This document shows positions 1-64,000 of a stretch of 64,000 bases of DNA, piece after piece; position 1 is the stretch's first letter; each line of letters starts with the position of its first letter. A model generated the notes under the pieces. The model ran no database searches. It worked only from the letters and a program-made list of their open reading frames with translations, and was not told where the DNA came from. The DNA is from Oscillospiraceae bacterium (lineage in GTDB: Bacteria > Bacillota > Clostridia > Oscillospirales > CAG-272). The DNA lies in assembly GCA_015063745.1 (NCBI GenBank), contig SVTO01000002.1:20882-84881 (forward strand), written 5' to 3'. The position numbers were made by a program, and so were the translations under genes.

Positions 1-6
1 ATTAAC

Positions 7-2841
7 ATGAAAATTCACGTAAAGAAGATGTTTGCCGCTCTGTTTGCCGGTATTCTTCTGTTGTCCGGCTGTAATACGCAGCCCACAGTGCCTGAAACCG
101 ATGCAGTGATCACGGAAACCGAAGCTGCCACCGAGGCTGCCCCGGAAACACCCGATCTGACCCCGGCGAAGCATCAGATCACAGTGGATGAGATCAACAG
201 TCTTCTCGCCGCCAACAATCTGCAGACGAATATCCACTCCAAATTACCTTACCCTGCTGTGCATGCCGGTCAGCAGATGCGTGTCTGCCATACGGAAAGA
301 GGCACATACATTGCCTTCTCACGGGATTTCGGTTATGAAACGGACATAGCACAGTTCATCGTTGCAAAAATCGATAATGACAACAATGTTACCCTGTTGT
401 ATTTCGGAGAATATGCTGCCGATGGCAGTACCGTTCCTGTCAATGTCGGTCAGGATATCAACGGGAATATTGTTGTAACCTCCGCAACCGTGCCTGTATG
501 GGGGCAGCCCTGCAAATGTACCGCACCGGATCTGAATGTTTATATTTTTGATGCGGAAACAGATGAAATGTCCCGGTATTCGGCAGACGCTGTTCTGGAC
601 GAAGATGTGGATGGTGTTCTGGCCAGCGGCGAAGCATGGTTGGGCTATCCGCAGGCTATGTTCGATTTCGAGAACCGCAAGGTTTACATGTTTTTCAACG
701 GTACCAGTACCTATGATTTTGTATTGGAATGGTTTACCTTTGATCTGGAAAGCAGAGAATGGGAAAAACACAGCAACTATCAGCGCTTTGAAGGTATTGG
801 ACGTCACGGTTACTTCTTCCCCTTCCCGGACGGCAATGGCGGTGCTTACATCGTTGCCAACCGTAATGCGGAGAACAGTGTGGTAGCCGATCAGCTCGTT
901 TTGGCTGAAGGTAATGGCGTCCTGTATACCTATGTATTTGACGAAATGCGTCTTTTCCATATTCCCGACCTGACTTCTTCCGAAAATATTACATGGACCA
1001 TTATCCATGAAGCCTATTCCGAAAGGGGACATGAGGGCATCTGGTCCTGCATCAGTAACACCTCGTACGGCGGTGCATTCATGGATGCTGACGGATATCT
1101 GCATGTTACCTACCAGTATTATATTTCGGATATGATTAACAATCCGGGCGGTGTGGACTACAGCAAACTGGATCCGGATATGCAGTACCGTCATGCCATT
1201 TTTGACGGTATGGAATGTATCTACAATGAAAAAATGGACATTGAAGATACGGACTGGCTGTACCTGAAGCCCCAGATCACACAGGCTGCGGACGGAACAC
1301 TGTATATGATCGTTGCCAAAAATCAGTCATCCCCTCTGATGATAAAGGTGTATAAAGCCAAGGATGCGCTTGGCAAAGCCTGGGAACAGGTAAGTGTAAA
1401 TACTGTGGATGAAAACAAATCTCTGCGTTGTTTTTCCATGAGCCAGGCACGTGACGGTTCTGTACAGGACAATATTGTCAGCTGTTTTGCCTATACACCA
1501 TATACCGACCCGGAACTTGGATACAGACGTACAATTACCACATTCAATCTTTCCCTGGAGGATTACAGTACAACGGAACCTGTCGATGTGCTGGCCGGAT
1601 ACGATATTCAGTATGATGAAAGAGTAGACGAGCGCGTTCCTGCCATGGCGCATCAGACAAAGGTAATTCATACGGAAAACGGTACCTATGCGGCGTTCGT
1701 ATACGATCACAACTTTGATATGAGGAAGGATTATTTCCACATTGTCAAGATCGACAACGAGAAAAATGTACAAATTCTCTATTCCGGTGAATATACTTCT
1801 CGTCAGGATAAGGTTTTGACCATACAGATGCTGCCCGATGGCAAGATTTACATTTGTCCGCCGACAGGCTGCACGTTGTACACTTTGGATACCTCCACCG
1901 ATACCGTAACGCTTGTGGAAACCGCACAGTATTCCGATCGGTATTCTGCGATCCGACAGTCTGATCTGCTCCCCCATCCCGAAGCAGGAAAAGCTTATCT
2001 GGTCTGCGATATGAGCAGTGTCTTCCGTATCAGCGTCTACACAATCGATACAGAAGCAATGACCATATCCAAGTCCCCCAAGAATGCTTCCTTTGATACC
2101 AAGCTGATGGGCGATTATTCGCACTACTACGTAATTTCCGACGGCGGTACCGGTGCATATCTCGTAGCTACAAGAGAACTGAACAAACAGGAATTTGTAA
2201 AGAATCAGCTGGAGATTGGCGAAAAGCTTACCATTCACGGACACACCAATTATATAGACGATTCGATCATGCTATTCTATATCCCGGACCTTTCTACCGG
2301 TAAAACCACGTGCATTGAAATCGAGGCACCTTATGAAGCAGAAGGCAGTGCAGGTATCTGGTCTGCGGTGAACATGAAGGACAACGGTGATGTTTATCTG
2401 GATTCTGAAGGAAAACTTCACGTATTTTACACATATTATCACCATGATTTCGACGAAATCGACGCTCTGTCCAATACAGAACGCCACGCAGCTACCCTGA
2501 AACATTACCACGCGATTTATGAAGGTAGTGCGCTGGTTTCCAAGGAAGAACTTTCCATTGACGATCTTACCATGGATTCCTCCATCCGCATGGCCGAAAC
2601 CACCGACGGTACGGATTATCTGCTCGTCTGCAACATTGGCGAAGAAAAAGCAAAGATTGATGTATACTTCGAAACCGAAGAGGGCTGGGCACTTACCCAG
2701 ACAAAGGAACTGGGCGATTTTACTGCAGAATCCTTCAGTGTCAGCGCTCCCCGTGGCGGTTCCGTACAGGACAATGCAATCGACTGCATCATATACGGTG
2801 CGGACAACGATGTGTATTTCACCACGGTGACTTTCGAATAA
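7..2841 (+). CDS. Large secreted lipoprotein of unknown function, two internally homologous halves (putative beta-propeller-like)
   Basis: Lipobox LLLSGC after Lys-rich N-terminus; repeated motifs in both halves (HTERGTY/HTENGTY; LFHIPDL/LFYIPDL; G-IWS; LHV-Y-YY); paralogous to 36084..38897. Confidence 0.8.
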   Translation: MKIHVKKMFAALFAGILLLSGCNTQPTVPETDAVITETEAATEAAPETPDLTPAKHQITVDEINSLLAANNLQTNIHSKLPYPAVHAGQQMRVCHTERGTYIAFSRDFGYETDIAQFIVAKIDNDNNVTLLYFGEYAADGSTVPVNVGQDINGNIVVTSATVPVWGQPCKCTAPDLNVYIFDAETDEMSRYSADAVLDEDVDGVLASGEAWLGYPQAMFDFENRKVYMFFNGTSTYDFVLEWFTFDLESREWEKHSNYQRFEGIGRHGYFFPFPDGNGGAYIVANRNAENSVVADQLVLAEGNGVLYTYVFDEMRLFHIPDLTSSENITWTIIHEAYSERGHEGIWSCISNTSYGGAFMDADGYLHVTYQYYISDMINNPGGVDYSKLDPDMQYRHAIFDGMECIYNEKMDIEDTDWLYLKPQITQAADGTLYMIVAKNQSSPLMIKVYKAKDALGKAWEQVSVNTVDENKSLRCFSMSQARDGSVQDNIVSCFAYTPYTDPELGYRRTITTFNLSLEDYSTTEPVDVLAGYDIQYDERVDERVPAMAHQTKVIHTENGTYAAFVYDHNFDMRKDYFHIVKIDNEKNVQILYSGEYTSRQDKVLTIQMLPDGKIYICPPTGCTLYTLDTSTDTVTLVETAQYSDRYSAIRQSDLLPHPEAGKAYLVCDMSSVFRISVYTIDTEAMTISKSPKNASFDTKLMGDYSHYYVISDGGTGAYLVATRELNKQEFVKNQLEIGEKLTIHGHTNYIDDSIMLFYIPDLSTGKTTCIEIEAPYEAEGSAGIWSAVNMKDNGDVYLDSEGKLHVFYTYYHHDFDEIDALSNTERHAATLKHYHAIYEGSALVSKEELSIDDLTMDSSIRMAETTDGTDYLLVCNIGEEKAKIDVYFETEEGWALTQTKELGDFTAESFSVSAPRGGSVQDNAIDCIIYGADNDVYFTTVTFE

Positions 2842-2877
2842 AGGGTATCGCAAGCTGTATGAATAGGTTCTAAAACC

Positions 2878-2926
2878 AAAAACAGCGGCAGGATACGGTT
2901 TTTCCGTACATCCTGCCGCTGTTTTG
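2878..2926 (+). terminator. Intrinsic terminator (14-bp stem), possibly bidirectional
   Basis: aacagcggcaggat...atcctgccgctgtt followed by T-rich tract. Confidence 0.75.
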
Positions 2927-2971
2927 TGTATTGGCCGAAAATCCGACAAAAAAATGTTCAAAAAGGTGATT

Positions 2972-3448
2972 TTACATCTCCTGCCAGGCCTTGCACACAT
3001 CTGCCCATTCAGTATATCCGGAATACTTTTCCAGTTCGGGAATGGTCAGCTCAATGGCGCTGTTGGCACTTCCGCAGGCAGGGAATACCGTTTCGAATCG
3101 CTTCAGGGATTCATCCAGATATACTGCAACACCTTCGTTCACCGCAAAGGGGCAAACGCCGCCTACCGCATGACCGATCAGGGTTTCCGCTTCCTCCGGG
3201 GTGAGCATTTTTGCTTTTGTACCGAAGCGTGCTTTATATTTTGCATTATCGATCTTGGCATCTCCCGCCGCTACGATCAGGATGGGGTTTTCGCCGACCA
3301 TGAAGGACAGGGTTTTGGCGATACGGCAGGGTTCGCAGTTCAGCGCCTGTGCCGCCAGTTCCACCGTCGCGCTGGACACCGGAAATTCCAGAATTTTTTC
3401 TTCCATGCCGTACTGTCTGAAATATACTTTTACTTTTTCGATAGCCAT
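2972..3448 (-). CDS. YbaK/EbsC-type aminoacyl-tRNA deacylase family protein
   Basis: MAIEKVKVYF...CRIAKTLSFMV...GHAVGGVCPFA...; start chosen at internal Met. Confidence 0.75.
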   Translation of the reverse strand: MAIEKVKVYFRQYGMEEKILEFPVSSATVELAAQALNCEPCRIAKTLSFMVGENPILIVAAGDAKIDNAKYKARFGTKAKMLTPEEAETLIGHAVGGVCPFAVNEGVAVYLDESLKRFETVFPACGSANSAIELTIPELEKYSGYTEWADVCKAWQEM

Positions 3449-3789
3449 AGTTTTCCCCTCTGCAGATTGTTTTTCTATATTATGGCACACTTATGCCGAA
3501 ATTGCAAGTACATTAAAAAAATTTTCCCACTTCTTATTTTTCGCGCGGAATGGTGCACACGAATCCCTGTCCATGCCAAATTCCCTGTTCGGCAGAGGGG
3601 AATATGGAACACATGAATAATCGAAAAATGCGAAGAACACTCCATTCTATTCATTCTGATAATTGACATTTGGCGGAATGTGTGGTATAATAATACGGTT
3701 GAAAAGGCAGGTGTGTGATTTTCAGATCCGCTGTCGCCTTTATCAATTCGTTTTCCAAAAATTTATTTCAAGAAATGAGATGATCCAAC

Positions 3790-4983
3790 ATGGAAAGAAG
3801 AACAGGTACGATATCCAGAGGCATCCGCTGCCCCATCATTCGTGAAGGCGATGATCTCGTTCAGATCGTCACTGACAGCGTACTGGAAGCAGCCGCCTGT
3901 GAAGAATTTGCACTCCGTGACCGTGATGTAATCTGCATGACCGAATCCATCGTGGCAAGAGCACAGGGTAACTATGCCTCCGTGGATGATATTGCCGCAG
4001 ATGTAAAGGCAAAGTTCGGCGACAATACCGTTGGTGTTATTTTCCCCATTCTGTCCAGAAACCGCTTCTCCATCTGTCTGAAGGGTATTGCCAGAGGTGC
4101 AAAAAAGATCGTTCTGATGTTAAGCTATCCCTCCGATGAGGTTGGTAACGAACTGGTTTCCCTGGACAAGCTGGACGAAGCCGGTGTGAATCCCTACAGC
4201 GATGTGCTTTCTCTGGAAAGATACAGAGAGCTGTTCGGCGAGAATCTCCATCCCTTCACCGGTGTTGACTATGTTGCCTACTATCAGGAACTGGTCAAAG
4301 CGGAAGGTGCCGATGTAGAGGTCATCTTTGCCAATGATTGCAGAGCCGTACTGAACTACACCAAATGTGTACTGAACTGCGACATTCATACAAGAGCAAG
4401 AACCAAGAGACTGCTGAAGGCTGCCGGTGCGGAAATCGTATTCGGTATGGACGAAATTCTGCGTGAACCCGTCAACGGAAGCGGCTGCAACGAAAATTAC
4501 GGTCTGCTGGGTTCCAACAAGGCTACCGAAGACTCCATCAAGCTCTTCCCCAGGGAATGTGGAGATCTGGTATTTGCCATCCAGAATCTGATTATGGAAA
4601 AGACCGGCAAGCACGTGGAAGTAATGGTATACGGTGACGGCGCATTCAAGGATCCCGTCGGCAAGATCTGGGAACTGGCTGACCCCTGTGTTTCCCCCGC
4701 ATACACACCCGGTCTGGAAGGTACACCCAATGAAGTCAAGCTGAAGTATCTGGCTGACAACGATTTCAAGGCACTGAGCGGCAAGGCTCTGCAGGATGCG
4801 ATCGCACAGACCATCCGTGCCAAGAAGGCGGATCTGGTAGGTGACATGGCATCCCAGGGTACCACTCCCAGAAGACTGACCGACCTGATCGGATCCCTCT
4901 GCGACCTGACCAGCGGTTCCGGTGACAAGGGTACGCCCGTTGTTCTGGTACAGGGTTACTTCGATAATCTGACTGCTGAATAA
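3790..4983 (+). CDS. Coenzyme F420-0:L-glutamate ligase (CofE)-like family protein
   Basis: Sequence resembles F420 gamma-glutamyl ligase family (RCPIIREGDDL...RDRDVICMTESIVARAQG). Confidence 0.6.
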   Translation: MERRTGTISRGIRCPIIREGDDLVQIVTDSVLEAAACEEFALRDRDVICMTESIVARAQGNYASVDDIAADVKAKFGDNTVGVIFPILSRNRFSICLKGIARGAKKIVLMLSYPSDEVGNELVSLDKLDEAGVNPYSDVLSLERYRELFGENLHPFTGVDYVAYYQELVKAEGADVEVIFANDCRAVLNYTKCVLNCDIHTRARTKRLLKAAGAEIVFGMDEILREPVNGSGCNENYGLLGSNKATEDSIKLFPRECGDLVFAIQNLIMEKTGKHVEVMVYGDGAFKDPVGKIWELADPCVSPAYTPGLEGTPNEVKLKYLADNDFKALSGKALQDAIAQTIRAKKADLVGDMASQGTTPRRLTDLIGSLCDLTSGSGDKGTPVVLVQGYFDNLTAE

Positions 4984-4992
4984 ACAGAATAA

Positions 4993-5042
4993 CAAAACGG
5001 CTTTCGGCGGATGATAATATTCCGACCGGAAGCCGTTTTTTT
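4993..5042 (+). terminator. Intrinsic terminator
   Basis: aaaacggctttcgg...ccggaagccgttttttt. Confidence 0.75.
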
Positions 5043-5160
5043 TACTGCTTTCCCCGGCCATACTTCTTTTATCTAAAAAATCATTGCACTTTTCCCCGTC
5101 CTGTGGTATCATATAAACAGTACACCCAATTTCTGCACTGCAGATTCATCGGAGGTCCAT

Positions 5161-6468
5161 GTGAAACTGAATTACAAACGCACAATTCTCATCGGTTTTG
5201 CCTTTATGTCCATTCTGGCATTCTGGCAGTTCTACGATCAGGTGATTCCCTATCTGCTGGAGAATGTCTTCGGCCTTTCCACCTTCGCCGCAAATGCGAT
5301 TATGTCCGTGGATAATATCCTCGCAATTTTCATGCTTCCTTTGTTCGGCGCCATTTCCGACCGGACCAGTACCCGTCTCGGAAAACGTACGCCCTATATC
5401 CTCTTCGGTACCATCGCCGCTGTGATCCTTATGGTCATTCTGGCCTTCACCGAAGAAGCACGTCATTTCCCCGGCTTCCTGATCACTCTTTTCCTGCTCC
5501 TGTTTGTTATGTCCACCTACCGTACTCCGGCTGTGGCGTATATGCCCGATGTGACGGAAAAGCCTCTGCGCAGTAAGGCCAATGCGATCATCAATCTGGT
5601 GGGGTACATCGGTGGGATTTTCTCTACGGTGGTTATGATGTTCATGCTGTCCAGCGACAAAAATGATGCCGGTGAAACGGTTTATGCCGCGGATCAGTCC
5701 TTCCTGCCCGTTTTTCTCGTCATTGCGGCCTTCATGCTGGTATCCGTGCTCATTCTCGTACTCACCATCCGGGAAAACAAGCTGGCGGCGGAAGTGCATA
5801 TCGAAGACGATACGCCGGCTGACAAGGCGGACAAGCCTGCGAGGAAGCTCTCCGGTCCGGTCAAGCGGAGTCTGGTGCTGATTCTGGCATCTGTGTTCCT
5901 GTGGTTCATGTCCTACAACGCCGTTACCACCGCTTTCTCCCGGTACTGCGTGAATATCTGGCATACGGATCTGGGTACATCCTCCGGTTATCTGATGACC
6001 GCCACCATTGCCGCCATTGCCGCTTTTGTTCCCCTTGGATTTGTTTCCGGTGCGCTGGGCAGAAAGAAAACCGTTCTGCTGGGTGTGGCGCTGATGACAA
6101 TCTGCTTCGGTGCCGCCGGATTCATCACGGAACAGACACCGGTGATGTATGTGGTACTGGCGCTGGTCGGTGTGGCCTGGGCGGCGATCAATGTCAACTC
6201 CTATCCCATGGTTGTGGAAATGAGCTCCGGTTCCGATGTGGGCAAGTATACCGGCTTCTACTACACCTTCTCCATGGCGGCACAGATCACAACTCCTCTG
6301 CTGTCCGGTTTCCTCATTGACCGGCTGGGCTGGGGCTACAGTATTCTCTTCCCCTATGCGGTGATCTTCGCGGCGGCTTCCTTTGTAACCATGTGCTTTG
6401 TGAAGCATGGGGATGTAAAGGTCAGCGCCAGAGACGTAATCGAAACCGCGGCAGGTATGGAGGACTGA
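5161..6468 (+). CDS. MFS transporter
   Basis: 12-TM-like hydrophobic profile; GAISDRTSTRLGKRTPYILFG loop; GTG start preceded by cggagg. Confidence 0.8.
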   Translation: MKLNYKRTILIGFAFMSILAFWQFYDQVIPYLLENVFGLSTFAANAIMSVDNILAIFMLPLFGAISDRTSTRLGKRTPYILFGTIAAVILMVILAFTEEARHFPGFLITLFLLLFVMSTYRTPAVAYMPDVTEKPLRSKANAIINLVGYIGGIFSTVVMMFMLSSDKNDAGETVYAADQSFLPVFLVIAAFMLVSVLILVLTIRENKLAAEVHIEDDTPADKADKPARKLSGPVKRSLVLILASVFLWFMSYNAVTTAFSRYCVNIWHTDLGTSSGYLMTATIAAIAAFVPLGFVSGALGRKKTVLLGVALMTICFGAAGFITEQTPVMYVVLALVGVAWAAINVNSYPMVVEMSSGSDVGKYTGFYYTFSMAAQITTPLLSGFLIDRLGWGYSILFPYAVIFAAASFVTMCFVKHGDVKVSARDVIETAAGMED

Positions 6469-6470
6469 GC

Positions 6471-7280
6471 ATGGTCTGGATCGTTTCGGCACTTTCCGTT
6501 ATCCTGTTTTTTGTTCTGCTGTGGCTGTTCTGCATCTGCCCTTCCCTGCGCCGGCATCCACATCTGCTTCTGTTCCGGAATGCGCGGATCGCACACCGGG
6601 GACTGCACGATGATACCGTTCCCGAAAACTCCCTGACTGCATTCCGTCGGGCGGCTGAGGCGGGCTTTGCCATCGAAAACGATATCCACATCACTGCCGA
6701 CGGAGAAATTGTGGTATTCCACGACGACACGCTGGATCGGATGTGCGGTGTTTCCGGCCGGCCGGAAGAATTCACGCTGGCGGAACTCAAAGCTCTTCGT
6801 CTTGCGGGGAGGGATGAACAGATTCCCACCCTTGCGGAATGTCTTGCTGTAATTGACGGCCGGGTACCCCTGCTGATTGAGTTCAAATGCCGGACGGGGG
6901 ATGTGTGTGCCAGACTTTGTCCTGCGGCGGATGCGGTTCTGGCGGAGTACAAGGGTGTGTATTGGATCCAGTCCTTCTATCCTTTCGTGCTGTCCTGGTA
7001 CCGGAAGCATCGGCCGGACGTCTGCAGAGGACAGCTTGCCACGGCTTTCGTAGGGGACAAGCTCCATATGCGGATGCTGGGTATGCTTCTCTTCAACGTG
7101 TTCGCACGACCGGACTTTGTTTCCTATGAGTGGAAATACCGGCACAAGTGGAACCGGCGGATATGTACCGCACTTGGTGCCGCGCCCGTTGGCTGGACTT
7201 TCCGGGCGGAAGAGGAGATCAAAGCCTGCAAAGAAGATTTTGCGGGGTTCATTTTCGAAGGATTCTTACCTAAAAAATAA
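6471..7280 (+). CDS. Glycerophosphodiester phosphodiesterase family protein
   Basis: IAHRGLHDDTVPENSLTAFRRA, EIVVFHDDTLDRMCG, IEFK motifs; N-terminal TM helix. Confidence 0.85.
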   Translation: MVWIVSALSVILFFVLLWLFCICPSLRRHPHLLLFRNARIAHRGLHDDTVPENSLTAFRRAAEAGFAIENDIHITADGEIVVFHDDTLDRMCGVSGRPEEFTLAELKALRLAGRDEQIPTLAECLAVIDGRVPLLIEFKCRTGDVCARLCPAADAVLAEYKGVYWIQSFYPFVLSWYRKHRPDVCRGQLATAFVGDKLHMRMLGMLLFNVFARPDFVSYEWKYRHKWNRRICTALGAAPVGWTFRAEEEIKACKEDFAGFIFEGFLPKK

Positions 7281-7284
7281 ACAA

Positions 7285-7346
7285 AAAACGTCATCACGGG
7301 ACCGGCGAGCTTTTCGCTACGGTTTGCCGCAGATGACGTTTTTTAT
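7285..7346. terminator. Bidirectional terminator between convergent genes
   Basis: aaaaaacgtcat...atgacgttttttat. Confidence 0.6.
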
Positions 7347-7367
7347 GTTTGACCGGTGTACGGCGGC

Positions 7368-8753
7368 TTATTTTCTCACCGCTTCTCCGGCTTTATGTAT
7401 TTTCTTCAGCCACTTCCCGCTGCGCAGACGGAAATAACACCACACACATTTGATGATCTGGTCGATCTTCAGCATGGTGTAGATCCAGAAGGAGGACCAA
7501 TGGAACACCAGCCCCGCCAGAGCACCGAGCGGTACGGATGCGACCCACAGGAACAGAATATCCCCGAGCATCAGGAATTTCGTATCCCCGCCGGCACGCA
7601 GTACGCCTTTGGTCAGGATGGAGTTCATGGACTGGAAGATTACGATGATGATGATCGCGTTCATCAGGTCGTAGGCGATCTTCTTGGCTTCGGGAGATAC
7701 GTCGTAATAGTTGATAATGGGGGAACGCAGGATCAGAATGACCAGTGCGGCCACACAGCCGATCAGAAAGCCGAGGAACAAAAAGGTATACCCCTGCTTC
7801 TGGGCTTTTTCGTAATCGCCCTCTCCCATGGTATGACCTGTGATAATGCCGCTGGCGTTGGAGATACCCTGGGTCAGAACGGAGCTGAGCTGCTGTACTA
7901 CGGTGGTGACGGAATTGGCTGCCACGAAGGCCTGACCGATTCTGCCCATGATCATGGCTACGGCATTGTTGCCCAGAGCCAGCAGGGAGTCGCTGATCAG
8001 AACGGGGATGCTGACACGGAAATATTCCTGCACCAGATCCCGGCAGTTCATGGCAAGATCCTTCAGCCGATAGCCGATCCGCTTATCCCGCAGGAAAAAG
8101 AATCCGCAGATGAAAAGCAGTTCGAAAATACGGGCGATCAGAGTACCCAGCGCCGCGCCTGCGATTTCCATCCGGGGTGCACCGAGTTTACCGAAAATGA
8201 ATACCCAGTTGAAGAATACATTCACAAAGAAAGCGATGATCGAACAGGTCAGCGGAATCCGTACCTGTCCCACACTGCGCAGTACAATGGTGCAGGTCAG
8301 CGCCAGTCCCATGCAGAAATAGGTCGGGATCATCCAGCGCAGGTAGATCACGCCGTAGGAAATGATCTCCGCATCGGGTGTATACAGCTTCATAATCAGC
8401 GCCGGAACCGCGAGTGTGGCCACCGTAAATGCCGTGGCGAACACAAGGCAGAAGCGCAGCATGATAGTGATGGCTTTTTTCAGAGAAACGGCATCCTTCA
8501 TCCCCCAGAAGCGGGAGGTCAGAACGGATGCGCCCATGCCGATACCCATACAGCAGATCTGGAACAGCGTAATAAACTGTCCGGCAAGGGAAGATGCGGA
8601 AAGCTGGGCGTCCCCCATACTGCTGAGCATAATGGTATCCATCAGGTTGATCCCCACAGTAATCAGCTGCTGGAGGGAAATGGGAATGGCGATCTTGGCC
8701 ATTTTCAGGTACAGATCCTTTGTACCGAGAAATTCTTTCAGTCTGGTTTGCAT
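7368..8753 (-). CDS. MATE family efflux transporter
   Basis: MAKIAIPISLQQLITVGINLMDTIMLSSMGDAQLSA... typical MATE N-terminus; 12 hydrophobic segments. Confidence 0.85.
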   Translation of the reverse strand: MQTRLKEFLGTKDLYLKMAKIAIPISLQQLITVGINLMDTIMLSSMGDAQLSASSLAGQFITLFQICCMGIGMGASVLTSRFWGMKDAVSLKKAITIMLRFCLVFATAFTVATLAVPALIMKLYTPDAEIISYGVIYLRWMIPTYFCMGLALTCTIVLRSVGQVRIPLTCSIIAFFVNVFFNWVFIFGKLGAPRMEIAGAALGTLIARIFELLFICGFFFLRDKRIGYRLKDLAMNCRDLVQEYFRVSIPVLISDSLLALGNNAVAMIMGRIGQAFVAANSVTTVVQQLSSVLTQGISNASGIITGHTMGEGDYEKAQKQGYTFLFLGFLIGCVAALVILILRSPIINYYDVSPEAKKIAYDLMNAIIIIVIFQSMNSILTKGVLRAGGDTKFLMLGDILFLWVASVPLGALAGLVFHWSSFWIYTMLKIDQIIKCVWCYFRLRSGKWLKKIHKAGEAVRK

Positions 8754-9175
8754 AACATTGTCCTTTGATTCTGTAGCACTCTTCTAATTATACTCCATTT
8801 TCAGAAAAAATACAATTGTTTTCCCGCAAATATCCCTTTTCTGATATTTGTTGCTGAAAAAATCTTCGTCGATTTCACCAAAGAACGTTCACATACTAAC
8901 AAAATACCCTCCAGAATCCAAAGGATACTTTCGCCAAGAAGGTATCCTTTTTGCATATAAAGATTCTTCTTGTAATTTGGCATTCAGATACAGAATCGCA
9001 AATTACCACTTGATACAAAAGGATTATTACCAGATCGTGTTTGATACAGAACAAAGCCGAAAACTCACTCGGCTTTGTTCCTATACCTTGAATTATTCAT
9101 AAATATATAGTATACTGTATTTAGATGAAACTTTTTGAGAAAATTTACGTCTAAACAAACAAAGGAGGTAATTAC

Positions 9176-9417
9176 ATGAAGAGATTCCTAGTGGTATCGT
9201 GACAAAAGACGGTTTCTTTATCTTGCGCGATGAAACCACCCTCAAGAATGTTGTCGAAAATACATATGGGTTAATTGTAACTGAATCATAAGAATATACA
9301 TTCGAAACCAGAGGTATTTCTTTTCATTACCCAATCGATATAGGTCTGCTGTCGACTGAATTATATCTCATTGATTTATCAATTTCACAGTTGTATAATG
9401 AAGGTGACCTAAAATAA
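9176..9417 (+). pseudogene. Frameshifted/stop-interrupted remnant ORF
   Basis: RBS aaggaggt + ATG closes after 8 codons; alternative frame reads EEIPSGIVTKDGFFILRDETTLKNVVENTYGLIVTES*EYTFETRGISFHYPIDIGLLSTELYLIDLSISQLYNEGDLK*. Confidence 0.5.
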
Positions 9418-9437
9418 TACTGATGGAGGTAGTTTTT

Positions 9438-9764
9438 ATGTTATTTGAAGCCGAAGTAATTCCCCTTTTTATTAGCGGAGTATGTATTATTAGCGTTTTG
9501 GAGCTCATTTTCGGATGCATCATACTGAAGAAAAGAAAAAAGGCTTGTATTCTCTTGATCGGTAATGTTGTAAGCATGGCTATAGCACAGTTTTTCTTAA
9601 TCCGCTGTGTTTTTTCAGATCGTCTGGATTTTGCAATTATACCTGCTCTTGCGTCAAACTCCAACTCGGTCAGTATTGGACTTTTTGGAGTGTTTTGGGC
9701 AATTAGTGTGTTTATCCTTCTGCTTTTAGTTTTGGTTTGTACAAAAAATAGTGAGAAACAATAA
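9438..9764 (+). CDS. Small hydrophobic membrane protein of unknown function
   Basis: ORF with about three hydrophobic segments; alternative start MLFEAEVIP with upstream tggaggt. Confidence 0.5.
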   Translation: MLFEAEVIPLFISGVCIISVLELIFGCIILKKRKKACILLIGNVVSMAIAQFFLIRCVFSDRLDFAIIPALASNSNSVSIGLFGVFWAISVFILLLLVLVCTKNSEKQ

Positions 9765-10613
9765 AGCAAAAAGGAATATAAATCATCCGACAGTTGATGT
9801 ACATTAAAAAGGTTTTGATTGAATTAAGTCTTACCGATTGAGATTTATCATATCGGCTATTATCCACCTTGCAAAAATGGATAGGCATTCACTCAATATG
9901 AACGAAATCCTATTTTCCAGTATGGCACATCGCCATTTGAATGCCACACTTTTGTTCTCGATGGAGTAATGAATGAGTTAAGCAAAATTATTTCTCCTTC
10001 ACCCTCTTGACTATTTATGATCTGTGCGTGAACAGGGATTCCTATACAATCTGCCATTAGATCGTGACTGTACCGTAAGCAAACAGTTCTGTATTTTACT
10101 CATAATTCAGAATCTCCTATAAATATTGGATTGTTATACGTTATGTAATATACCGCAATATTTATTAGGCATACTGTAACGATAGAACGCTGAAAAAAGA
10201 TATAAGGACAATGCAAAGGCTCCATCCGACAAGGGTGGAGCTTTATGCATAGAGTTCCGTCAAATCGACGAAGGGTTTGACGGATAAGCCTATATCAGCA
10301 CAAAAGGTAAAAGGAGTGTTTTGCTATGTAATTGCCCTGTGGTTCATTTTAGCACCAATGTGTATTGCTGTGGGGTTTGCCTTAAATCGCATTGTGGGCA
10401 TTCCCTTGTGCATTTCGATGATGGATAAGATTTATAGGCGTTCAGCAACAAAAATCTAAAAAGGGACCCGCAAATGCACAAAACAACCCATGTAATTTAG
10501 TAACGTAAGCAACCACAGCTCTGTAAAAATCTCCCAAAAAAAACATATCCCCCCTTTTTCCAAAGTTTTTTGAAAAGAGGGATAGGGGGTAAAGAATTGC
10601 TGCGCAAATCTTC

Positions 10614-10660
10614 GGGGGAGGTAGAAAAGCTTTTTCGCAAAAAGTTTTTCTACCTCCCCC
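10614..10660. repeat. Long palindromic intergenic repeat, copy 1
   Basis: gggggaggtagaaaagctttttcgcaaaaagtttttctacctccccc, preceded by cccccttttt-ccaaagttttttgaaaagaggg. Confidence 0.8.
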
Positions 10661-10680
10661 TTAATATTCAACTATTCACC

Positions 10681-13296
10681 TCAATGCCGATGACGGATCA
10701 GGCCGAGGGCTTTGGAGAGTTCCATTACCACAAAAGGTACGAGGATGAGGCCGAAGCCGATGGCGTAGAGGTATGCGGGCAGGGACATGAGGCCGAAGAT
10801 GGTGCCGACGGGTGTGAAAAGCAGCAGGAGCACCAGCAGAGTGGAGGCAAGGGCTGCCAGGTTCAGGGTACGGTTTGTGAAGACACCGATTCTGAACAGG
10901 GAATGTTCGGAGCGCATATTGAACGCCTGAACGATCTGGGACAGGGCCAAGATCATGAATGCCATGGTCTGACCGCCTGCCAGTTCGCCGGTGATTGTTT
11001 CACCCAGCTTGAAGCCGATCAGGGTCAGGGCGGCAAACATGATACCCTGCAGTACAACGCGGATACCCAGACCGTGGGCGAAGATGCCTTCGTTCTTCGG
11101 CTTGGGCTTGCGGTCCATTACGTCGGATTCCACAGCTTCCATACCCAGCGCGATGGCCGGCAGACTGTCTGTTACCAGATTGATCCACAGCAGCTGCATG
11201 GACAGCAGAGGTGTCTTATGCCACAGAAGCATGGCGGCAAATACGGTAATCACTTCACCGATATTGGTACCCAGCAGGAAGCCGACTACCTTACGGATGT
11301 TGGCATAAATACCGCGGCCTTCTCTGACAGCATCCACGATGGTGGCAAAGTTGTCGTCGGTCAGGGTCATGTCAGCAGCACCCTTGGCTACGTCCGTACC
11401 GGTAATACCCATGGCACAGCCGATGTCAGCCGCTTTCAGTGCAGGGGCGTCGTTTACACCATCACCGGTCATGGATACAACCTGATCCTTGCGCTGCCAT
11501 GCCTTGACAATACGGATCTTGTTTTCGGGAGATACGCGGGCGTATACGGAAATGCTTTCAACCTGCTTATCCAGTTCGCTGTCGGTCATGGCATCCAGCT
11601 CGGCGCCGGTGATGGCGTTGTCGCCTTCTTCCAGAATACCCAGTTCCTTGGCGATGGCGGATGCGGTTACTACATGGTCACCCGTGATCATAACGGGCTT
11701 GATGCCGGCTCTGCGGCATACGGCAACGGCGGCTTTGGCTTCCGGTCTCGGCGGGTCGATCATACCTACCAGACCCATGAAGATCAGTCCGTTTTCCAGT
11801 TCTTCGGAGGTGGGATTTTCGGGAACGGTGTCGATTTCCTTATAAGCAACCGCCAGCACACGCAGAGCGTTCTTGCTCATTTCTTCGTTCATCCGCTTTG
11901 CCATTTCAAAATCGCCGGCAACACAGCGGGAGATCATCATATCCACCGCACCCTTGACGATAACGACCTTCTTGCCGTCGATCAGGTTGACCGTGGACAT
12001 GAGCTTACGGTCGGAATCAAAGGGAATCTCAGCCAGACGGGGGTATTTTCTGTTCAGATCTTCCTTGGGCATGCCGTTTCTGTGGGCGGCAAGGACGATG
12101 GCGGTTTCTGTGGGGTCACCGATGTGGGTCTCTTCGGCACCGTGGAATACAACGGAACCGTCACAGCACAGCGTACCGAAGGTCAAGAGGTTCTTTACAG
12201 CATCGCTGTTGCATGTGGTGATTTCTTCGGTTTCGGTCATGCCGTCCAGATATGCCTTGACTAAGGTCATGCGGTTCTGGGTCAGGGTACCGGTCTTGTC
12301 GGAACAGATGATGGATGCGCTGCCGAGGGTTTCCACTGCGGGCAGACGGCGGATCAGGGCGTTGCGCTTTACCATACGCTGTACGCCGATGGAAAGAACG
12401 ATGGTAACGATGGCGGGCAGACCTTCGGGAATGGCGGATACGGCCAGGGATACGGCGGTCATGAAAATTTCCATAACCGGAATGCCGTTGGCAAGACCGA
12501 CTACAAAGATGATACCACAGGCACCGAGAGCTACGATACCCAGATATTTACCGAGCTGCGCCAGTTTCTGCTGCAGGGGGGTCTGGGTTTCTTCTTCGTT
12601 GTCCAGCAGGTTGGCGATCTTACCCATTTCGGTATCCATACCGGTGGCAGTTACCACAGCGGTTGCTGTACCGTAAGTTACGCTGCAGCCGGAGAACACC
12701 ATATTGTTTCTGTCTCCGAGAGGTGCTTTTTCGCCCACTTCGGCAGCCGCATCCTTTTCGGAAGGAACGGATTCACCGGTGAGGGCGGATTCTTCGCTTT
12801 TCAGGCTGACGCTATGGAGCAGTCGGGCATCGGCGGGAATGAAGTCGCCGGCTTCCAGACGGATGATATCGCCGGGCACCAGTTCGGCCGCATCGATCAC
12901 CTTTTCTTCCCCGTCACGCAGGACTCTTGCATGGGGCGCCGAGAGACTCTTCAGAGCATCCAGCGCTTTTTCGGCTTTGCTTTCCTGCATTACACCCATT
13001 ACAGCGTTGAGTATAACGATCAGAAGGATGAGAACGGGTTCAAAGAATTCCTTCGGTTCGCCTTCCACGCAGGCAATCACAAAGGAAATGACAGCGGCAA
13101 CGATCAGAATCAGGATCATTACATCCTTGAACTGATCCAGAAAACGCTGTGCCATGGTTTTCTTCTTTTTCTCATTCAGCTTGTTGGGACCGTACTCTTT
13201 CAGAAGCTGTTCCGCTTTCTCGGCAGTCAGACCCTTTTCCATATTGGAACCGAGTGCTTCCAGTACGTCCGTACGGGATTCGTTATGTGGTAACAA
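10681..13296 (-). CDS. Cation-translocating P-type ATPase, Ca2+-ATPase (PMR1/SERCA) type
   Basis: DKTGTLTQNRMT, TGES, MTGDGVNDAPALKAADIG, N-terminal cation ATPase domain. Confidence 0.9.
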   Translation of the reverse strand: MLPHNESRTDVLEALGSNMEKGLTAEKAEQLLKEYGPNKLNEKKKKTMAQRFLDQFKDVMILILIVAAVISFVIACVEGEPKEFFEPVLILLIVILNAVMGVMQESKAEKALDALKSLSAPHARVLRDGEEKVIDAAELVPGDIIRLEAGDFIPADARLLHSVSLKSEESALTGESVPSEKDAAAEVGEKAPLGDRNNMVFSGCSVTYGTATAVVTATGMDTEMGKIANLLDNEEETQTPLQQKLAQLGKYLGIVALGACGIIFVVGLANGIPVMEIFMTAVSLAVSAIPEGLPAIVTIVLSIGVQRMVKRNALIRRLPAVETLGSASIICSDKTGTLTQNRMTLVKAYLDGMTETEEITTCNSDAVKNLLTFGTLCCDGSVVFHGAEETHIGDPTETAIVLAAHRNGMPKEDLNRKYPRLAEIPFDSDRKLMSTVNLIDGKKVVIVKGAVDMMISRCVAGDFEMAKRMNEEMSKNALRVLAVAYKEIDTVPENPTSEELENGLIFMGLVGMIDPPRPEAKAAVAVCRRAGIKPVMITGDHVVTASAIAKELGILEEGDNAITGAELDAMTDSELDKQVESISVYARVSPENKIRIVKAWQRKDQVVSMTGDGVNDAPALKAADIGCAMGITGTDVAKGAADMTLTDDNFATIVDAVREGRGIYANIRKVVGFLLGTNIGEVITVFAAMLLWHKTPLLSMQLLWINLVTDSLPAIALGMEAVESDVMDRKPKPKNEGIFAHGLGIRVVLQGIMFAALTLIGFKLGETITGELAGGQTMAFMILALSQIVQAFNMRSEHSLFRIGVFTNRTLNLAALASTLLVLLLLFTPVGTIFGLMSLPAYLYAIGFGLILVPFVVMELSKALGLIRHRH

Positions 13297-13579
13297 AATC
13301 GTATCCTCCTGTATGATTTATGTTTGTTTTATGCACACAGTCACTTGACCGCGTTTCATTGTTCATTTGAACGTATATATTATAGCAGAATTTCGCCGGA
13401 ATTACAAGAGATATTTGTAAATATTTTCTATCCGGTTTTCTTTTTTTCGGGGGGAATTCCGGAACGGTGTATATATGTTCTGCCGCAGATGTACGGTTTA
13501 GTCAGAAACTGCAGTTTTTTTCATTAGGAAGGCAAAAAACAACGACCGGATCCCAAGAATCCGATCGCTGTATCCGGCA

Positions 13580-13855
13580 TTATTCAATATCTTCCAGCGG
13601 CACCGCGTTGTCCGCTTCGGTCTTCAGTTCCATCAGGCATTTCCGGCAGATGCGCTTGTCCTTGTACATCATCACATCGTCCGCATCACCGCAGAACAGG
13701 CAGGCGGGTTCGTACTTCTTCAGAATCACACGATCCTTTTCCACAAAAATTTCCACTCCGTCCCCGGCTTCCAGCTCCAGTCTTCTTCTAGTTTCGATCG
13801 GCAGGACGATTCTTCCCAATTCATCTACTTTACGTACCGTTCCCAAAGATTTCAT
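13580..13855 (-). CDS. AbrB/SpoVT-type transcriptional regulator with C-terminal zinc ribbon
   Basis: GTVRKVDELGRIVLPIETRRRLELEAGDGVEIF plus CLFC...CRKC. Confidence 0.85.
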   Translation of the reverse strand: MKSLGTVRKVDELGRIVLPIETRRRLELEAGDGVEIFVEKDRVILKKYEPACLFCGDADDVMMYKDKRICRKCLMELKTEADNAVPLEDIE

Positions 13856-14183
13856 TTTACCCTTCCTCCGTGTTTCTTACCGTTTTCCCGATACCTGCAT
13901 TTCCGACAAAACCCGCTTTTTTGGCCCATGGTTCTGTCCGTTTCTGCTTATTTCTGTATCGTTTACCTTATTTTACCATATTTCCAAATCTCTGTCAAGA
14001 AGAAAATACCATATTTTTAGAAAAATTATCAATTTTTACCAGAGAATGGAATAAAACCGGCGATTGCGGTTCCTTTTGGCGAATTCTGTCATGCGGGAAA
14101 TGCCCGGAAATTTCCGCTTTCTGCATAGACGGGCAGTTAAGGGGCAACAATACCGGAAAATCCCATGATAAAGGATCAAAATT

Positions 14184-14465
14184 ATGGTGCGCGGCTGTCA
14201 AAGAAGAATTTATGTGGTCAAAAATACCGACAGTGCTCTGTTCGAGGAAGCCTATTTTATTCTCAAACGGAATCCCTCTCCCCAGCCCGCCGTATCCGAA
14301 TCGGAAATGGCGGCGGAGGCGGATCGGATCGTGAAGGATGTCTACGGCTTTGCCCCCCTCTGCCGCAGAAGAAGCTTCGGCACGAAAATTTTAGCGTTTG
14401 TACTGGGTGCGGCGGCTTCTTCCGTTCTGTTCGGTATTACGGCACTGGTCATTTCCCTCTTCTGA
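14184..14465 (+). CDS. Hypothetical protein with C-terminal TM segment
   Basis: 93-aa ORF, C-terminal hydrophobic helix. Confidence 0.45.
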   Translation: MVRGCQRRIYVVKNTDSALFEEAYFILKRNPSPQPAVSESEMAAEADRIVKDVYGFAPLCRRRSFGTKILAFVLGAAASSVLFGITALVISLF

Positions 14466-14857
14466 TATATATAACCGAAAAAGAGAAATGTTTACAAAGT
14501 CCTGTTGAATCCCCGGACAAAATACGGTATAATACTTTATGGTTATATGTATGCTGTGGGAGTGCGCCGTCTGTGCTCCCGTTTACAATCCATCGGATGG
14601 TTCGCAATCACATCCGGCCGGCAAAGCAATACCGAATACTTTCCACCTGTGCCGCTGTCAGTCCGCCGCCTTCGGAATTTGCCTGCGGAAACCGGGTGTT
14701 CTTTTGGTGCGCGGAGATTCCCGTTGTCCCGTACCGGACCGACAGTATGAGTACGATCTGTAATACTGCCGGATTTCCCTTATACCCGTATTCGGATTTT
14801 TCATATATAACTGATTGATTCTATATACTATACTATTATGTTTGGAAAGGAATTTTT

Positions 14858-16528
14858 ATGGCAAAGAAGCAAAACAGTAAAGTTCGTGTTATGATGCTGG
14901 GCGGCCTCAACGAGATCGGTAAGAATCTGGCCGTCATTGAATATGAAGACGATATGATCATCATCGACTGCGGTCTGGCGTTCCCCGACGAGGATATGCT
15001 GGGCGTGGATCTGGTGATTCCCGATTTTACGTATCTGGAAAAGAATATCGACCGTATCCGCGGTATTCTGCTGACCCACGGTCACGAGGACCACATCGGT
15101 GCCCTGCCCTATCTGCTCAGAGAAATGGACATCCCGGTGTACGGTACCCGCCTGACATTGGGGATTCTGGAAAGCAAGCTGGCGGAACACCGTCTGCTGG
15201 GCGAAAGACAGCTGGTCACCGTGGAAGCCGGTACCATTCTGCGGCTGGGTATTTTCAAGTGTGAATTCATCCGCGTGAACCACTCCATCGCCGACGCCTG
15301 CATGATCGCCGTCAGAACCCCCGAAGGAACGATTCTCCACACGGGTGACTTCAAGCTGGACACCTCCCCCATCGGCGGTGAAATGATGGACCTGACCCGC
15401 ATCGGTGAATACGGCAGAGAAGGTATTCTTCTGCTGATGTGCGAAAGTACCAATGTAGAAAAGCCCGGATTTACGCCTTCCGAAAGAAAGGTCGGTGCGT
15501 CTCTGGATCACATTTTCATGACCAACAGCGACCGCCGGGTGATCATCGCCACCTTCTCCTCCAATGTACACAGAGTACAGCAGATCATCAATTCCAGCGC
15601 CAAGTTCGGCCGCAAGGTTGCCATCACCGGCAGAAGCATGCTGAACGTAGTGGGCGCGGCTGTACGGCTGGGGTATATGGATGTGCCCGCCGGTGTGCTG
15701 ATCGATATTTCCGACATCAACCGCTATCCCAGAGAGCAGATCACTATCGTGACCACCGGCTCACAGGGTGAACCCATGTCCGCCCTGTACCGCATGGCCT
15801 TTGCGGATCACTCCCAGGTAGAACTTACTCCCAACGATCTGGTGGTTCTCTCCTCCCACGCCATCCCCGGCAACGAAAAGCTGGTGGGCAAGATCATCAA
15901 CGAAATGTACAAGAAGGGCGTCAACGTATACCACGACGAAGCGGTCGTACACGTATCCGGTCACGCCTGCCACGAGGAGCTCAAGCTGATCCACGCTCTG
16001 ACCAAGCCGAAATTCTTCATGCCCATTCACGGGGAATACCATCACCTGATGCAGCACAAGGAACTGGCAGAATACATGGGTATGAATCCGGCGGATATTT
16101 TCGTATGCGACATCGGTCAGGTGCTGGAACTGGACCGCGACTCCTGCAAGAGAGCCGGTACCGTTACCGCCGGACGGATTCTGGTGGACGGCTACGGCGT
16201 CGGTGATGTGGGCAATATTGTGCTCCGCGACCGCCGTCATCTGGCCCAGGACGGTCTGATCGTTGTGGTTGCTACCGTGGATACCGACGAAGGTGCCATC
16301 ATCTCCGGTCCCGACATCATCTCCCGCGGTTTCGTATATGTCAGAGAAAACGAAGAGCTGATGGACGAAGTACGGGAACTGGTACGCACCCAGCTGAACG
16401 ATACGCTGGAAGCCGGTGCTACCGAATGGAATCAGATGAAGACCAGCGTAAAGGATGCGCTGTCCAAGTATCTCTACAACAAAACCAAGCGCAAGCCCAT
16501 GATCCTGCCTGTGATCATGAATGTATAA
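14858..16528 (+). CDS. rnj: Ribonuclease J
   Basis: GGLNEIGKNLAVIEYEDDMIIIDCG, LTHGHEDHIGALPYLL, VHVSGHACHEELK...MPIHGEYHHL. Confidence 0.95.
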   Translation: MAKKQNSKVRVMMLGGLNEIGKNLAVIEYEDDMIIIDCGLAFPDEDMLGVDLVIPDFTYLEKNIDRIRGILLTHGHEDHIGALPYLLREMDIPVYGTRLTLGILESKLAEHRLLGERQLVTVEAGTILRLGIFKCEFIRVNHSIADACMIAVRTPEGTILHTGDFKLDTSPIGGEMMDLTRIGEYGREGILLLMCESTNVEKPGFTPSERKVGASLDHIFMTNSDRRVIIATFSSNVHRVQQIINSSAKFGRKVAITGRSMLNVVGAAVRLGYMDVPAGVLIDISDINRYPREQITIVTTGSQGEPMSALYRMAFADHSQVELTPNDLVVLSSHAIPGNEKLVGKIINEMYKKGVNVYHDEAVVHVSGHACHEELKLIHALTKPKFFMPIHGEYHHLMQHKELAEYMGMNPADIFVCDIGQVLELDRDSCKRAGTVTAGRILVDGYGVGDVGNIVLRDRRHLAQDGLIVVVATVDTDEGAIISGPDIISRGFVYVRENEELMDEVRELVRTQLNDTLEAGATEWNQMKTSVKDALSKYLYNKTKRKPMILPVIMNV

Positions 16529-16555
16529 AACCGAAAAAACGAAAGGATTTTGGAT

Positions 16556-16855
16556 ATGATCAAGCATATTATTCTCTGGAAACTGAAGGAAAGCATGACC
16601 TGCGAGGAAAAATCAGCCGCCAAAGCGGAAGCCAAGCGCCGTCTGGAAAGCCTGAATGGCAATATTCCCGGCATGATCGCCCTGCAGGTGAACACAAACG
16701 GTCTGGATTCCTCCAATGCGGACATGATGCTGGACAGTTCTTTTGAAACCGCCGAAGCACTGGCCGGTTATCAGGTAAATCCCCTCCACGTGGAAGCGGC
16801 TACCTTTGTACGCAGTGTAGTGGAAAGCAGACTCTGTCTGGACTACGAAATCTGA
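16556..16855 (+). CDS. Dabb (stress-responsive A/B barrel) domain protein
   Basis: MIKHIILWKLKES... MMLDSSFETAEALAGYQVNPLH. Confidence 0.8.
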   Translation: MIKHIILWKLKESMTCEEKSAAKAEAKRRLESLNGNIPGMIALQVNTNGLDSSNADMMLDSSFETAEALAGYQVNPLHVEAATFVRSVVESRLCLDYEI

Positions 16856-16859
16856 ACCT

Positions 16860-18140
16860 ATGATTATGAAAAAGAAGCCTGAACTGCTCTCTCCTGCGGG
16901 GAATATGGAAAAACTCCGTGCGGCAGTCCTGTACGGTGCCGATGCGGTGTATCTGGCCGGCAAACAGTTCGGTATGCGTGCGGCATCGGATAATTTCACC
17001 GAAGAGGAATTGGCGGAAGCGGTACAGTTCTGCCACAGCCGCGGCGTGAAGCTGTATGTGACCGTCAATGTGATGCCCCACACGGAAGAATACATTTCTC
17101 TGGACGACCATCTGCGTTTTCTGGAAGCCATCGGCGTGGATGCGGTGATCGTATCGGATATCGGCGTGGTCATGCGGCTGAAGGAAGTGGCGCCTTCTCT
17201 GGAACTGCATATTTCCACCCAGGCAAGTGCCGTCTCCGCCCAGGCGTGCAATGCGTGGCACAGTCTCGGTGCAAAGCGTGTGGTACTGGCGAGAGAACTG
17301 ACCCTGGCGGATATCCGCAAAATCCGTGCCGGGATTCCCGATTCCCTGGAGCTGGAAACCTTTGTACACGGTGCTATGTGCATTGCCTACAGCGGCAGAT
17401 GTCTGCTGTCCAATTACTTCACAGGGCGGGATGCCAACCACGGTACCTGCGCCCAGTCCTGCCGCTGGTGCTATGAGCCGTCTGAAAACCGGATGGAAAT
17501 CGAACTGGCAGAAGCCAACCGTCCCGACACCCCCGTTGCGCTGGCCGCTGTGGAGGAAAAAGGCGAAACATTCTTCCTGTCCTCCCGTGACACCTGCATG
17601 ATCGAGCATATTGCGGATCTGGAATCGGCGGGGATTTCCAGCTACAAGATCGAAGGTCGGGTAAAGAGTGCCTATTACACCGCTGTGGTAACGAACACCT
17701 ACCGTATGGCTCTGGATGCCTACCGTAAGGATCCCGCGGCGTACCGTACCGATCCCCTGTGGATCCGGGAGCTGAACAGCGTTTCCCACAGAGAATACAA
17801 CACCGGTTTCTACTATACCCCGCCCCATGAGGATGCCAACACGGTGACCATGCTGGGTTACATACGGGAAAAGGCATATCTGGCTACGGCGCTGGCCGAT
17901 GCGGATGTACCGGACGAAAACGGAATGTATACCGCACGGTTCATCCAGCGGAACAAGCTCACCGCCGACGAGCCTGTGGAACTGATCTCCCCCGGCAGAT
18001 GCGGACGTGCGTTCACTGCGCTGGATCTGCGGGATGAGGAAGGACAGAATATTCCCTCCGTACCCCATCCGGGCATGATCTTCACCCTGCAGGTTCCCTT
18101 TGCCGTACGGGAGGGGGATATTCTCCGTCAGGGCGAATGA
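16860..18140 (+). CDS. Peptidase U32 family protein
   Basis: ELLSPAGNMEKLRAAVLYGADAVYLAGKQFGMRA; ETFVHGAMCIAYSGRCLLSNY. Confidence 0.9.
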   Translation: MIMKKKPELLSPAGNMEKLRAAVLYGADAVYLAGKQFGMRAASDNFTEEELAEAVQFCHSRGVKLYVTVNVMPHTEEYISLDDHLRFLEAIGVDAVIVSDIGVVMRLKEVAPSLELHISTQASAVSAQACNAWHSLGAKRVVLARELTLADIRKIRAGIPDSLELETFVHGAMCIAYSGRCLLSNYFTGRDANHGTCAQSCRWCYEPSENRMEIELAEANRPDTPVALAAVEEKGETFFLSSRDTCMIEHIADLESAGISSYKIEGRVKSAYYTAVVTNTYRMALDAYRKDPAAYRTDPLWIRELNSVSHREYNTGFYYTPPHEDANTVTMLGYIREKAYLATALADADVPDENGMYTARFIQRNKLTADEPVELISPGRCGRAFTALDLRDEEGQNIPSVPHPGMIFTLQVPFAVREGDILRQGE

Positions 18141-18213
18141 CACACGCATGATCTTTGAAAATGCGGGGATGGTGCAGAAATCCGGCACATCTCTGCGGAA
18201 TTGAGGTTAATTT

Positions 18214-19047
18214 ATGTGGATTGAAGCTGTAAAAGCGTTTTTTATCGGCATCATTCAGGGGATTACGGAATGGCTGCCGGTTTCCAGCACGGGGCATATG
18301 ATCCTGTTCGATCAGCTTTTCCCCATGCAGGTATCGGATGCCTTTATGTCCATGTTCCGGGTAGTGATTCAGCTCGGCTCCATTATGGCAGTGCTGACGA
18401 TCTATTTCGACAGACTGAATCCTTTTTCCGGACGTAAGGATGAGGCGGAGAAAAAGCGTACCCTCTCCCTGCTTGGCAAGGTGCTGATCGCCGCTGTGCC
18501 CGCCGCGATTGTGGGGCTTTTGTTCGACGATCTGCTGGACAAATATCTGTATACCTACATAGTGGTTGCCTGTACGCTGATTCTGTACGGTATTGCCTTT
18601 ATCATCATTGAGCACAAGAGAAAGAATTACGTCTATCCCGTGAAAACGGCGGAAAATATTTCCGTGAAGCAGGCGCTGGCCATCGGATGCTTCCAGATGC
18701 TTTCCCTGATCCCCGGCACATCCCGTTCCGGCAGTACCATCATCGGTGCCCTGTGTGTGGGTGTTTCCCGGACGGCGGCGGCGGAATTTTCCTTCTTCCT
18801 GGCCATTCCGGTTATGCTGGGTGCCAGCGGGCTGAAATTGATCAAGTATCTCTTTTCAGAAGGTTTTGCCTTCGGTGCTACAGAATGGATGGTACTGATT
18901 CTCGGTACAGCCGTGGCTTTTCTGGTATCCGTGGCGGTGATCCGTTTCCTGACGGACTTTGTCAGACGGCACAGCTTTGCGGTATTCGGATACTACCGTA
19001 TCGTACTGGGTATTCTGGTACTGCTCTATGCGCTGATCCGGGGCTGA
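18214..19047 (+). CDS. uppP: Undecaprenyl-diphosphatase (UppP/BacA)
   Basis: IIQGITEWLPVSSTGHM and PGTSRSGSTIIGA motifs. Confidence 0.95.
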   Translation: MWIEAVKAFFIGIIQGITEWLPVSSTGHMILFDQLFPMQVSDAFMSMFRVVIQLGSIMAVLTIYFDRLNPFSGRKDEAEKKRTLSLLGKVLIAAVPAAIVGLLFDDLLDKYLYTYIVVACTLILYGIAFIIIEHKRKNYVYPVKTAENISVKQALAIGCFQMLSLIPGTSRSGSTIIGALCVGVSRTAAAEFSFFLAIPVMLGASGLKLIKYLFSEGFAFGATEWMVLILGTAVAFLVSVAVIRFLTDFVRRHSFAVFGYYRIVLGILVLLYALIRG

Positions 19048-19060
19048 TATAGGAAACGGA

Positions 19061-19098
19061 AGCGAACCTTGCAAAATTGCGGCAGGGTTCGCTTTTTT
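19061..19098 (+). terminator. Intrinsic terminator after uppP
   Basis: agcgaaccttgc...gcagggttcgctttttt. Confidence 0.75.
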
Positions 19099-19156
19099 CT
19101 TGCAAATCCCCAGAATATATGGTATAATGAAACATCATCAATGTAAGGAGTCACCC

Positions 19157-19882
19157 ATGCGTATCGTTCCACTGATTCTGTCCTATGTACTGATTCTGTC
19201 CTATGTACTGTTCTTCGGCATCTACAGTCTGCTGTATACCGTGCTTCTGCCGGTTTTTTCCTATGGGCAGGCGGCGGCTATGGTCGCTTTTGTTTCTGCG
19301 GTTCTTGCGGCGGCTGTCGCATTGGTCACGACGGAAAAGGGACTGGGGATTTCGGTAAACCGGCAGTCGGTCGGTACCGGAAAAAGGGCTCGGGGGAAAT
19401 GTATCCTGCTCGGATTCTGGGGACTCTTTACCGGGAACTGTGTGCTTTCCCTGTTGTTTTCGCCCAGTGATGTAACGGATTATTCGATTGTCGGTTTTAT
19501 TCTGCAGATTCTCTCCGCTGTGATCATCCATCCGATAGGGGAGGAGATTCTGTTCCGGCGTCTGTTTCTGCCGCGGATCGGGGAATATCTGCCCGGTCCT
19601 GCCGCGTTGGCGGTACAGGCGATTCTGTTTGCCCTTACCCACTATTTCTCCGGTACCGGAAATATGCTGTATGCCCTGCTCGGCGGGTTCATTCTCGGTG
19701 CGGTATATCTGCATACGGGCAAGCTGATGTACACGATTTTTCTGCACGCTGCGGTCAATCTCATCGGGCTGTTCCTACCTGTCAGTATTCTGCCGGCGGT
19801 CTGCGCGGTTTCGGCCGGTGCGCTGATCGTTTCCTTTATACTTTATAAATCACTCACCAACCGAAAGGAGTCCGGGTCATGA
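19157..19882 (+). CDS. CPBP family intramembrane metalloprotease
   Basis: IGEEILFRRLFLPRIGE, FALTHYF, FLHAAVNLIG. Confidence 0.85.
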   Translation: MRIVPLILSYVLILSYVLFFGIYSLLYTVLLPVFSYGQAAAMVAFVSAVLAAAVALVTTEKGLGISVNRQSVGTGKRARGKCILLGFWGLFTGNCVLSLLFSPSDVTDYSIVGFILQILSAVIIHPIGEEILFRRLFLPRIGEYLPGPAALAVQAILFALTHYFSGTGNMLYALLGGFILGAVYLHTGKLMYTIFLHAAVNLIGLFLPVSILPAVCAVSAGALIVSFILYKSLTNRKESGS

Positions 19883-20400
19883 CCATGCTTCCCGTCTGTT
19901 TTCCCGCAAGAGAAAAAGCTGTTGCCGCTGTGCTGGCACGGTACGCCCATGCTATGACGGATGCGGATTTCATGCATTGTGCGCTGGAGCTGGCATCTCT
20001 CGGTGCGGAGGCGGGTGAGGTGCCGGTTGGTGCGGTTCTGGTGCGGGACGGTGTGATTCTCGCCGGGGACTACAACGGCCGGGAAGAAGCCAAAAACGCT
20101 TTGTACCATGCGGAGGTTTCCGTGATCGACAAAGGATGCTCCGTACTCGGCGGCTGGCGGCTGCCCGGATGCACCCTGTACGTCACGGTGGAGCCCTGCC
20201 CCATGTGTGCCGGTGCCGTCTGGAACGCACGGATTCCCCGGGTTGTGGTCGGTACGAAGGATGCGAAAGCCGGTGCTATGGGTTCTCTGATCAATCTCAA
20301 CAGCTATCCGCTGAACTGGAAGCCGGAAGTGGTTTTCGGGGTGTGTGAAGCCGAAGCACGTGCGCTGATGCAGGCGTTTTTCAAGGCAAGACGGAAGTGA
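19879..20400 (+). CDS. tadA: tRNA-specific adenosine deaminase
   Basis: GEVPVGAVLV, HAE, PCPMCAGAVWNARIPRVV; overlaps upstream stop (ATGA); true start may be internal (MTDADFMHCALELA). Confidence 0.85.
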   Translation: MTMLPVCFPAREKAVAAVLARYAHAMTDADFMHCALELASLGAEAGEVPVGAVLVRDGVILAGDYNGREEAKNALYHAEVSVIDKGCSVLGGWRLPGCTLYVTVEPCPMCAGAVWNARIPRVVVGTKDAKAGAMGSLINLNSYPLNWKPEVVFGVCEAEARALMQAFFKARRK

Positions 20401-20407
20401 GGCGTTT

Positions 20408-21289
20408 ATGACAAAAATTCCTTTTACCGATACAATGCGGTTCGATCCCGACGACACGCTGTTCATCACCGATCTGGACGGTACTTTGCTGACACCGGAT
20501 GCGGTACTGCCCGATGGTGCTGTGGAGCTGGCGCGGGAACTGCACAAAATGGGTGTGCATCTGACCTATGCGACGGCACGCACCATTCGTTCTGCCGCTT
20601 TCATTCTCGCCGGTCTTCCTTTTTCCGAGCCGGTTTCCCTGATGAACGGGGTACTGATGCGGGATATGAACGAAGGACGGTACGTGGAAGGCAATCTTCT
20701 GCCGGCGGATGCGGTGGAGAAAATCCTCTCCGTGGGCGGTGATCCGTTTGTGTACACGCTGACGGAAGAAGATGAGCTGTTTACGGCGTACCGGCGGCTG
20801 GCCAATCCGTATATGGAAGATTTTGTACAAGAACGGGTGGACAAATACGGTAAGCCTTTCCGGCAGATGGAGGATTTCCGCCTTTTGCTGGAAGAAAAAC
20901 AGCGGATCATCTACTGCTGTTATCTGGACACGGATGACAGACTGCGGCCCGTGTACGAAGCCATCTGCGCGCTGCGGAATGACGCGGGTGAGCCGATAGT
21001 CAAGTGTGCCTACTACAGCGACCACTATCGCCCCGGATTATGGTATCTGGAGGTATTTTCCACCGGCGCGTCCAAGGGGAATGTATGCCGGAGGCTGCGG
21101 GAGTTGACCGGACGGCAGGTGATCGTATGCTTCGGGGACAACAACAACGATCTGCCCATGTTCGCCGAAAGTGATTATGCTTTTGCGGTGGAACGGGCGG
21201 TGGATGCGGTCAAAGAAGCGGCGGACGCTGTGATTCCGGGAGAGATCGGGGTATTGGAATTCATCAGAAATCATGTAATACAGGAGTAA
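20408..21289 (+). CDS. HAD-superfamily (Cof-type) hydrolase
   Basis: FITDLDGTLLTPDA...; CFGDNNNDLPMF. Confidence 0.9.
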   Translation: MTKIPFTDTMRFDPDDTLFITDLDGTLLTPDAVLPDGAVELARELHKMGVHLTYATARTIRSAAFILAGLPFSEPVSLMNGVLMRDMNEGRYVEGNLLPADAVEKILSVGGDPFVYTLTEEDELFTAYRRLANPYMEDFVQERVDKYGKPFRQMEDFRLLLEEKQRIIYCCYLDTDDRLRPVYEAICALRNDAGEPIVKCAYYSDHYRPGLWYLEVFSTGASKGNVCRRLRELTGRQVIVCFGDNNNDLPMFAESDYAFAVERAVDAVKEAADAVIPGEIGVLEFIRNHVIQE

Positions 21290-21294
21290 CGACA

Positions 21295-21846
21295 ATGGAA
21301 ATTCTGGAACAGATCAAAATACAGGCAAAAGAAGCGGCGGAAGCTTTAGTGAAGGAAGCAAAGCTGACAGCGGGTCAGATCGTGGTGATCGGCTGTTCCT
21401 CCAGCGAGGTACTGGGAAACAAAATCGGCACGGCATCCTCTCCCGAAGCGGCGGAAGCCATTTATGCGGGACTGGACTCTGTATTCCGTCCTCTGGGGAT
21501 TTATATTGCCGGACAGTGCTGTGAGCATCTGAACCGTGCGATCGTTACGGAAGCGGCTGCTGTACCCGGTGCGTATCGGGTGAATGTGGTTCCCCAGCCC
21601 AAAGCAGGCGGATCCTTTGCCACGGCGGTATACCGTCATGCGGAACATCCGGTGGTACTGGAGGGGATTCAGGCCGATGCGGGTCTGGACATTGGCGGCA
21701 CGCTGATCGGGATGCATCTTCGTCCTGTAGCGGTGCCGGTACGTCTGCCGGTACGCCAGATCGGGGATGCGATTCTGCTGGCGGCACGGACAAGAGCCAA
21801 GTTCATCGGCGGATGCCGTGCGGTTTACGATGAAAACCTTCTGTAA
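21295..21846 (+). CDS. UPF0340/TIGR01440 family protein (YwlG-like)
   Basis: VIGCSSSEVLGNKIGTASS...IAGQCCEHLNRA. Confidence 0.8.
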   Translation: MEILEQIKIQAKEAAEALVKEAKLTAGQIVVIGCSSSEVLGNKIGTASSPEAAEAIYAGLDSVFRPLGIYIAGQCCEHLNRAIVTEAAAVPGAYRVNVVPQPKAGGSFATAVYRHAEHPVVLEGIQADAGLDIGGTLIGMHLRPVAVPVRLPVRQIGDAILLAARTRAKFIGGCRAVYDENLL

Positions 21847-21878
21847 TGCATATTTCATCAAGCTGCTGAAGCAATAAC

Positions 21879-21918
21879 AAACGGGCTATCGCAAATTCCG
21901 AAATGCGAAAGCCCGTTT
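21879..21918. terminator. Bidirectional terminator between convergent genes
   Basis: aacgggcta-tcgcaaattccgaaatgcga-aagcccgttttt. Confidence 0.7.
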
Positions 21919-21935
21919 TTCAGTTGTATATTCCT

Positions 21936-23612
21936 TTATTTCTTCACAAGCTCAATCTTCACGTCCAGCGCATCCCTGCCGGTCACGTAGAATTTCCGAT
22001 AATGTCCGTTACGGTTGACAGCGGTCTTGCCGGAATCTTCCAGTTTTCCGCTGAAGGTGTAACGGCATACCCAACCTTCATAGGTTACACGCAAACAATG
22101 CTCTTCCACAGAGATTTCCGTTTCCTTTTCCCCGTCGAAGGTAAAAGCAGGCAGTGCGTAGGCAATTTCACCCTTTCCGGAAACCGCAGCGGATACACCG
22201 TTTTCATCCACTTTGTAGTTTACGGTAACGGTTTCCTCATCCAGCCGGCTTTCCATGGTCAGGGATACATAATCCGCACCGGTTTCCTGGTCGGTCAATG
22301 TATGTACCCACTTGGGATCTGCCGAGAAATCCCATTCGCCGTCCTTTTGGATACCGGGACACAGGGCCAGGTATACCGGTTCTGCGCCGTTTATTTTGTA
22401 GCGCGGCTTTTTACCGCAGCAAGCCATGGACAGACAGAGCGTAGAGGGTGCACCGTATTTATGTACACGTCCCAATCCACTTGCATCGTAATGAGGATCT
22501 GCATCTTTGTCATATTCCAGAAAATATCCACCGGCACGGGCAAATACCTTATGGAAATGATCCGATGTGCACCAGATGGACGGAGAATCGTCGAATTCAC
22601 CTGTTTCGATGGAATCATCACAGAATAAATGAGCAGCGTAATAGTTGGATGCAGCGGTAATCATGTATTTATCAAAATACGCGTAAAGTTCACAGCCGAA
22701 ATGCATTCGGAACGGATAGCAGTTCTTCACATGACTAATAGGCGTTTTGCTTAGCCAGTATTCTGTGTTTTCCACCGCACGTTTTGCCGCAGCTTTGAAT
22801 TTTCCGGCAAGGACAAGGTCTCCTTCTTTCTTATAACGGGCAGCTTCATATTCGCAGACGGTAGCCAGCCATCCTTCATTTAACAAGAACTGGTTACTTC
22901 TGCCGCCATAAGGAAGCTCTCCTGTAACAGACTGCATTTTCAGAGTATACAAACCCGATTTCCGCAGATATTCGTCCACCTGCTTGTAATACTTGCCCCT
23001 GTAACCGCGGAACAGCAGAAGGGAGAACAAACCTCTGGGACAGATGTCATATACAATAGGCTGGTGATTATCGCTTTCCCCGTTGTCCATATACATCCCG
23101 TTTTCATCCAGCCACTGCAGCTGAGAAGCGATCTGAATATCGATGAATTCTGTACTATCACCCAGACCCATGGCGTTTCTGAAATATTCGCTGACACCGG
23201 TAAACAATGCCCAGTTGCGAACAGGATCCGTAGGCGTTTTTGCAATCACATCATAACAGGTATAGGGATCGATTTCCTTGAAATATTCCTTCCAGCGTGC
23301 CAGATTTGCCGGGTCAACTGCATTGTTTTTCTCCAGTTCCATCATGCAGCAAACCACTTCACGGATGGAAAAATCATTAGCCGCCTTTACATGGGGAATG
23401 GTTTTGCAGCAAAATTCCATCATTTCGCAGAACAGGTCGTACATATTCTTCAGTTTCCCGTTGGCAATCAGGATACCGATATTGGAAGTCAGTCTGGGAA
23501 ATCCGTGCTCCGTCAGTCCTTCCCGCTTGACTCTGTCAAAATATTCAACGATATGCTCTTCCGTATACGCTGAAAGGGTTTTCTCTATCAGTTGCAAATA
23601 CTTTGTACCCAT
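21936..23612 (-). CDS. Uncharacterised ~558-aa protein, candidate (alpha/alpha) toroid + beta-sandwich carbohydrate-active protein
   Basis: Aromatic-rich helical N-terminal two thirds (GELPYGGRSNQFLLNEGW), beta-rich C-terminus; located beside the Gfo array. Confidence 0.5.
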   Translation of the reverse strand: MGTKYLQLIEKTLSAYTEEHIVEYFDRVKREGLTEHGFPRLTSNIGILIANGKLKNMYDLFCEMMEFCCKTIPHVKAANDFSIREVVCCMMELEKNNAVDPANLARWKEYFKEIDPYTCYDVIAKTPTDPVRNWALFTGVSEYFRNAMGLGDSTEFIDIQIASQLQWLDENGMYMDNGESDNHQPIVYDICPRGLFSLLLFRGYRGKYYKQVDEYLRKSGLYTLKMQSVTGELPYGGRSNQFLLNEGWLATVCEYEAARYKKEGDLVLAGKFKAAAKRAVENTEYWLSKTPISHVKNCYPFRMHFGCELYAYFDKYMITAASNYYAAHLFCDDSIETGEFDDSPSIWCTSDHFHKVFARAGGYFLEYDKDADPHYDASGLGRVHKYGAPSTLCLSMACCGKKPRYKINGAEPVYLALCPGIQKDGEWDFSADPKWVHTLTDQETGADYVSLTMESRLDEETVTVNYKVDENGVSAAVSGKGEIAYALPAFTFDGEKETEISVEEHCLRVTYEGWVCRYTFSGKLEDSGKTAVNRNGHYRKFYVTGRDALDVKIELVKK

Positions 23613-23651
23613 TGTTTTCTCCTTTGGCTTTCACAAAGATGTACTACCATA

Positions 23652-23680
23652 AGTATATCACAAGTCTCCCGACTTGTAAA
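23652..23680 (-). promoter_or_regulatory. Promoter TTTACA-N17-TATACT with 18-bp palindrome in the spacer (candidate operator)
   Basis: acaagtctcccgacttgt (23660..23677), 7-bp perfect arms. Confidence 0.6.
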
Positions 23681-23731
23681 TATAAAAACAGAGCAATACG
23701 AACATTTATTACTCTGTTTTTATCTATTTCT

Positions 23732-24955
23732 TTATCTATCCAAGCTATAGAATCCGGTGTTCTTATCGGCACGGTGTGTCCACATACCTCTGGTGAAGTC
23801 CGGGAAATCCACGGGCATACTACCGTTAGCAATGGAAATTTCGGACAGAGGAGTAATTGCCATCCATGCTGCCGTATCGTAGGTGTCGATCGGCGGTACT
23901 TCATTGTCGTGCAGTGCAGTGAAGAAGGCATCAAAAATCAGCCAGTCAATACCGCCATGTCCGCCCTTCACACCATTTTCCTGGAAATATTTCCAGATGG
24001 GATGGTCAAATTCTTCATAGAATTCCCAGTACGGGCGAGCTCTTCTCTTACCGTCCTCATCCGGTTTCATATCGTCATAGTAAAGTACCTGGCGGCTTTC
24101 TTCCATATATCCCTTGGTACCGCGGATGGTGTAGTTACGTGAATAATAGTGCGGCAGGGAGGTATCCAGAATCAGGGAGATAGTTTCGCCGTGAGCGCAC
24201 AGGATGTTGGTTCTGACTATATCCCCCTGGCAGAAACGGTATGTCTGCAGTTCGGCAGGTATATTGTCGTGGTTCTTGGCATATTCATTCAGACCCCAGG
24301 CACCGGATGCCATGGAGGACAGCTTGATCATGCGGTTGCCGCGGTTGATGTTCATGGTCTTGGCCAGAGGACCGATGGCATGGGTGGGATAGGTATCGCA
24401 GTTGCGGTTCTGGTAGTTGCGCAGACGGTAGTGACGGCGTTCTTCGCCCTCGGTGATCTCGTCGCGCAGATCGTGCTGATAACCGCCTTCGCAGTGTACA
24501 ATCTTGCCGAACAGACCATCACGGACCATCTGCATTACCATCAGTTCCCGTCTGTCGTAACAGCAGTTTTCCAGCATCATGCAGTGGATACCGGTTTTTT
24601 CGTATGTATTGACCAGTTTCCAGCAGTCATCCACAGAATATGCGCCGCCTGCTTCGATACCCACAGGTTTGCCGCATTCCATAGCGTATACCGCTGCGGG
24701 AATATGGTTGTCCCAGGAAGAAGCGACAATCACCACATCTACCTCAGGAGACTCGATAACTTCTCTGTAATTCAATGTCCACTTAGGAGTATTGCCGGCA
24801 TAGAATTCCGTTTCATGTACACCCCAGCGTGCACGGTCTTCGTACAAGTCGCATACATAAGTAATGATCGCATCTTCTCGGGGACACAGGGAAGCAATTA
24901 CGTGACAGATCCCGCGCTGGCCGATCCCAATTACACCTACTCTGATTTTATCCAT
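23732..24955 (-). CDS. Gfo/Idh/MocA family oxidoreductase, GH109-like (paralog 1)
   Basis: VGVIGIGQRG Rossmann start; YPTHAIGPLAKTMNINRGNRM; GGHGGIDWL. Confidence 0.85.
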   Translation of the reverse strand: MDKIRVGVIGIGQRGICHVIASLCPREDAIITYVCDLYEDRARWGVHETEFYAGNTPKWTLNYREVIESPEVDVVIVASSWDNHIPAAVYAMECGKPVGIEAGGAYSVDDCWKLVNTYEKTGIHCMMLENCCYDRRELMVMQMVRDGLFGKIVHCEGGYQHDLRDEITEGEERRHYRLRNYQNRNCDTYPTHAIGPLAKTMNINRGNRMIKLSSMASGAWGLNEYAKNHDNIPAELQTYRFCQGDIVRTNILCAHGETISLILDTSLPHYYSRNYTIRGTKGYMEESRQVLYYDDMKPDEDGKRRARPYWEFYEEFDHPIWKYFQENGVKGGHGGIDWLIFDAFFTALHDNEVPPIDTYDTAAWMAITPLSEISIANGSMPVDFPDFTRGMWTHRADKNTGFYSLDR

Positions 24956-24999
24956 TTTCTGTCTCCTTTAAATATTATTATTATGTATTATTATGTATT

Positions 25000-26214
25000 T
25001 TATCTGTCCAGGGAGTAGAAGCCGGTATTCTTGTCTGTACGGCAGGTCCACATACCTCTGGTGAAGTCCGGAATGTCTACAGCGGTGCAGCCGTTGGCAA
25101 TGGAGATTTCGGACAGGGGAGAAATTGCCATCCACGCTGCTGTATCGTATGTATCGATCGGCGGTACTACGTTATCTCTCAGAGAGGTGAAGTAAGCGTC
25201 AAATACCAGCCAGTCGATACCGCCGTGTCCGCCCTTTACGCCCTCCTGCTTGAAATAACGCCAGATAGGATGTTCCCATTCATCCATGAACATATGCAGG
25301 TTGTTATAGTTGGACTCCGATTCGGGTGTTACGCCGTCCACAAATGCCTTGATTTCCACTTCGCTGAAGAAGCCCTTGGTACCGCGCACGGTATAGTTAC
25401 GGGAATAATTGCGGGGAAGCGTGGTATCCAGAGTCAGGGTAATGGTTTCGCCATGGGCGCAGAGGATATTGGTCTTTACGATATCGCCCTGACGGAACTT
25501 ATAATCCTGCAGTTCCTTGCGCATACCGTGTTCTTTGGCGTATTCGTTCAGACCCCATGCGCCGGATGCCATGGAATGGAGCTTGACCATGCGGTTGCCG
25601 CGGTTGATATCCAGAGTCTTGGCAATCGGGCCGATGTCGTGGGTGGGGTAGTTGTCGCAATTGCGGTTCTGATAGTTGCGCAGACGGTAGTGGCGGTTTT
25701 CTTCGCCCCAGAGCACTTCGCCGCGCAGGTCATGCTGATAGCCGCCTTCGCAGTGTACGACCTTGCCGAACAGGCCGCCTCTGACCATGTTCAGTGCCGT
25801 CAGCTCATATTCGCCGTAACAGCAGTTTTCCAGCATCATGCAGTGGATACCGGATTTTTCGTGGGCGTTCACCAGACTCCAGCAGTCATCCAGAGAGTAC
25901 GCACCGCCGACTTCGATGGCCACCTGCTTGCCGCAGTTCATGGCATATACTGCTGCGGGTACATGGTTTTCCCATGCGGAGCAGACGATTACCACTTCCA
26001 CCTCGTCGGATTCGATCAGTTCCTTATAATTCTGCGTCCACTTGGGCTCGTAACCCTTTTTGTTATAAACGGTCTTTACCCCGTTCAGGCAGCGGTCTTC
26101 GTACAGATCACATACATATGTTACGTGTACATCATCTCTTTCACACAGGATGCCGTCCAGATGGAACATACCGCGTCCGCCCAGGCCGATAATACCTACT
26201 TTGTATTCTGCCAT
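25000..26214 (-). CDS. Gfo/Idh/MocA family oxidoreductase, GH109-like (paralog 2)
   Basis: VGIIGLGGRG; YPTHDIGPIAKTLDINRGNRM; start at internal Met. Confidence 0.85.
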   Translation of the reverse strand: MAEYKVGIIGLGGRGMFHLDGILCERDDVHVTYVCDLYEDRCLNGVKTVYNKKGYEPKWTQNYKELIESDEVEVVIVCSAWENHVPAAVYAMNCGKQVAIEVGGAYSLDDCWSLVNAHEKSGIHCMMLENCCYGEYELTALNMVRGGLFGKVVHCEGGYQHDLRGEVLWGEENRHYRLRNYQNRNCDNYPTHDIGPIAKTLDINRGNRMVKLHSMASGAWGLNEYAKEHGMRKELQDYKFRQGDIVKTNILCAHGETITLTLDTTLPRNYSRNYTVRGTKGFFSEVEIKAFVDGVTPESESNYNNLHMFMDEWEHPIWRYFKQEGVKGGHGGIDWLVFDAYFTSLRDNVVPPIDTYDTAAWMAISPLSEISIANGCTAVDIPDFTRGMWTCRTDKNTGFYSLDR

Positions 26215-26293
26215 TTTTATACCTCCGTATCCATACTGTACACAACTTTTTGAGTCCTTGTACAATTCACCCGTTTTTGTCGGATGTACCTAT

Positions 26294-26322
26294 ATTATAT
26301 TCGCTCTGCCTACGGTTGTCAA
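26294..26322 (-). promoter_or_regulatory. Sigma-A type promoter for paralogs 2/1
   Basis: TTGACA-N17-TATAAT on minus strand. Confidence 0.75.
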
Positions 26323-26447
26323 GAGATTACATTTATATATTTTTAATAATTTTTCCGTCTTTTCCGTACGGTTTTCTTAACCCTTCCCGCCCCGGAACAC
26401 AAAAAACCGCAGCAGACCTCTCCGCCGCGGCTTTTGTTTGTATTCGG

Positions 26448-27665
26448 TTATCTGTCCAGAGAATAGTATCCGGTATTCTTGTCCGTACGGCAGGTCCACT
26501 TGCCTCTGGTGAAGTCCGGGATATCCACGGGCATATTGCCGTTGGCGATGGAGATTTCGGACAGGGGGGTAATGGCCAGCCATGCTGCTGTGTCGTATGT
26601 ATCGATCGGCGGAACCACATTGTCTCTCAGAGAGGAGAAATATGCGTCGAATACCAGCCAGTCGATACCGCCGTGTCCTCTTCTGACACCTGCTTTGCGG
26701 TAGTCTCTCCAGATATAGTGTTCCCATTCTTCCCGGAAATCTTCCACGTTATTGAAGAAGGAATGGTCTTCCGTACCCTTGCCTTCGATGAATACGGCGT
26801 TTTCCACTTCGCCGAAGAAGCCCTTGGTGCCGCGTACGGTGAATCCGCGGGCGTAGTAGCGGGGGAGCGTGGTATCCAGGGTCAGGCAGATGGTCTGTCC
26901 GTGGGCGCAGAGGATGTTGGTCTTGATCACGTCACCCTGACGGAACTTATAGTCCTGCAGTTCGCGGGTGATGTTTTCATGGGTTCTTGCGTATTCGTTC
27001 AGCCCCCAGGCACCGGATGCCATGGAAGTCAGCTTGACCATACGGTTGCCGCGGTTGATGTCCAGAATTTTACAGATCGGGCCCAGTGCGTGGGTGGGGT
27101 AATTGTCGCAGCAGCGGTTCTGGTAGTTGCGCAGACGGTAGTGACGGATCTGATCCCCCAGGGCGATTTCTTCACGCAGGTCATGCTGATAGCCGCCTTC
27201 GCAATGTACGATTTCGCCGAACAGGCCTTCACGGACCATGCGCATAACCATCAGTTCATTGGCGCTGTAGCAGCAGTTTTCGATCATCATGCAGTGGATG
27301 CCGGTTTTTTCATGGGCTTCCACCAGTTTCCAGCAGTCGTCGATGGAATAAGCACCGCCGACTTCGATGCCGACCTGCTTGCCGCATTCCATGGCATATA
27401 CCGCTGCGGGAACATGGTTTTCCCATGCGGAGCTTACGATGACCACTTCCACGTCGGGAGAGTCAATCAGTTCTTTATAATCCAGAGTCCACTTGGGCGT
27501 ATTACCCTTCTTACTCTTGACCAGATTTACACCTGCCTGACAGCGGTCTTCATACAGGTCACAGACATAGGTTACGCAGATGTCCTCTCTTTCCGTAAAA
27601 ATATTCTCCATCTGGTGCATTCCGCGTCCGCCCAGACCAATCAGACCTACCTTGAATTCAGCCAT
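26448..27665 (-). CDS. Gfo/Idh/MocA family oxidoreductase, GH109-like (paralog 3)
   Basis: VGLIGLGGRG; YPTHALGPICKILDINRGNRM; RGHGGIDWL. Confidence 0.85.
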   Translation of the reverse strand: MAEFKVGLIGLGGRGMHQMENIFTEREDICVTYVCDLYEDRCQAGVNLVKSKKGNTPKWTLDYKELIDSPDVEVVIVSSAWENHVPAAVYAMECGKQVGIEVGGAYSIDDCWKLVEAHEKTGIHCMMIENCCYSANELMVMRMVREGLFGEIVHCEGGYQHDLREEIALGDQIRHYRLRNYQNRCCDNYPTHALGPICKILDINRGNRMVKLTSMASGAWGLNEYARTHENITRELQDYKFRQGDVIKTNILCAHGQTICLTLDTTLPRYYARGFTVRGTKGFFGEVENAVFIEGKGTEDHSFFNNVEDFREEWEHYIWRDYRKAGVRRGHGGIDWLVFDAYFSSLRDNVVPPIDTYDTAAWLAITPLSEISIANGNMPVDIPDFTRGKWTCRTDKNTGYYSLDR

Positions 27666-27746
27666 TTTTTCCTCCGTTTATACTTATTGTCATTATCTTA
27701 TTCTGAATATTTGCAGCTGTGAAAACGTACATATATTATTTAATAT

Positions 27747-27775
27747 ATTATAAACCTTTTCCCTGTATTTGTCAA
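27747..27775 (-). promoter_or_regulatory. Sigma-A type promoter for paralog 3
   Basis: TTGACA-N17-TATAAT on minus strand. Confidence 0.75.
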
Positions 27776-28137
27776 TGGTTCACCCGGGAGTTCCCTTTTA
27801 CCCTTTATGCTGATAGAAAAAACTTCGTCGATTTTACCAAAGAGCGTTCACATTTCGGCGGCCAAAGCTGTATCCACACTCGGCTTTGTTCCTATACCTT
27901 GAAATATTCATAAATCTATTGTACAATAGATTTAGATGGAACTTTATGGAGAATTTCACGTTCAAATATACAGGCACAATAGAAAACGGTATATTTATGG
28001 TATAATAGAACTGTGTAAGAGTTCTATAAAATTGAAGTTATCTTATTGAAACCAACAAATTCCAAATATTATGTTGTTCAATTCCTCTTTTTTGAGTGGT
28101 AAAATATAGCTGTAAAATCAAGAAGGAGGTTTTTCAT

Positions 28138-28479
28138 ATGAACACAGACAAAATTTTAGCAGAATCAATCGCAAAGGACTATGCACCGAAGGAAAATTCC
28201 AAGATCGCTGCTCTGAAAAAACTGGACAACCGTGCAAAACTCCCTGCCACTATTTTCACCTACTCTTGGGGGATTGTATTTGCACTTGTTTTTGGCACAG
28301 GGATGTCCTTGGCAATGCAAGTGATCGGAAACAGCATGGTGCTTGGTATCGCTGTCGGTATTGTGGGCCTTATTGGTTGCAGTGTGAATTATCCGATTTA
28401 TAAGAGATTGCTTGAAAAGGGCAAGTCAAAATATGCCTATGAAATCGTGCAGCTCGCCCGTGAAATCGCAGAAAAATAA
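28138..28479 (+). CDS. Small membrane protein (two TM helices), islet B cargo
   Basis: RBS aaggaggt then ATG; two hydrophobic segments. Confidence 0.65.
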   Translation: MNTDKILAESIAKDYAPKENSKIAALKKLDNRAKLPATIFTYSWGIVFALVFGTGMSLAMQVIGNSMVLGIAVGIVGLIGCSVNYPIYKRLLEKGKSKYAYEIVQLAREIAEK

Positions 28480-28503
28480 TCAAAACCTCCAAGGAGTGGT
28501 AAT

Positions 28504-29100
28504 ATGAACAAATCCGAAAGCAAATATTTTAATACTGCCACGAAACTGGACCTTGCATTGATTTCCTTGCTGAAAAAGAAACCGTTGGAATATATTACGG
28601 TCCGCGAGATTTGCGAAACGGCAGGGGTAAATCGCTCCACCTTTTACTTGCATTATGAAACGATCGGCGATTTGCTAAATGAAACAACACGATACTTGTT
28701 AGATGGGTTTTTGTCATATTTTTCAACCGACACACAGTCAGTAGCTCTCAATCTTATGGACTGCGAACTGAATGAATTGGTGTTTATTTGCGATAAGTAT
28801 CTAACACCGTATCTCACCTATATCAAAGATCACAAAGAGGTATTTCAGGTTGCATTGGCACAAAATAAAATTTTGGGATTTGAAGATGTGTATAAGCGAA
28901 TGTTTGAAAACATATTCAATCCGATTCTGGCGAGATTTCACTATCCGGCAGACATCAGACAATATGTGATGATGTACTATCTCAATGGTATCAACGCCAT
29001 CATCGTTGAATGGTTGAAAAATAGTTGTGACAAGTCAACTGATGAAATATCCAAGATAATCGCCGTCTGTATTTACGGGAAAGATAATGCAAATGGATAG
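28504..29100 (+). CDS. TetR family transcriptional regulator
   Basis: LDLALISLLKKKPLEYITVREICETAGVNRSTFYLHYETIGDLL. Confidence 0.85.
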   Translation: MNKSESKYFNTATKLDLALISLLKKKPLEYITVREICETAGVNRSTFYLHYETIGDLLNETTRYLLDGFLSYFSTDTQSVALNLMDCELNELVFICDKYLTPYLTYIKDHKEVFQVALAQNKILGFEDVYKRMFENIFNPILARFHYPADIRQYVMMYYLNGINAIIVEWLKNSCDKSTDEISKIIAVCIYGKDNANG

Positions 29101-29671
29101 GACACGAAAAATCCCCCTTGTCAGTTTGTTATTCAACATGGTATATAGCACCTATCACATTATTTTTGGCATAGCAACACGCTCGTGGTGGTTTTTTACA
29201 ATCGGTATTTACTATGCAATATTGAGTATTGTTCGCTTTGTGGTTCTTGGGCACAAAGGCAAGAAACACTTTGTCATTCGGTTTACCGGAATCATGTTGA
29301 TGGTGCTATCCATATCGCTCATTGGAACAGTAATCCTTGCTTTTGTAAAAGATAGAGGTACCGAATTTCCTTTGATTGTTATGCTTGCGATTGCGGTATA
29401 TGCCTTTACCAAAATCACCCTTGCAACAATAAAATGGATAAAGGCACAAAAAAGCAAATCGGCAAAATTGATAACATTACGAAACATATCATTTGCCGAT
29501 GCATTTGTTTCTATATTTTCTTTGCAAAGGTCAATGCTTGTGTCCTTTGAGGGAATGTCGGAAATAGAAATCCGGATTATGAATGTCGCAACCGGTTCTG
29601 CGGTGTGTATCATCGTTTTTTTGCTCGGACTGAATCTTATGCAGCAAAAAAGTCTAATAAAGAGAAAATAG
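29087..29671 (+). CDS. Membrane protein of unknown function, overlaps TetR gene
   Basis: Five or so hydrophobic segments; 14-nt overlap with upstream ORF. Confidence 0.6.
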   Translation: MQMDRTRKIPLVSLLFNMVYSTYHIIFGIATRSWWFFTIGIYYAILSIVRFVVLGHKGKKHFVIRFTGIMLMVLSISLIGTVILAFVKDRGTEFPLIVMLAIAVYAFTKITLATIKWIKAQKSKSAKLITLRNISFADAFVSIFSLQRSMLVSFEGMSEIEIRIMNVATGSAVCIIVFLLGLNLMQQKSLIKRK

Positions 29672-29885
29672 TAGAGAAAAATTCCAATACGTCGAATAGT
29701 TAAGGAGCAGAGGTTTTAGACCTTTGCTCCTGTTGTTATGCTCTATAATCGCCCTGTGGATCATTTATGGGATTTTGGATTCATTCGTTTCCGTCAAATC
29801 GACGAAGGGTTTGATGGATAAGCCTATATCAGCACAAAAGTAAAAGGGAGCCCGGGGTACATATCTTTCACGGAAATCCGAGAAC

Positions 29886-29924
29886 AAAAAAGGACTGCCG
29901 CAGATCGGGTTTGCAGCAGTCCCT
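29886..29924 (-). terminator. Intrinsic terminator after paralog 4
   Basis: ggactgc...gcagtcc hairpin with A/T tract. Confidence 0.55.
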
Positions 29925-29956
29925 TCAGGTATATTTATTTCTGTGTTTGTTCCGGA

Positions 29957-31177
29957 TTACTTATCCAGCGCGTAGAAGCCGGTGTTCTTGTCGGTACGGT
30001 GTGTCCACATACCTCTGGTGAAGTCGGGAACATCTACAGGCATACTGCCGTTGGCGATGGAGATTTCGGACAGGGGTGCGATGGACATCCATGCAGCGGT
30101 ATCGTAGGTGTCGATCGGAGGTACCATGTTGTCGCGGAGGGAGGTGAAGTAAGCGTCGAATACGAGCCAGTCCATACCGCCGTGACCGCCATGTACGCCT
30201 TCTTCATAGAAGCGGCGCCAGATCGGATGCTGCCATTCGTCCCAGAACTTGTCGATGTTGTTGAAGTCGGAGTGATCCCATTCACTGCCCTTGCCGTCGA
30301 TGTATACCATGTTTTCCACTTCGCTGATGAAGCCCTTGGTACCGCGTACGGTAAAGCCGCGGGAGTAGTAACGGGGCAGAGTGGTGTCCAGCGTCAGAGT
30401 GATGGTCTGACCCTTGGCGCACTGGATGATGGTCTTTACGATATCACCCTGCTTAAATGGGTAGCTCTGCAGTGCTTCGGGTACATTGCTGTGGTTCTTG
30501 GCATATTCGTTCAGACCCATTGCGCAGGATGCCATGGAAACCAGCTTGGTCATACGGTTGCCGCGGTTGATGTCCAGAATCTTGGCGATCGGGCCGATTT
30601 CGTGGGTGGGGTAGTTTTCGCAGCAGCGGTTCTGATAATTGCGCAGACGGTAATGACGCTTTTCTTCACCGGTAGCGATTTCTTCGCGCAGGTCATGCTG
30701 ATAACCGCCTTCGCAGTGTACGATATCACCGAACAGACCGGCTCTTACCATCTGCAGAGCCATCAGTTCCTTGGTGTCGTAGCAGCAGTTTTCCAGCATC
30801 ATGCAATGGATACCGGTCTTTTCGTAGGTGCGAACCAGCTTCCAGCAGTCATCCAGGGAGTAAGCGCCGCCTACTTCGGTAGCAACCTGCTTGCCGCATT
30901 CCATAGCATGAACCACTGCAGGAACATGATTTTCCCATGCGGAGCTTACGATAACTACTTCTACTTCATCGGATTCGATCAGTTCCTTGTAGTTCTGAGT
31001 CCACTTGGGGGTGTTGCCCTTCTTTTTCTGTACGGTTTCCACACCGCGGAGACAACGATCTTCATACAGGTCACATACGTAGGTTACGCATACGTCATCT
31101 CTTTGACATAGAATACCGCTTAGATGTTCACGGCCACGTCCTCCGAGACCAATAATACCAACTTTGAATTCTGCCAT
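29957..31177 (-). CDS. Gfo/Idh/MocA family oxidoreductase, GH109-like (paralog 4)
   Basis: VGIIGLGGRG; YPTHEIGPIAKILDINRGNRM; GGHGGMDWL. Confidence 0.85.
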   Translation of the reverse strand: MAEFKVGIIGLGGRGREHLSGILCQRDDVCVTYVCDLYEDRCLRGVETVQKKKGNTPKWTQNYKELIESDEVEVVIVSSAWENHVPAVVHAMECGKQVATEVGGAYSLDDCWKLVRTYEKTGIHCMMLENCCYDTKELMALQMVRAGLFGDIVHCEGGYQHDLREEIATGEEKRHYRLRNYQNRCCENYPTHEIGPIAKILDINRGNRMTKLVSMASCAMGLNEYAKNHSNVPEALQSYPFKQGDIVKTIIQCAKGQTITLTLDTTLPRYYSRGFTVRGTKGFISEVENMVYIDGKGSEWDHSDFNNIDKFWDEWQHPIWRRFYEEGVHGGHGGMDWLVFDAYFTSLRDNMVPPIDTYDTAAWMSIAPLSEISIANGSMPVDVPDFTRGMWTHRTDKNTGFYALDK

Positions 31178-31247
31178 TTTATCCTCCAGATATGTAATGT
31201 TATATCGAATCATTGTTCAATTCAATCATGAACCAATCATATATACA

Positions 31248-31276
31248 TTATAATATATATTTCATCTTCTGTCAAG
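31248..31276 (-). promoter_or_regulatory. Sigma-A type promoter for paralog 4
   Basis: TTGACA-N17-TATAAT on minus strand. Confidence 0.75.
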
Positions 31277-31337
31277 AAGCCAGCGACAATTTTGGCTTTT
31301 TCTGTATACGAATCCGCAAAAAAACAGCAGGACACAA

Positions 31338-31371
31338 AAAACCGTGATAGTTTCCCATCACGGTTTTTGTA
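31338..31371 (-). terminator. Intrinsic terminator after MBL lipoprotein gene
   Basis: aaaaaccgtgatag...ccatcacggttttt. Confidence 0.7.
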
Positions 31372-31446
31372 AATTTGCAAAAGTTGTACCTGCATTTGAT
31401 AGATAACACGAGCAATAAGTCGGGCTGCCAATACACTGCTGTTACA

Positions 31447-33237
31447 TCAATCATAGACCGGTTTATAAACCACAGGACTGCGGTAGAAGACCTGCAGTTC
31501 GCCGTCAACAACCTGCACACCCACCGTTTCTTCTCCGGCATAATACAATTCTTCAAAATTCTCCGTTAAAGAATTATAGATAGATGTCAGCTGCGGCTGC
31601 GTTGTCATTCTGCTGTAAGCCTGAGGAACCAGACCGATTTTTGCATCGGCAGCTTCATATAAATTCCGGATTTGATTGTATCCGTGATGGGCAATCTGTA
31701 CGATATCGGATTTCAGAACCTCTGTCGGATAATATTTCAGCAATGTATCAGCACCGTATTTGTCCAGATCCCCAAGAACCAAAAAGGATTTGTCGTCAAA
31801 ATGGATTTTAATGACCGTACCGCTGTCGTTGACTTCTTCGCTGGCAGGGAGCATGGTGGAGGCATCATACCAGTCTTCCTGTGCATACAGTACTTCCATT
31901 TTCAGATTACCCAGCTGAATGGTTTCGCCGGTGTGAGGTTTGTGATACAGTGCATCCGGATGATATTTGTTAAAACCATCATTGCTTACATCTGTGCCCT
32001 CACCGTCGTAAAGATTATACATAACCCGCTCCAGTGTAAAGAGATCCGGATTTTCGTAGAAGTACGTGCGGAAAGAGGAATAGTGGTCGGCATGGCAATG
32101 GGTGATGAACCAACAGGCAATCCGGATCTTTTCGTTTTCCGGTGTGCCGGTTACTTCACGGGCAATACGAAGGAATTCATCGAAATCCACCTGTGAAGGG
32201 GTGGTGTCATTCTGTTTTCCGCGGGAACCGCCATCGATGAGAAGGAGACTGTTGTCGGCAAGTTTGATAAAGAGGAACTGACCGTTGTTTTTGTAGTTTT
32301 CCGTGTAATCCAGTTCAGCTTGGAGCATTCTTAAACCGAACAGGAACACATCCGTGGTTTCACCTTCCTTAGGTTCGTATGTATAACCGAATTTTTCAAT
32401 CGGTACACTCTTACCCTTTTCGCGAATGATACGTACCTCATTGGTTGCAGCAGTATAATAGGCATACAGGGAAATTTCTTCTTTGTCACACTGGTATGCG
32501 GTAATGCCGTTTGTATCGCTTCTCTGCAGAAGTGTATAACCATCGTCAGCCAGCATTTGGATATACGCAGCAAATTCCTCAGCATTGGTGTCGCTGATGC
32601 CAACAAACAAAGAGGGATTCTCCTTGGCCCATCCTAAGGATTGCGTTGCGGTAACTCCACAATAGGAACCGCCCTCGTAATAAGGAATATCCTCATGAGG
32701 CCATGCATCTTTTGCCGAGTAGATCAGATCAAGATCGGCAGGTATTGTAATTCTGCCGTTTTCATCCACGGTAACTACATGCAAAAAGGCTTCTGCGGCT
32801 GCTTGGAGCTGTGAATCTGCGCAAGCTGCGATAACAATACGATTCCCTTCACAAGTAATGCGGTAGAGATTCTCCCCAAGGGAAGCGGTAATCTCAGAAG
32901 ATGCGGTACGGTTGGTATTTCCAATCAGAATTTCAGTCGCATCCGCAGGAAGAGAAGACACATCTTCCGTCCAGTCATCGGTAAAAGGCAGTTCACAACC
33001 AAAGGAATTCGCAAACGTCTTCCACACCAAAGATGCCGCATCGGAGACAACATCACTCCCTTTTGCCGGCCTTACAAGGGTATAAAGCGGTTCGCCATTT
33101 TCGAACAAACAAATCTCCTGAGAATTTTGTACAAGCGTTTCCTGATTTTCGGTTTCAGGGGGAAGTTCTGTATTACTACAGCCACAAAGAATCAGTCCGG
33201 CAGCAAGAAACAATAATAAGAGTTGGTTTTTCATCAC
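31447..33237 (-). CDS. Lipoprotein with C-terminal metallo-beta-lactamase-fold domain
   Basis: Lipobox LILCGC; FITHCHADHYSSF; IAHHGYNQ; VLGDLDK. Confidence 0.75.
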   Translation of the reverse strand: MMKNQLLLLFLAAGLILCGCSNTELPPETENQETLVQNSQEICLFENGEPLYTLVRPAKGSDVVSDAASLVWKTFANSFGCELPFTDDWTEDVSSLPADATEILIGNTNRTASSEITASLGENLYRITCEGNRIVIAACADSQLQAAAEAFLHVVTVDENGRITIPADLDLIYSAKDAWPHEDIPYYEGGSYCGVTATQSLGWAKENPSLFVGISDTNAEEFAAYIQMLADDGYTLLQRSDTNGITAYQCDKEEISLYAYYTAATNEVRIIREKGKSVPIEKFGYTYEPKEGETTDVFLFGLRMLQAELDYTENYKNNGQFLFIKLADNSLLLIDGGSRGKQNDTTPSQVDFDEFLRIAREVTGTPENEKIRIACWFITHCHADHYSSFRTYFYENPDLFTLERVMYNLYDGEGTDVSNDGFNKYHPDALYHKPHTGETIQLGNLKMEVLYAQEDWYDASTMLPASEEVNDSGTVIKIHFDDKSFLVLGDLDKYGADTLLKYYPTEVLKSDIVQIAHHGYNQIRNLYEAADAKIGLVPQAYSRMTTQPQLTSIYNSLTENFEELYYAGEETVGVQVVDGELQVFYRSPVVYKPVYD

Positions 33238-33294
33238 AATTTTCTCCTTAAAATCGTGCCATACTGTTACGCTGATATTGGCGTATTATTAAAA

Positions 33295-34539
33295 TTATTT
33301 ATCCAGACTGTAGAAACCGGTATTCTTGTCAGTACGGTGTGTCCACATACCTCTGGTAAAGTCCGGAATGTCCACGGGCATACTGCCGTTGGCGATGGAG
33401 ATTTCGGACAGAGGAGAAATAGACATCCATGCTGCTGTATCGTATGTATCGATCGGGGGAACATCGTTATCGTGCAGAGAGGTGAAGAAAGCATCCAGTA
33501 CCAGCCAGTCAATGCTCCAGTGCATATTGAACTGACATTCATCATCATAGCGGAATCCCGGTGCATTTTTATTAAGGAATGCATCAAAAATCGGGTGTCT
33601 CCATTCTTCACGGTATGCTTCAAAGGAATCGTATTTGCCGCCTCTGTTAGGTCTGTTGTCGAAACACAGTCTATTGGAATTTTCTTCAAACATACCATCG
33701 GTACCGCGGATAGTAAGATTACGGGTATAATGGCCGATCAGGGAGGTATCTAAGGTCAAACAAATGGTTTCTCCATGGGCACACTGGATCATGGTCTTGA
33801 CAATGTCTCCCTGTTTGAAAGGATAAGTCTGCAGTTCAGCAGGGATATTGTCATGCTTTTTTGCATAGTCGTTGAGACCCCATGCACCGGATGCCATGGA
33901 AGTCAGTTTCACCATACGGTTACCGCGGTTAATGTCCATCATCTTGGCAATCGGACCAAGGGCATGCGTGGGGTAATTGTCACAGTTGCGGTTCTGGTAG
34001 TTGCGCAGACGGTAATGACGGCGTTCTTCCCCTTCGCAGATCTCATCACGCAGATCGTGCTGATATCCGCCTTCGCAGTGTACAATCTTACCAAACATAC
34101 CTTCTCTAACCATACGCAGCAGTGCCAGCTCTCTGTCCTCATAACAGCAGTTTTCCAGCATCATGCAGTGGATACCGGTCTTTTCGTAGGTATTGACCAG
34201 CTTCCAACAATCGTCCAGACTATATGCACCGCCTACTTCAAAAGCAACAGGCTTGCCACATTCCATGGAATAAACAGCTGCGGGAACATGATTATCCCAC
34301 GAAGAAGCGATAATAACTACTTCTACATCGGGCGATTCAATCAGCTCTCTGTAATCCTTTGTCCACTTGGGAGTATTACCGTTCTTTCTCTGGATATCTT
34401 CCACAGCCCAAAGACAACGGTCTTCATAGAGGTCACATACATAGGTGACAACAGCATCATCTCTCCAACATAACGTACCGGCTGCGTAGCAAATACCGCG
34501 TGCGCCAACGCCGATTACACCAACTTTTATCTGATCCAT
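33295..34539 (-). CDS. Gfo/Idh/MocA family oxidoreductase, GH109-like (paralog 5, MHWSIDWL variant)
   Basis: VGVIGVGARG; YPTHALGPIAKMMDINRGNRM; QFNMHWSIDWL. Confidence 0.85.
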   Translation of the reverse strand: MDQIKVGVIGVGARGICYAAGTLCWRDDAVVTYVCDLYEDRCLWAVEDIQRKNGNTPKWTKDYRELIESPDVEVVIIASSWDNHVPAAVYSMECGKPVAFEVGGAYSLDDCWKLVNTYEKTGIHCMMLENCCYEDRELALLRMVREGMFGKIVHCEGGYQHDLRDEICEGEERRHYRLRNYQNRNCDNYPTHALGPIAKMMDINRGNRMVKLTSMASGAWGLNDYAKKHDNIPAELQTYPFKQGDIVKTMIQCAHGETICLTLDTSLIGHYTRNLTIRGTDGMFEENSNRLCFDNRPNRGGKYDSFEAYREEWRHPIFDAFLNKNAPGFRYDDECQFNMHWSIDWLVLDAFFTSLHDNDVPPIDTYDTAAWMSISPLSEISIANGSMPVDIPDFTRGMWTHRTDKNTGFYSLDK

Positions 34540-34600
34540 AATTTCCCTCCGAAATATTTTTTGTTTTCCGTCTATCAGATAACAGGACGAATTTATTTAT

Positions 34601-34629
34601 ATTATAGTACATCCCTCACACATTGTCAA
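34601..34629 (-). promoter_or_regulatory. Sigma-A type promoter for paralog 5
   Basis: TTGACA-N17-TATAAT on minus strand. Confidence 0.75.
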
Positions 34630-34673
34630 GAAATAACGTCATAAAAACTTTTTGGAAGCAGATGTTGTCTGCA

Positions 34674-34708
34674 AAAAACGTGACGGTTTTTCCATCACGT
34701 TTTTTTGA
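34674..34708 (-). terminator. Intrinsic terminator after paralog 6
   Basis: aaaaacgtgacggtttttccatcacgttttttt. Confidence 0.7.
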
Positions 34709-34715
34709 GATATCA

Positions 34716-35945
34716 TTATTTGTCCAACGCATAGAAACCGGTGTTCTTTTCAGTGCGGCAAGTCCACAGACCTCTGGTAAAATCCGGAATATCCACAGGC
34801 ATGCTGCCGTTGGCGATGGAGATTTCGGACAGGGGAGAGATGGCCATCCATGCGGCACTGTCGTAGGTATCGATCGGGGGAACATCGTTGTCGTGCAGGG
34901 AGGTGAAGAAGGCATCCAGCACCAGCCAGTCGATATCCCAGTGCATCTGATACTGGCAGGTATCGTCATAGCTGAAACCGGGCGCGCTCTTGTTTTCAAA
35001 TGCGTAACGAATGGGATGCAGGTACTGCTCACGGATTGCGTCATAGTTCAGACGGTCTCCGTCGTTGATTACTACAGAGTTCGTAAATCTGTCGAAGAAG
35101 CCTTTGGTACCGCGAATACCCAGATCACGGGGATAGGGACCCGGCAGGCTGGTATCCAGGGTCAGGCAGATGGTTTCGCCGTGAGCACACTGGATCATGG
35201 TCTTTACGATGTCACCCTGCTTGAAGGGGTAGGTCTGCAGTTCGGCAGGGATATTGTCGTGATTTCTGGCATATTCATTCAGACCCCACGCAGGAGATGC
35301 CATGGAGGTCAGTTTCACCATACGGTTGCCGCGGTTGACATCCAGAATCTTACAGATCGGACCGAGAGAATGGGTGGGATAGTTTTCGCAATTGCGGTTC
35401 TTGTAGTTGCGCAGACGGTAATGACGGCGTTCTTCACCTTCACAAATTTCGTCGCGGATGTCGTGATGGTAGCCGCCTTCACAGTGTACCACTTTACCGA
35501 ACAGGCCTTCTCTTACCATACGCAGAGCAGCCAGTTCATATTCGTCGTAGCAGCAGTTTTCCAGCATCATGCAGTGAACACCGGTCTTTTCATAGGTGTT
35601 GACCAGCTTCCAGCAGTCGTCGATGGAATAAGCGCCGCCAACTTCGAATGCGACGGGCTTGCCGCATTCCATAGCATATGCAACAGCAGGAACATGGTTT
35701 TCCCATGCGGAACCGACAATGACAACTTCTACATCGGGAGATTCAATCAGTTCCTTATAATTGAATGTCCACTTGGGCGTATTGCCGTTCTTTCTCTGCA
35801 CGTCCTCTACCGCCCACAGGCAGCGGTCTTCATACAGGTCGCATACATAAGTAACTACAGTATCGTGTCTCCAGCACAGAAGACCTGCCGCATAGCAGAT
35901 TCCGCGTGCACCGACACCGATTACACCAACTTTTATCTGATCCAT
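34716..35945 (-). CDS. Gfo/Idh/MocA family oxidoreductase, GH109-like (paralog 6, MHWDIDWL variant)
   Basis: VGVIGVGARG; YPTHSLGPICKILDVNRGNRM; YQMHWDIDWL. Confidence 0.85.
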   Translation of the reverse strand: MDQIKVGVIGVGARGICYAAGLLCWRHDTVVTYVCDLYEDRCLWAVEDVQRKNGNTPKWTFNYKELIESPDVEVVIVGSAWENHVPAVAYAMECGKPVAFEVGGAYSIDDCWKLVNTYEKTGVHCMMLENCCYDEYELAALRMVREGLFGKVVHCEGGYHHDIRDEICEGEERRHYRLRNYKNRNCENYPTHSLGPICKILDVNRGNRMVKLTSMASPAWGLNEYARNHDNIPAELQTYPFKQGDIVKTMIQCAHGETICLTLDTSLPGPYPRDLGIRGTKGFFDRFTNSVVINDGDRLNYDAIREQYLHPIRYAFENKSAPGFSYDDTCQYQMHWDIDWLVLDAFFTSLHDNDVPPIDTYDSAAWMAISPLSEISIANGSMPVDIPDFTRGLWTCRTEKNTGFYALDK

Positions 35946-36016
35946 AATTATCCTCCGTTTTATGGCATATTCTGAATGATTTATCATATATTTTTTACTT
36001 TATAGTTGTCAAACAA

Positions 36017-36045
36017 AGTATATCATATCTGACATTTGTTGTCAA
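36017..36045 (-). promoter_or_regulatory. Sigma-A type promoter for paralog 6
   Basis: TTGACA-N17-TATACT on minus strand. Confidence 0.7.
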
Positions 36046-36083
36046 GCATTTCCGTCTCGGACAACTTTTGTTGTACGGCCGTT

Positions 36084-38897
36084 TTACTCAAATGCTACAC
36101 TCGTGAAGTATACATCCGTATCGTCCGCATAAACGATGCAGTCGATCACATTATCCTGTACGGAACCGCCTCTGGGCGCACTGATACTGAAGGATTCGGC
36201 CGCAAATTCACCCAGTTCCTTGGTCTGGGACAGTGCCCAGCCCTCTTCCGTTTCGCTGTATACATCAATTCTCGCTTTTTCTTCGCCGATATTACATACC
36301 AGCAGATACGGTGTGCCGTCCGTGGTTTCCGCCATTCTTACGGCAGCGGTACGGGAAAGGTCGATGGCCAGTTCTTCCGTGGAGATCACCTCACCGTCTT
36401 TATAGATCGCGTGATATCTCTTGAAAGTTTTATCCATCAATTCAGCATTACCCGGTCTGTCAGTATCGTCGAAATCGAACAGATAATACGTATAGAAAAT
36501 ATGCAGCTGTCCTTCGGAGTCGAGATATACATCCCCTGCGGATTCCACATTCACAACGGACCAGATACCCTCATCTCCCTGTTCGACATAAGGGAGACAA
36601 ATATCAACAAACGTATTGTTCTTCATTCGTGTAAGATCGGGGATGTGGAACAGAGCAATGGAATCGTCAATCTTGTTTGTGTAGCCGCTGTAGGACAGTC
36701 CCGCATCCTCTGTGTCTTCGGGGGTGATGTATCTCGTACCCACATAGTATACACCGCCGTTTCCGTCTTCTACAGTGTAGAAATTAGAATAGGCACCGGC
36801 AGCGGGCACAGTGGTTTTTGTGTCGAAACTGATACCGTTATAAGCGCGGCTGATGTTTCCGTATTTCCATGCTGTTGTATCCAAAACCATTGTCTGGCGC
36901 AGGAAACCCGGTATGTTTGCGAGAATCACACGGGTGTCTCCATTACCGTCTACGAAGAAATCCGATTGCTTTGTATAGTTCCATACTTCGGTAGGCTGTT
37001 GTACTGTCACCTCATCCGTGGAAGGATCAATTACATACAGGAAGAATCCGCTCGGAGGAGAAACGTAAATCAAGCCATCCGGCATCTGCTTGATGTTCAT
37101 GTACATACTCTGTGCAACCAGGTCTGTACTGCATGAGTAGGTATCGGTGTAAAGAATCTTTGCGGTATTGTCGTCTTCGACCTTTATGATCCGGAAGGTT
37201 TCGTAATCCTGCCAGCTGCTGTAGCTCATAGTATCCGGATGCTCATATTCCGTGGATAATACGGCATAAGTACCGTTTTCTGTGTGTACGACTTTGTTTT
37301 GGTGAGATTTGCCGTGTGCATTGGCACGGAACGGAGTATCCACCTGCAGATCAAATTCCGCCAGAATATCTTTCGGCTCTGAAATGCTATGATCCTTCAG
37401 AGAAATGGTGAATTCATAAGCAGAATGCCAGGGATGTTCCGGGGTTCTGTAGCTGTAAAAGAAACAGCTTAAAATATCATCCTGTATGGAACCGTCACGT
37501 ACGGCACCGATAGAAGTTGATGTATTATGTATACCGTTGAAGGAGCATCTGTTTACAAAGGTCCAGGATTTGCCCAGTGCATCGTCAGCTTTATAGAGTA
37601 AGATTTCTGAGGGAATATCCTGTCTGGCAACGATCATATACAGTGTCCCGTCACTGCTTTGGGTAATCAATAATTTTTGGGAACCTTCATATTGGTGATA
37701 CTGGGTATATTGGTATAAATCATATTCAGGCAGTTCGATTTTTTCATTGTAAATACATTCCATTCCGTCAAAAACAGCATGACGGTACTGGGGATTGAGA
37801 ACCTCTCTTGTACTTTGTGCGGAAATATCATACAGCCAGAACACATATGTAATATGGAGATATTCGTCCTTGTCCATGAATACACCGCCGGAGTTGGCAT
37901 TGTTCACGTCTGACCAGATCCCTTCAGCGGCTCTTGTACGATCCGGTTCATGTACGGGGATATATTCAATATTCTCCGTGGATGTAAGATCCGGAATGTG
38001 GAAAAGATACATTGTATCGTGGGCATAGGTTGTAAAGAAATCTCCTTCATAACCGACATGTTCTGCGAGCGCAGCTACCGGTATTCCATTCCGGCCGACC
38101 ACATAAGCTCCACCGTCGCCATCGGGGAAAGGGAAGAGATAATTGACCCGTCCTAAAATCGGAAAACGCTGGAAAAGACTGGTGGTACTCCACTCCCCGG
38201 TTTCCAAATCGAATACAAACCACTCCAGAACATAGTCCCCGGATTTATAATCTGCTGTATAAAACTGATAAACCCTCCGGTTGGCAAAATCAAACATGGT
38301 CTGAGAATAGCTGGGACGAAATCTATAGGACTCTTCTTCAGAATCGGAGGAAAATGTATAATCATCCGGCCGGAATATGGATAATTCATCGGTTTGGGCA
38401 TCAAAAATATAGGCGCACAAATCTTCACCGCCGGTTATAACCACAATATTTCCGTTGCTGTCCTGGCCGATATTGAGCTCAACCGTTCCGCCGCTGTCAG
38501 GATATTCACCATAATGCAGAATGGTGGTATTGTTGTCAAAATCGGTTTTGGTGACGTAAAACTGGGAATTGCCGCCGGAATTGACGTTAAAATATTTCAG
38601 AAAGGCAGCATATGTGCCCCTCTCTGTACGAACGACACGCTTCTGCTGGCCGTAGTGATAAGCAAGATAAGGATATGTTTCGGCATTCACTACGCTCAAT
38701 TCGTTGGCAGCAAGGATGCTTGATGCATCATCTACCGTAATCGCATGCTTTGCGGGAGTAAGCTCCGGTTCTTCCGGTTCGGTTTCCGCAGGGACGGTTT
38801 CATCGGTATTTGCTGTATCGGTTTCACCCACGGACGGATTTCCGCAGGCGGACAGAAGCAATAATCCTGTCAGCAGCAATGCAAACAATTTTTTCAT
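36084..38897 (-). CDS. Large secreted lipoprotein, paralog of 7..2841
   Basis: Lipobox LLLSAC; same duplicated motifs and C-terminus (SAPRGGSVQDN-IDCI-Y--D--VYFT-V-FE). Confidence 0.8.
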   Translation of the reverse strand: MKKLFALLLTGLLLLSACGNPSVGETDTANTDETVPAETEPEEPELTPAKHAITVDDASSILAANELSVVNAETYPYLAYHYGQQKRVVRTERGTYAAFLKYFNVNSGGNSQFYVTKTDFDNNTTILHYGEYPDSGGTVELNIGQDSNGNIVVITGGEDLCAYIFDAQTDELSIFRPDDYTFSSDSEEESYRFRPSYSQTMFDFANRRVYQFYTADYKSGDYVLEWFVFDLETGEWSTTSLFQRFPILGRVNYLFPFPDGDGGAYVVGRNGIPVAALAEHVGYEGDFFTTYAHDTMYLFHIPDLTSTENIEYIPVHEPDRTRAAEGIWSDVNNANSGGVFMDKDEYLHITYVFWLYDISAQSTREVLNPQYRHAVFDGMECIYNEKIELPEYDLYQYTQYHQYEGSQKLLITQSSDGTLYMIVARQDIPSEILLYKADDALGKSWTFVNRCSFNGIHNTSTSIGAVRDGSIQDDILSCFFYSYRTPEHPWHSAYEFTISLKDHSISEPKDILAEFDLQVDTPFRANAHGKSHQNKVVHTENGTYAVLSTEYEHPDTMSYSSWQDYETFRIIKVEDDNTAKILYTDTYSCSTDLVAQSMYMNIKQMPDGLIYVSPPSGFFLYVIDPSTDEVTVQQPTEVWNYTKQSDFFVDGNGDTRVILANIPGFLRQTMVLDTTAWKYGNISRAYNGISFDTKTTVPAAGAYSNFYTVEDGNGGVYYVGTRYITPEDTEDAGLSYSGYTNKIDDSIALFHIPDLTRMKNNTFVDICLPYVEQGDEGIWSVVNVESAGDVYLDSEGQLHIFYTYYLFDFDDTDRPGNAELMDKTFKRYHAIYKDGEVISTEELAIDLSRTAAVRMAETTDGTPYLLVCNIGEEKARIDVYSETEEGWALSQTKELGEFAAESFSISAPRGGSVQDNVIDCIVYADDTDVYFTSVAFE

Positions 38898-38961
38898 GGC
38901 AATTCTCCCTCCATCTGTCTTTCTTATTGTATGGCAGAAGCAAACTTATTCGGATGAGTTT

Positions 38962-38990
38962 ATTATAACATACACCGTAACCGTTGTCAA
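38962..38990 (-). promoter_or_regulatory. Sigma-A type promoter for lipoprotein gene
   Basis: TTGACA-N17-TATAAT on minus strand. Confidence 0.75.
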
Positions 38991-39106
38991 TAGAGAGCAC
39001 ACATTTTCTCCTCAATCCGCCGGTCAGGTACGGTGCAGACCATTGCAATCCTCCGGAAAATATGGTATACTTATTATTGTATATAAAGTATATACAGGAG
39101 GTAATT

Positions 39107-40729
39107 ATGAAAATCAAAATCAAGAAATTCCCGGTTGTGCTGATCCTGTGCATCCTGGCCGTACTGGTGATCGGCATCGCATACTACGTGACCCTGCCCC
39201 CGATCAATCCCTGTTCTCCCGATTTCTGGGCGTTCTTCTTCCTGGTGCTGGTCGTACTCGGTGTCGCTTCCCTGCTGATCAGTGCGGTTTGCGGCAAGAT
39301 CATCATCGTCAACCAGAAGCTGAAATTCCCTGTCTTTACGAAAATACTGCTCGGTATCGCGGCGCTGGCCGTTGTCTTCATTGTGATTTTCTCTCTGATC
39401 TCCTCCCAGATCTTCCGGGCAAAGACCTATTCCGACATGATCGACCTGCGGGACGGCGACTTCGCTTCCGAAATTCCTCTGACGGAATATGTTACCGACA
39501 TTGCGCTCATGGACTCCGAATCCGCCAGAATCATCGGTGCGCGTACCCTCGGCACTCTGTCCGATCTGGTATCCCAGTACACCGTTTCCGATTCCTATAC
39601 CCAGATCGCCATGCAGGGTGTACCCTACAAGGTATCTCCTCTGGAATATGCCTCCTTCTTCAAATGGCTCCAGAACAGCCCTTCCGGTATTCCCGGTTAC
39701 GTTAAGGTGGACCCGGTCAACTTTGAAGCGGAATTCATCCGTCTGGAAGAATTCATCACCGTTTCTCCCTCCGCATTTCTGGGCAAGGACCTGATGCGTG
39801 CGCTCCGTTTTGCCGCACCTACCGATATGTTCGGCACCGTATTTTTCGAAATCGACGACGAGGGCCATCCGTACTGGATCGCATCCATCATGAAGCCTAA
39901 CGCCGGCTGGTTCGGTGCGTATGACGTTTCCGGCGTGCTGGTAATGGATGCCTGCACCGGTGAGGCGGTTCGCTATGCGCTGGGTGAAATCCCCGCGTGG
40001 ATCGATATTGTTTACAACGGCAATCTGATCTGCCAGAAATACGACTGGTACGGTATGCTGAAAAATGGATACTTCAACTCTGTTCTGTCCCAGACCGGCT
40101 GTACCGTCACCACGGATGACTTCGGCTACAAGATCATCGGTGACGACGTTTATGTTTACACCGGTGTCACTTCCGTTTCCAACGATGAAGCAAACGTAGG
40201 CTTCATTATGGTCAACAGCCGTACGGGCGAATACACCTATTATACCGTACCCGGTGCGGAGGAATATTCCGCCATGGCCGCTGCCGAAGGTTCCGTTCAG
40301 CAGTACCGTTACACCGCATCCTTCCCGTCCCTGATCAACGTGGACGGAGAGGCGACCTACATCATGGTACTGAAGGACGCCAACGGCATTGTGAAGATGT
40401 ACTCTATGGTAAACGTGACCAATTACAACATTGTTGTCACCTCCGAAACCCAGAGCGAAGTATTCCAGAAATACAAGGCTCGTCTGGCAGCGGCCGGTAT
40501 TGAAGATACTGCCGATCCGGACAGCATCATTGAAGAAACCATCATCGTGGATGAAATTCTCTACATCCCCACCGACGGAAACACCACGGCTTACATCCGT
40601 TCCGCTTCCGGGGATGTATACAAGACCGCCTTTGACGAAGCGCTGCTATTGGTGGGTCACGGAGACTCTCTGACAGTTACCTACACCGTCAAGGGTGAGA
40701 TCACCGCGCTGCGGAGTTTTGTAAAATAA
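39107..40729 (+). CDS. Membrane protein of unknown function with large extracytoplasmic domain
   Basis: Three N-terminal hydrophobic helices then ~440-aa soluble region; RBS caggaggt. Confidence 0.7.
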   Translation: MKIKIKKFPVVLILCILAVLVIGIAYYVTLPPINPCSPDFWAFFFLVLVVLGVASLLISAVCGKIIIVNQKLKFPVFTKILLGIAALAVVFIVIFSLISSQIFRAKTYSDMIDLRDGDFASEIPLTEYVTDIALMDSESARIIGARTLGTLSDLVSQYTVSDSYTQIAMQGVPYKVSPLEYASFFKWLQNSPSGIPGYVKVDPVNFEAEFIRLEEFITVSPSAFLGKDLMRALRFAAPTDMFGTVFFEIDDEGHPYWIASIMKPNAGWFGAYDVSGVLVMDACTGEAVRYALGEIPAWIDIVYNGNLICQKYDWYGMLKNGYFNSVLSQTGCTVTTDDFGYKIIGDDVYVYTGVTSVSNDEANVGFIMVNSRTGEYTYYTVPGAEEYSAMAAAEGSVQQYRYTASFPSLINVDGEATYIMVLKDANGIVKMYSMVNVTNYNIVVTSETQSEVFQKYKARLAAAGIEDTADPDSIIEETIIVDEILYIPTDGNTTAYIRSASGDVYKTAFDEALLLVGHGDSLTVTYTVKGEITALRSFVK

Positions 40730-40746
40730 GAAAAGGACGAACTGTT

Positions 40747-40956
40747 ATGGCTCAGAAAAACAAGGCATCCTTCACGGCACGTATTGATGAGGAAATGTAC
40801 AAAAAGTTCCTCGCCGTTGCCGCAGCCGAAGGACGTACGCCCAACAACCATTTTCTCCATCTTCTGCGTACCAACATTGCGTATTACGAACGGATTCACG
40901 GAAAGATTGATGTGTCCGGGGTGGTTCTGCCCGAGGACAGCAAAAATGAGGAATAA
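40747..40956 (+). CDS. Small Arc-like/ribbon-helix-helix-type protein
   Basis: ASFTARIDEEMYKKFLAVAAAEGRTPNNHFLHLLRTNI. Confidence 0.6.
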   Translation: MAQKNKASFTARIDEEMYKKFLAVAAAEGRTPNNHFLHLLRTNIAYYERIHGKIDVSGVVLPEDSKNEE

Positions 40957-40958
40957 GA

Positions 40959-42551
40959 ATGTTAGCCATTACATATGCGGCGGCATTATACGGCATTGAC
41001 GGATTTTTGGTGACGGTGGAATGTACCGCCGAGCGGAATCTGCCGGAGTTTGAGATCGTCGGTCTGCCGGATGCCGCTGTCAGAGAATCGGAAAAACGGA
41101 TATACACCGGTGCGGCCAACTGCGGATTTCCCATTCCGGAAATGGCGGCGGCGGTGAATCTTGCCCCGGCGGACCGCAAAAAGGAAGGTACTGCCCTGGA
41201 GCTTGCCATCCTCTGTGCCCTGTACAAAACCTGCGGCATTATCCCCGGCAGCTGCGATATGGAAAACAAGTGCTTCATCGGGGAAATCTCCTTCTCCGGC
41301 GATGTACGCAGTGTCCGCGGCGTACTGGGTATGACCCTTGCGGCGATTTCTGCGGGGAAAACCGAGATTTTTGTCCCCAGCGCCAACATCCGGGAAGCCT
41401 CCGTGGCGGAAACGGAAGGGGTCAGGATCTACGGCGTGCCGGATATTCCCACGCTGCTGGCCCATCTGAACGGGGAAAAGCCGATGGAGCCCAGCTGTGA
41501 GGATCCTTTTGCCAATGTGGCGTCTCCCTTGTTCGGTGAAGATTTCTCCCAGGTCAAAGGGCAGTATACGGCCAAGCGTGCCATGGAAACTGCCGCGGCC
41601 GGGGGACACAATATCCTGCTGATCGGCCCGCCCGGTTCGGGTAAATCCATGCTGGCCAAGCGGATGTCCACAATTCTGCCGTCCATGACCCGAGAGGAAG
41701 CGCTGGAATCCACCAAGATCCATTCCTGCGCCGGTATGCTGAACGAGGAAACCCCGTACATCACCACAAGAGTATTCCGTTCGCCCCATCATTCCCTGAG
41801 TATAGCGGCATTGGTGGGCGGCGGGAAGGTTCCCTCTCCGGGGGAAATTTCTCTGGCACATAACGGTGTGCTGTTTCTCGACGAATTCCCGGAATTCCAG
41901 AAAAACGCCATGGAAGCCCTGCGCCAGCCCATCGAAGACCGTCAGGTAACGATCACCAGGGCCGCGGGGCGTGTGACCTATCCGGCATCATTTATCCTGG
42001 TCTGCGCCATGAATCCCTGCCCTTGCGGATACTACGGCAGTAAGAACGAACAGCATCCCTGTACCTGCAAGTCCAAGCAGATTCATGACTATCTCTCCAA
42101 AATCAGCGGACCCATGCTCGACCGTATCGATATCCAGATCGAAATGCCCGCACTCAATTTTGCCGAATTGTCCACCGTCAAGCCCGCAGAACCCTCTGCC
42201 GAAATACGCGAACGTGTCACCGCCGCACGGAATCTGGCACGCCGCCGTTTCCGCGAAGCCGGTTACAAAAACGCCGATACCCTCTCCAACGGCATGATGC
42301 AGACGGAAGCCCTTCGTACCTTCTGCACCCTCGACGAAACCTGTACCAAAATCATGGAAGACGTCTTCGGTAAACTCAACCTCTCCGCCCGGGCCTACGA
42401 CCGTATCCTCCGCGTCGCCCGTACCCTCGCCGACCTGGAATTCTGTAAAGGCGGCATCCCCGAAGAATCCATCATCGGCGGCCCCATCCGCAAGCACCAC
42501 CTCCTCGAAGCCGTCCAGATGCGGGCTTTGGATAAGAAGTATTTTGTTTGA
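40959..42551 (+). CDS. YifB/ComM Mg-chelatase-like AAA+ ATPase
   Basis: VECTAERNLPEFEIVGLPDAAVRESEKR, GPPGSGKSMLAKR, MNPCPCGYYG. Confidence 0.95.
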   Translation: MLAITYAAALYGIDGFLVTVECTAERNLPEFEIVGLPDAAVRESEKRIYTGAANCGFPIPEMAAAVNLAPADRKKEGTALELAILCALYKTCGIIPGSCDMENKCFIGEISFSGDVRSVRGVLGMTLAAISAGKTEIFVPSANIREASVAETEGVRIYGVPDIPTLLAHLNGEKPMEPSCEDPFANVASPLFGEDFSQVKGQYTAKRAMETAAAGGHNILLIGPPGSGKSMLAKRMSTILPSMTREEALESTKIHSCAGMLNEETPYITTRVFRSPHHSLSIAALVGGGKVPSPGEISLAHNGVLFLDEFPEFQKNAMEALRQPIEDRQVTITRAAGRVTYPASFILVCAMNPCPCGYYGSKNEQHPCTCKSKQIHDYLSKISGPMLDRIDIQIEMPALNFAELSTVKPAEPSAEIRERVTAARNLARRRFREAGYKNADTLSNGMMQTEALRTFCTLDETCTKIMEDVFGKLNLSARAYDRILRVARTLADLEFCKGGIPEESIIGGPIRKHHLLEAVQMRALDKKYFV

Positions 42552-42560
42552 GGTTTTTTC

Positions 42561-42599
42561 GCAGGGGAGAAACTTTTTGGGAAAAAGTTTCTCCCCTGC
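42561..42599. repeat. Long palindromic intergenic repeat, copy 2
   Basis: gcaggggagaaactttttgggaaaaagtttctcccctgc. Confidence 0.8.
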
Positions 42600-42740
42600 A
42601 CCCCTCTTCAAAAAGCTTCGGAAAATGTATCGGACAGAGTTGGGTATAAATCATTGCTTACTTTTTGTTTTCGCCCCTCCACATCCACAAAACCAACTGC
42701 ATCCCCCCTTTTTCAAAGTTTTTTGTGAAGAGGGTGGGGT

Positions 42741-42791
42741 GCAGGGGAGGGAGAAACGCTTTTTCGCAAAAAGTGTTTCTCCCTCCCCTGC
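42741..42791. repeat. Long palindromic intergenic repeat, copy 3
   Basis: gcaggggagggagaaacgctttttcgcaaaaagtgtttctccctcccctgc. Confidence 0.8.
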
Positions 42792-42820
42792 AAAAAACCA
42801 CAAAAAAGGACTGAAAAAAC

Positions 42821-43798
42821 ATGAACACACCTGCTTATTCCGGAATTATTTCGAATTATGTTTGCACGGCGGCTTGTCGGCACTGTATGTTTGGGTCGGC
42901 GCCGGACTGTCCGAAGGAGTTTATTTCGGCGGAGATGGCGGAGAAGACGGCGGTGATACTGGAGAAGGCCGGGACGCGGTCGGTGCATATTGGCGGCGGG
43001 GAGCCGTTTATGCATTTTCCTGCACTGTGTGATCTGATCGAAGCTTTGGGACGGCATAGGATCGGGATTGATTATATCGAGACCAATGCGTTCTGGGCGA
43101 AGGATGAAGAGATCATTATGGAGCGGCTTCTGAAGCTGCGGTATCTGGGTGTGGACACGGTGATGGTTTCCGTTGACCCGTTCCATATTGAGTTTGTGCC
43201 GCTGGAAAGGCCCGTTCTGCTCTGCCGGATGCTTGACAAGGCCGGATTTGACTATTTCATCTGGAAGGATCGGTATCTGCGTCCTCTGATGAAGCTGGAC
43301 ACGGGAAAGGTACACACAAAGGAAGAACTGATGGAAGTGCTCGGCAAGCATTACATCACCGACACGGCGGCGGAATACGGGGTTGGTATGAACGGACGTG
43401 CTCTGGCCATTGCGAAGGAGCTGTTCTCTGCCCGACCCGCGGAAAAGTGGATCACGAAGAATCCCTGTTCTTCCCTGCTGGACACCTGCCACTGCCATTT
43501 TGACTTATACGGCAACGCGGTTCCCTCGGGCTGTCCCGGTATTTCTGCGGAAACGGAAGATTATCTGACTGAAAACATTCCGGCGGAAAAGTATCCGGTT
43601 CTGTACCGTTTGTACAATGGCGGCACGGCGGCTTTGTATGAATACGCCAAAGAAAAAGGCTTTGTACCGGATGAAGCGGGGTATCCGTCCAAGTGTGCCT
43701 TCTGTTACGCCATGCGGTCCTATCTGGTATCCTCCGGGAACAAATCGGCGGATCTTTCTCCCGTTTGTTTCTATGAGCAGATTGATAAAATTGTATAA
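42821..43798 (+). CDS. Radical SAM protein with SPASM/twitch-like C-terminal cysteines
   Basis: CTAACRHC (CX3CX2C), GGGEPFMH, CHCHFDLYGNAVPSGCPG, CAFC. Confidence 0.8.
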   Translation: MNTPAYSGIISNYVCTAACRHCMFGSAPDCPKEFISAEMAEKTAVILEKAGTRSVHIGGGEPFMHFPALCDLIEALGRHRIGIDYIETNAFWAKDEEIIMERLLKLRYLGVDTVMVSVDPFHIEFVPLERPVLLCRMLDKAGFDYFIWKDRYLRPLMKLDTGKVHTKEELMEVLGKHYITDTAAEYGVGMNGRALAIAKELFSARPAEKWITKNPCSSLLDTCHCHFDLYGNAVPSGCPGISAETEDYLTENIPAEKYPVLYRLYNGGTAALYEYAKEKGFVPDEAGYPSKCAFCYAMRSYLVSSGNKSADLSPVCFYEQIDKIV

Positions 43799-43806
43799 TT
43801 CCGAAA

Positions 43807-43861
43807 CAAGAAAAAGGCTGTCGGCATCCGGATCATTTCCGGAATGTGACAGCCTTTTTGG
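43807..43861. terminator. Bidirectional terminator between rSAM gene and GRE operon
   Basis: aaaaaggctgtc...gacagccttttt. Confidence 0.75.
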
Positions 43862-43892
43862 TGTCTTTGAAAGTAAAACTTTTATGAGCTCT

Positions 43893-46076
43893 TCAGTTTG
43901 CGTAGCCTGTGCGGGCGATGACATTGTCCTGCAGGTCGGCGGAGAGTTTCACGAAATGGTCGCTGTAGCCGCCTACACGTACGATCAGGTTCCGGTGATT
44001 TTCCGGATGTACCTTGGCATCCAGCAGATCCTCGGCCGATACGACCGTTACGGAAAGCTGCTGACCGCCGTTTTCGAAAAAGGTCTTCCATAACGCCAGA
44101 AAATTGTTGATACCTTCTTCCGTATTGAAAAGGGTCCTGTCAAATTTGATATTCAGTACAAAACCGCTTCCCGCCAGATGATGGGGCAGAGCAAGTACGG
44201 AATTCAATAGTGCCGTGGGGCCGTTTTCATCCCGTCCGGGTGTGGCGCCGATACTGTCTGCGATCAGCGGATCCCCCCTGTGTCTGCCGTTTGCGCCGGC
44301 GCCGGTGTGTATGCCGTAACCCGGTGCACGGACGAATGTGGAGCATCCGCCGGTGTATCTGCCGCCGCGGTAGGTGGGAATGGTCAGCAGATACCGGAAG
44401 AAATGATCCGTAATGTCCTTGGCCAGTGCGTCGGAGGAGGGGTCGTTGTTGCCGAAGCGGGCAGGTTTTTCCGCCAGCATCTGCCGCATGACTTCATCCT
44501 CTGCAAAGTCCGTTTCCAGCGCGTGGATCAGCTGTGCCATCGTGAAGTTTTTCTGTTCGTATACATGATAGCGGATGGCGGCGAGAGAATCCACCGTATC
44601 TGCCAGGCCTTCGATCAGGATCTGGCCGTGGTTGTACAGAGGGCCGCCGCATTTGAAATCCCGGCCTTTCTCGATGCATCCCTGATGCATAATGGAACGC
44701 CAGGGGTTCTGGGCGGTTTCGCCATGCCCCTGCTGTGTCACATTCGCCATACGGCAGATCACATTCGTTACATACTCCACTTCCTTCTTATAGGCAGCAA
44801 GCAACTCTTCGAATGTAGCAAAGCTGCAGGGATCGCCGCAGTCCATTGTCAGTTTTTCGCCGGAGATCTGGCATTTGCCCCGGTGCAGCATGAATTCCAG
44901 ACATTTATACAGGTTGACTTCCCCGTCCTCCAGACCCATGTGGCTCTTGCCCTGAATGTCGATCTGGTTGCAGCCGTTCATAGCGTAGTCGTGGGCATCC
45001 TTCGGAGGAATACCCAGTTCGTCAATGAACATTCTGCATACGGCCTTGTCGTTGTACAGTGCCGGCAGTCCGCAGCCCATGCCGATGGCTTCCGCCGCAC
45101 TTCTCATCAGTGCCGGGTCGGTGTTTTCGTGCCAGCGCATGGTCAGGTTCGGGGTGGAATAACGGTATTTCTTTACCAGCTCCAGCATGGCAAAGGAAAT
45201 CTCGTTGGTCATGTCGTTCCCCTTTTCGTCGGAACCGGAAATACACATATTCCATGCCCTGAACTTCCGGAAGCCCTGCCACATACCGTCCAGGATAGCG
45301 AACGCTTCGTCGTAGGGGGTCTTCTTCCAGTACGGCAGGAAGATCTGGTCCAGTCTGCCGGGGGAATCGAATCCGTCGTAGGAGAAGTACAGCCAGAAGA
45401 ACTGTGCCGCGGAAAGAAAATCATAGGGGGTATTCCGGGGGCAGGTCTCCATGGCGCGGGCGATGTCAAGAAGATGCTTTTTCTCCCCTTCGTCCTCCGT
45501 TTCTGCGGCCATGGTTTCCGCCATTGCCTTGATCCGGTCGCCGATAACTTCAAAGCCGTCCAGCATTTTTTCAAGGCCGTTATAGAAATCTTCGGCGTGG
45601 GGATTTACCTTCCGGTAGCGGTTGATTTTCGCACGGAGACCGGATGTACCGAGGGCCAGAAGTCCGCCGTAGTCCGGAATCGTATGTCCGCCGCCGGCAC
45701 CGCCTCCCCAGCCTGCTCCGGCATCGCTGACCTTGAGATCCATCGGATCCATCAGATCGCGTACCCGGAATTCCGTGGACAGGGGTTCTGTGTACTGTTT
45801 CAGCATATCCAGAAATTCCGAATATTCCGGATATTTTTCTTTTTTCTGTACGATCAGCTCTTCGCTGTAATACGTACCGATATCATAATGAATTCCGACG
45901 GCACAGAACACTCTGCCGCATCGGAACAGGCCGACTTCCTTATCGTATGCGATCGGCAGAACCTTACATTCTTCATACAGTCCGGCGCCTCTGGCACAGT
46001 ACGGTCCTTCTTCCATATGGGAAAGATAGCCGTAACCAAAGGGTTCGCTGAGAATCGGGTCATAATTTATGTGCAT
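43893..46076 (-). CDS. Glycyl radical enzyme (PFL-like superfamily), paralog 1, GCNQ active-site variant
   Basis: MNGCNQIDIQG; GCIEKGRDFKCGGPLYNHGQ; TPGRDENGPTALLNSV; RVGGYSDHF. Confidence 0.85.
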   Translation of the reverse strand: MHINYDPILSEPFGYGYLSHMEEGPYCARGAGLYEECKVLPIAYDKEVGLFRCGRVFCAVGIHYDIGTYYSEELIVQKKEKYPEYSEFLDMLKQYTEPLSTEFRVRDLMDPMDLKVSDAGAGWGGGAGGGHTIPDYGGLLALGTSGLRAKINRYRKVNPHAEDFYNGLEKMLDGFEVIGDRIKAMAETMAAETEDEGEKKHLLDIARAMETCPRNTPYDFLSAAQFFWLYFSYDGFDSPGRLDQIFLPYWKKTPYDEAFAILDGMWQGFRKFRAWNMCISGSDEKGNDMTNEISFAMLELVKKYRYSTPNLTMRWHENTDPALMRSAAEAIGMGCGLPALYNDKAVCRMFIDELGIPPKDAHDYAMNGCNQIDIQGKSHMGLEDGEVNLYKCLEFMLHRGKCQISGEKLTMDCGDPCSFATFEELLAAYKKEVEYVTNVICRMANVTQQGHGETAQNPWRSIMHQGCIEKGRDFKCGGPLYNHGQILIEGLADTVDSLAAIRYHVYEQKNFTMAQLIHALETDFAEDEVMRQMLAEKPARFGNNDPSSDALAKDITDHFFRYLLTIPTYRGGRYTGGCSTFVRAPGYGIHTGAGANGRHRGDPLIADSIGATPGRDENGPTALLNSVLALPHHLAGSGFVLNIKFDRTLFNTEEGINNFLALWKTFFENGGQQLSVTVVSAEDLLDAKVHPENHRNLIVRVGGYSDHFVKLSADLQDNVIARTGYAN

Positions 46077-46118
46077 AGGATAACCTCCAAGAGGATGCTC
46101 TGCTTATAGCCTGCGGGA

Positions 46119-48305
46119 TTACCGTCCGTATCCCGTACGGGCAATGACATTATCCTGCAGATCGGCACTGATATTCACGAAATAGTCGCTGTATCCGCCG
46201 ACACGTACAATCAGATTCCGGTGGTTTTCGGGGTGTACTTTTGCGTCCAGCAGTTCTTCCTGGGATACAACTGTGACAGACAGCTGCTGACCGCCTTGTT
46301 CAAAGTACGTTTTCCACAGGGCCATAAAATTATCCATACCTTCCTTTGTGTTGAATACCTCTTTATCAAACTTGATGTTCAGTATGAATCCGCTTCCTGC
46401 CATATGGTGGGGCAGTTCCAATACAGAGTGCAGCAGAGCCGTAGGACCTTCTTCATCTCTTCCGGGTGTTGCTCCGATACTGTCTGCCGTCAGCGGATCG
46501 GCTTTATGACGTCCGTTGGGAGCGGCACCGGTACATTCACCGGCTTCTGCGGCTTCTTTAAAAGGAGAACAGCCACCGGTATACCAACCGCCACGGAAAG
46601 TGGGAATCGTTAACAGATAACCAAAATAATGTTCCACAACCTCTTTGGCCAGGGCATCCGTATCCGCATCCCCGTTACCAAAGCGGGCCGGTTTTTCGGA
46701 TAACATCTGCCGCATTACCTCATTATCGGCAAAATCTGTCTCCAAAGCATGGATCAGCTGCTCCATGGTAAAGTTTTTCTTTTCAAATACATGATAACGA
46801 ATGGCTGCCAGAGAATCCACCGCATCCGCAAGAGCAAGTGTTAACATTTGACCATGGTTGTAAATCGGACCACCGTTTTTAAAATCCCGGCCTTTTTCAA
46901 TACAACCGTCAAAGACAAGGGAACACCAAAGGTTCGGTGCATACTGTGCATGGATACGCTGACAAGCATTGGCATGCCGACAGGCCGTTTCGGTAACATA
47001 TTCAACTTCTTTTTTAAATCCCTCCAACACTTCTTCGAATGTTGTACACTGTGTGGGATCTCCGAAATCTCTGCCAAGCATTTCACCGGTAATCGTACAC
47101 ATACCCCGGTGAAGATATAACTCCATACACTTACACAAATTTACGTTACCGTCTTCCAGACCCATATGGCTTTTGCCCGGAATATCGATCTGGTTACAGC
47201 CGTTCATGGCATAGTTGTAGGCATCCTTTGCCGGGATTCCCAATTTCTCCATGAACATCTTACAAACCACACGGTCATTATACAGTGCCGGTATACCGCA
47301 TCCGGTTGCCAGAGCCTCTGTTGCCTTCTGCATCAGCGCAGGATCTGTATTTTCATGGCATCGCATAGTCAAATTCGGTGTCTGGAAACGATGTTTTCCT
47401 ACCAGTTCCAAAAAAGCAAAGGAAAGTTCATTGGTCATATCGTTCCCATGTTCATCGGAACCGGAGATACACACGTTCCATGTACGATGCTTATGGAACC
47501 CGATCCAGATACCGTCTAAAATAGCAAACGCTTCATCGTACGGTGTCTTTTTCCAATAAGGCAGGAATATCTGGTCCAGTCGGCCGGGAGAATCGTAGGT
47601 ATCATAGGAGAAATACATCCAGAAGAACTGTGCTGCCGACAGAAAATCATAGGGTTCTCCTTTTAAGAAATGGGACATCGCACGGGAAAGAGCGAGAAAA
47701 TGTTCCTTCTCTTTTTCGCTTTCGGTTTCTGCTGCCATCTTTGCTGCCAGTTCAGCGGTTCTTCTGCCAACTGCCTCCATGCCTTCCAGGACACGTTCCA
47801 GCCCATCGTAAAAATCGGAAACATAGGGGTGGATCTTTCTGTATTTATTGATTTTTTCCCGCAGACCATCCCCCGTCATTTTCAGCATCTTTCCATAATC
47901 AGGCTGCGTATGACCGCCCCATGTGCCGCCCATAAAACCATGCTGTATGGATAACTGGATCTCATCCGGTTTTCTGTATTCCGAAAATTCGATCATTTTT
48001 TCTGTATTCAGAGGAACCAAAATATCTTCGATGGCACGGAAAAAGTCGGCATATTCCGGGAACTTTGCTTTTTTGCGTTCGATGATTCCCTCTTCTGTAA
48101 ATATACCCCAACAGGGTCTGTAGCCGGCACAATACAAAGGACGAACACATTCAAACAAACCTACATCTTTATCGTATTGAATGGGCATAACCAAGCATTC
48201 CTGGTATAAGCCTTCCGCCATAGCAATGTATCTGCCTTGTTCTACTTTGGACAAATAACCGTAAGCAAACGGGTCATCTATCTTTTGATGGTAAGAAAAT
48301 TCCAT
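46119..48305 (-). CDS. Glycyl radical enzyme, paralog 2, GCNQ variant
   Basis: MNGCNQIDIPG; GCIEKGRDFKNGGPIYNHGQ; RVGGYSDYF. Confidence 0.85.
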   Translation of the reverse strand: MEFSYHQKIDDPFAYGYLSKVEQGRYIAMAEGLYQECLVMPIQYDKDVGLFECVRPLYCAGYRPCWGIFTEEGIIERKKAKFPEYADFFRAIEDILVPLNTEKMIEFSEYRKPDEIQLSIQHGFMGGTWGGHTQPDYGKMLKMTGDGLREKINKYRKIHPYVSDFYDGLERVLEGMEAVGRRTAELAAKMAAETESEKEKEHFLALSRAMSHFLKGEPYDFLSAAQFFWMYFSYDTYDSPGRLDQIFLPYWKKTPYDEAFAILDGIWIGFHKHRTWNVCISGSDEHGNDMTNELSFAFLELVGKHRFQTPNLTMRCHENTDPALMQKATEALATGCGIPALYNDRVVCKMFMEKLGIPAKDAYNYAMNGCNQIDIPGKSHMGLEDGNVNLCKCMELYLHRGMCTITGEMLGRDFGDPTQCTTFEEVLEGFKKEVEYVTETACRHANACQRIHAQYAPNLWCSLVFDGCIEKGRDFKNGGPIYNHGQMLTLALADAVDSLAAIRYHVFEKKNFTMEQLIHALETDFADNEVMRQMLSEKPARFGNGDADTDALAKEVVEHYFGYLLTIPTFRGGWYTGGCSPFKEAAEAGECTGAAPNGRHKADPLTADSIGATPGRDEEGPTALLHSVLELPHHMAGSGFILNIKFDKEVFNTKEGMDNFMALWKTYFEQGGQQLSVTVVSQEELLDAKVHPENHRNLIVRVGGYSDYFVNISADLQDNVIARTGYGR

Positions 48306-48330
48306 ATTTCCCTCCGATATTGTTTTATTA

Positions 48331-48372
48331 TTTCTCGTATCCCGTACGGGCGATCACATTGTCCTGCAGGTA
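48331..48372 (-). pseudogene. Relic 3' tail of a GRE gene
   Basis: Minus strand reads ctgcaggacaatgtgatcgcccgtacgggatacgagaaataa = LQDNVIARTGYEK*, downstream of GRE paralog 3 stop. Confidence 0.7.
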
Positions 48373-48378
48373 TGGTGG

Positions 48379-50580
48379 TTATGTCCGATTTGATGTCCGG
48401 TTCAATACATTTTGCTGCAGTTCAGGAGCAAGATTGACAAAGTAATCACAATATCCGCCAATACGCACGATCAGATTCCGGTGATTTTCCGGGTGTACCA
48501 GTGCATCACGCAGTTCTTCCTCGGAGACGACCGTCACCGCCATTTGCTGACCACCGTTTTCAAAATAGGTCTTCCACAGAGCAATAAAGTTGTTTAGTCC
48601 TTCTTCCGTATTGAAAAGAGTCTTGTCGAATTTGATATTCAGAATAAATCCGCTTCCCGCCAGATGATGGGGAAGTTTCAAAACGGAATTCAACAATGCG
48701 GTAGGACCGGTTTCGTCCCGGCCGGGGGTAGCACCGATACTGTCTGCGATCAGCGGATCCCCTTTATGCCGTCCGTTGGCTCCTGCGCCCGTACCGGAAC
48801 CGCATTTCGCTGCTTCGCTGAAAGGAGAACAGCCGCCGGAGAACCTGCCGCCTCTGTAAGTGGGAATGGTCAGTAAAAACCGGAAGAAATGTTCCATAAT
48901 GTCCTTACCGATAGCATCTGTATAGGCGTCTCCATTGCCGAAGCGGGTTGGTTTCTCGGACAGCATCTGCCGCATGACCTCTTCCCCCTCGAAATCCTTT
49001 TCCAGAGCGGCGATAAGCTGTTCCATGGTAAAGTTTTTCTGTTCAAATACGTGATACCGGATGGCGGCAAGGGAATCCACGGTATCCGCCAAACCTTGTG
49101 TCAAAATCTGACCGTGGTTGTAGATAGGGCCACCGTTCTTGAAGTCCCTGCCTTTTTCTATACAGCCTTGATGCATGAGGGAACGCCACAGGTTCGGTGC
49201 ATATTCCGCATGGATCTTCTGGGAAATATTGCTGAATCGGCAGCAGATTTCGGTGACATATTCCATCTCCTTCTTAAACAGAAGAAGAAATTCTTCAAAT
49301 GTTTTACATTCCGCAGGATCACCGCAGTCAAGGCCCAATTTCCGGTTTGTCATCATACATTTGCCCCGGTGCAAACACAACTCAAGACATTTGTACAGAT
49401 TGACTTGTCCATCTTCCAGACCCATGTGGCTTTTGCCCTGAATATCGATCTGGTTACAGCCGTTCATGGCGTAATTATGGGCATCCTTCGGGGGAATTCC
49501 CAGATTCTCCTGCAAAGATTTGCATACGACTCTATCATTATACAAGGCAGGTACACCGCATCCCACAGCCAATGTTTCTGCCGCAGCTCGGATGAGCGCA
49601 GGATCGGTATTTTCGTGACAGCGCATGGTCAGGTTCGGCGTTTCAAAGCGGTGCTTCTTCACAAGATCCAGCATAGCGAAGGAAATTTCGTTTGTCGTAT
49701 CATTGCCGAATTCATCTGAGCCGGAAATACACACATTCCAGGACCGATGTTTATGGAAGCCGATCCAGATTCCCTCAAGAATCGCAAACGCCTCATTATA
49801 GGGGGTCTTGTTCCAGTACGGCAGGAAAATCTGATCCAGACGTCCGGGAGAGTCATAGCCGTCGTAGGAGAAGAACATCCAGAAAAACTGTGCAGCAGCG
49901 AGAAAGTTCTCCGGTGTATTCTGCGGACACGTTTGCATGGCACGGGCAATCGCAAGGAGATGGTTTTTTTCTTCCTCAGACGAGGCACTTTCCGCCATAT
50001 GTAAAGCTTTTTCCCGAATACGCTGTCCGATCAATTCAAAACCGTCCAGTACTCTTTCCAATCCGTCGTAAAAATCCGCAGAAGCAGGATTGACATTTCT
50101 GTACTTGAGGATCTTTGCACGCAGACCGTTCGTACCGCCATCCAGCAGTCCGCCGTAATCCGGCACGGTATGTCCCGCCCAGAAACCGCCCCAGAACCCA
50201 AACATATCGGACAGAATATTTTCTTCTTCCGTCTTATAAGGAGAATTACAGATCATACTGTTGGTATCCAACGGTGCCAGTACTTCTTCTGCTGCTTCAA
50301 AAAACTCCTTATAATCGGGGAATTTTTCTTTTTTCTCCCTGAACAAGGCTGCATTAAAGAAAATACCCGCAAAAGAGACGAAGCCCGCAAATGTTCCGCC
50401 CCAGGGATAGCCGCACCGTCCGCATTGAAACAGTTTTACGTCTTCATCATAGTAAATCGGCAGAATGGCACATTCTTCATACAAACCTTCCCCCATAGCG
50501 GAATACTTCCCTTTTTCCAAAGCAGACAGGTACCCGTATGCAAAGGGTTCGTATATATCTTCGTGGTAAGAAAACTTCAT
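48379..50580 (-). CDS. Glycyl radical enzyme, paralog 3, GCNQ variant
   Basis: MNGCNQIDIQG; GCIEKGRDFKNGGPIYNHGQ; RIGGYCDYF; start at MKFSYHED. Confidence 0.85.
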   Translation of the reverse strand: MKFSYHEDIYEPFAYGYLSALEKGKYSAMGEGLYEECAILPIYYDEDVKLFQCGRCGYPWGGTFAGFVSFAGIFFNAALFREKKEKFPDYKEFFEAAEEVLAPLDTNSMICNSPYKTEEENILSDMFGFWGGFWAGHTVPDYGGLLDGGTNGLRAKILKYRNVNPASADFYDGLERVLDGFELIGQRIREKALHMAESASSEEEKNHLLAIARAMQTCPQNTPENFLAAAQFFWMFFSYDGYDSPGRLDQIFLPYWNKTPYNEAFAILEGIWIGFHKHRSWNVCISGSDEFGNDTTNEISFAMLDLVKKHRFETPNLTMRCHENTDPALIRAAAETLAVGCGVPALYNDRVVCKSLQENLGIPPKDAHNYAMNGCNQIDIQGKSHMGLEDGQVNLYKCLELCLHRGKCMMTNRKLGLDCGDPAECKTFEEFLLLFKKEMEYVTEICCRFSNISQKIHAEYAPNLWRSLMHQGCIEKGRDFKNGGPIYNHGQILTQGLADTVDSLAAIRYHVFEQKNFTMEQLIAALEKDFEGEEVMRQMLSEKPTRFGNGDAYTDAIGKDIMEHFFRFLLTIPTYRGGRFSGGCSPFSEAAKCGSGTGAGANGRHKGDPLIADSIGATPGRDETGPTALLNSVLKLPHHLAGSGFILNIKFDKTLFNTEEGLNNFIALWKTYFENGGQQMAVTVVSEEELRDALVHPENHRNLIVRIGGYCDYFVNLAPELQQNVLNRTSNRT

Positions 50581-50611
50581 AATCCACCTCCGAGTAGCCA
50601 AAGAAAATTCG

Positions 50612-52810
50612 TTAACTTCTGTATCCTGTACGGGCAATAACATTGTCCTGCAAATCGGCACTGATATTGACAAAATAGTCACTGTAGCCACCAACACGTA
50701 CAATCAGATCCCGGTGGTTTTCGGGGTGTACTTTGGCATCCAGCAGTTCTTCCTGGGACACAACCGTGACGGACAGCTGCTGACCGCCGTTTTCAAAATA
50801 GGTCTTCCAGATGGCAAGGAAGTTTTCCATACCTTCTTCCGTATTGAAAACATCTTTATCGAATTTGATATTCAGAATAAATCCGCTTCCCGCCAGTTCG
50901 TGGGGCAGCTGCAGGGCGGAGTTCAGAAGTGCGGTGGGGCCTTCTTCGTCTCTGCCGGGAGTTGCGCCGATACTGTCTGCGAACATAGGCTCGAATTTAT
51001 GCCGTCCGTTGGGACAGGCACCGGTGTTTCTGCCGTATCCCGCCGCACGGATGAAAGGAGAACAGCCGCCCGTGTACCAGCCGCCGCGGTAAGTGGGGAT
51101 GGTCAGCAGGTGTCTGAAATAATGTTCCACAACTTCTCTTGCCAGCGCGTCCGTATCCGGGTCACCGTTGCCGAAGCGTACGGGCTTTTCGGACAGCATA
51201 CGGCGCATGACTTCATTGTCTTCAAAGTCCTTATCCATACCGTCAAGCAACTCGGCCATGGTAAAGTTCTTCTGCTCGAACACATGGTAACGCATTGCCG
51301 CCAGGGAGTCCACGGCATCCGCAAGACCTTCCGCCAGGATCTGACCGTGGTTGTATATCGGTCCTCCGGCCTTGAAGTCCCTTCCCTTTTCGATACAGCC
51401 CTGAATCATCAGGGAACGCCACAGATTCGGGGAATTGTCCGCATGTACCTTCTGGCTCTTGTTGGACATACGGCAGGCCATATCGGTGATGTATTCCACT
51501 TCCTTCTTGAATGCCGCCAGTACTTCATCAAAGGTGGTGAAGGTCAGCGGGTCGCCGCAATCGAAACCGATTTTTTCGCCGGTATAGGTACATACACCCC
51601 GGTTCAGCATCAGTTCCACGCATTTGCACAGGTTCACTTCCCCGTCTTCCAGACCCATGTGGCTTCTGCCCTGAATGTCGATCTGGTTACAGCCGTTCAT
51701 GGCGTAATTGTGGGCATCCTTCGGAGGGATTCCCAGTTCATCCATGAACATTCTGCAGACTGCGCGGTCGTTGTACAGGGTGGGCAGGCCGCATCCCGCA
51801 CCGATGGCTTCCGCAGCACTTCTCATCAGCGCCGGATCGGTGTTTTCGTGGCAGCGCATGGTCAGGTTGGGCGTCTGGAAACGGTGCTTCTTCACCAGTT
51901 CCAGGAATGCGAAAGAAATTTCATTGGTAGTATCGTTTCCGTTTTCGTCGGAACCGGAAATGCACACGTTCCAGGTACGGTGCTGGTGGAAACCGATCCA
52001 CATACCGTCCAGAATAGCAAAGGCTTCATCATAGGGGGTCTTCTTCCAGTAGGGCAGGAAGATCTGGTCCAGACGTCCGGGAGAATCGTATCCGTCGTAG
52101 GAGAAGAAAATCCAGAAGAACTGTGACGCGGAGAGGAAATCGTAGGGAGTGTTCTGAGGGCAGGTTTCCATGGCGCGGGCGATGGCGAGAAAATGATTCT
52201 TTTCCCCTTCGTCTGCAGCTTCTGCGGCTCTCTTTTCCGCTTCCGCCTTCACTCTCTCACCGATCAGGTCAAAGCCGTCCAGTACTCTCTCAAGCGCATC
52301 GTAAAATTCGGCGGAGTAGGGATTGGTGCTTCTGTATCGGTTGATCTTGGCGCGCAGGCCGGATGTACCCAGCTCCAGCAGGCCGCCGAAATCCGGTACC
52401 GTATGACCCGCCCAGGTTCCGCCCCAGCAGGTTCCGTTTTCGCTGGCTACATGCTCCTCATGGGTAAACGCATTGCACAGCAGATGATCCATATCCTTGG
52501 GACCGAGCACCTTTTCCACAGCATCAAAGAAATCAGCGTATTCCGGGAATGCTTTTCTCTTTTTTGCCATTGCTTCGGCATTACAGTACAGACCGGGCGC
52601 AGAAACAAATCCGGCCACGCTGTCGTCGTTCCAGCCCCGGCATATTCTGCCGCACTGGAACAGCTTTACTTCTTCGTCATATTCAATATCCATAGCCGCA
52701 CATTCGGCATACATACCTTCGGCCAGAGCAATATACTCCCCTTTTTCCACATTGGAAAGATACGCATAGGCAAAGGGTTCGTTAAGTACGGCGTCGTAAT
52801 GCAGTTTCAT
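50612..52810 (-). CDS. Glycyl radical enzyme, paralog 4, GCNQ variant
   Basis: MNGCNQIDIQG; GCIEKGRDFKAGGPIYNHGQ; RVGGYSDYF. Confidence 0.85.
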   Translation of the reverse strand: MKLHYDAVLNEPFAYAYLSNVEKGEYIALAEGMYAECAAMDIEYDEEVKLFQCGRICRGWNDDSVAGFVSAPGLYCNAEAMAKKRKAFPEYADFFDAVEKVLGPKDMDHLLCNAFTHEEHVASENGTCWGGTWAGHTVPDFGGLLELGTSGLRAKINRYRSTNPYSAEFYDALERVLDGFDLIGERVKAEAEKRAAEAADEGEKNHFLAIARAMETCPQNTPYDFLSASQFFWIFFSYDGYDSPGRLDQIFLPYWKKTPYDEAFAILDGMWIGFHQHRTWNVCISGSDENGNDTTNEISFAFLELVKKHRFQTPNLTMRCHENTDPALMRSAAEAIGAGCGLPTLYNDRAVCRMFMDELGIPPKDAHNYAMNGCNQIDIQGRSHMGLEDGEVNLCKCVELMLNRGVCTYTGEKIGFDCGDPLTFTTFDEVLAAFKKEVEYITDMACRMSNKSQKVHADNSPNLWRSLMIQGCIEKGRDFKAGGPIYNHGQILAEGLADAVDSLAAMRYHVFEQKNFTMAELLDGMDKDFEDNEVMRRMLSEKPVRFGNGDPDTDALAREVVEHYFRHLLTIPTYRGGWYTGGCSPFIRAAGYGRNTGACPNGRHKFEPMFADSIGATPGRDEEGPTALLNSALQLPHELAGSGFILNIKFDKDVFNTEEGMENFLAIWKTYFENGGQQLSVTVVSQEELLDAKVHPENHRDLIVRVGGYSDYFVNISADLQDNVIARTGYRS

Positions 52811-52850
52811 TGGGGGGACCTCACTTTCTTAACTAAAACAATATATGGAA

Positions 52851-54191
52851 TCAGTTGTACTCCGGCAGCCAGCCTGCATGGGCTTCGATCAGGTCGTCAC
52901 ACATACGCACGATGTCGTCAATGGACAACTCGGAGGCGCAGTGGGGATCCATCATGGCTGCCTGATAGATTTTTTCTTTCTTACGGGTCACAGCCGCCTC
53001 GATGGTCAGCAGCTGTACATTGATGTTACTCATATTCATAGCCGCCAGCTGGGTGGGAAGCTTACCCTGTGCGCAGGGCACGATGCCGTTCACATCCACC
53101 ATACAGTTGACTTCCACACATGCTTCTCTGGGCAGGTTTGCAATCACGCCTTCGGTATTGACCACATTGGCGCAGATCTTCGTGGGCACGTCTGTAACCA
53201 TGGCTTCCATGATATAGGACGCAAACTCATGGGTACGTTCGTGGGATACTTCATTGCTGAGATACTTTTCTCTGTCGTTTTCCCATGCGGCGATCTGGTT
53301 CACACAGCGGCGGGGATATTCGTCCAGCGGGATGTGATAACGATCGATCAACTCGGGATACTTGGACTTGATGAAGAAATTGTTGTATTCCGCATTGTGT
53401 TCGCTGGATTCGGTGCAGTAGTAACCCAGACGGCGGATGTATTCCAGACGAACCAGGTCATGGAAAGGCGTTTCTTCCGTTCCGTTATCGGCAGCGGCCA
53501 GCTTGGCAAGGGCTTTTTCCCGTACGATGGGGTACAGATCGGTACCGTCACCGTCCGCCAGTTCCAGCAGCCATGCCATATGGTTGATGCCGGCGATGCG
53601 TTCTCTGATCGGTTCGGTATAGGGAATCTCCAGCTCGGACAGCAGGCCTCTGGAGCAAACCTGCGTGGAATGACACAGACCGATGGTCTTTACCGGTGTG
53701 AATCTCTGCATGAAGCCGGTCAGCATGGCCATGGGGTTGGTGTAGTTTAAGAACCATGCATCGGGGCATACTTCTGCCATATCCTTTGCGAAATCGTCCA
53801 GAACGGGAATGGTACGCAGGGCACGGAAGATACCGCCGATGCCGAGGGTATCCGCAATGGTCTGCTGCAGGCCGTACTTCTTGGGAATCTCAAAATCCGT
53901 GATGGTGCAGGGGTCATAACCGCCTACCTGAATGGCGTTTACCACAAAACGGGCGCCGCGCAGGGCATCCTTGCGGTTTTCCACACCCAGATACTTGCTG
54001 ATCTTTGCTCTGCCGGCGTTGATATTGCGGTTCAGAGAATCGATCATGATATAGGATTCTTCCAGACGCTTGGCGTCGATATCGTAAAGGGCAATTTCAA
54101 AGTCCTGCAGGGCGGGGGTGAGCATGGTATCCCCCAGGACGTTCTTGGCAAATACGGTGCTGCCTGCACCCATAAATGTAATCTTATCCAT
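52851..54191 (-). CDS. GH4 family (alpha-galactosidase/6-phospho-glycosidase type) NAD-dependent glycosidase
   Basis: KITFMGAGSTVFAKNVLGD; NAIQVGGYDP; IGLCHS; GINHMAWLLEL; NPMAMLT. Confidence 0.88.
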   Translation of the reverse strand: MDKITFMGAGSTVFAKNVLGDTMLTPALQDFEIALYDIDAKRLEESYIMIDSLNRNINAGRAKISKYLGVENRKDALRGARFVVNAIQVGGYDPCTITDFEIPKKYGLQQTIADTLGIGGIFRALRTIPVLDDFAKDMAEVCPDAWFLNYTNPMAMLTGFMQRFTPVKTIGLCHSTQVCSRGLLSELEIPYTEPIRERIAGINHMAWLLELADGDGTDLYPIVREKALAKLAAADNGTEETPFHDLVRLEYIRRLGYYCTESSEHNAEYNNFFIKSKYPELIDRYHIPLDEYPRRCVNQIAAWENDREKYLSNEVSHERTHEFASYIMEAMVTDVPTKICANVVNTEGVIANLPREACVEVNCMVDVNGIVPCAQGKLPTQLAAMNMSNINVQLLTIEAAVTRKKEKIYQAAMMDPHCASELSIDDIVRMCDDLIEAHAGWLPEYN

Positions 54192-54221
54192 ACTGTACCT
54201 CCTTTTTTACTAATTTTGTTC

Positions 54222-55421
54222 TCAGTTTTCCTTTTCGCGTGCCATGACCCACTTGCCTCTGGTGAAGTCGGGGAAGCATACGGGTGCGGAACCCATGATG
54301 ATGGACTGTTCCGCCAGTACGGTAACTGCCATCCAGCTGGCTGCATCGTATACGTCGATGGGCATGGGCTTGCCGGCTTTGACACATTCAAAGAAGTCAC
54401 GGAATTCCAGCCAGTCTATACCGCCGTGCCCGCCCGTGATGCCGCTGGCAAAGAAGTCCTTCCACATCGGATGGTCGTACTTTTCCATGTATTCCTCGAA
54501 ATTGTTGAAATTTCTGTTGTATCCGTTGTCTTCGCAGCAGACACATCTGTACTGTTCATCCACAAGACCTCTGGTACCGCGTACGGTAAAGCTGCGGCCG
54601 CCCAGATTTACGATGGAGGTGTCCAGTGTCAGGGTGATGGTTTCACCGCCTGCACACTTGATTACGGTAGTAATGATATCGCCCTGGGCAAAATGGGTTT
54701 CCTTCAGACCGGGGTCCACTTTGTCTTCACCGACTCTGGCGATATAGTCATGCATACCGGCTTCCTTGGATGCGGTTGCGGTCAGGGACAGCATACGGTT
54801 GCCGTGGTTGATCTTCAACAGCTTGGCAATGGGGCCGAGATCGTGGGTGGGATAGTTTTCGGTGTTCCGGAGAATGTAGTTGCGCTGACGGTAGTGTCTT
54901 TCCTTACGGCCCGTGCAAATCTGGCTGCTGAGGTCGTGGTGGTAGGCGCCCGCACAGTGTACGACTTCACCGAACAGTCCCTGTCTTGCCATGTTCAGCG
55001 CCATCAGCTCCAGACGGCCGTAGCAGCAGTTTTCCAGGAACATAAAGGGGGTGCCGGTTTCTTCATATGTGCGTACCAGACGCCAGCAGTCTTCCAGATC
55101 GTAGGCACCGCCCACTTCCATACCGGTGATCTTGCCGGCCTTCATGGCATAAACCGCAACATCCACGTGCATTTCCCAGTCCGTGGTGATCAGAACCACA
55201 TCCACTTCGGGATCGTCAATGGCTTTCTTATAATCGGGTTCACACTTCGGCGCGGGTCTGTTCTTATCCAGAATATAGCCTACGCTGGCTTCCATTCTGT
55301 CTTCATATATATCGCAGATCACCTTGATTTCCACGTCATCCATATGACAGAGCAGTTCGTCATACAGATACTGCTGTCCTCTCTGGCCCAGTCCGATCAG
55401 TGCCACTCTAACTTTTTCCAT
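54222..55421 (-). CDS. Gfo/Idh/MocA family oxidoreductase, GH109-like (paralog 7)
   Basis: VALIGLGQRG; YPTHDLGPIAKLLKINHGNRM; GGHGGIDWLEF. Confidence 0.85.
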   Translation of the reverse strand: MEKVRVALIGLGQRGQQYLYDELLCHMDDVEIKVICDIYEDRMEASVGYILDKNRPAPKCEPDYKKAIDDPEVDVVLITTDWEMHVDVAVYAMKAGKITGMEVGGAYDLEDCWRLVRTYEETGTPFMFLENCCYGRLELMALNMARQGLFGEVVHCAGAYHHDLSSQICTGRKERHYRQRNYILRNTENYPTHDLGPIAKLLKINHGNRMLSLTATASKEAGMHDYIARVGEDKVDPGLKETHFAQGDIITTVIKCAGGETITLTLDTSIVNLGGRSFTVRGTRGLVDEQYRCVCCEDNGYNRNFNNFEEYMEKYDHPMWKDFFASGITGGHGGIDWLEFRDFFECVKAGKPMPIDVYDAASWMAVTVLAEQSIIMGSAPVCFPDFTRGKWVMAREKEN

Positions 55422-55494
55422 TTATGTACCCTCCTGTATTCTATGATGATTTTTCAGTTTGTTAACCTGGCATTTAAACACCCGTATCAAGTTC

Positions 55495-55523
55495 AGTATA
55501 TCATATTTTTTTCACCATTGCAA
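55495..55523 (-). promoter_or_regulatory. Putative promoter of the oxidoreductase-GH4-GRE operon
   Basis: TTGCAA-N17-TATACT on minus strand. Confidence 0.6.
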
Positions 55524-55595
55524 TACCCTTTTGCGAATTATTTCCAATGAAAAATACCCGAAATTTTTTCATTTTTTCTTTTTTGCAAAAACCCC

Positions 55596-55647
55596 TTGAC
55601 AAATCACTCTTACAGGTGTAAGATATATATGTCTCACAGCTGTAAGA
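55596..55647 (+). promoter_or_regulatory. Promoter (TTGACA-N17-TAAGAT) with two BlaI-type dyad operators
   Basis: TCTTACAGGTGTAAGA (55608..55623, perfect arms) and TCTCACAGCTGTAAGA (55632..55647). Confidence 0.8.
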
Positions 55648-55704
55648 GTACCTTGGCGGAGGAAAATCCGTCATGCAACAATCCATAAAACGGAGGAAAA
55701 AGAT

Positions 55705-56070
55705 ATGTCCGGACAAATTGCCATCACGTCGGCGGAGCTTGCGGTTATGCAGGTTTTATGGGAAGCCGGCGGACCGCTGAAAATTCAGGAAGTATGGGAG
55801 GGACTGCCGGAAGCCGGGTGGAAGTACAACACCGTCGGCACACTGCTGCTGCGTCTGGAAGAAAAAGGCGCTGTCCGCTGTGAAAAAATCGGCAAAAACC
55901 GTACCTACACCTCCCTGCTGGACAAAGAGGAATATACCAAAGATCAGACCCGGGGCATCATCGACCGGTTCTACCACGGTTCCGCAAAGGAGCTGGCTGC
56001 CGCGCTGATGCGTACGGAAAGTCTGACGGCGGAGGATATTGACGAACTGCGGAAGGAATTCGGCTTATGA
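55705..56070 (+). CDS. BlaI/MecI/CopY family transcriptional repressor
   Basis: ITSAELAVMQVLWEAGGPLKIQEVWEGL...YNTVGTLLLRLEEKGAV. Confidence 0.88.
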   Translation: MSGQIAITSAELAVMQVLWEAGGPLKIQEVWEGLPEAGWKYNTVGTLLLRLEEKGAVRCEKIGKNRTYTSLLDKEEYTKDQTRGIIDRFYHGSAKELAAALMRTESLTAEDIDELRKEFGL

Positions 56071-57767
56071 CCGGCGTTTTTCTGAATCTGACGGCCTGTG
56101 CGGCTCTCGGATCCCTGTGCGGTGCGGTGTTTTATCTGCTGCGCCCCGCAACAAGGCGGATTCTGGGACCGGAGAACCAGTACCGGCTTTGGATTCTGCT
56201 GTTGATTCTGTGGGTTCTGCCCCTGCGGTTTACGCTGCCCGAAACGGTGACGGAAACCTTTGCGGAGAATATACCCGGGGATATTTTTGCGGTATCCGAT
56301 ACATCGGGAATCATCCGGTCGGAGGATCTGTATTTCGATCTGCCGACTGACACGGACCGGGTTGAGCCGGCACGCACGGAAAACACCCATCCGGTGTTGT
56401 CTGACGGAGTGGTACTGTCCGTTCTGCGGTGGATCTGGGCGGCGGGGATACCCATTGCCTTTCTGATGCAGATCGTCCCCTACATACGCTTCCGCAAAGT
56501 GCTGAAACATACGTCCCTGCCCCTCGGTTATGCCGTATCCGACGGGATGAAAATACCTGTCTGCCGCAGTTTTGCGGTGGATTCACCCATGGTGGCAGGT
56601 ATTTTCCGACCCGTGCTGTATCTGCCGGAGCGGGACTGCAGCAAAGAAGAGTATACCTGCATCCTGCGGCATGAAATGACCCATGCGAAAAGAGGGGATA
56701 TCCCTCTGAAATGGTTTGCCGCGGCGGTGCGCTGTCTCCACTGGTGGAATCCTCTTGTCCATCTCACCGTATGCCGTTTTGCCGAGGAATGTGAGATTTC
56801 CTGCGACTTCCGGGCGGCGGCGGATATGGGTGAGAACCAGCGTAAGGTTTACATGAAGCTGCTTCTGGATCTTGCGGAAGCGAAATGCCGGAAACGGGAA
56901 TTTCTTTCCACGGGATTTTCAGACAGCAGAGCATTTCTGAAACGGAGACTTATGATGATTCAAAACGGAAAGAAACAAAAAATAATGACCACCGTCCTGT
57001 CATCCCTTCTGCTGGCAGGCCTGTCTGCCGGTCTGATCTATGCGGGCGGTGTGTTCAGGGATTCCCTTCTGCCCGAAGAAACGGACGCACAGGAGAATCT
57101 GCCCGTAGTGGAAACCCTGACGGAAGCAGACACCGCGGAAACCTGTGCCGTATCCGGTACATCTGCTGCGGAAACTCTGGAATCTCTCAAGGAAGAATTG
57201 ACAAAACTACAGCAGGAAATCGGTGAAATACAGGAAGAAACGGAAGCTGCGGTGGGAACGGATGAGGAATACGAAGCAATCGCTGATGACGTTGTTTATC
57301 AGCATGAAGAATTCGCAGAAATCGTTGATGACATTGTTTATCAGGACAGTGAACCCGTAATGCATGAGGAAATGTCCGTGGAAATTCCGGCTATTCTGAA
57401 ACCGGATCGGGATGTCAACCTCCCCTTTGGTATGTCAAACAATTACGGCAAGGAATACTTCCATAACGGTGTGGATTTCAAAGGTGAGGAAGGCGAGGAC
57501 ATCCCTTCCGCATCCGCCGGTGAGATTGTGTACATGGGTTACGAATACGACTACGGCAACCTGATCATTGTAAAAAGCGGTGCATTCGAAATCTTCTACG
57601 CCCACCTGTCCGGCTTCAACCCATCCCTGCAGGAAGGCGATATTGTGGAAATCGGCACCATTCTCGGTGAAATCGGCCATACCGGCGCCACCACCGGCCC
57701 GCACCTGCATTTTGAAATCCGCCTGAACAGCCAGCCGATCGATCCCGCATCCCTCTGGGCAAAATAA
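56067..57767 (+). CDS. BlaR1-like M56 metallopeptidase fused to C-terminal M23 (LytM) domain
   Basis: RHEMTHAKRGD (M56); GVDFKGEEGEDIPSASAGEIVYMG...GATTGPHLHFEI (M23); 4-bp overlap with blaI-like gene. Confidence 0.85.
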   Translation: MTGVFLNLTACAALGSLCGAVFYLLRPATRRILGPENQYRLWILLLILWVLPLRFTLPETVTETFAENIPGDIFAVSDTSGIIRSEDLYFDLPTDTDRVEPARTENTHPVLSDGVVLSVLRWIWAAGIPIAFLMQIVPYIRFRKVLKHTSLPLGYAVSDGMKIPVCRSFAVDSPMVAGIFRPVLYLPERDCSKEEYTCILRHEMTHAKRGDIPLKWFAAAVRCLHWWNPLVHLTVCRFAEECEISCDFRAAADMGENQRKVYMKLLLDLAEAKCRKREFLSTGFSDSRAFLKRRLMMIQNGKKQKIMTTVLSSLLLAGLSAGLIYAGGVFRDSLLPEETDAQENLPVVETLTEADTAETCAVSGTSAAETLESLKEELTKLQQEIGEIQEETEAAVGTDEEYEAIADDVVYQHEEFAEIVDDIVYQDSEPVMHEEMSVEIPAILKPDRDVNLPFGMSNNYGKEYFHNGVDFKGEEGEDIPSASAGEIVYMGYEYDYGNLIIVKSGAFEIFYAHLSGFNPSLQEGDIVEIGTILGEIGHTGATTGPHLHFEIRLNSQPIDPASLWAK

Positions 57768-57924
57768 AAAAAGATTCGGAACACTTCTAACAATTCCTGA
57801 TCCAATCACACCCAATCAAACGCCCCCCTTTTCCAAGAGAGTATTGAAAAAGGGGGGGCATTTTTTCACCTTTTCCGTTACCATATCATCCATCTTTTTT
57901 CAGTTTTTTGAAAAGATGGGGGTT

Positions 57925-57966
57925 CGGGGGAAGAAAAACTTTTTGCAAAAAGTTTTCCTTCCCCCG
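57925..57966. repeat. Long palindromic intergenic repeat, copy 4
   Basis: cgggggaagaaaaactttttgcaaaaagttttccttcccccg, preceded by ttcagttttttgaaaagatggg. Confidence 0.8.
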
Positions 57967-57976
57967 AGAACATTTC

Positions 57977-59248
57977 TCACAACACTCCCATCGCCCGACG
58001 AATCACCATCATCATGGCTCTTGCGATGGAGAGGCGGCGGACTTTGGAGCGGTCGGCTTTGCGGTTGAAGCGGACGGTTGCGGTTACGGTGCCGCAGTGG
58101 TCTGAGACGGCGAAGCACACGGTACCTACGGGTTTTTCTTCCGTTCCTCCGCCGGGGCCTGCGATACCGGTGATGGAGACTGCCATGTCTGCGCCTGTGA
58201 TTTTCCGGGCACCTTCGGCCATGGCGGCGGCACATTCTTCCGATACGGCGCCGTACTGTTCCAGGATTTCACGGGGAACGCCGAGCAGCTGTTCCTTGAC
58301 CCGGTTGTCATAGGCCACCACACCGCCGAGCAGGATGTCCGACACGCCGGGGATGTCGGCGATCCGGGAACCGAGCATACCGCCGGTACAGCTTTCCGCA
58401 AGGGCGAGGGTATATTTTTTCGCACGCAGGGCTTCGATCATTTTCAGCACGATGGCGTTCTTGGATTCCCATACGGTCACGCTTTCCGTGTAGCAGTAAG
58501 GGCCAACTTCCGTTGCCAGTACCTTTTCCGCCATTTCACGGCACATTCTGCGGCATTCCTCTTCCGTTTCTCCTCTGGCGGTGATGCGGATACGTACCTC
58601 ATGCTCGCAGGCATACGGCGCAACGGACGGGTTGGCCGAGGTTTCCATAATGGGCTTCAGAATGGATTCCGCACGGCTTTCTCCGATGTCGTACAGGTGC
58701 AGATTCAGGCTGAACAGAGTACATCCCGACCGCTTGGCCAGCCAGGGCTCCACTTCTTCTGCGAACATCGGCTCACATTCGGACGGAGGTCCGGGCAGAA
58801 GCACTGCGGTTTTCTCCCCTTTGGTGATGGCAATGCCGGGTGCGGAACCCCATCGGTTGGGGAACACGTGGGATCCTTCGGGTACCAGCGCCTGCAGGAG
58901 ATTGTTCTCCGTCATAACCCGGCCCGTTTCTCTGAAATAACTCTCGATATCCGCTCTGGCATCTTCATCCATCACCAGCGGTACACCGAAATATTCCGCT
59001 ACGGATTTTTTGGTGATGTCATCGCAGGTGGGACCGAGGCCGCCGGTCAGAATCAGAATATCCGCACGGGAAAACCCTTCCCGGATGGCCTCTGCCAGTC
59101 TGCCGTCGTTGTCGCCCACTACGGTCTGACGGTAGGACGGAAAACCCAGTGCGGCCAGCCGTCCGGCGATGAATGCGGTGTCAGTATTGACAATATCCCC
59201 CAGCAGAAGCTCCGTGCCCACGCTGAGGATTTCACAAATATTGGACAT
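57977..59248 (-). CDS. cinA: CinA family competence/damage-inducible protein (nicotinamide-nucleotide amidohydrolase)
   Basis: EILSVGTELLLGDIVNTD; LTGGLGPTCDDITKKSVAEY; SITGIAGPGGGTEEKPVGTV. Confidence 0.93.
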   Translation of the reverse strand: MSNICEILSVGTELLLGDIVNTDTAFIAGRLAALGFPSYRQTVVGDNDGRLAEAIREGFSRADILILTGGLGPTCDDITKKSVAEYFGVPLVMDEDARADIESYFRETGRVMTENNLLQALVPEGSHVFPNRWGSAPGIAITKGEKTAVLLPGPPSECEPMFAEEVEPWLAKRSGCTLFSLNLHLYDIGESRAESILKPIMETSANPSVAPYACEHEVRIRITARGETEEECRRMCREMAEKVLATEVGPYCYTESVTVWESKNAIVLKMIEALRAKKYTLALAESCTGGMLGSRIADIPGVSDILLGGVVAYDNRVKEQLLGVPREILEQYGAVSEECAAAMAEGARKITGADMAVSITGIAGPGGGTEEKPVGTVCFAVSDHCGTVTATVRFNRKADRSKVRRLSIARAMMMVIRRAMGVL

Positions 59249-59278
59249 AATTTTCCCCTCGCAGTTTCTCAGTCAAAT

Positions 59279-59318
59279 AAAAGGGGAGAAGCTTCGTTCT
59301 CAAAAGCCTCTCCCCCGT
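59279..59318 (-). terminator. Intrinsic terminator after divergent Gfo gene
   Basis: aaaaggggagaagctt...aagcctctcccc. Confidence 0.5.
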
Positions 59319-59342
59319 TCATGCAGATCGGTATTGCCGTTT

Positions 59343-60389
59343 TTACCAGACGATCTTTTCGCCGCCCTTGTCTACGGATTCGAAGGCAGTCATAATGATC
59401 TTCAGCACGGTGCGCATCTGATCGTGGGTTACAAACTGTTCTTCCAGTCCGTCGATGGCTCTGGTAAAGTTGCGGTAGTAGTTGTGGACATCCGCGGTGG
59501 GACGTTCCAGTTCGTATGTATCGGTGGTTACTTCGTCACGGGGTGCCATGGTCTTGGTCAGGCCCGCTGCGGTCTGTACGGGAACAACATCGCTTTCGTG
59601 CCATGCCTTGCACTTGACAACCTTGCACTTTTCTCTCCAGTCGGTGATCAGCGCACTGCCGTTCTTGGCGCGCATATAGAAACGGGGCATGGGAATGAAG
59701 TTGTAGGTTCCTACTTCGATATATGCCTTCTGGCCGTTTACATAGTCGATCCACAGCTGGAAGCCGTCGTCTACTTCGTTGTTGGTGATGTGGTCAAAGG
59801 TGCAGCGAACTGCCGCTACATCAAAGCCCAGTACCATGCATGCCTGGTCGATCAGGTGGATCCCCCAGTCGTACAGCATACCGCCGCCGTACTGCTTGAT
59901 GCCTCTCCAGTCGGAGGGGATACCGCGGCTGCCGTGGATGCGGGATTCCAGATTGATCACTTCGCCGATTTCACCGCTGTCGTGGATCTGCTTCATAGCC
60001 AGATAGTCCACGTCGTAACGGCGGTTCTGGTGTACGGAAAATACTCTGCCGTACTTCTTGGAAGCGTCGATCATTCTTTCCAGGCTTTCCATGGACAGAG
60101 TTACCGGCTTTTCGGAAATTACGTGCTTGCCGGCAGCCATAGCTGCTACTGCGATTTCTTCGTGTACATCATTGGGAGTGGCGATGGTTACCATATCGAT
60201 GGTGGGATCGGCCAGCAGTTCTTCGCGGGTTTCGTATACCTTAACACCGCGGGAAGCAGCCAGTGCTCTCTTTTCGGGGTCAATATCATAAATACCGGCC
60301 AGGTTGCAAACATCACTTTCCAGCAGGTGCTTTACATGGAAGCCTGCGCCCATTCCGCCGTATCCGATTACTGCAGCATTTTTCTTCAT
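59343..60389 (-). CDS. Gfo/Idh/MocA family oxidoreductase (divergent from the seven-paralog group)
   Basis: AAVIGYGGMGAGFHVKHLL; GKHVISEKPVTLSMESLERM (canonical EKP). Confidence 0.88.
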   Translation of the reverse strand: MKKNAAVIGYGGMGAGFHVKHLLESDVCNLAGIYDIDPEKRALAASRGVKVYETREELLADPTIDMVTIATPNDVHEEIAVAAMAAGKHVISEKPVTLSMESLERMIDASKKYGRVFSVHQNRRYDVDYLAMKQIHDSGEIGEVINLESRIHGSRGIPSDWRGIKQYGGGMLYDWGIHLIDQACMVLGFDVAAVRCTFDHITNNEVDDGFQLWIDYVNGQKAYIEVGTYNFIPMPRFYMRAKNGSALITDWREKCKVVKCKAWHESDVVPVQTAAGLTKTMAPRDEVTTDTYELERPTADVHNYYRNFTRAIDGLEEQFVTHDQMRTVLKIIMTAFESVDKGGEKIVW

Positions 60390-60405
60390 AGTGTACTCCA
60401 TTTTC

Positions 60406-60429
60406 TGTCTCAATATCACAAATGAGACA
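60406..60429 (-). promoter_or_regulatory. Inverted repeat upstream of divergent Gfo gene, candidate operator
   Basis: tgtctcaatatcacaaatgagaca: 7-bp perfect arms. Confidence 0.45.
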
Positions 60430-60605
60430 ATTGTGCAAATTTATTGTATAATATAAGATCTGTATCTCCAGAACAATCACAGAAATCATACGATCCTCAT
60501 ACATATAATTATACTGATATTTTACAATATGTCAAGAGATTCCGTAACTTTTCGCATACTTTTCCGCTGCAGCCAAGTCCGCAGAATCCCCGTATTCCGG
60601 ACGGC

Positions 60606-63600
60606 TTACCACAAATCAATGAGATTGCCCTGAATGTATACACCGTTTCCGGGAATGGTATTGTAGAATGTAGTGTAACATAATTTGCCGTCAGAAATAT
60701 AATACCACTCACTCCGGGAGGATTCCGTAAATACCACCATCCCGCTGGGATCCTTTATCCACATATAATAAGAACCATCTTTTTCCGTTATATATGCTTT
60801 CACCAGATACCGTTTGCTCAATTCATTCCAGGTAACCTTGTTGTACAGGCTGTCATCGTTGATGTTTGCAGCTGTTCGGCTTTTCGCAACACGCAGATAC
60901 ATATCAGAGTAATCCATCTCCGTCCATGTATATCCGTTTTCTGAGAAAGTATTGTCCGAAAGCTTCAGATCGTTATAGAATTCCTCCGTCAGCGCATACA
61001 CAACACCACCGGCAGCATCTGTAAACACATACTGAATATCACGCCCGCCAAGAATGGATACATTGCATACATGGAAGACAAACGGATCGCTGGTTACTGT
61101 TTTGTCACCGTTCTTTGCGGTCAATGTACGTTCTCCGGTTGCCCATCCGCCGTCAGCATCACCGAAGCTGAAGGTGTTATCCAGCCACAGGAAGCAGCAT
61201 CCATCCACTTCTTTTACGTATCCGCGGATATCAAATGTTGTTCCTACCGGCCATTGTGTCAGAGGGTACGAGTTAATATACAAATTGTCGCCGTCCACCC
61301 ATGTCCAGCCTTCGGCATTCTGCTGCTCCGTTGTGAGAATGCCGTCATAAAAATCTCTGCCCACTGCATAAATACCGCCGGATTTGTCAGCGTCAGCACA
61401 CAGGAATGCCACCTGATTGCCCTGCACACCGCTTGCCTTGTGAAGTTCAACCAGTGCCGCTTCATTGTTGGTCTGTTTTTCAAATAAAGCTTCATCCGGA
61501 ATAGCATATTCTTCGGCAATGGATGCTTTGTCAAAAGGAGTCACTTCTTCATCGGTCATTTCATACCATACAACAACCGCAGACGTTCTACCTTCTCCAT
61601 ACGATACATAGAAGCCTTCTTCCATCAGAGCCTTACCGGTCATCACACGAACGGAATCATAAACATCCTGATCCCACACCTTATAGTTTGCCTCAGGATC
61701 CAGTGCTTTTGCTTTGAATTCGTATTCGCCGCCGTTTCTCAGATAACCGATCATCATGCCTTCACCGGCTTCGTGATCTGCAAACTGCATCGCAAGATTG
61801 GCATCATCGGCTATAGTATATTCGCTGAGCTGATAGTAGTCCTTCAGCATATACTTGTGCAGAGACTTCCATTCGGTCAGCATATGTTCCAATGTTTCCG
61901 TAGGAGGTGTCAGACCAATACCGACGGAAAGGGTAAGGGCAGAACGGACACCATAATCTGTTGTGGACAGAAAGGCTGTACCGGAAACCGGCAGCCAGGA
62001 CAGGAAACCGAAGTTTTCTCCCTGCTGACTGGAGGTATCCACAACATAGTCGGTTTTTGTATGCGCGAAGGAATAGCGAACAGTTTCCAGATCCAGTCTT
62101 CTGCCGCCGCCTGCGCAGGCATCGAATACCAGTCCCGGATTCTGTTCCGCAAGGGCACTCCATACATTGATATATCCCTCGCAGGCTTTCATTTCGGTAA
62201 TACCGGTTCGCGGCATGGAATGCTGGTCACGAATGTATCTGTCGTAGGCCGCCCAACTGTCCGCATTTACTACATTGAAATCCTGACGGTATACAGTTAT
62301 ACCATGTTCCTTGATCAATCTGTTGATCAGATCAATCACATATTGCTGCGCTTCTTCTCTGCTGTAATTGATAAGACCTACGCCCATCGGCCATCCCTTT
62401 GCAAGATGCTCGTTGTAAGACATATAATAGGGGACCTGTCTTTTTCTTTCAAATCCGTCCTCGTCCTTCTCGGCCTCCAGAACAGTCTTGGTATATATCA
62501 TATTTTCATCGCCCAGCTCAACTGCCTGCTGACTGTCGGTAACAGCACGTTCCGGTTCTACCCATATACTGAACGCAATACCGTTTTCACGGCACAAGTC
62601 GGATACTTTCTTCAGGCCACCATCCGCATAAATAGCTTTGGGTGTCCAGTTACCGGTATTCTCCCAGCCGCCGGCCCAAAAACTTGTGCCTTCCATAATG
62701 TACCAGCCGCCGTCGTACTCTACAGTACAGTTGAATCTTTCCGGAATATCGGTTGCTGCAAAGGCTTCAACAGCACTTAAATCATATTCCGTACCACTAC
62801 TCAAATCAGAACACAAGTATACGTTTTCAAAGAAATCTCTTTCTCCGGTTTCACGCATATAGTTATGTTCCAGGATCCATCTTCTCCAGATGTTCTGGCC
62901 GTACTGCCAGTCACCATCCTTGTAGAACAGCAGAACCATACCCGGCAGCTTCAGATTCTCTTCCGGCAGCATCGCAAAGTGCGTTTTCACCATACCGCTT
63001 TTCATCAGTATCTTGTTTTCCGCCACGCTGAATTCCGTTTTCCAGCCACCCTGCCAGTTCAGTACAGCGATCACACCGGTTTCATCCGCCGTATTTTCAA
63101 TATTGAAATACGGAATGACTGTATCCGACGGCAGACCGTAGTCCGTGTTCAGGGTCACAGGAGTCTCCGGTGTCAATGCCTGGGTATGCGGTGCCCATGC
63201 ATTGGCACTGTAATGGCCGCCTTCGTTGTAATGTGCAGTTACACTTCCGCTGTATGCAGCTACATCCGTGTTGATCGCCTGCACGTTCTTAATCTCAGGA
63301 GAATTCCCTTCTCCGATGTTGATCAGGCGGGTGTCGTATTCGATTACAGGATAGCCTTCGTAGGAGGTAAGCGTCACCTCCAGCTTCAGGCCTTTGTCTG
63401 CACATACATATTCGATTTTCTGGCAAATTCTTTCTGCAGGAGAATCCGTATCTTCATAGGACACTACTGTATATTCTTCCCCTACGGTCTTCGTCCAGTT
63501 CAGCTGGGTCGAGTCCGTGCCGTCGATTTCAAAGTATACCGGCGGTACGTCGGTATCTTCAATCTTTTCTTTCAGCCATTTGTCCGCTGCTCCGTAGTCT

Positions 63601-63761
63601 CCATATGTTTCCAGATAATCCAACGGGGTGTATCCTGCATTTTCCACAATTTCATCTGTTTCATCCGGATTCACTTCCGGTGGAGTTTTCGCACATCCTG
63701 CGTAGGATAACAGACAGCTTGCCGCCAGAAGTATCGGAAGCAGTTTTTTTGTTTTTTTCAT
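60606..63761 (-). CDS. GH36-like alpha-galactosidase lipoprotein with duplicated C-terminal module
   Basis: Lipobox LSYAGC; DGGWY; SIWVEPERA; VYRQDFNVVN; FDACAGGGRRLDLETVRYS. Confidence 0.8.
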   Translation of the reverse strand: MKKTKKLLPILLAASCLLSYAGCAKTPPEVNPDETDEIVENAGYTPLDYLETYGDYGAADKWLKEKIEDTDVPPVYFEIDGTDSTQLNWTKTVGEEYTVVSYEDTDSPAERICQKIEYVCADKGLKLEVTLTSYEGYPVIEYDTRLINIGEGNSPEIKNVQAINTDVAAYSGSVTAHYNEGGHYSANAWAPHTQALTPETPVTLNTDYGLPSDTVIPYFNIENTADETGVIAVLNWQGGWKTEFSVAENKILMKSGMVKTHFAMLPEENLKLPGMVLLFYKDGDWQYGQNIWRRWILEHNYMRETGERDFFENVYLCSDLSSGTEYDLSAVEAFAATDIPERFNCTVEYDGGWYIMEGTSFWAGGWENTGNWTPKAIYADGGLKKVSDLCRENGIAFSIWVEPERAVTDSQQAVELGDENMIYTKTVLEAEKDEDGFERKRQVPYYMSYNEHLAKGWPMGVGLINYSREEAQQYVIDLINRLIKEHGITVYRQDFNVVNADSWAAYDRYIRDQHSMPRTGITEMKACEGYINVWSALAEQNPGLVFDACAGGGRRLDLETVRYSFAHTKTDYVVDTSSQQGENFGFLSWLPVSGTAFLSTTDYGVRSALTLSVGIGLTPPTETLEHMLTEWKSLHKYMLKDYYQLSEYTIADDANLAMQFADHEAGEGMMIGYLRNGGEYEFKAKALDPEANYKVWDQDVYDSVRVMTGKALMEEGFYVSYGEGRTSAVVVWYEMTDEEVTPFDKASIAEEYAIPDEALFEKQTNNEAALVELHKASGVQGNQVAFLCADADKSGGIYAVGRDFYDGILTTEQQNAEGWTWVDGDNLYINSYPLTQWPVGTTFDIRGYVKEVDGCCFLWLDNTFSFGDADGGWATGERTLTAKNGDKTVTSDPFVFHVCNVSILGGRDIQYVFTDAAGGVVYALTEEFYNDLKLSDNTFSENGYTWTEMDYSDMYLRVAKSRTAANINDDSLYNKVTWNELSKRYLVKAYITEKDGSYYMWIKDPSGMVVFTESSRSEWYYISDGKLCYTTFYNTIPGNGVYIQGNLIDLW

Positions 63762-63804
63762 ATTTCCCTCCATAACTGGAATATTTGGGATTTAACTATG
63801 TTTT

Positions 63805-64000
63805 TTATTCTGCAGGAACAAACCATACTACAGACGCATAGGGAACATCTGCGGGATAGGATACAGAAAATCCTTCTTCCATCAGCGCTTTACCGCTCAT
63901 CACCTGTTCGGAATCCGGATTGTCTCCGTCCCATACCTTATAGTTTGCCTCAGGATCCAATGCCTTCGCCTTGAAGGTATATTCTCCGCCGGTACGCAGG
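63805..64000 (-). CDS. C-terminal end of a second GH36-like protein (truncated by window edge)
   Basis: Minus strand reads LRTGGEYTFKAKALDPEANYKVWDGDNPDSEQVMSGKALMEEGFSVSYPADVPYASVVWFVPAE*, matching the GH36 C-terminal sandwich of the upstream gene. Confidence 0.8.
   Translation of the reverse strand, partial: LRTGGEYTFKAKALDPEANYKVWDGDNPDSEQVMSGKALMEEGFSVSYPADVPYASVVWFVPAE

Follow-up and report, generated by a model that had tools for sequence, protein, structure and literature searches.

Glycyl radical enzymes (GREs) are oxygen-sensitive radical enzymes. Those closest to the proteins considered here are the B12-independent glycerol and 1,2-propanediol dehydratases (structures 1r8w, 5i2a, and 9rco), together with HypD. 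The sequence Cys-X-Glu (CXE) is a conserved feature of the GRE eliminases (PMC7077986, PMC8473560), and exchange of this Glu for Gln leaves no detectable activity in either HypD (E436Q; PMC7077986) or IslA (E470Q, in which the radical is still installed; PMC8473560). For HypD it has been proposed that Glu436 positions the leaving group and does not serve as base in ketyl radical formation (PMC7077986). Two more distant systems are useful for comparison. YbiW and PflD, dehydratases of 1,5-anhydrohexitol 6-phosphates, act on a sugar alcohol phosphate, so GRE chemistry on sugars exists. Escherichia coli PflB, as the preliminary description of this locus pointed out for pyruvate formate-lyase (PFL), also has no Glu at the second residue after the catalytic Cys (Cys+2) and carries a Cys-Cys pair, reading ACCVS there.

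Four tandem GRE genes

In the analyzed 64,000-nucleotide stretch of DNA from a gut bacterium of the Oscillospiraceae (hereafter, the window), four GRE genes lie in tandem on the minus strand, spanning 43893-52810. These are GRE1 (727 aa; 43893..46076), GRE2 (728 aa; 46119..48305), GRE3 (733 aa; 48379..50580), and GRE4 (732 aa; 50612..52810), each called from its open reading frame (ORF) and Pfam matches, with pairwise identities of 65-69%. All score far over cut-off for PF02901 (PFL-like; 365.6 bits in GRE1) and PF01228 (Gly_radical; 87.5 bits in GRE1), and thus have both the PFL-like barrel and the C-terminal glycyl radical domain. Some details of the preliminary description required correction: the genes all lie on the minus strand, and translation of GRE3 begins not at an upstream TTG but at the ATG at 50580, which has a Shine-Dalgarno sequence (CGGAGG) 5' of it.

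The four proteins share DA(H/Y)(D/N)YAMNGCNQIDI(Q/P)G(K/R)SHMG and, further on, GCIEKGRDFK(C/N/A)GGP(L/I)YN, both as originally reported. Matching by codon pattern places GCNQ at 44964..44975 (GRE1), 47190..47201 (GRE2), 49450..49461 (GRE3), and 51683..51694 (GRE4), as had been claimed, each time within an intact ORF of 727-733 aa. These minus-strand sites are the only four matches in the window (shuffle expectation 0.25; 0/100 shuffles reach 4). Residue numbers below refer to GRE4, where the site is G373-C374-N375-Q376; computed from the start at 52810, Asp378 (Cys+4) is encoded at 51677..51679 and Glu388 (Cys+14) at 51647..51649.

The glycyl loop, R(V/I)GGY(S/C)D, was said to be intact and is so in all four; what precedes the radical Gly is a second Gly, not Ala or Ser. 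Computed from the gene starts, it reads RVGGY in GRE1 (43965..43979), GRE2 (46191..46205), and GRE4 (50684..50698), and RIGGY in GRE3 (48451..48465). By their domains, fold, C374, and radical Gly (G708), GRE1-GRE4 belong to the PFL-like GRE superfamily. An aminoacyl radical enzyme using a residue other than Gly is out, as the Gly is kept in all copies and neither Ala, Ser, nor Thr occupies the radical position.

Comparison with characterized enzymes

The reading of GCNQ as the thiyl Cys/Glu site, with the Cys kept and the Glu changed to Gln, is borne out by alignment. In profile alignments C374 and Q376 fall, without gaps, on C433/E435 of glycerol dehydratase and C434/E436 of HypD; GCNQ likewise meets the Cys/Glu of propanediol dehydratase gap-free, and several independent comparisons agree. 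The glycerol/1,2-propanediol dehydratases are the best profile matches (489 and 484 bits) and the best fold matches (TM 0.84, at ~24% identity). The proposed check by structure model succeeded in part: the AlphaFold fold is good overall, with pLDDT <50 at residues 375-377 and 379-386, which makes the geometry of Q376 and D378 unreliable.

With glycerol dehydratase the four proteins share the catalytic Cys, the glycyl loop, a His where that enzyme has His164 (H136), and an acid where it has Asp447 (E388). They differ from it in Glu435, which is Gln here, in a shortened His281/Ser282 loop, and in Cys+4, which is Asp here and Gln there. HypD is the top single-sequence match in the PDB (E 1.8e-83) and D242 aligns, tentatively and next to a gap, with its Asp278; the HypD family scores are nevertheless 330-348 bits against a cut-off of 1100. 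The loops of YbiW and PflD read GCIE and GCVE, and both enzymes sit on other branches of the tree; a 1,5-anhydrohexitol 6-phosphate substrate was dropped on these grounds. Phosphotransferase genes flank pflD in E. coli, whereas the GRE1-GRE4 operon has none. Identity as a PFL is also out, given GC where PFL has CC and less than 100 bits for TIGR01255 against a cut-off of 994.2; PflB, which performs another reaction, is a very distant match confined to the C-terminal part.

All four GREs fall far under the curated cut-offs of the NCBIfam equivalogs for HypD, CutC, sulfopropanediol dehydratase, HPAD, and IAD. Neither the PDB nor NCBIfam has a solved structure or equivalog that covers proteins with GCNQ. 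Our literature searches on GCNQ, on an absent or Gln-substituted Glu, and on GREs with glycosidases returned nothing relevant, although an earlier mention is conceivable. Within these sources, the GCNQ proteins form a previously uncharacterized GRE subfamily.

A clade defined by the Glu-to-Gln exchange

In a whole-protein search that made no use of the motif, homologues above ~570 bits were all GCNQ and full-length ones below ~555 bits never were. The GCNQ homologues are spread over many families of one bacterial class and are monophyletic (SH-aLRT 99). Judged from these sequences, the exchange marks a clade of its own and is not a local oddity. Cys+2 is Glu in 26/27 sampled GREs outside the clade (PFL not counted) and Gln throughout the clade, with no reversion in the sample; the CXE of the eliminases is Cys-Asn-Gln in the four paralogs and in the entire clade. 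The whole loop, MNGCNQ(I/V/F)DI, is clade-specific. C374, G708, E388, D378, and H136 are invariant, and D242 is 97% conserved.

The sister group, an uncharacterized GCQE clade (host C16; L045, L047, and L054), keeps the Glu at Cys+2 and has the same ED pair and R(V/I)GG(Y/F) glycyl loop. It carries Glu at Cys+4, where the GCNQ clade has Asp; an acid at this position is absent elsewhere in the sample. Because the sister group has both the Cys+4 acid and the ED pair, these acids seem to be older than the loss of the Cys+2 Glu.

The preliminary description argued from conservation for a functional and distinct subfamily, and monophyly, purifying selection (dN/dS about 0.1-0.2; 0.09-0.17 where measurable), and the frequent presence of a dedicated activating enzyme lend support. 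"Mechanistically distinct" must be worded more carefully. The GCNQ enzymes are unlikely to run as standard CXE eliminases because the E436Q HypD and E470Q IslA mutants are dead, and this extrapolates from those two enzymes to the present ones.

Operon and activating enzyme

The GREs close a six-gene operon (30-73 bp between genes, most of which have a GGAGG-type site) that opens on the minus strand with a Gfo/Idh/MocA oxidoreductase bearing a GH109-type C-terminal domain by Pfam (54222..55421). A GH4 NAD-dependent glycosidase follows (52851..54191, minus strand), of the alpha-galactosidase (MelA) subfamily, with a CHST motif (PRK15076, 599.7 bits; cut-off 486). Scans for promoters and terminators gave sites no more numerous than in shuffles. 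The order Gfo/Idh-GH4-GRE is kept at one other locus (L012), and GH95, sugar kinase, and aldolase genes occur at others. Several clade loci beyond the close relatives have housekeeping-type neighbors instead (gyrase/topoisomerase-like, DNA polymerase III, and release factor) and no sugar genes. Gene context is therefore no more than suggestive of a link between the GCNQ clade and sugars.

Although an activating enzyme directly adjoins the GRE at nine sampled clade loci, there is none within the 64-kb window. A radical SAM gene at 42821-43798 was rejected for this role, being YydG-like and devoid of the DGPGIR signature. Elsewhere in the genome, an orphan activating enzyme of the standard type (G000:C24:38898-39743) groups with one that adjoins a GCNQ GRE (support 95/92); on this phylogenetic evidence it would be the best candidate activator of GRE1-GRE4.

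Possible mechanism and alternatives

The reading we favor, at somewhat short of even confidence, is that of a sugar-related radical dehydratase or lyase in which proton handling has moved to E388, D378, or D242. A standard activating enzyme encoded elsewhere in the genome would put the glycyl radical on the GRE, and the C374 thiyl radical would abstract hydrogen from a polyol derived from a sugar. Elimination of water or a different leaving group would follow, on the pattern of the dehydratase-type GREs. The proton transfer of the Cys+2 Glu would pass to other conserved acids, most likely the three named, leaving Q376 with hydrogen bonding only. Sharing their operon with the GH4 glycosidase and the Gfo/Idh oxidoreductase, the four tandem copies would have as substrates related sugars that are set free from glycans.

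A serious rival, and a possibility to be held only a little more loosely, is a base-free radical reaction with no 1,2-elimination, such as C-C cleavage or coupling, isomerization, epimerization, or decarboxylation, for which the Cys+2 Glu would be as unneeded as it is in PFL. PflB sets the precedent, the clade-specific loop is consistent with it, and the HypD and IslA mutants, the latter inactive though its radical is installed, argue against ordinary elimination with Gln. Yet the nearest matches in structure and sequence are eliminases (propanediol and glycerol dehydratases, HypD, and CutC), His136 and the acid at the Asp447 position are kept, and the sister group retains its Glu.

It is improbable that these are standard eliminases in which Gln hydrogen-bonds in place of Glu, acting on a substrate acidic enough, or already ionized, to need no base. 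The leaving-group role proposed for HypD Glu436 makes a non-base function conceivable, but those same two inactive mutants, and the failure of the exchange to revert in any sampled member of the clade, speak against it.

We consider it very improbable that the proteins are non-catalytic, whether as pseudoenzymes or decaying duplicates, even though they lack a residue with a catalytic role in related enzymes and a further copy in the same genome (G000:C33) is reported with a TGA within the matched stretch. The ORFs are intact, the Cys and glycyl loop are invariant, activating enzymes adjoin the gene at related loci, and tandem amplification recurs in another family (L107); the pseudogene reading was rejected on dN/dS. 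That GCNQ lies off the thiyl loop through an alignment artefact is scarcely credible, for all AlphaFold's uncertainty at residues 375-386, given the independent gap-free alignments and a Cys that meets the catalytic Cys of every GRE sampled.

Significance

Returning to the clade as a whole, a bolder proposal, which we think rather unlikely as it stands, is that it represents an undescribed type of GRE reaction on a glycan-derived sugar without a Cys+2 base (redox-neutral rearrangement, epimerization, or C-C/C-O cleavage). On that view the tandem copies, in bacteria of the herbivore gut, would have diversified in substrate. Evolution has fixed precisely the Glu-to-Gln exchange in this clade and then multiplied the gene, which provides a natural system for testing the role of the residue. 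The clade is also an unexplored group of enzymes among gut bacteria, many of whose GREs have no assigned function. Should a sugar prove to be the substrate, the small set of carbohydrate-acting GREs would be widened.

The GRE array and its Cys loop

The window carries four tandem glycyl radical enzyme (GRE) genes on the minus strand: GRE1 (43893-46076), GRE2 (46119-48305), GRE3 (48379-50580), and GRE4 (50612-52810), whose residue numbers are used here. Their products are 65-69% identical, and each has PFL-like and glycyl radical domains. The preliminary description had reported four GCNQ sites and an intact glycyl loop; the window indeed holds exactly four GCNQ codon matches, against 0.25 expected, at the positions it gave (44964-44975, 47190-47201, 49450-49461, and 51683-51694), and R(V/I)GGY is kept in all four paralogs. 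It had also argued for functional genes, and with dN/dS of 0.10-0.17 between the paralogs (pairs with unsaturated dS) and 0.09-0.15 between related genomes, the GCNQ GREs are, on these ratios, evidently maintained.

In phmmer and profile alignments against solved structures, the GCNQ region aligns gap-free with glycerol dehydratase and HypD. Counted along the printed alignments, the catalytic Cys (C433 and C434, respectively) is kept as C374, whereas the Glu (E435 and E436) has become Q376, as proposed earlier. Among other Cys loops, YbiW reads GCIE, PflD reads GCVE, and Escherichia coli PflB reads ACCVS, in line with the earlier remark that PFL lacks the Glu but has CC. An AlphaFold model (18 sequences; mean pLDDT 87.5, pTM 0.88) bears out a dehydratase-type fold, with an overall TM of 0.84 to propanediol and glycerol dehydratase, but not the Cys loop itself. 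Because pLDDT is <50 at residues 375-377 and 379-386, the placement of GCNQ on the thiyl Cys/Glu site, which we consider strong, rests on sequence.

The GCNQ clade

Homologues came from a motif-assisted scan and, independently of the motif, from whole-protein profiles run against the host genome and against its genus, order, class, and phylum. With a single profile, every match above ∼570 bits had GCNQ and full-length matches below ∼555 bits never did; the lower scores of a few GCNQ fragments, located at contig ends, stem from their short length. In a 64-protein tree, 36 GCNQ proteins lie on one side of a branch (SH-aLRT 99), next to a GCQE group that keeps the Glu. As this tree was built quickly and contains several long branches beyond the clade, we claim no deeper relations.

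Under the E-value cut-offs applied, the profile matched in 14/295 sampled genomes of the order (a few of them with GCQE or other loops), 8/391 of the class (one GCQE), and, the host excepted, 0/399 of the phylum. Named sources include the guts of roe deer, goat, water buffalo, and horse. Of the six GCNQ proteins encoded in the host genome, two lie outside the window. One host GCNQ GRE (contig C33, 853-2700) has one TGA in the matched stretch, yet an open frame of 720 aa is reported as well; the TGA is probably an artefact of the match boundary falling at the stop codon.

A second tandem array, in locus L107 (1524-9002), has three GCNQ GREs with an activating-enzyme gene, whose product reads HDSDGVR in place of DGPGIR. 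A distant GRE with GCSQ (L041, 1351-3648) represents a second Gln-at-Glu-position lineage outside the clade. The host and three same-genus genomes (G000, G1052, G1053, and G1054) give ∼5-11 GRE matches each, among them lineages with Cys-loop variants TCVE, ACWE, GCWE, GCYE, GCEE, and GCTE and with unusual glycyl loops such as RIWGW, RLCGW, and RVSGW.

Genomic neighbourhood and activation

Upstream of the four GREs lie a Gfo/Idh oxidoreductase with a GH109-type C-terminal domain and then a GH4 glycosidase (MelA subfamily); operon gaps are 30-73 bp, with good ribosome sites, and the order Gfo/Idh-GH4-GRE is kept in locus L012. Other clade loci are near GH95 enzymes, an FGGY kinase, a class II aldolase, a xylose-isomerase-like protein, Gfo/Idh proteins, DegT and class III aminotransferases, and a carbohydrate esterase, and some members sit among housekeeping-type genes. 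A sugar-related role is our best guess, of moderate weight.

Divergent from the operon (55705-57767) are a BlaI/MecI-type repressor and a BlaR1-type M56 protein fused to an M23 peptidase domain; such a pair also adjoins the GRE operon in L012. A radical SAM protein with weak likeness to the YydG peptide epimerase (42821-43798) converges on GRE1.

A GRE-activating enzyme adjoins a GCNQ GRE in nine sampled loci (L017, L018, L019, L020, L022, L105, L106, L107, and L109), two of these enzymes having a slightly altered DGPGIR signature. The window has no GRE-activating enzyme. In the host genome (82% complete), one such enzyme, encoded at the end of contig C24, groups with that of L017 (95/92) and could plausibly pair with the GREs of the window. 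Beside this orphan enzyme, two large putative lipoproteins (L089, 2834-8610) appear to start like the putative lipoprotein at window 36084-38897. Elsewhere, a likely pyruvate formate-lyase (L103, 10719-13813), accompanied by a separate 80-aa glycyl-radical-segment-like ORF and an activating enzyme, is possibly a split or spare-part PFL.

Relation to known GREs

All the sequence and fold tests applied identify the GCNQ proteins as GREs. All NCBIfam GRE equivalogs score far under cut-off, the closest solved structures are ∼24% identical over the fold, and our literature search, covering papers open without subscription, found no mention of a GCNQ-type motif. Judged by their Cys loop, they fall by definition outside the CXE (Cys-X-Glu) eliminases.

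In a comparison with 27 other GREs, H136, D378, E388, and D389 are invariant or nearly so in the clade, and D242 is 97% conserved. H136 occupies the glycerol dehydratase His164 position, and E388 (Cys+14), with D389 beside it, falls on Asp447; in glycerol dehydratase, both of these residues touch substrate. The only counterpart of D378 (Cys+4) elsewhere in the sample is a Glu in the GCQE sister. As the ED pair is likewise present in that sister, the extra acids were apparently in place before the Glu at Cys+2 was lost.

The solved structures listed include an engineered CutC E491Q (5fav). Neither HypD E436Q nor IslA E470Q shows detectable activity, and the IslA variant retains its glycyl radical (PMC7077986, PMC8473560). 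The GCNQ clade has fixed the same mutation that inactivates its relatives. In our proposal, proton transfer would have moved from the Cys+2 Glu to one of the extra conserved acids.
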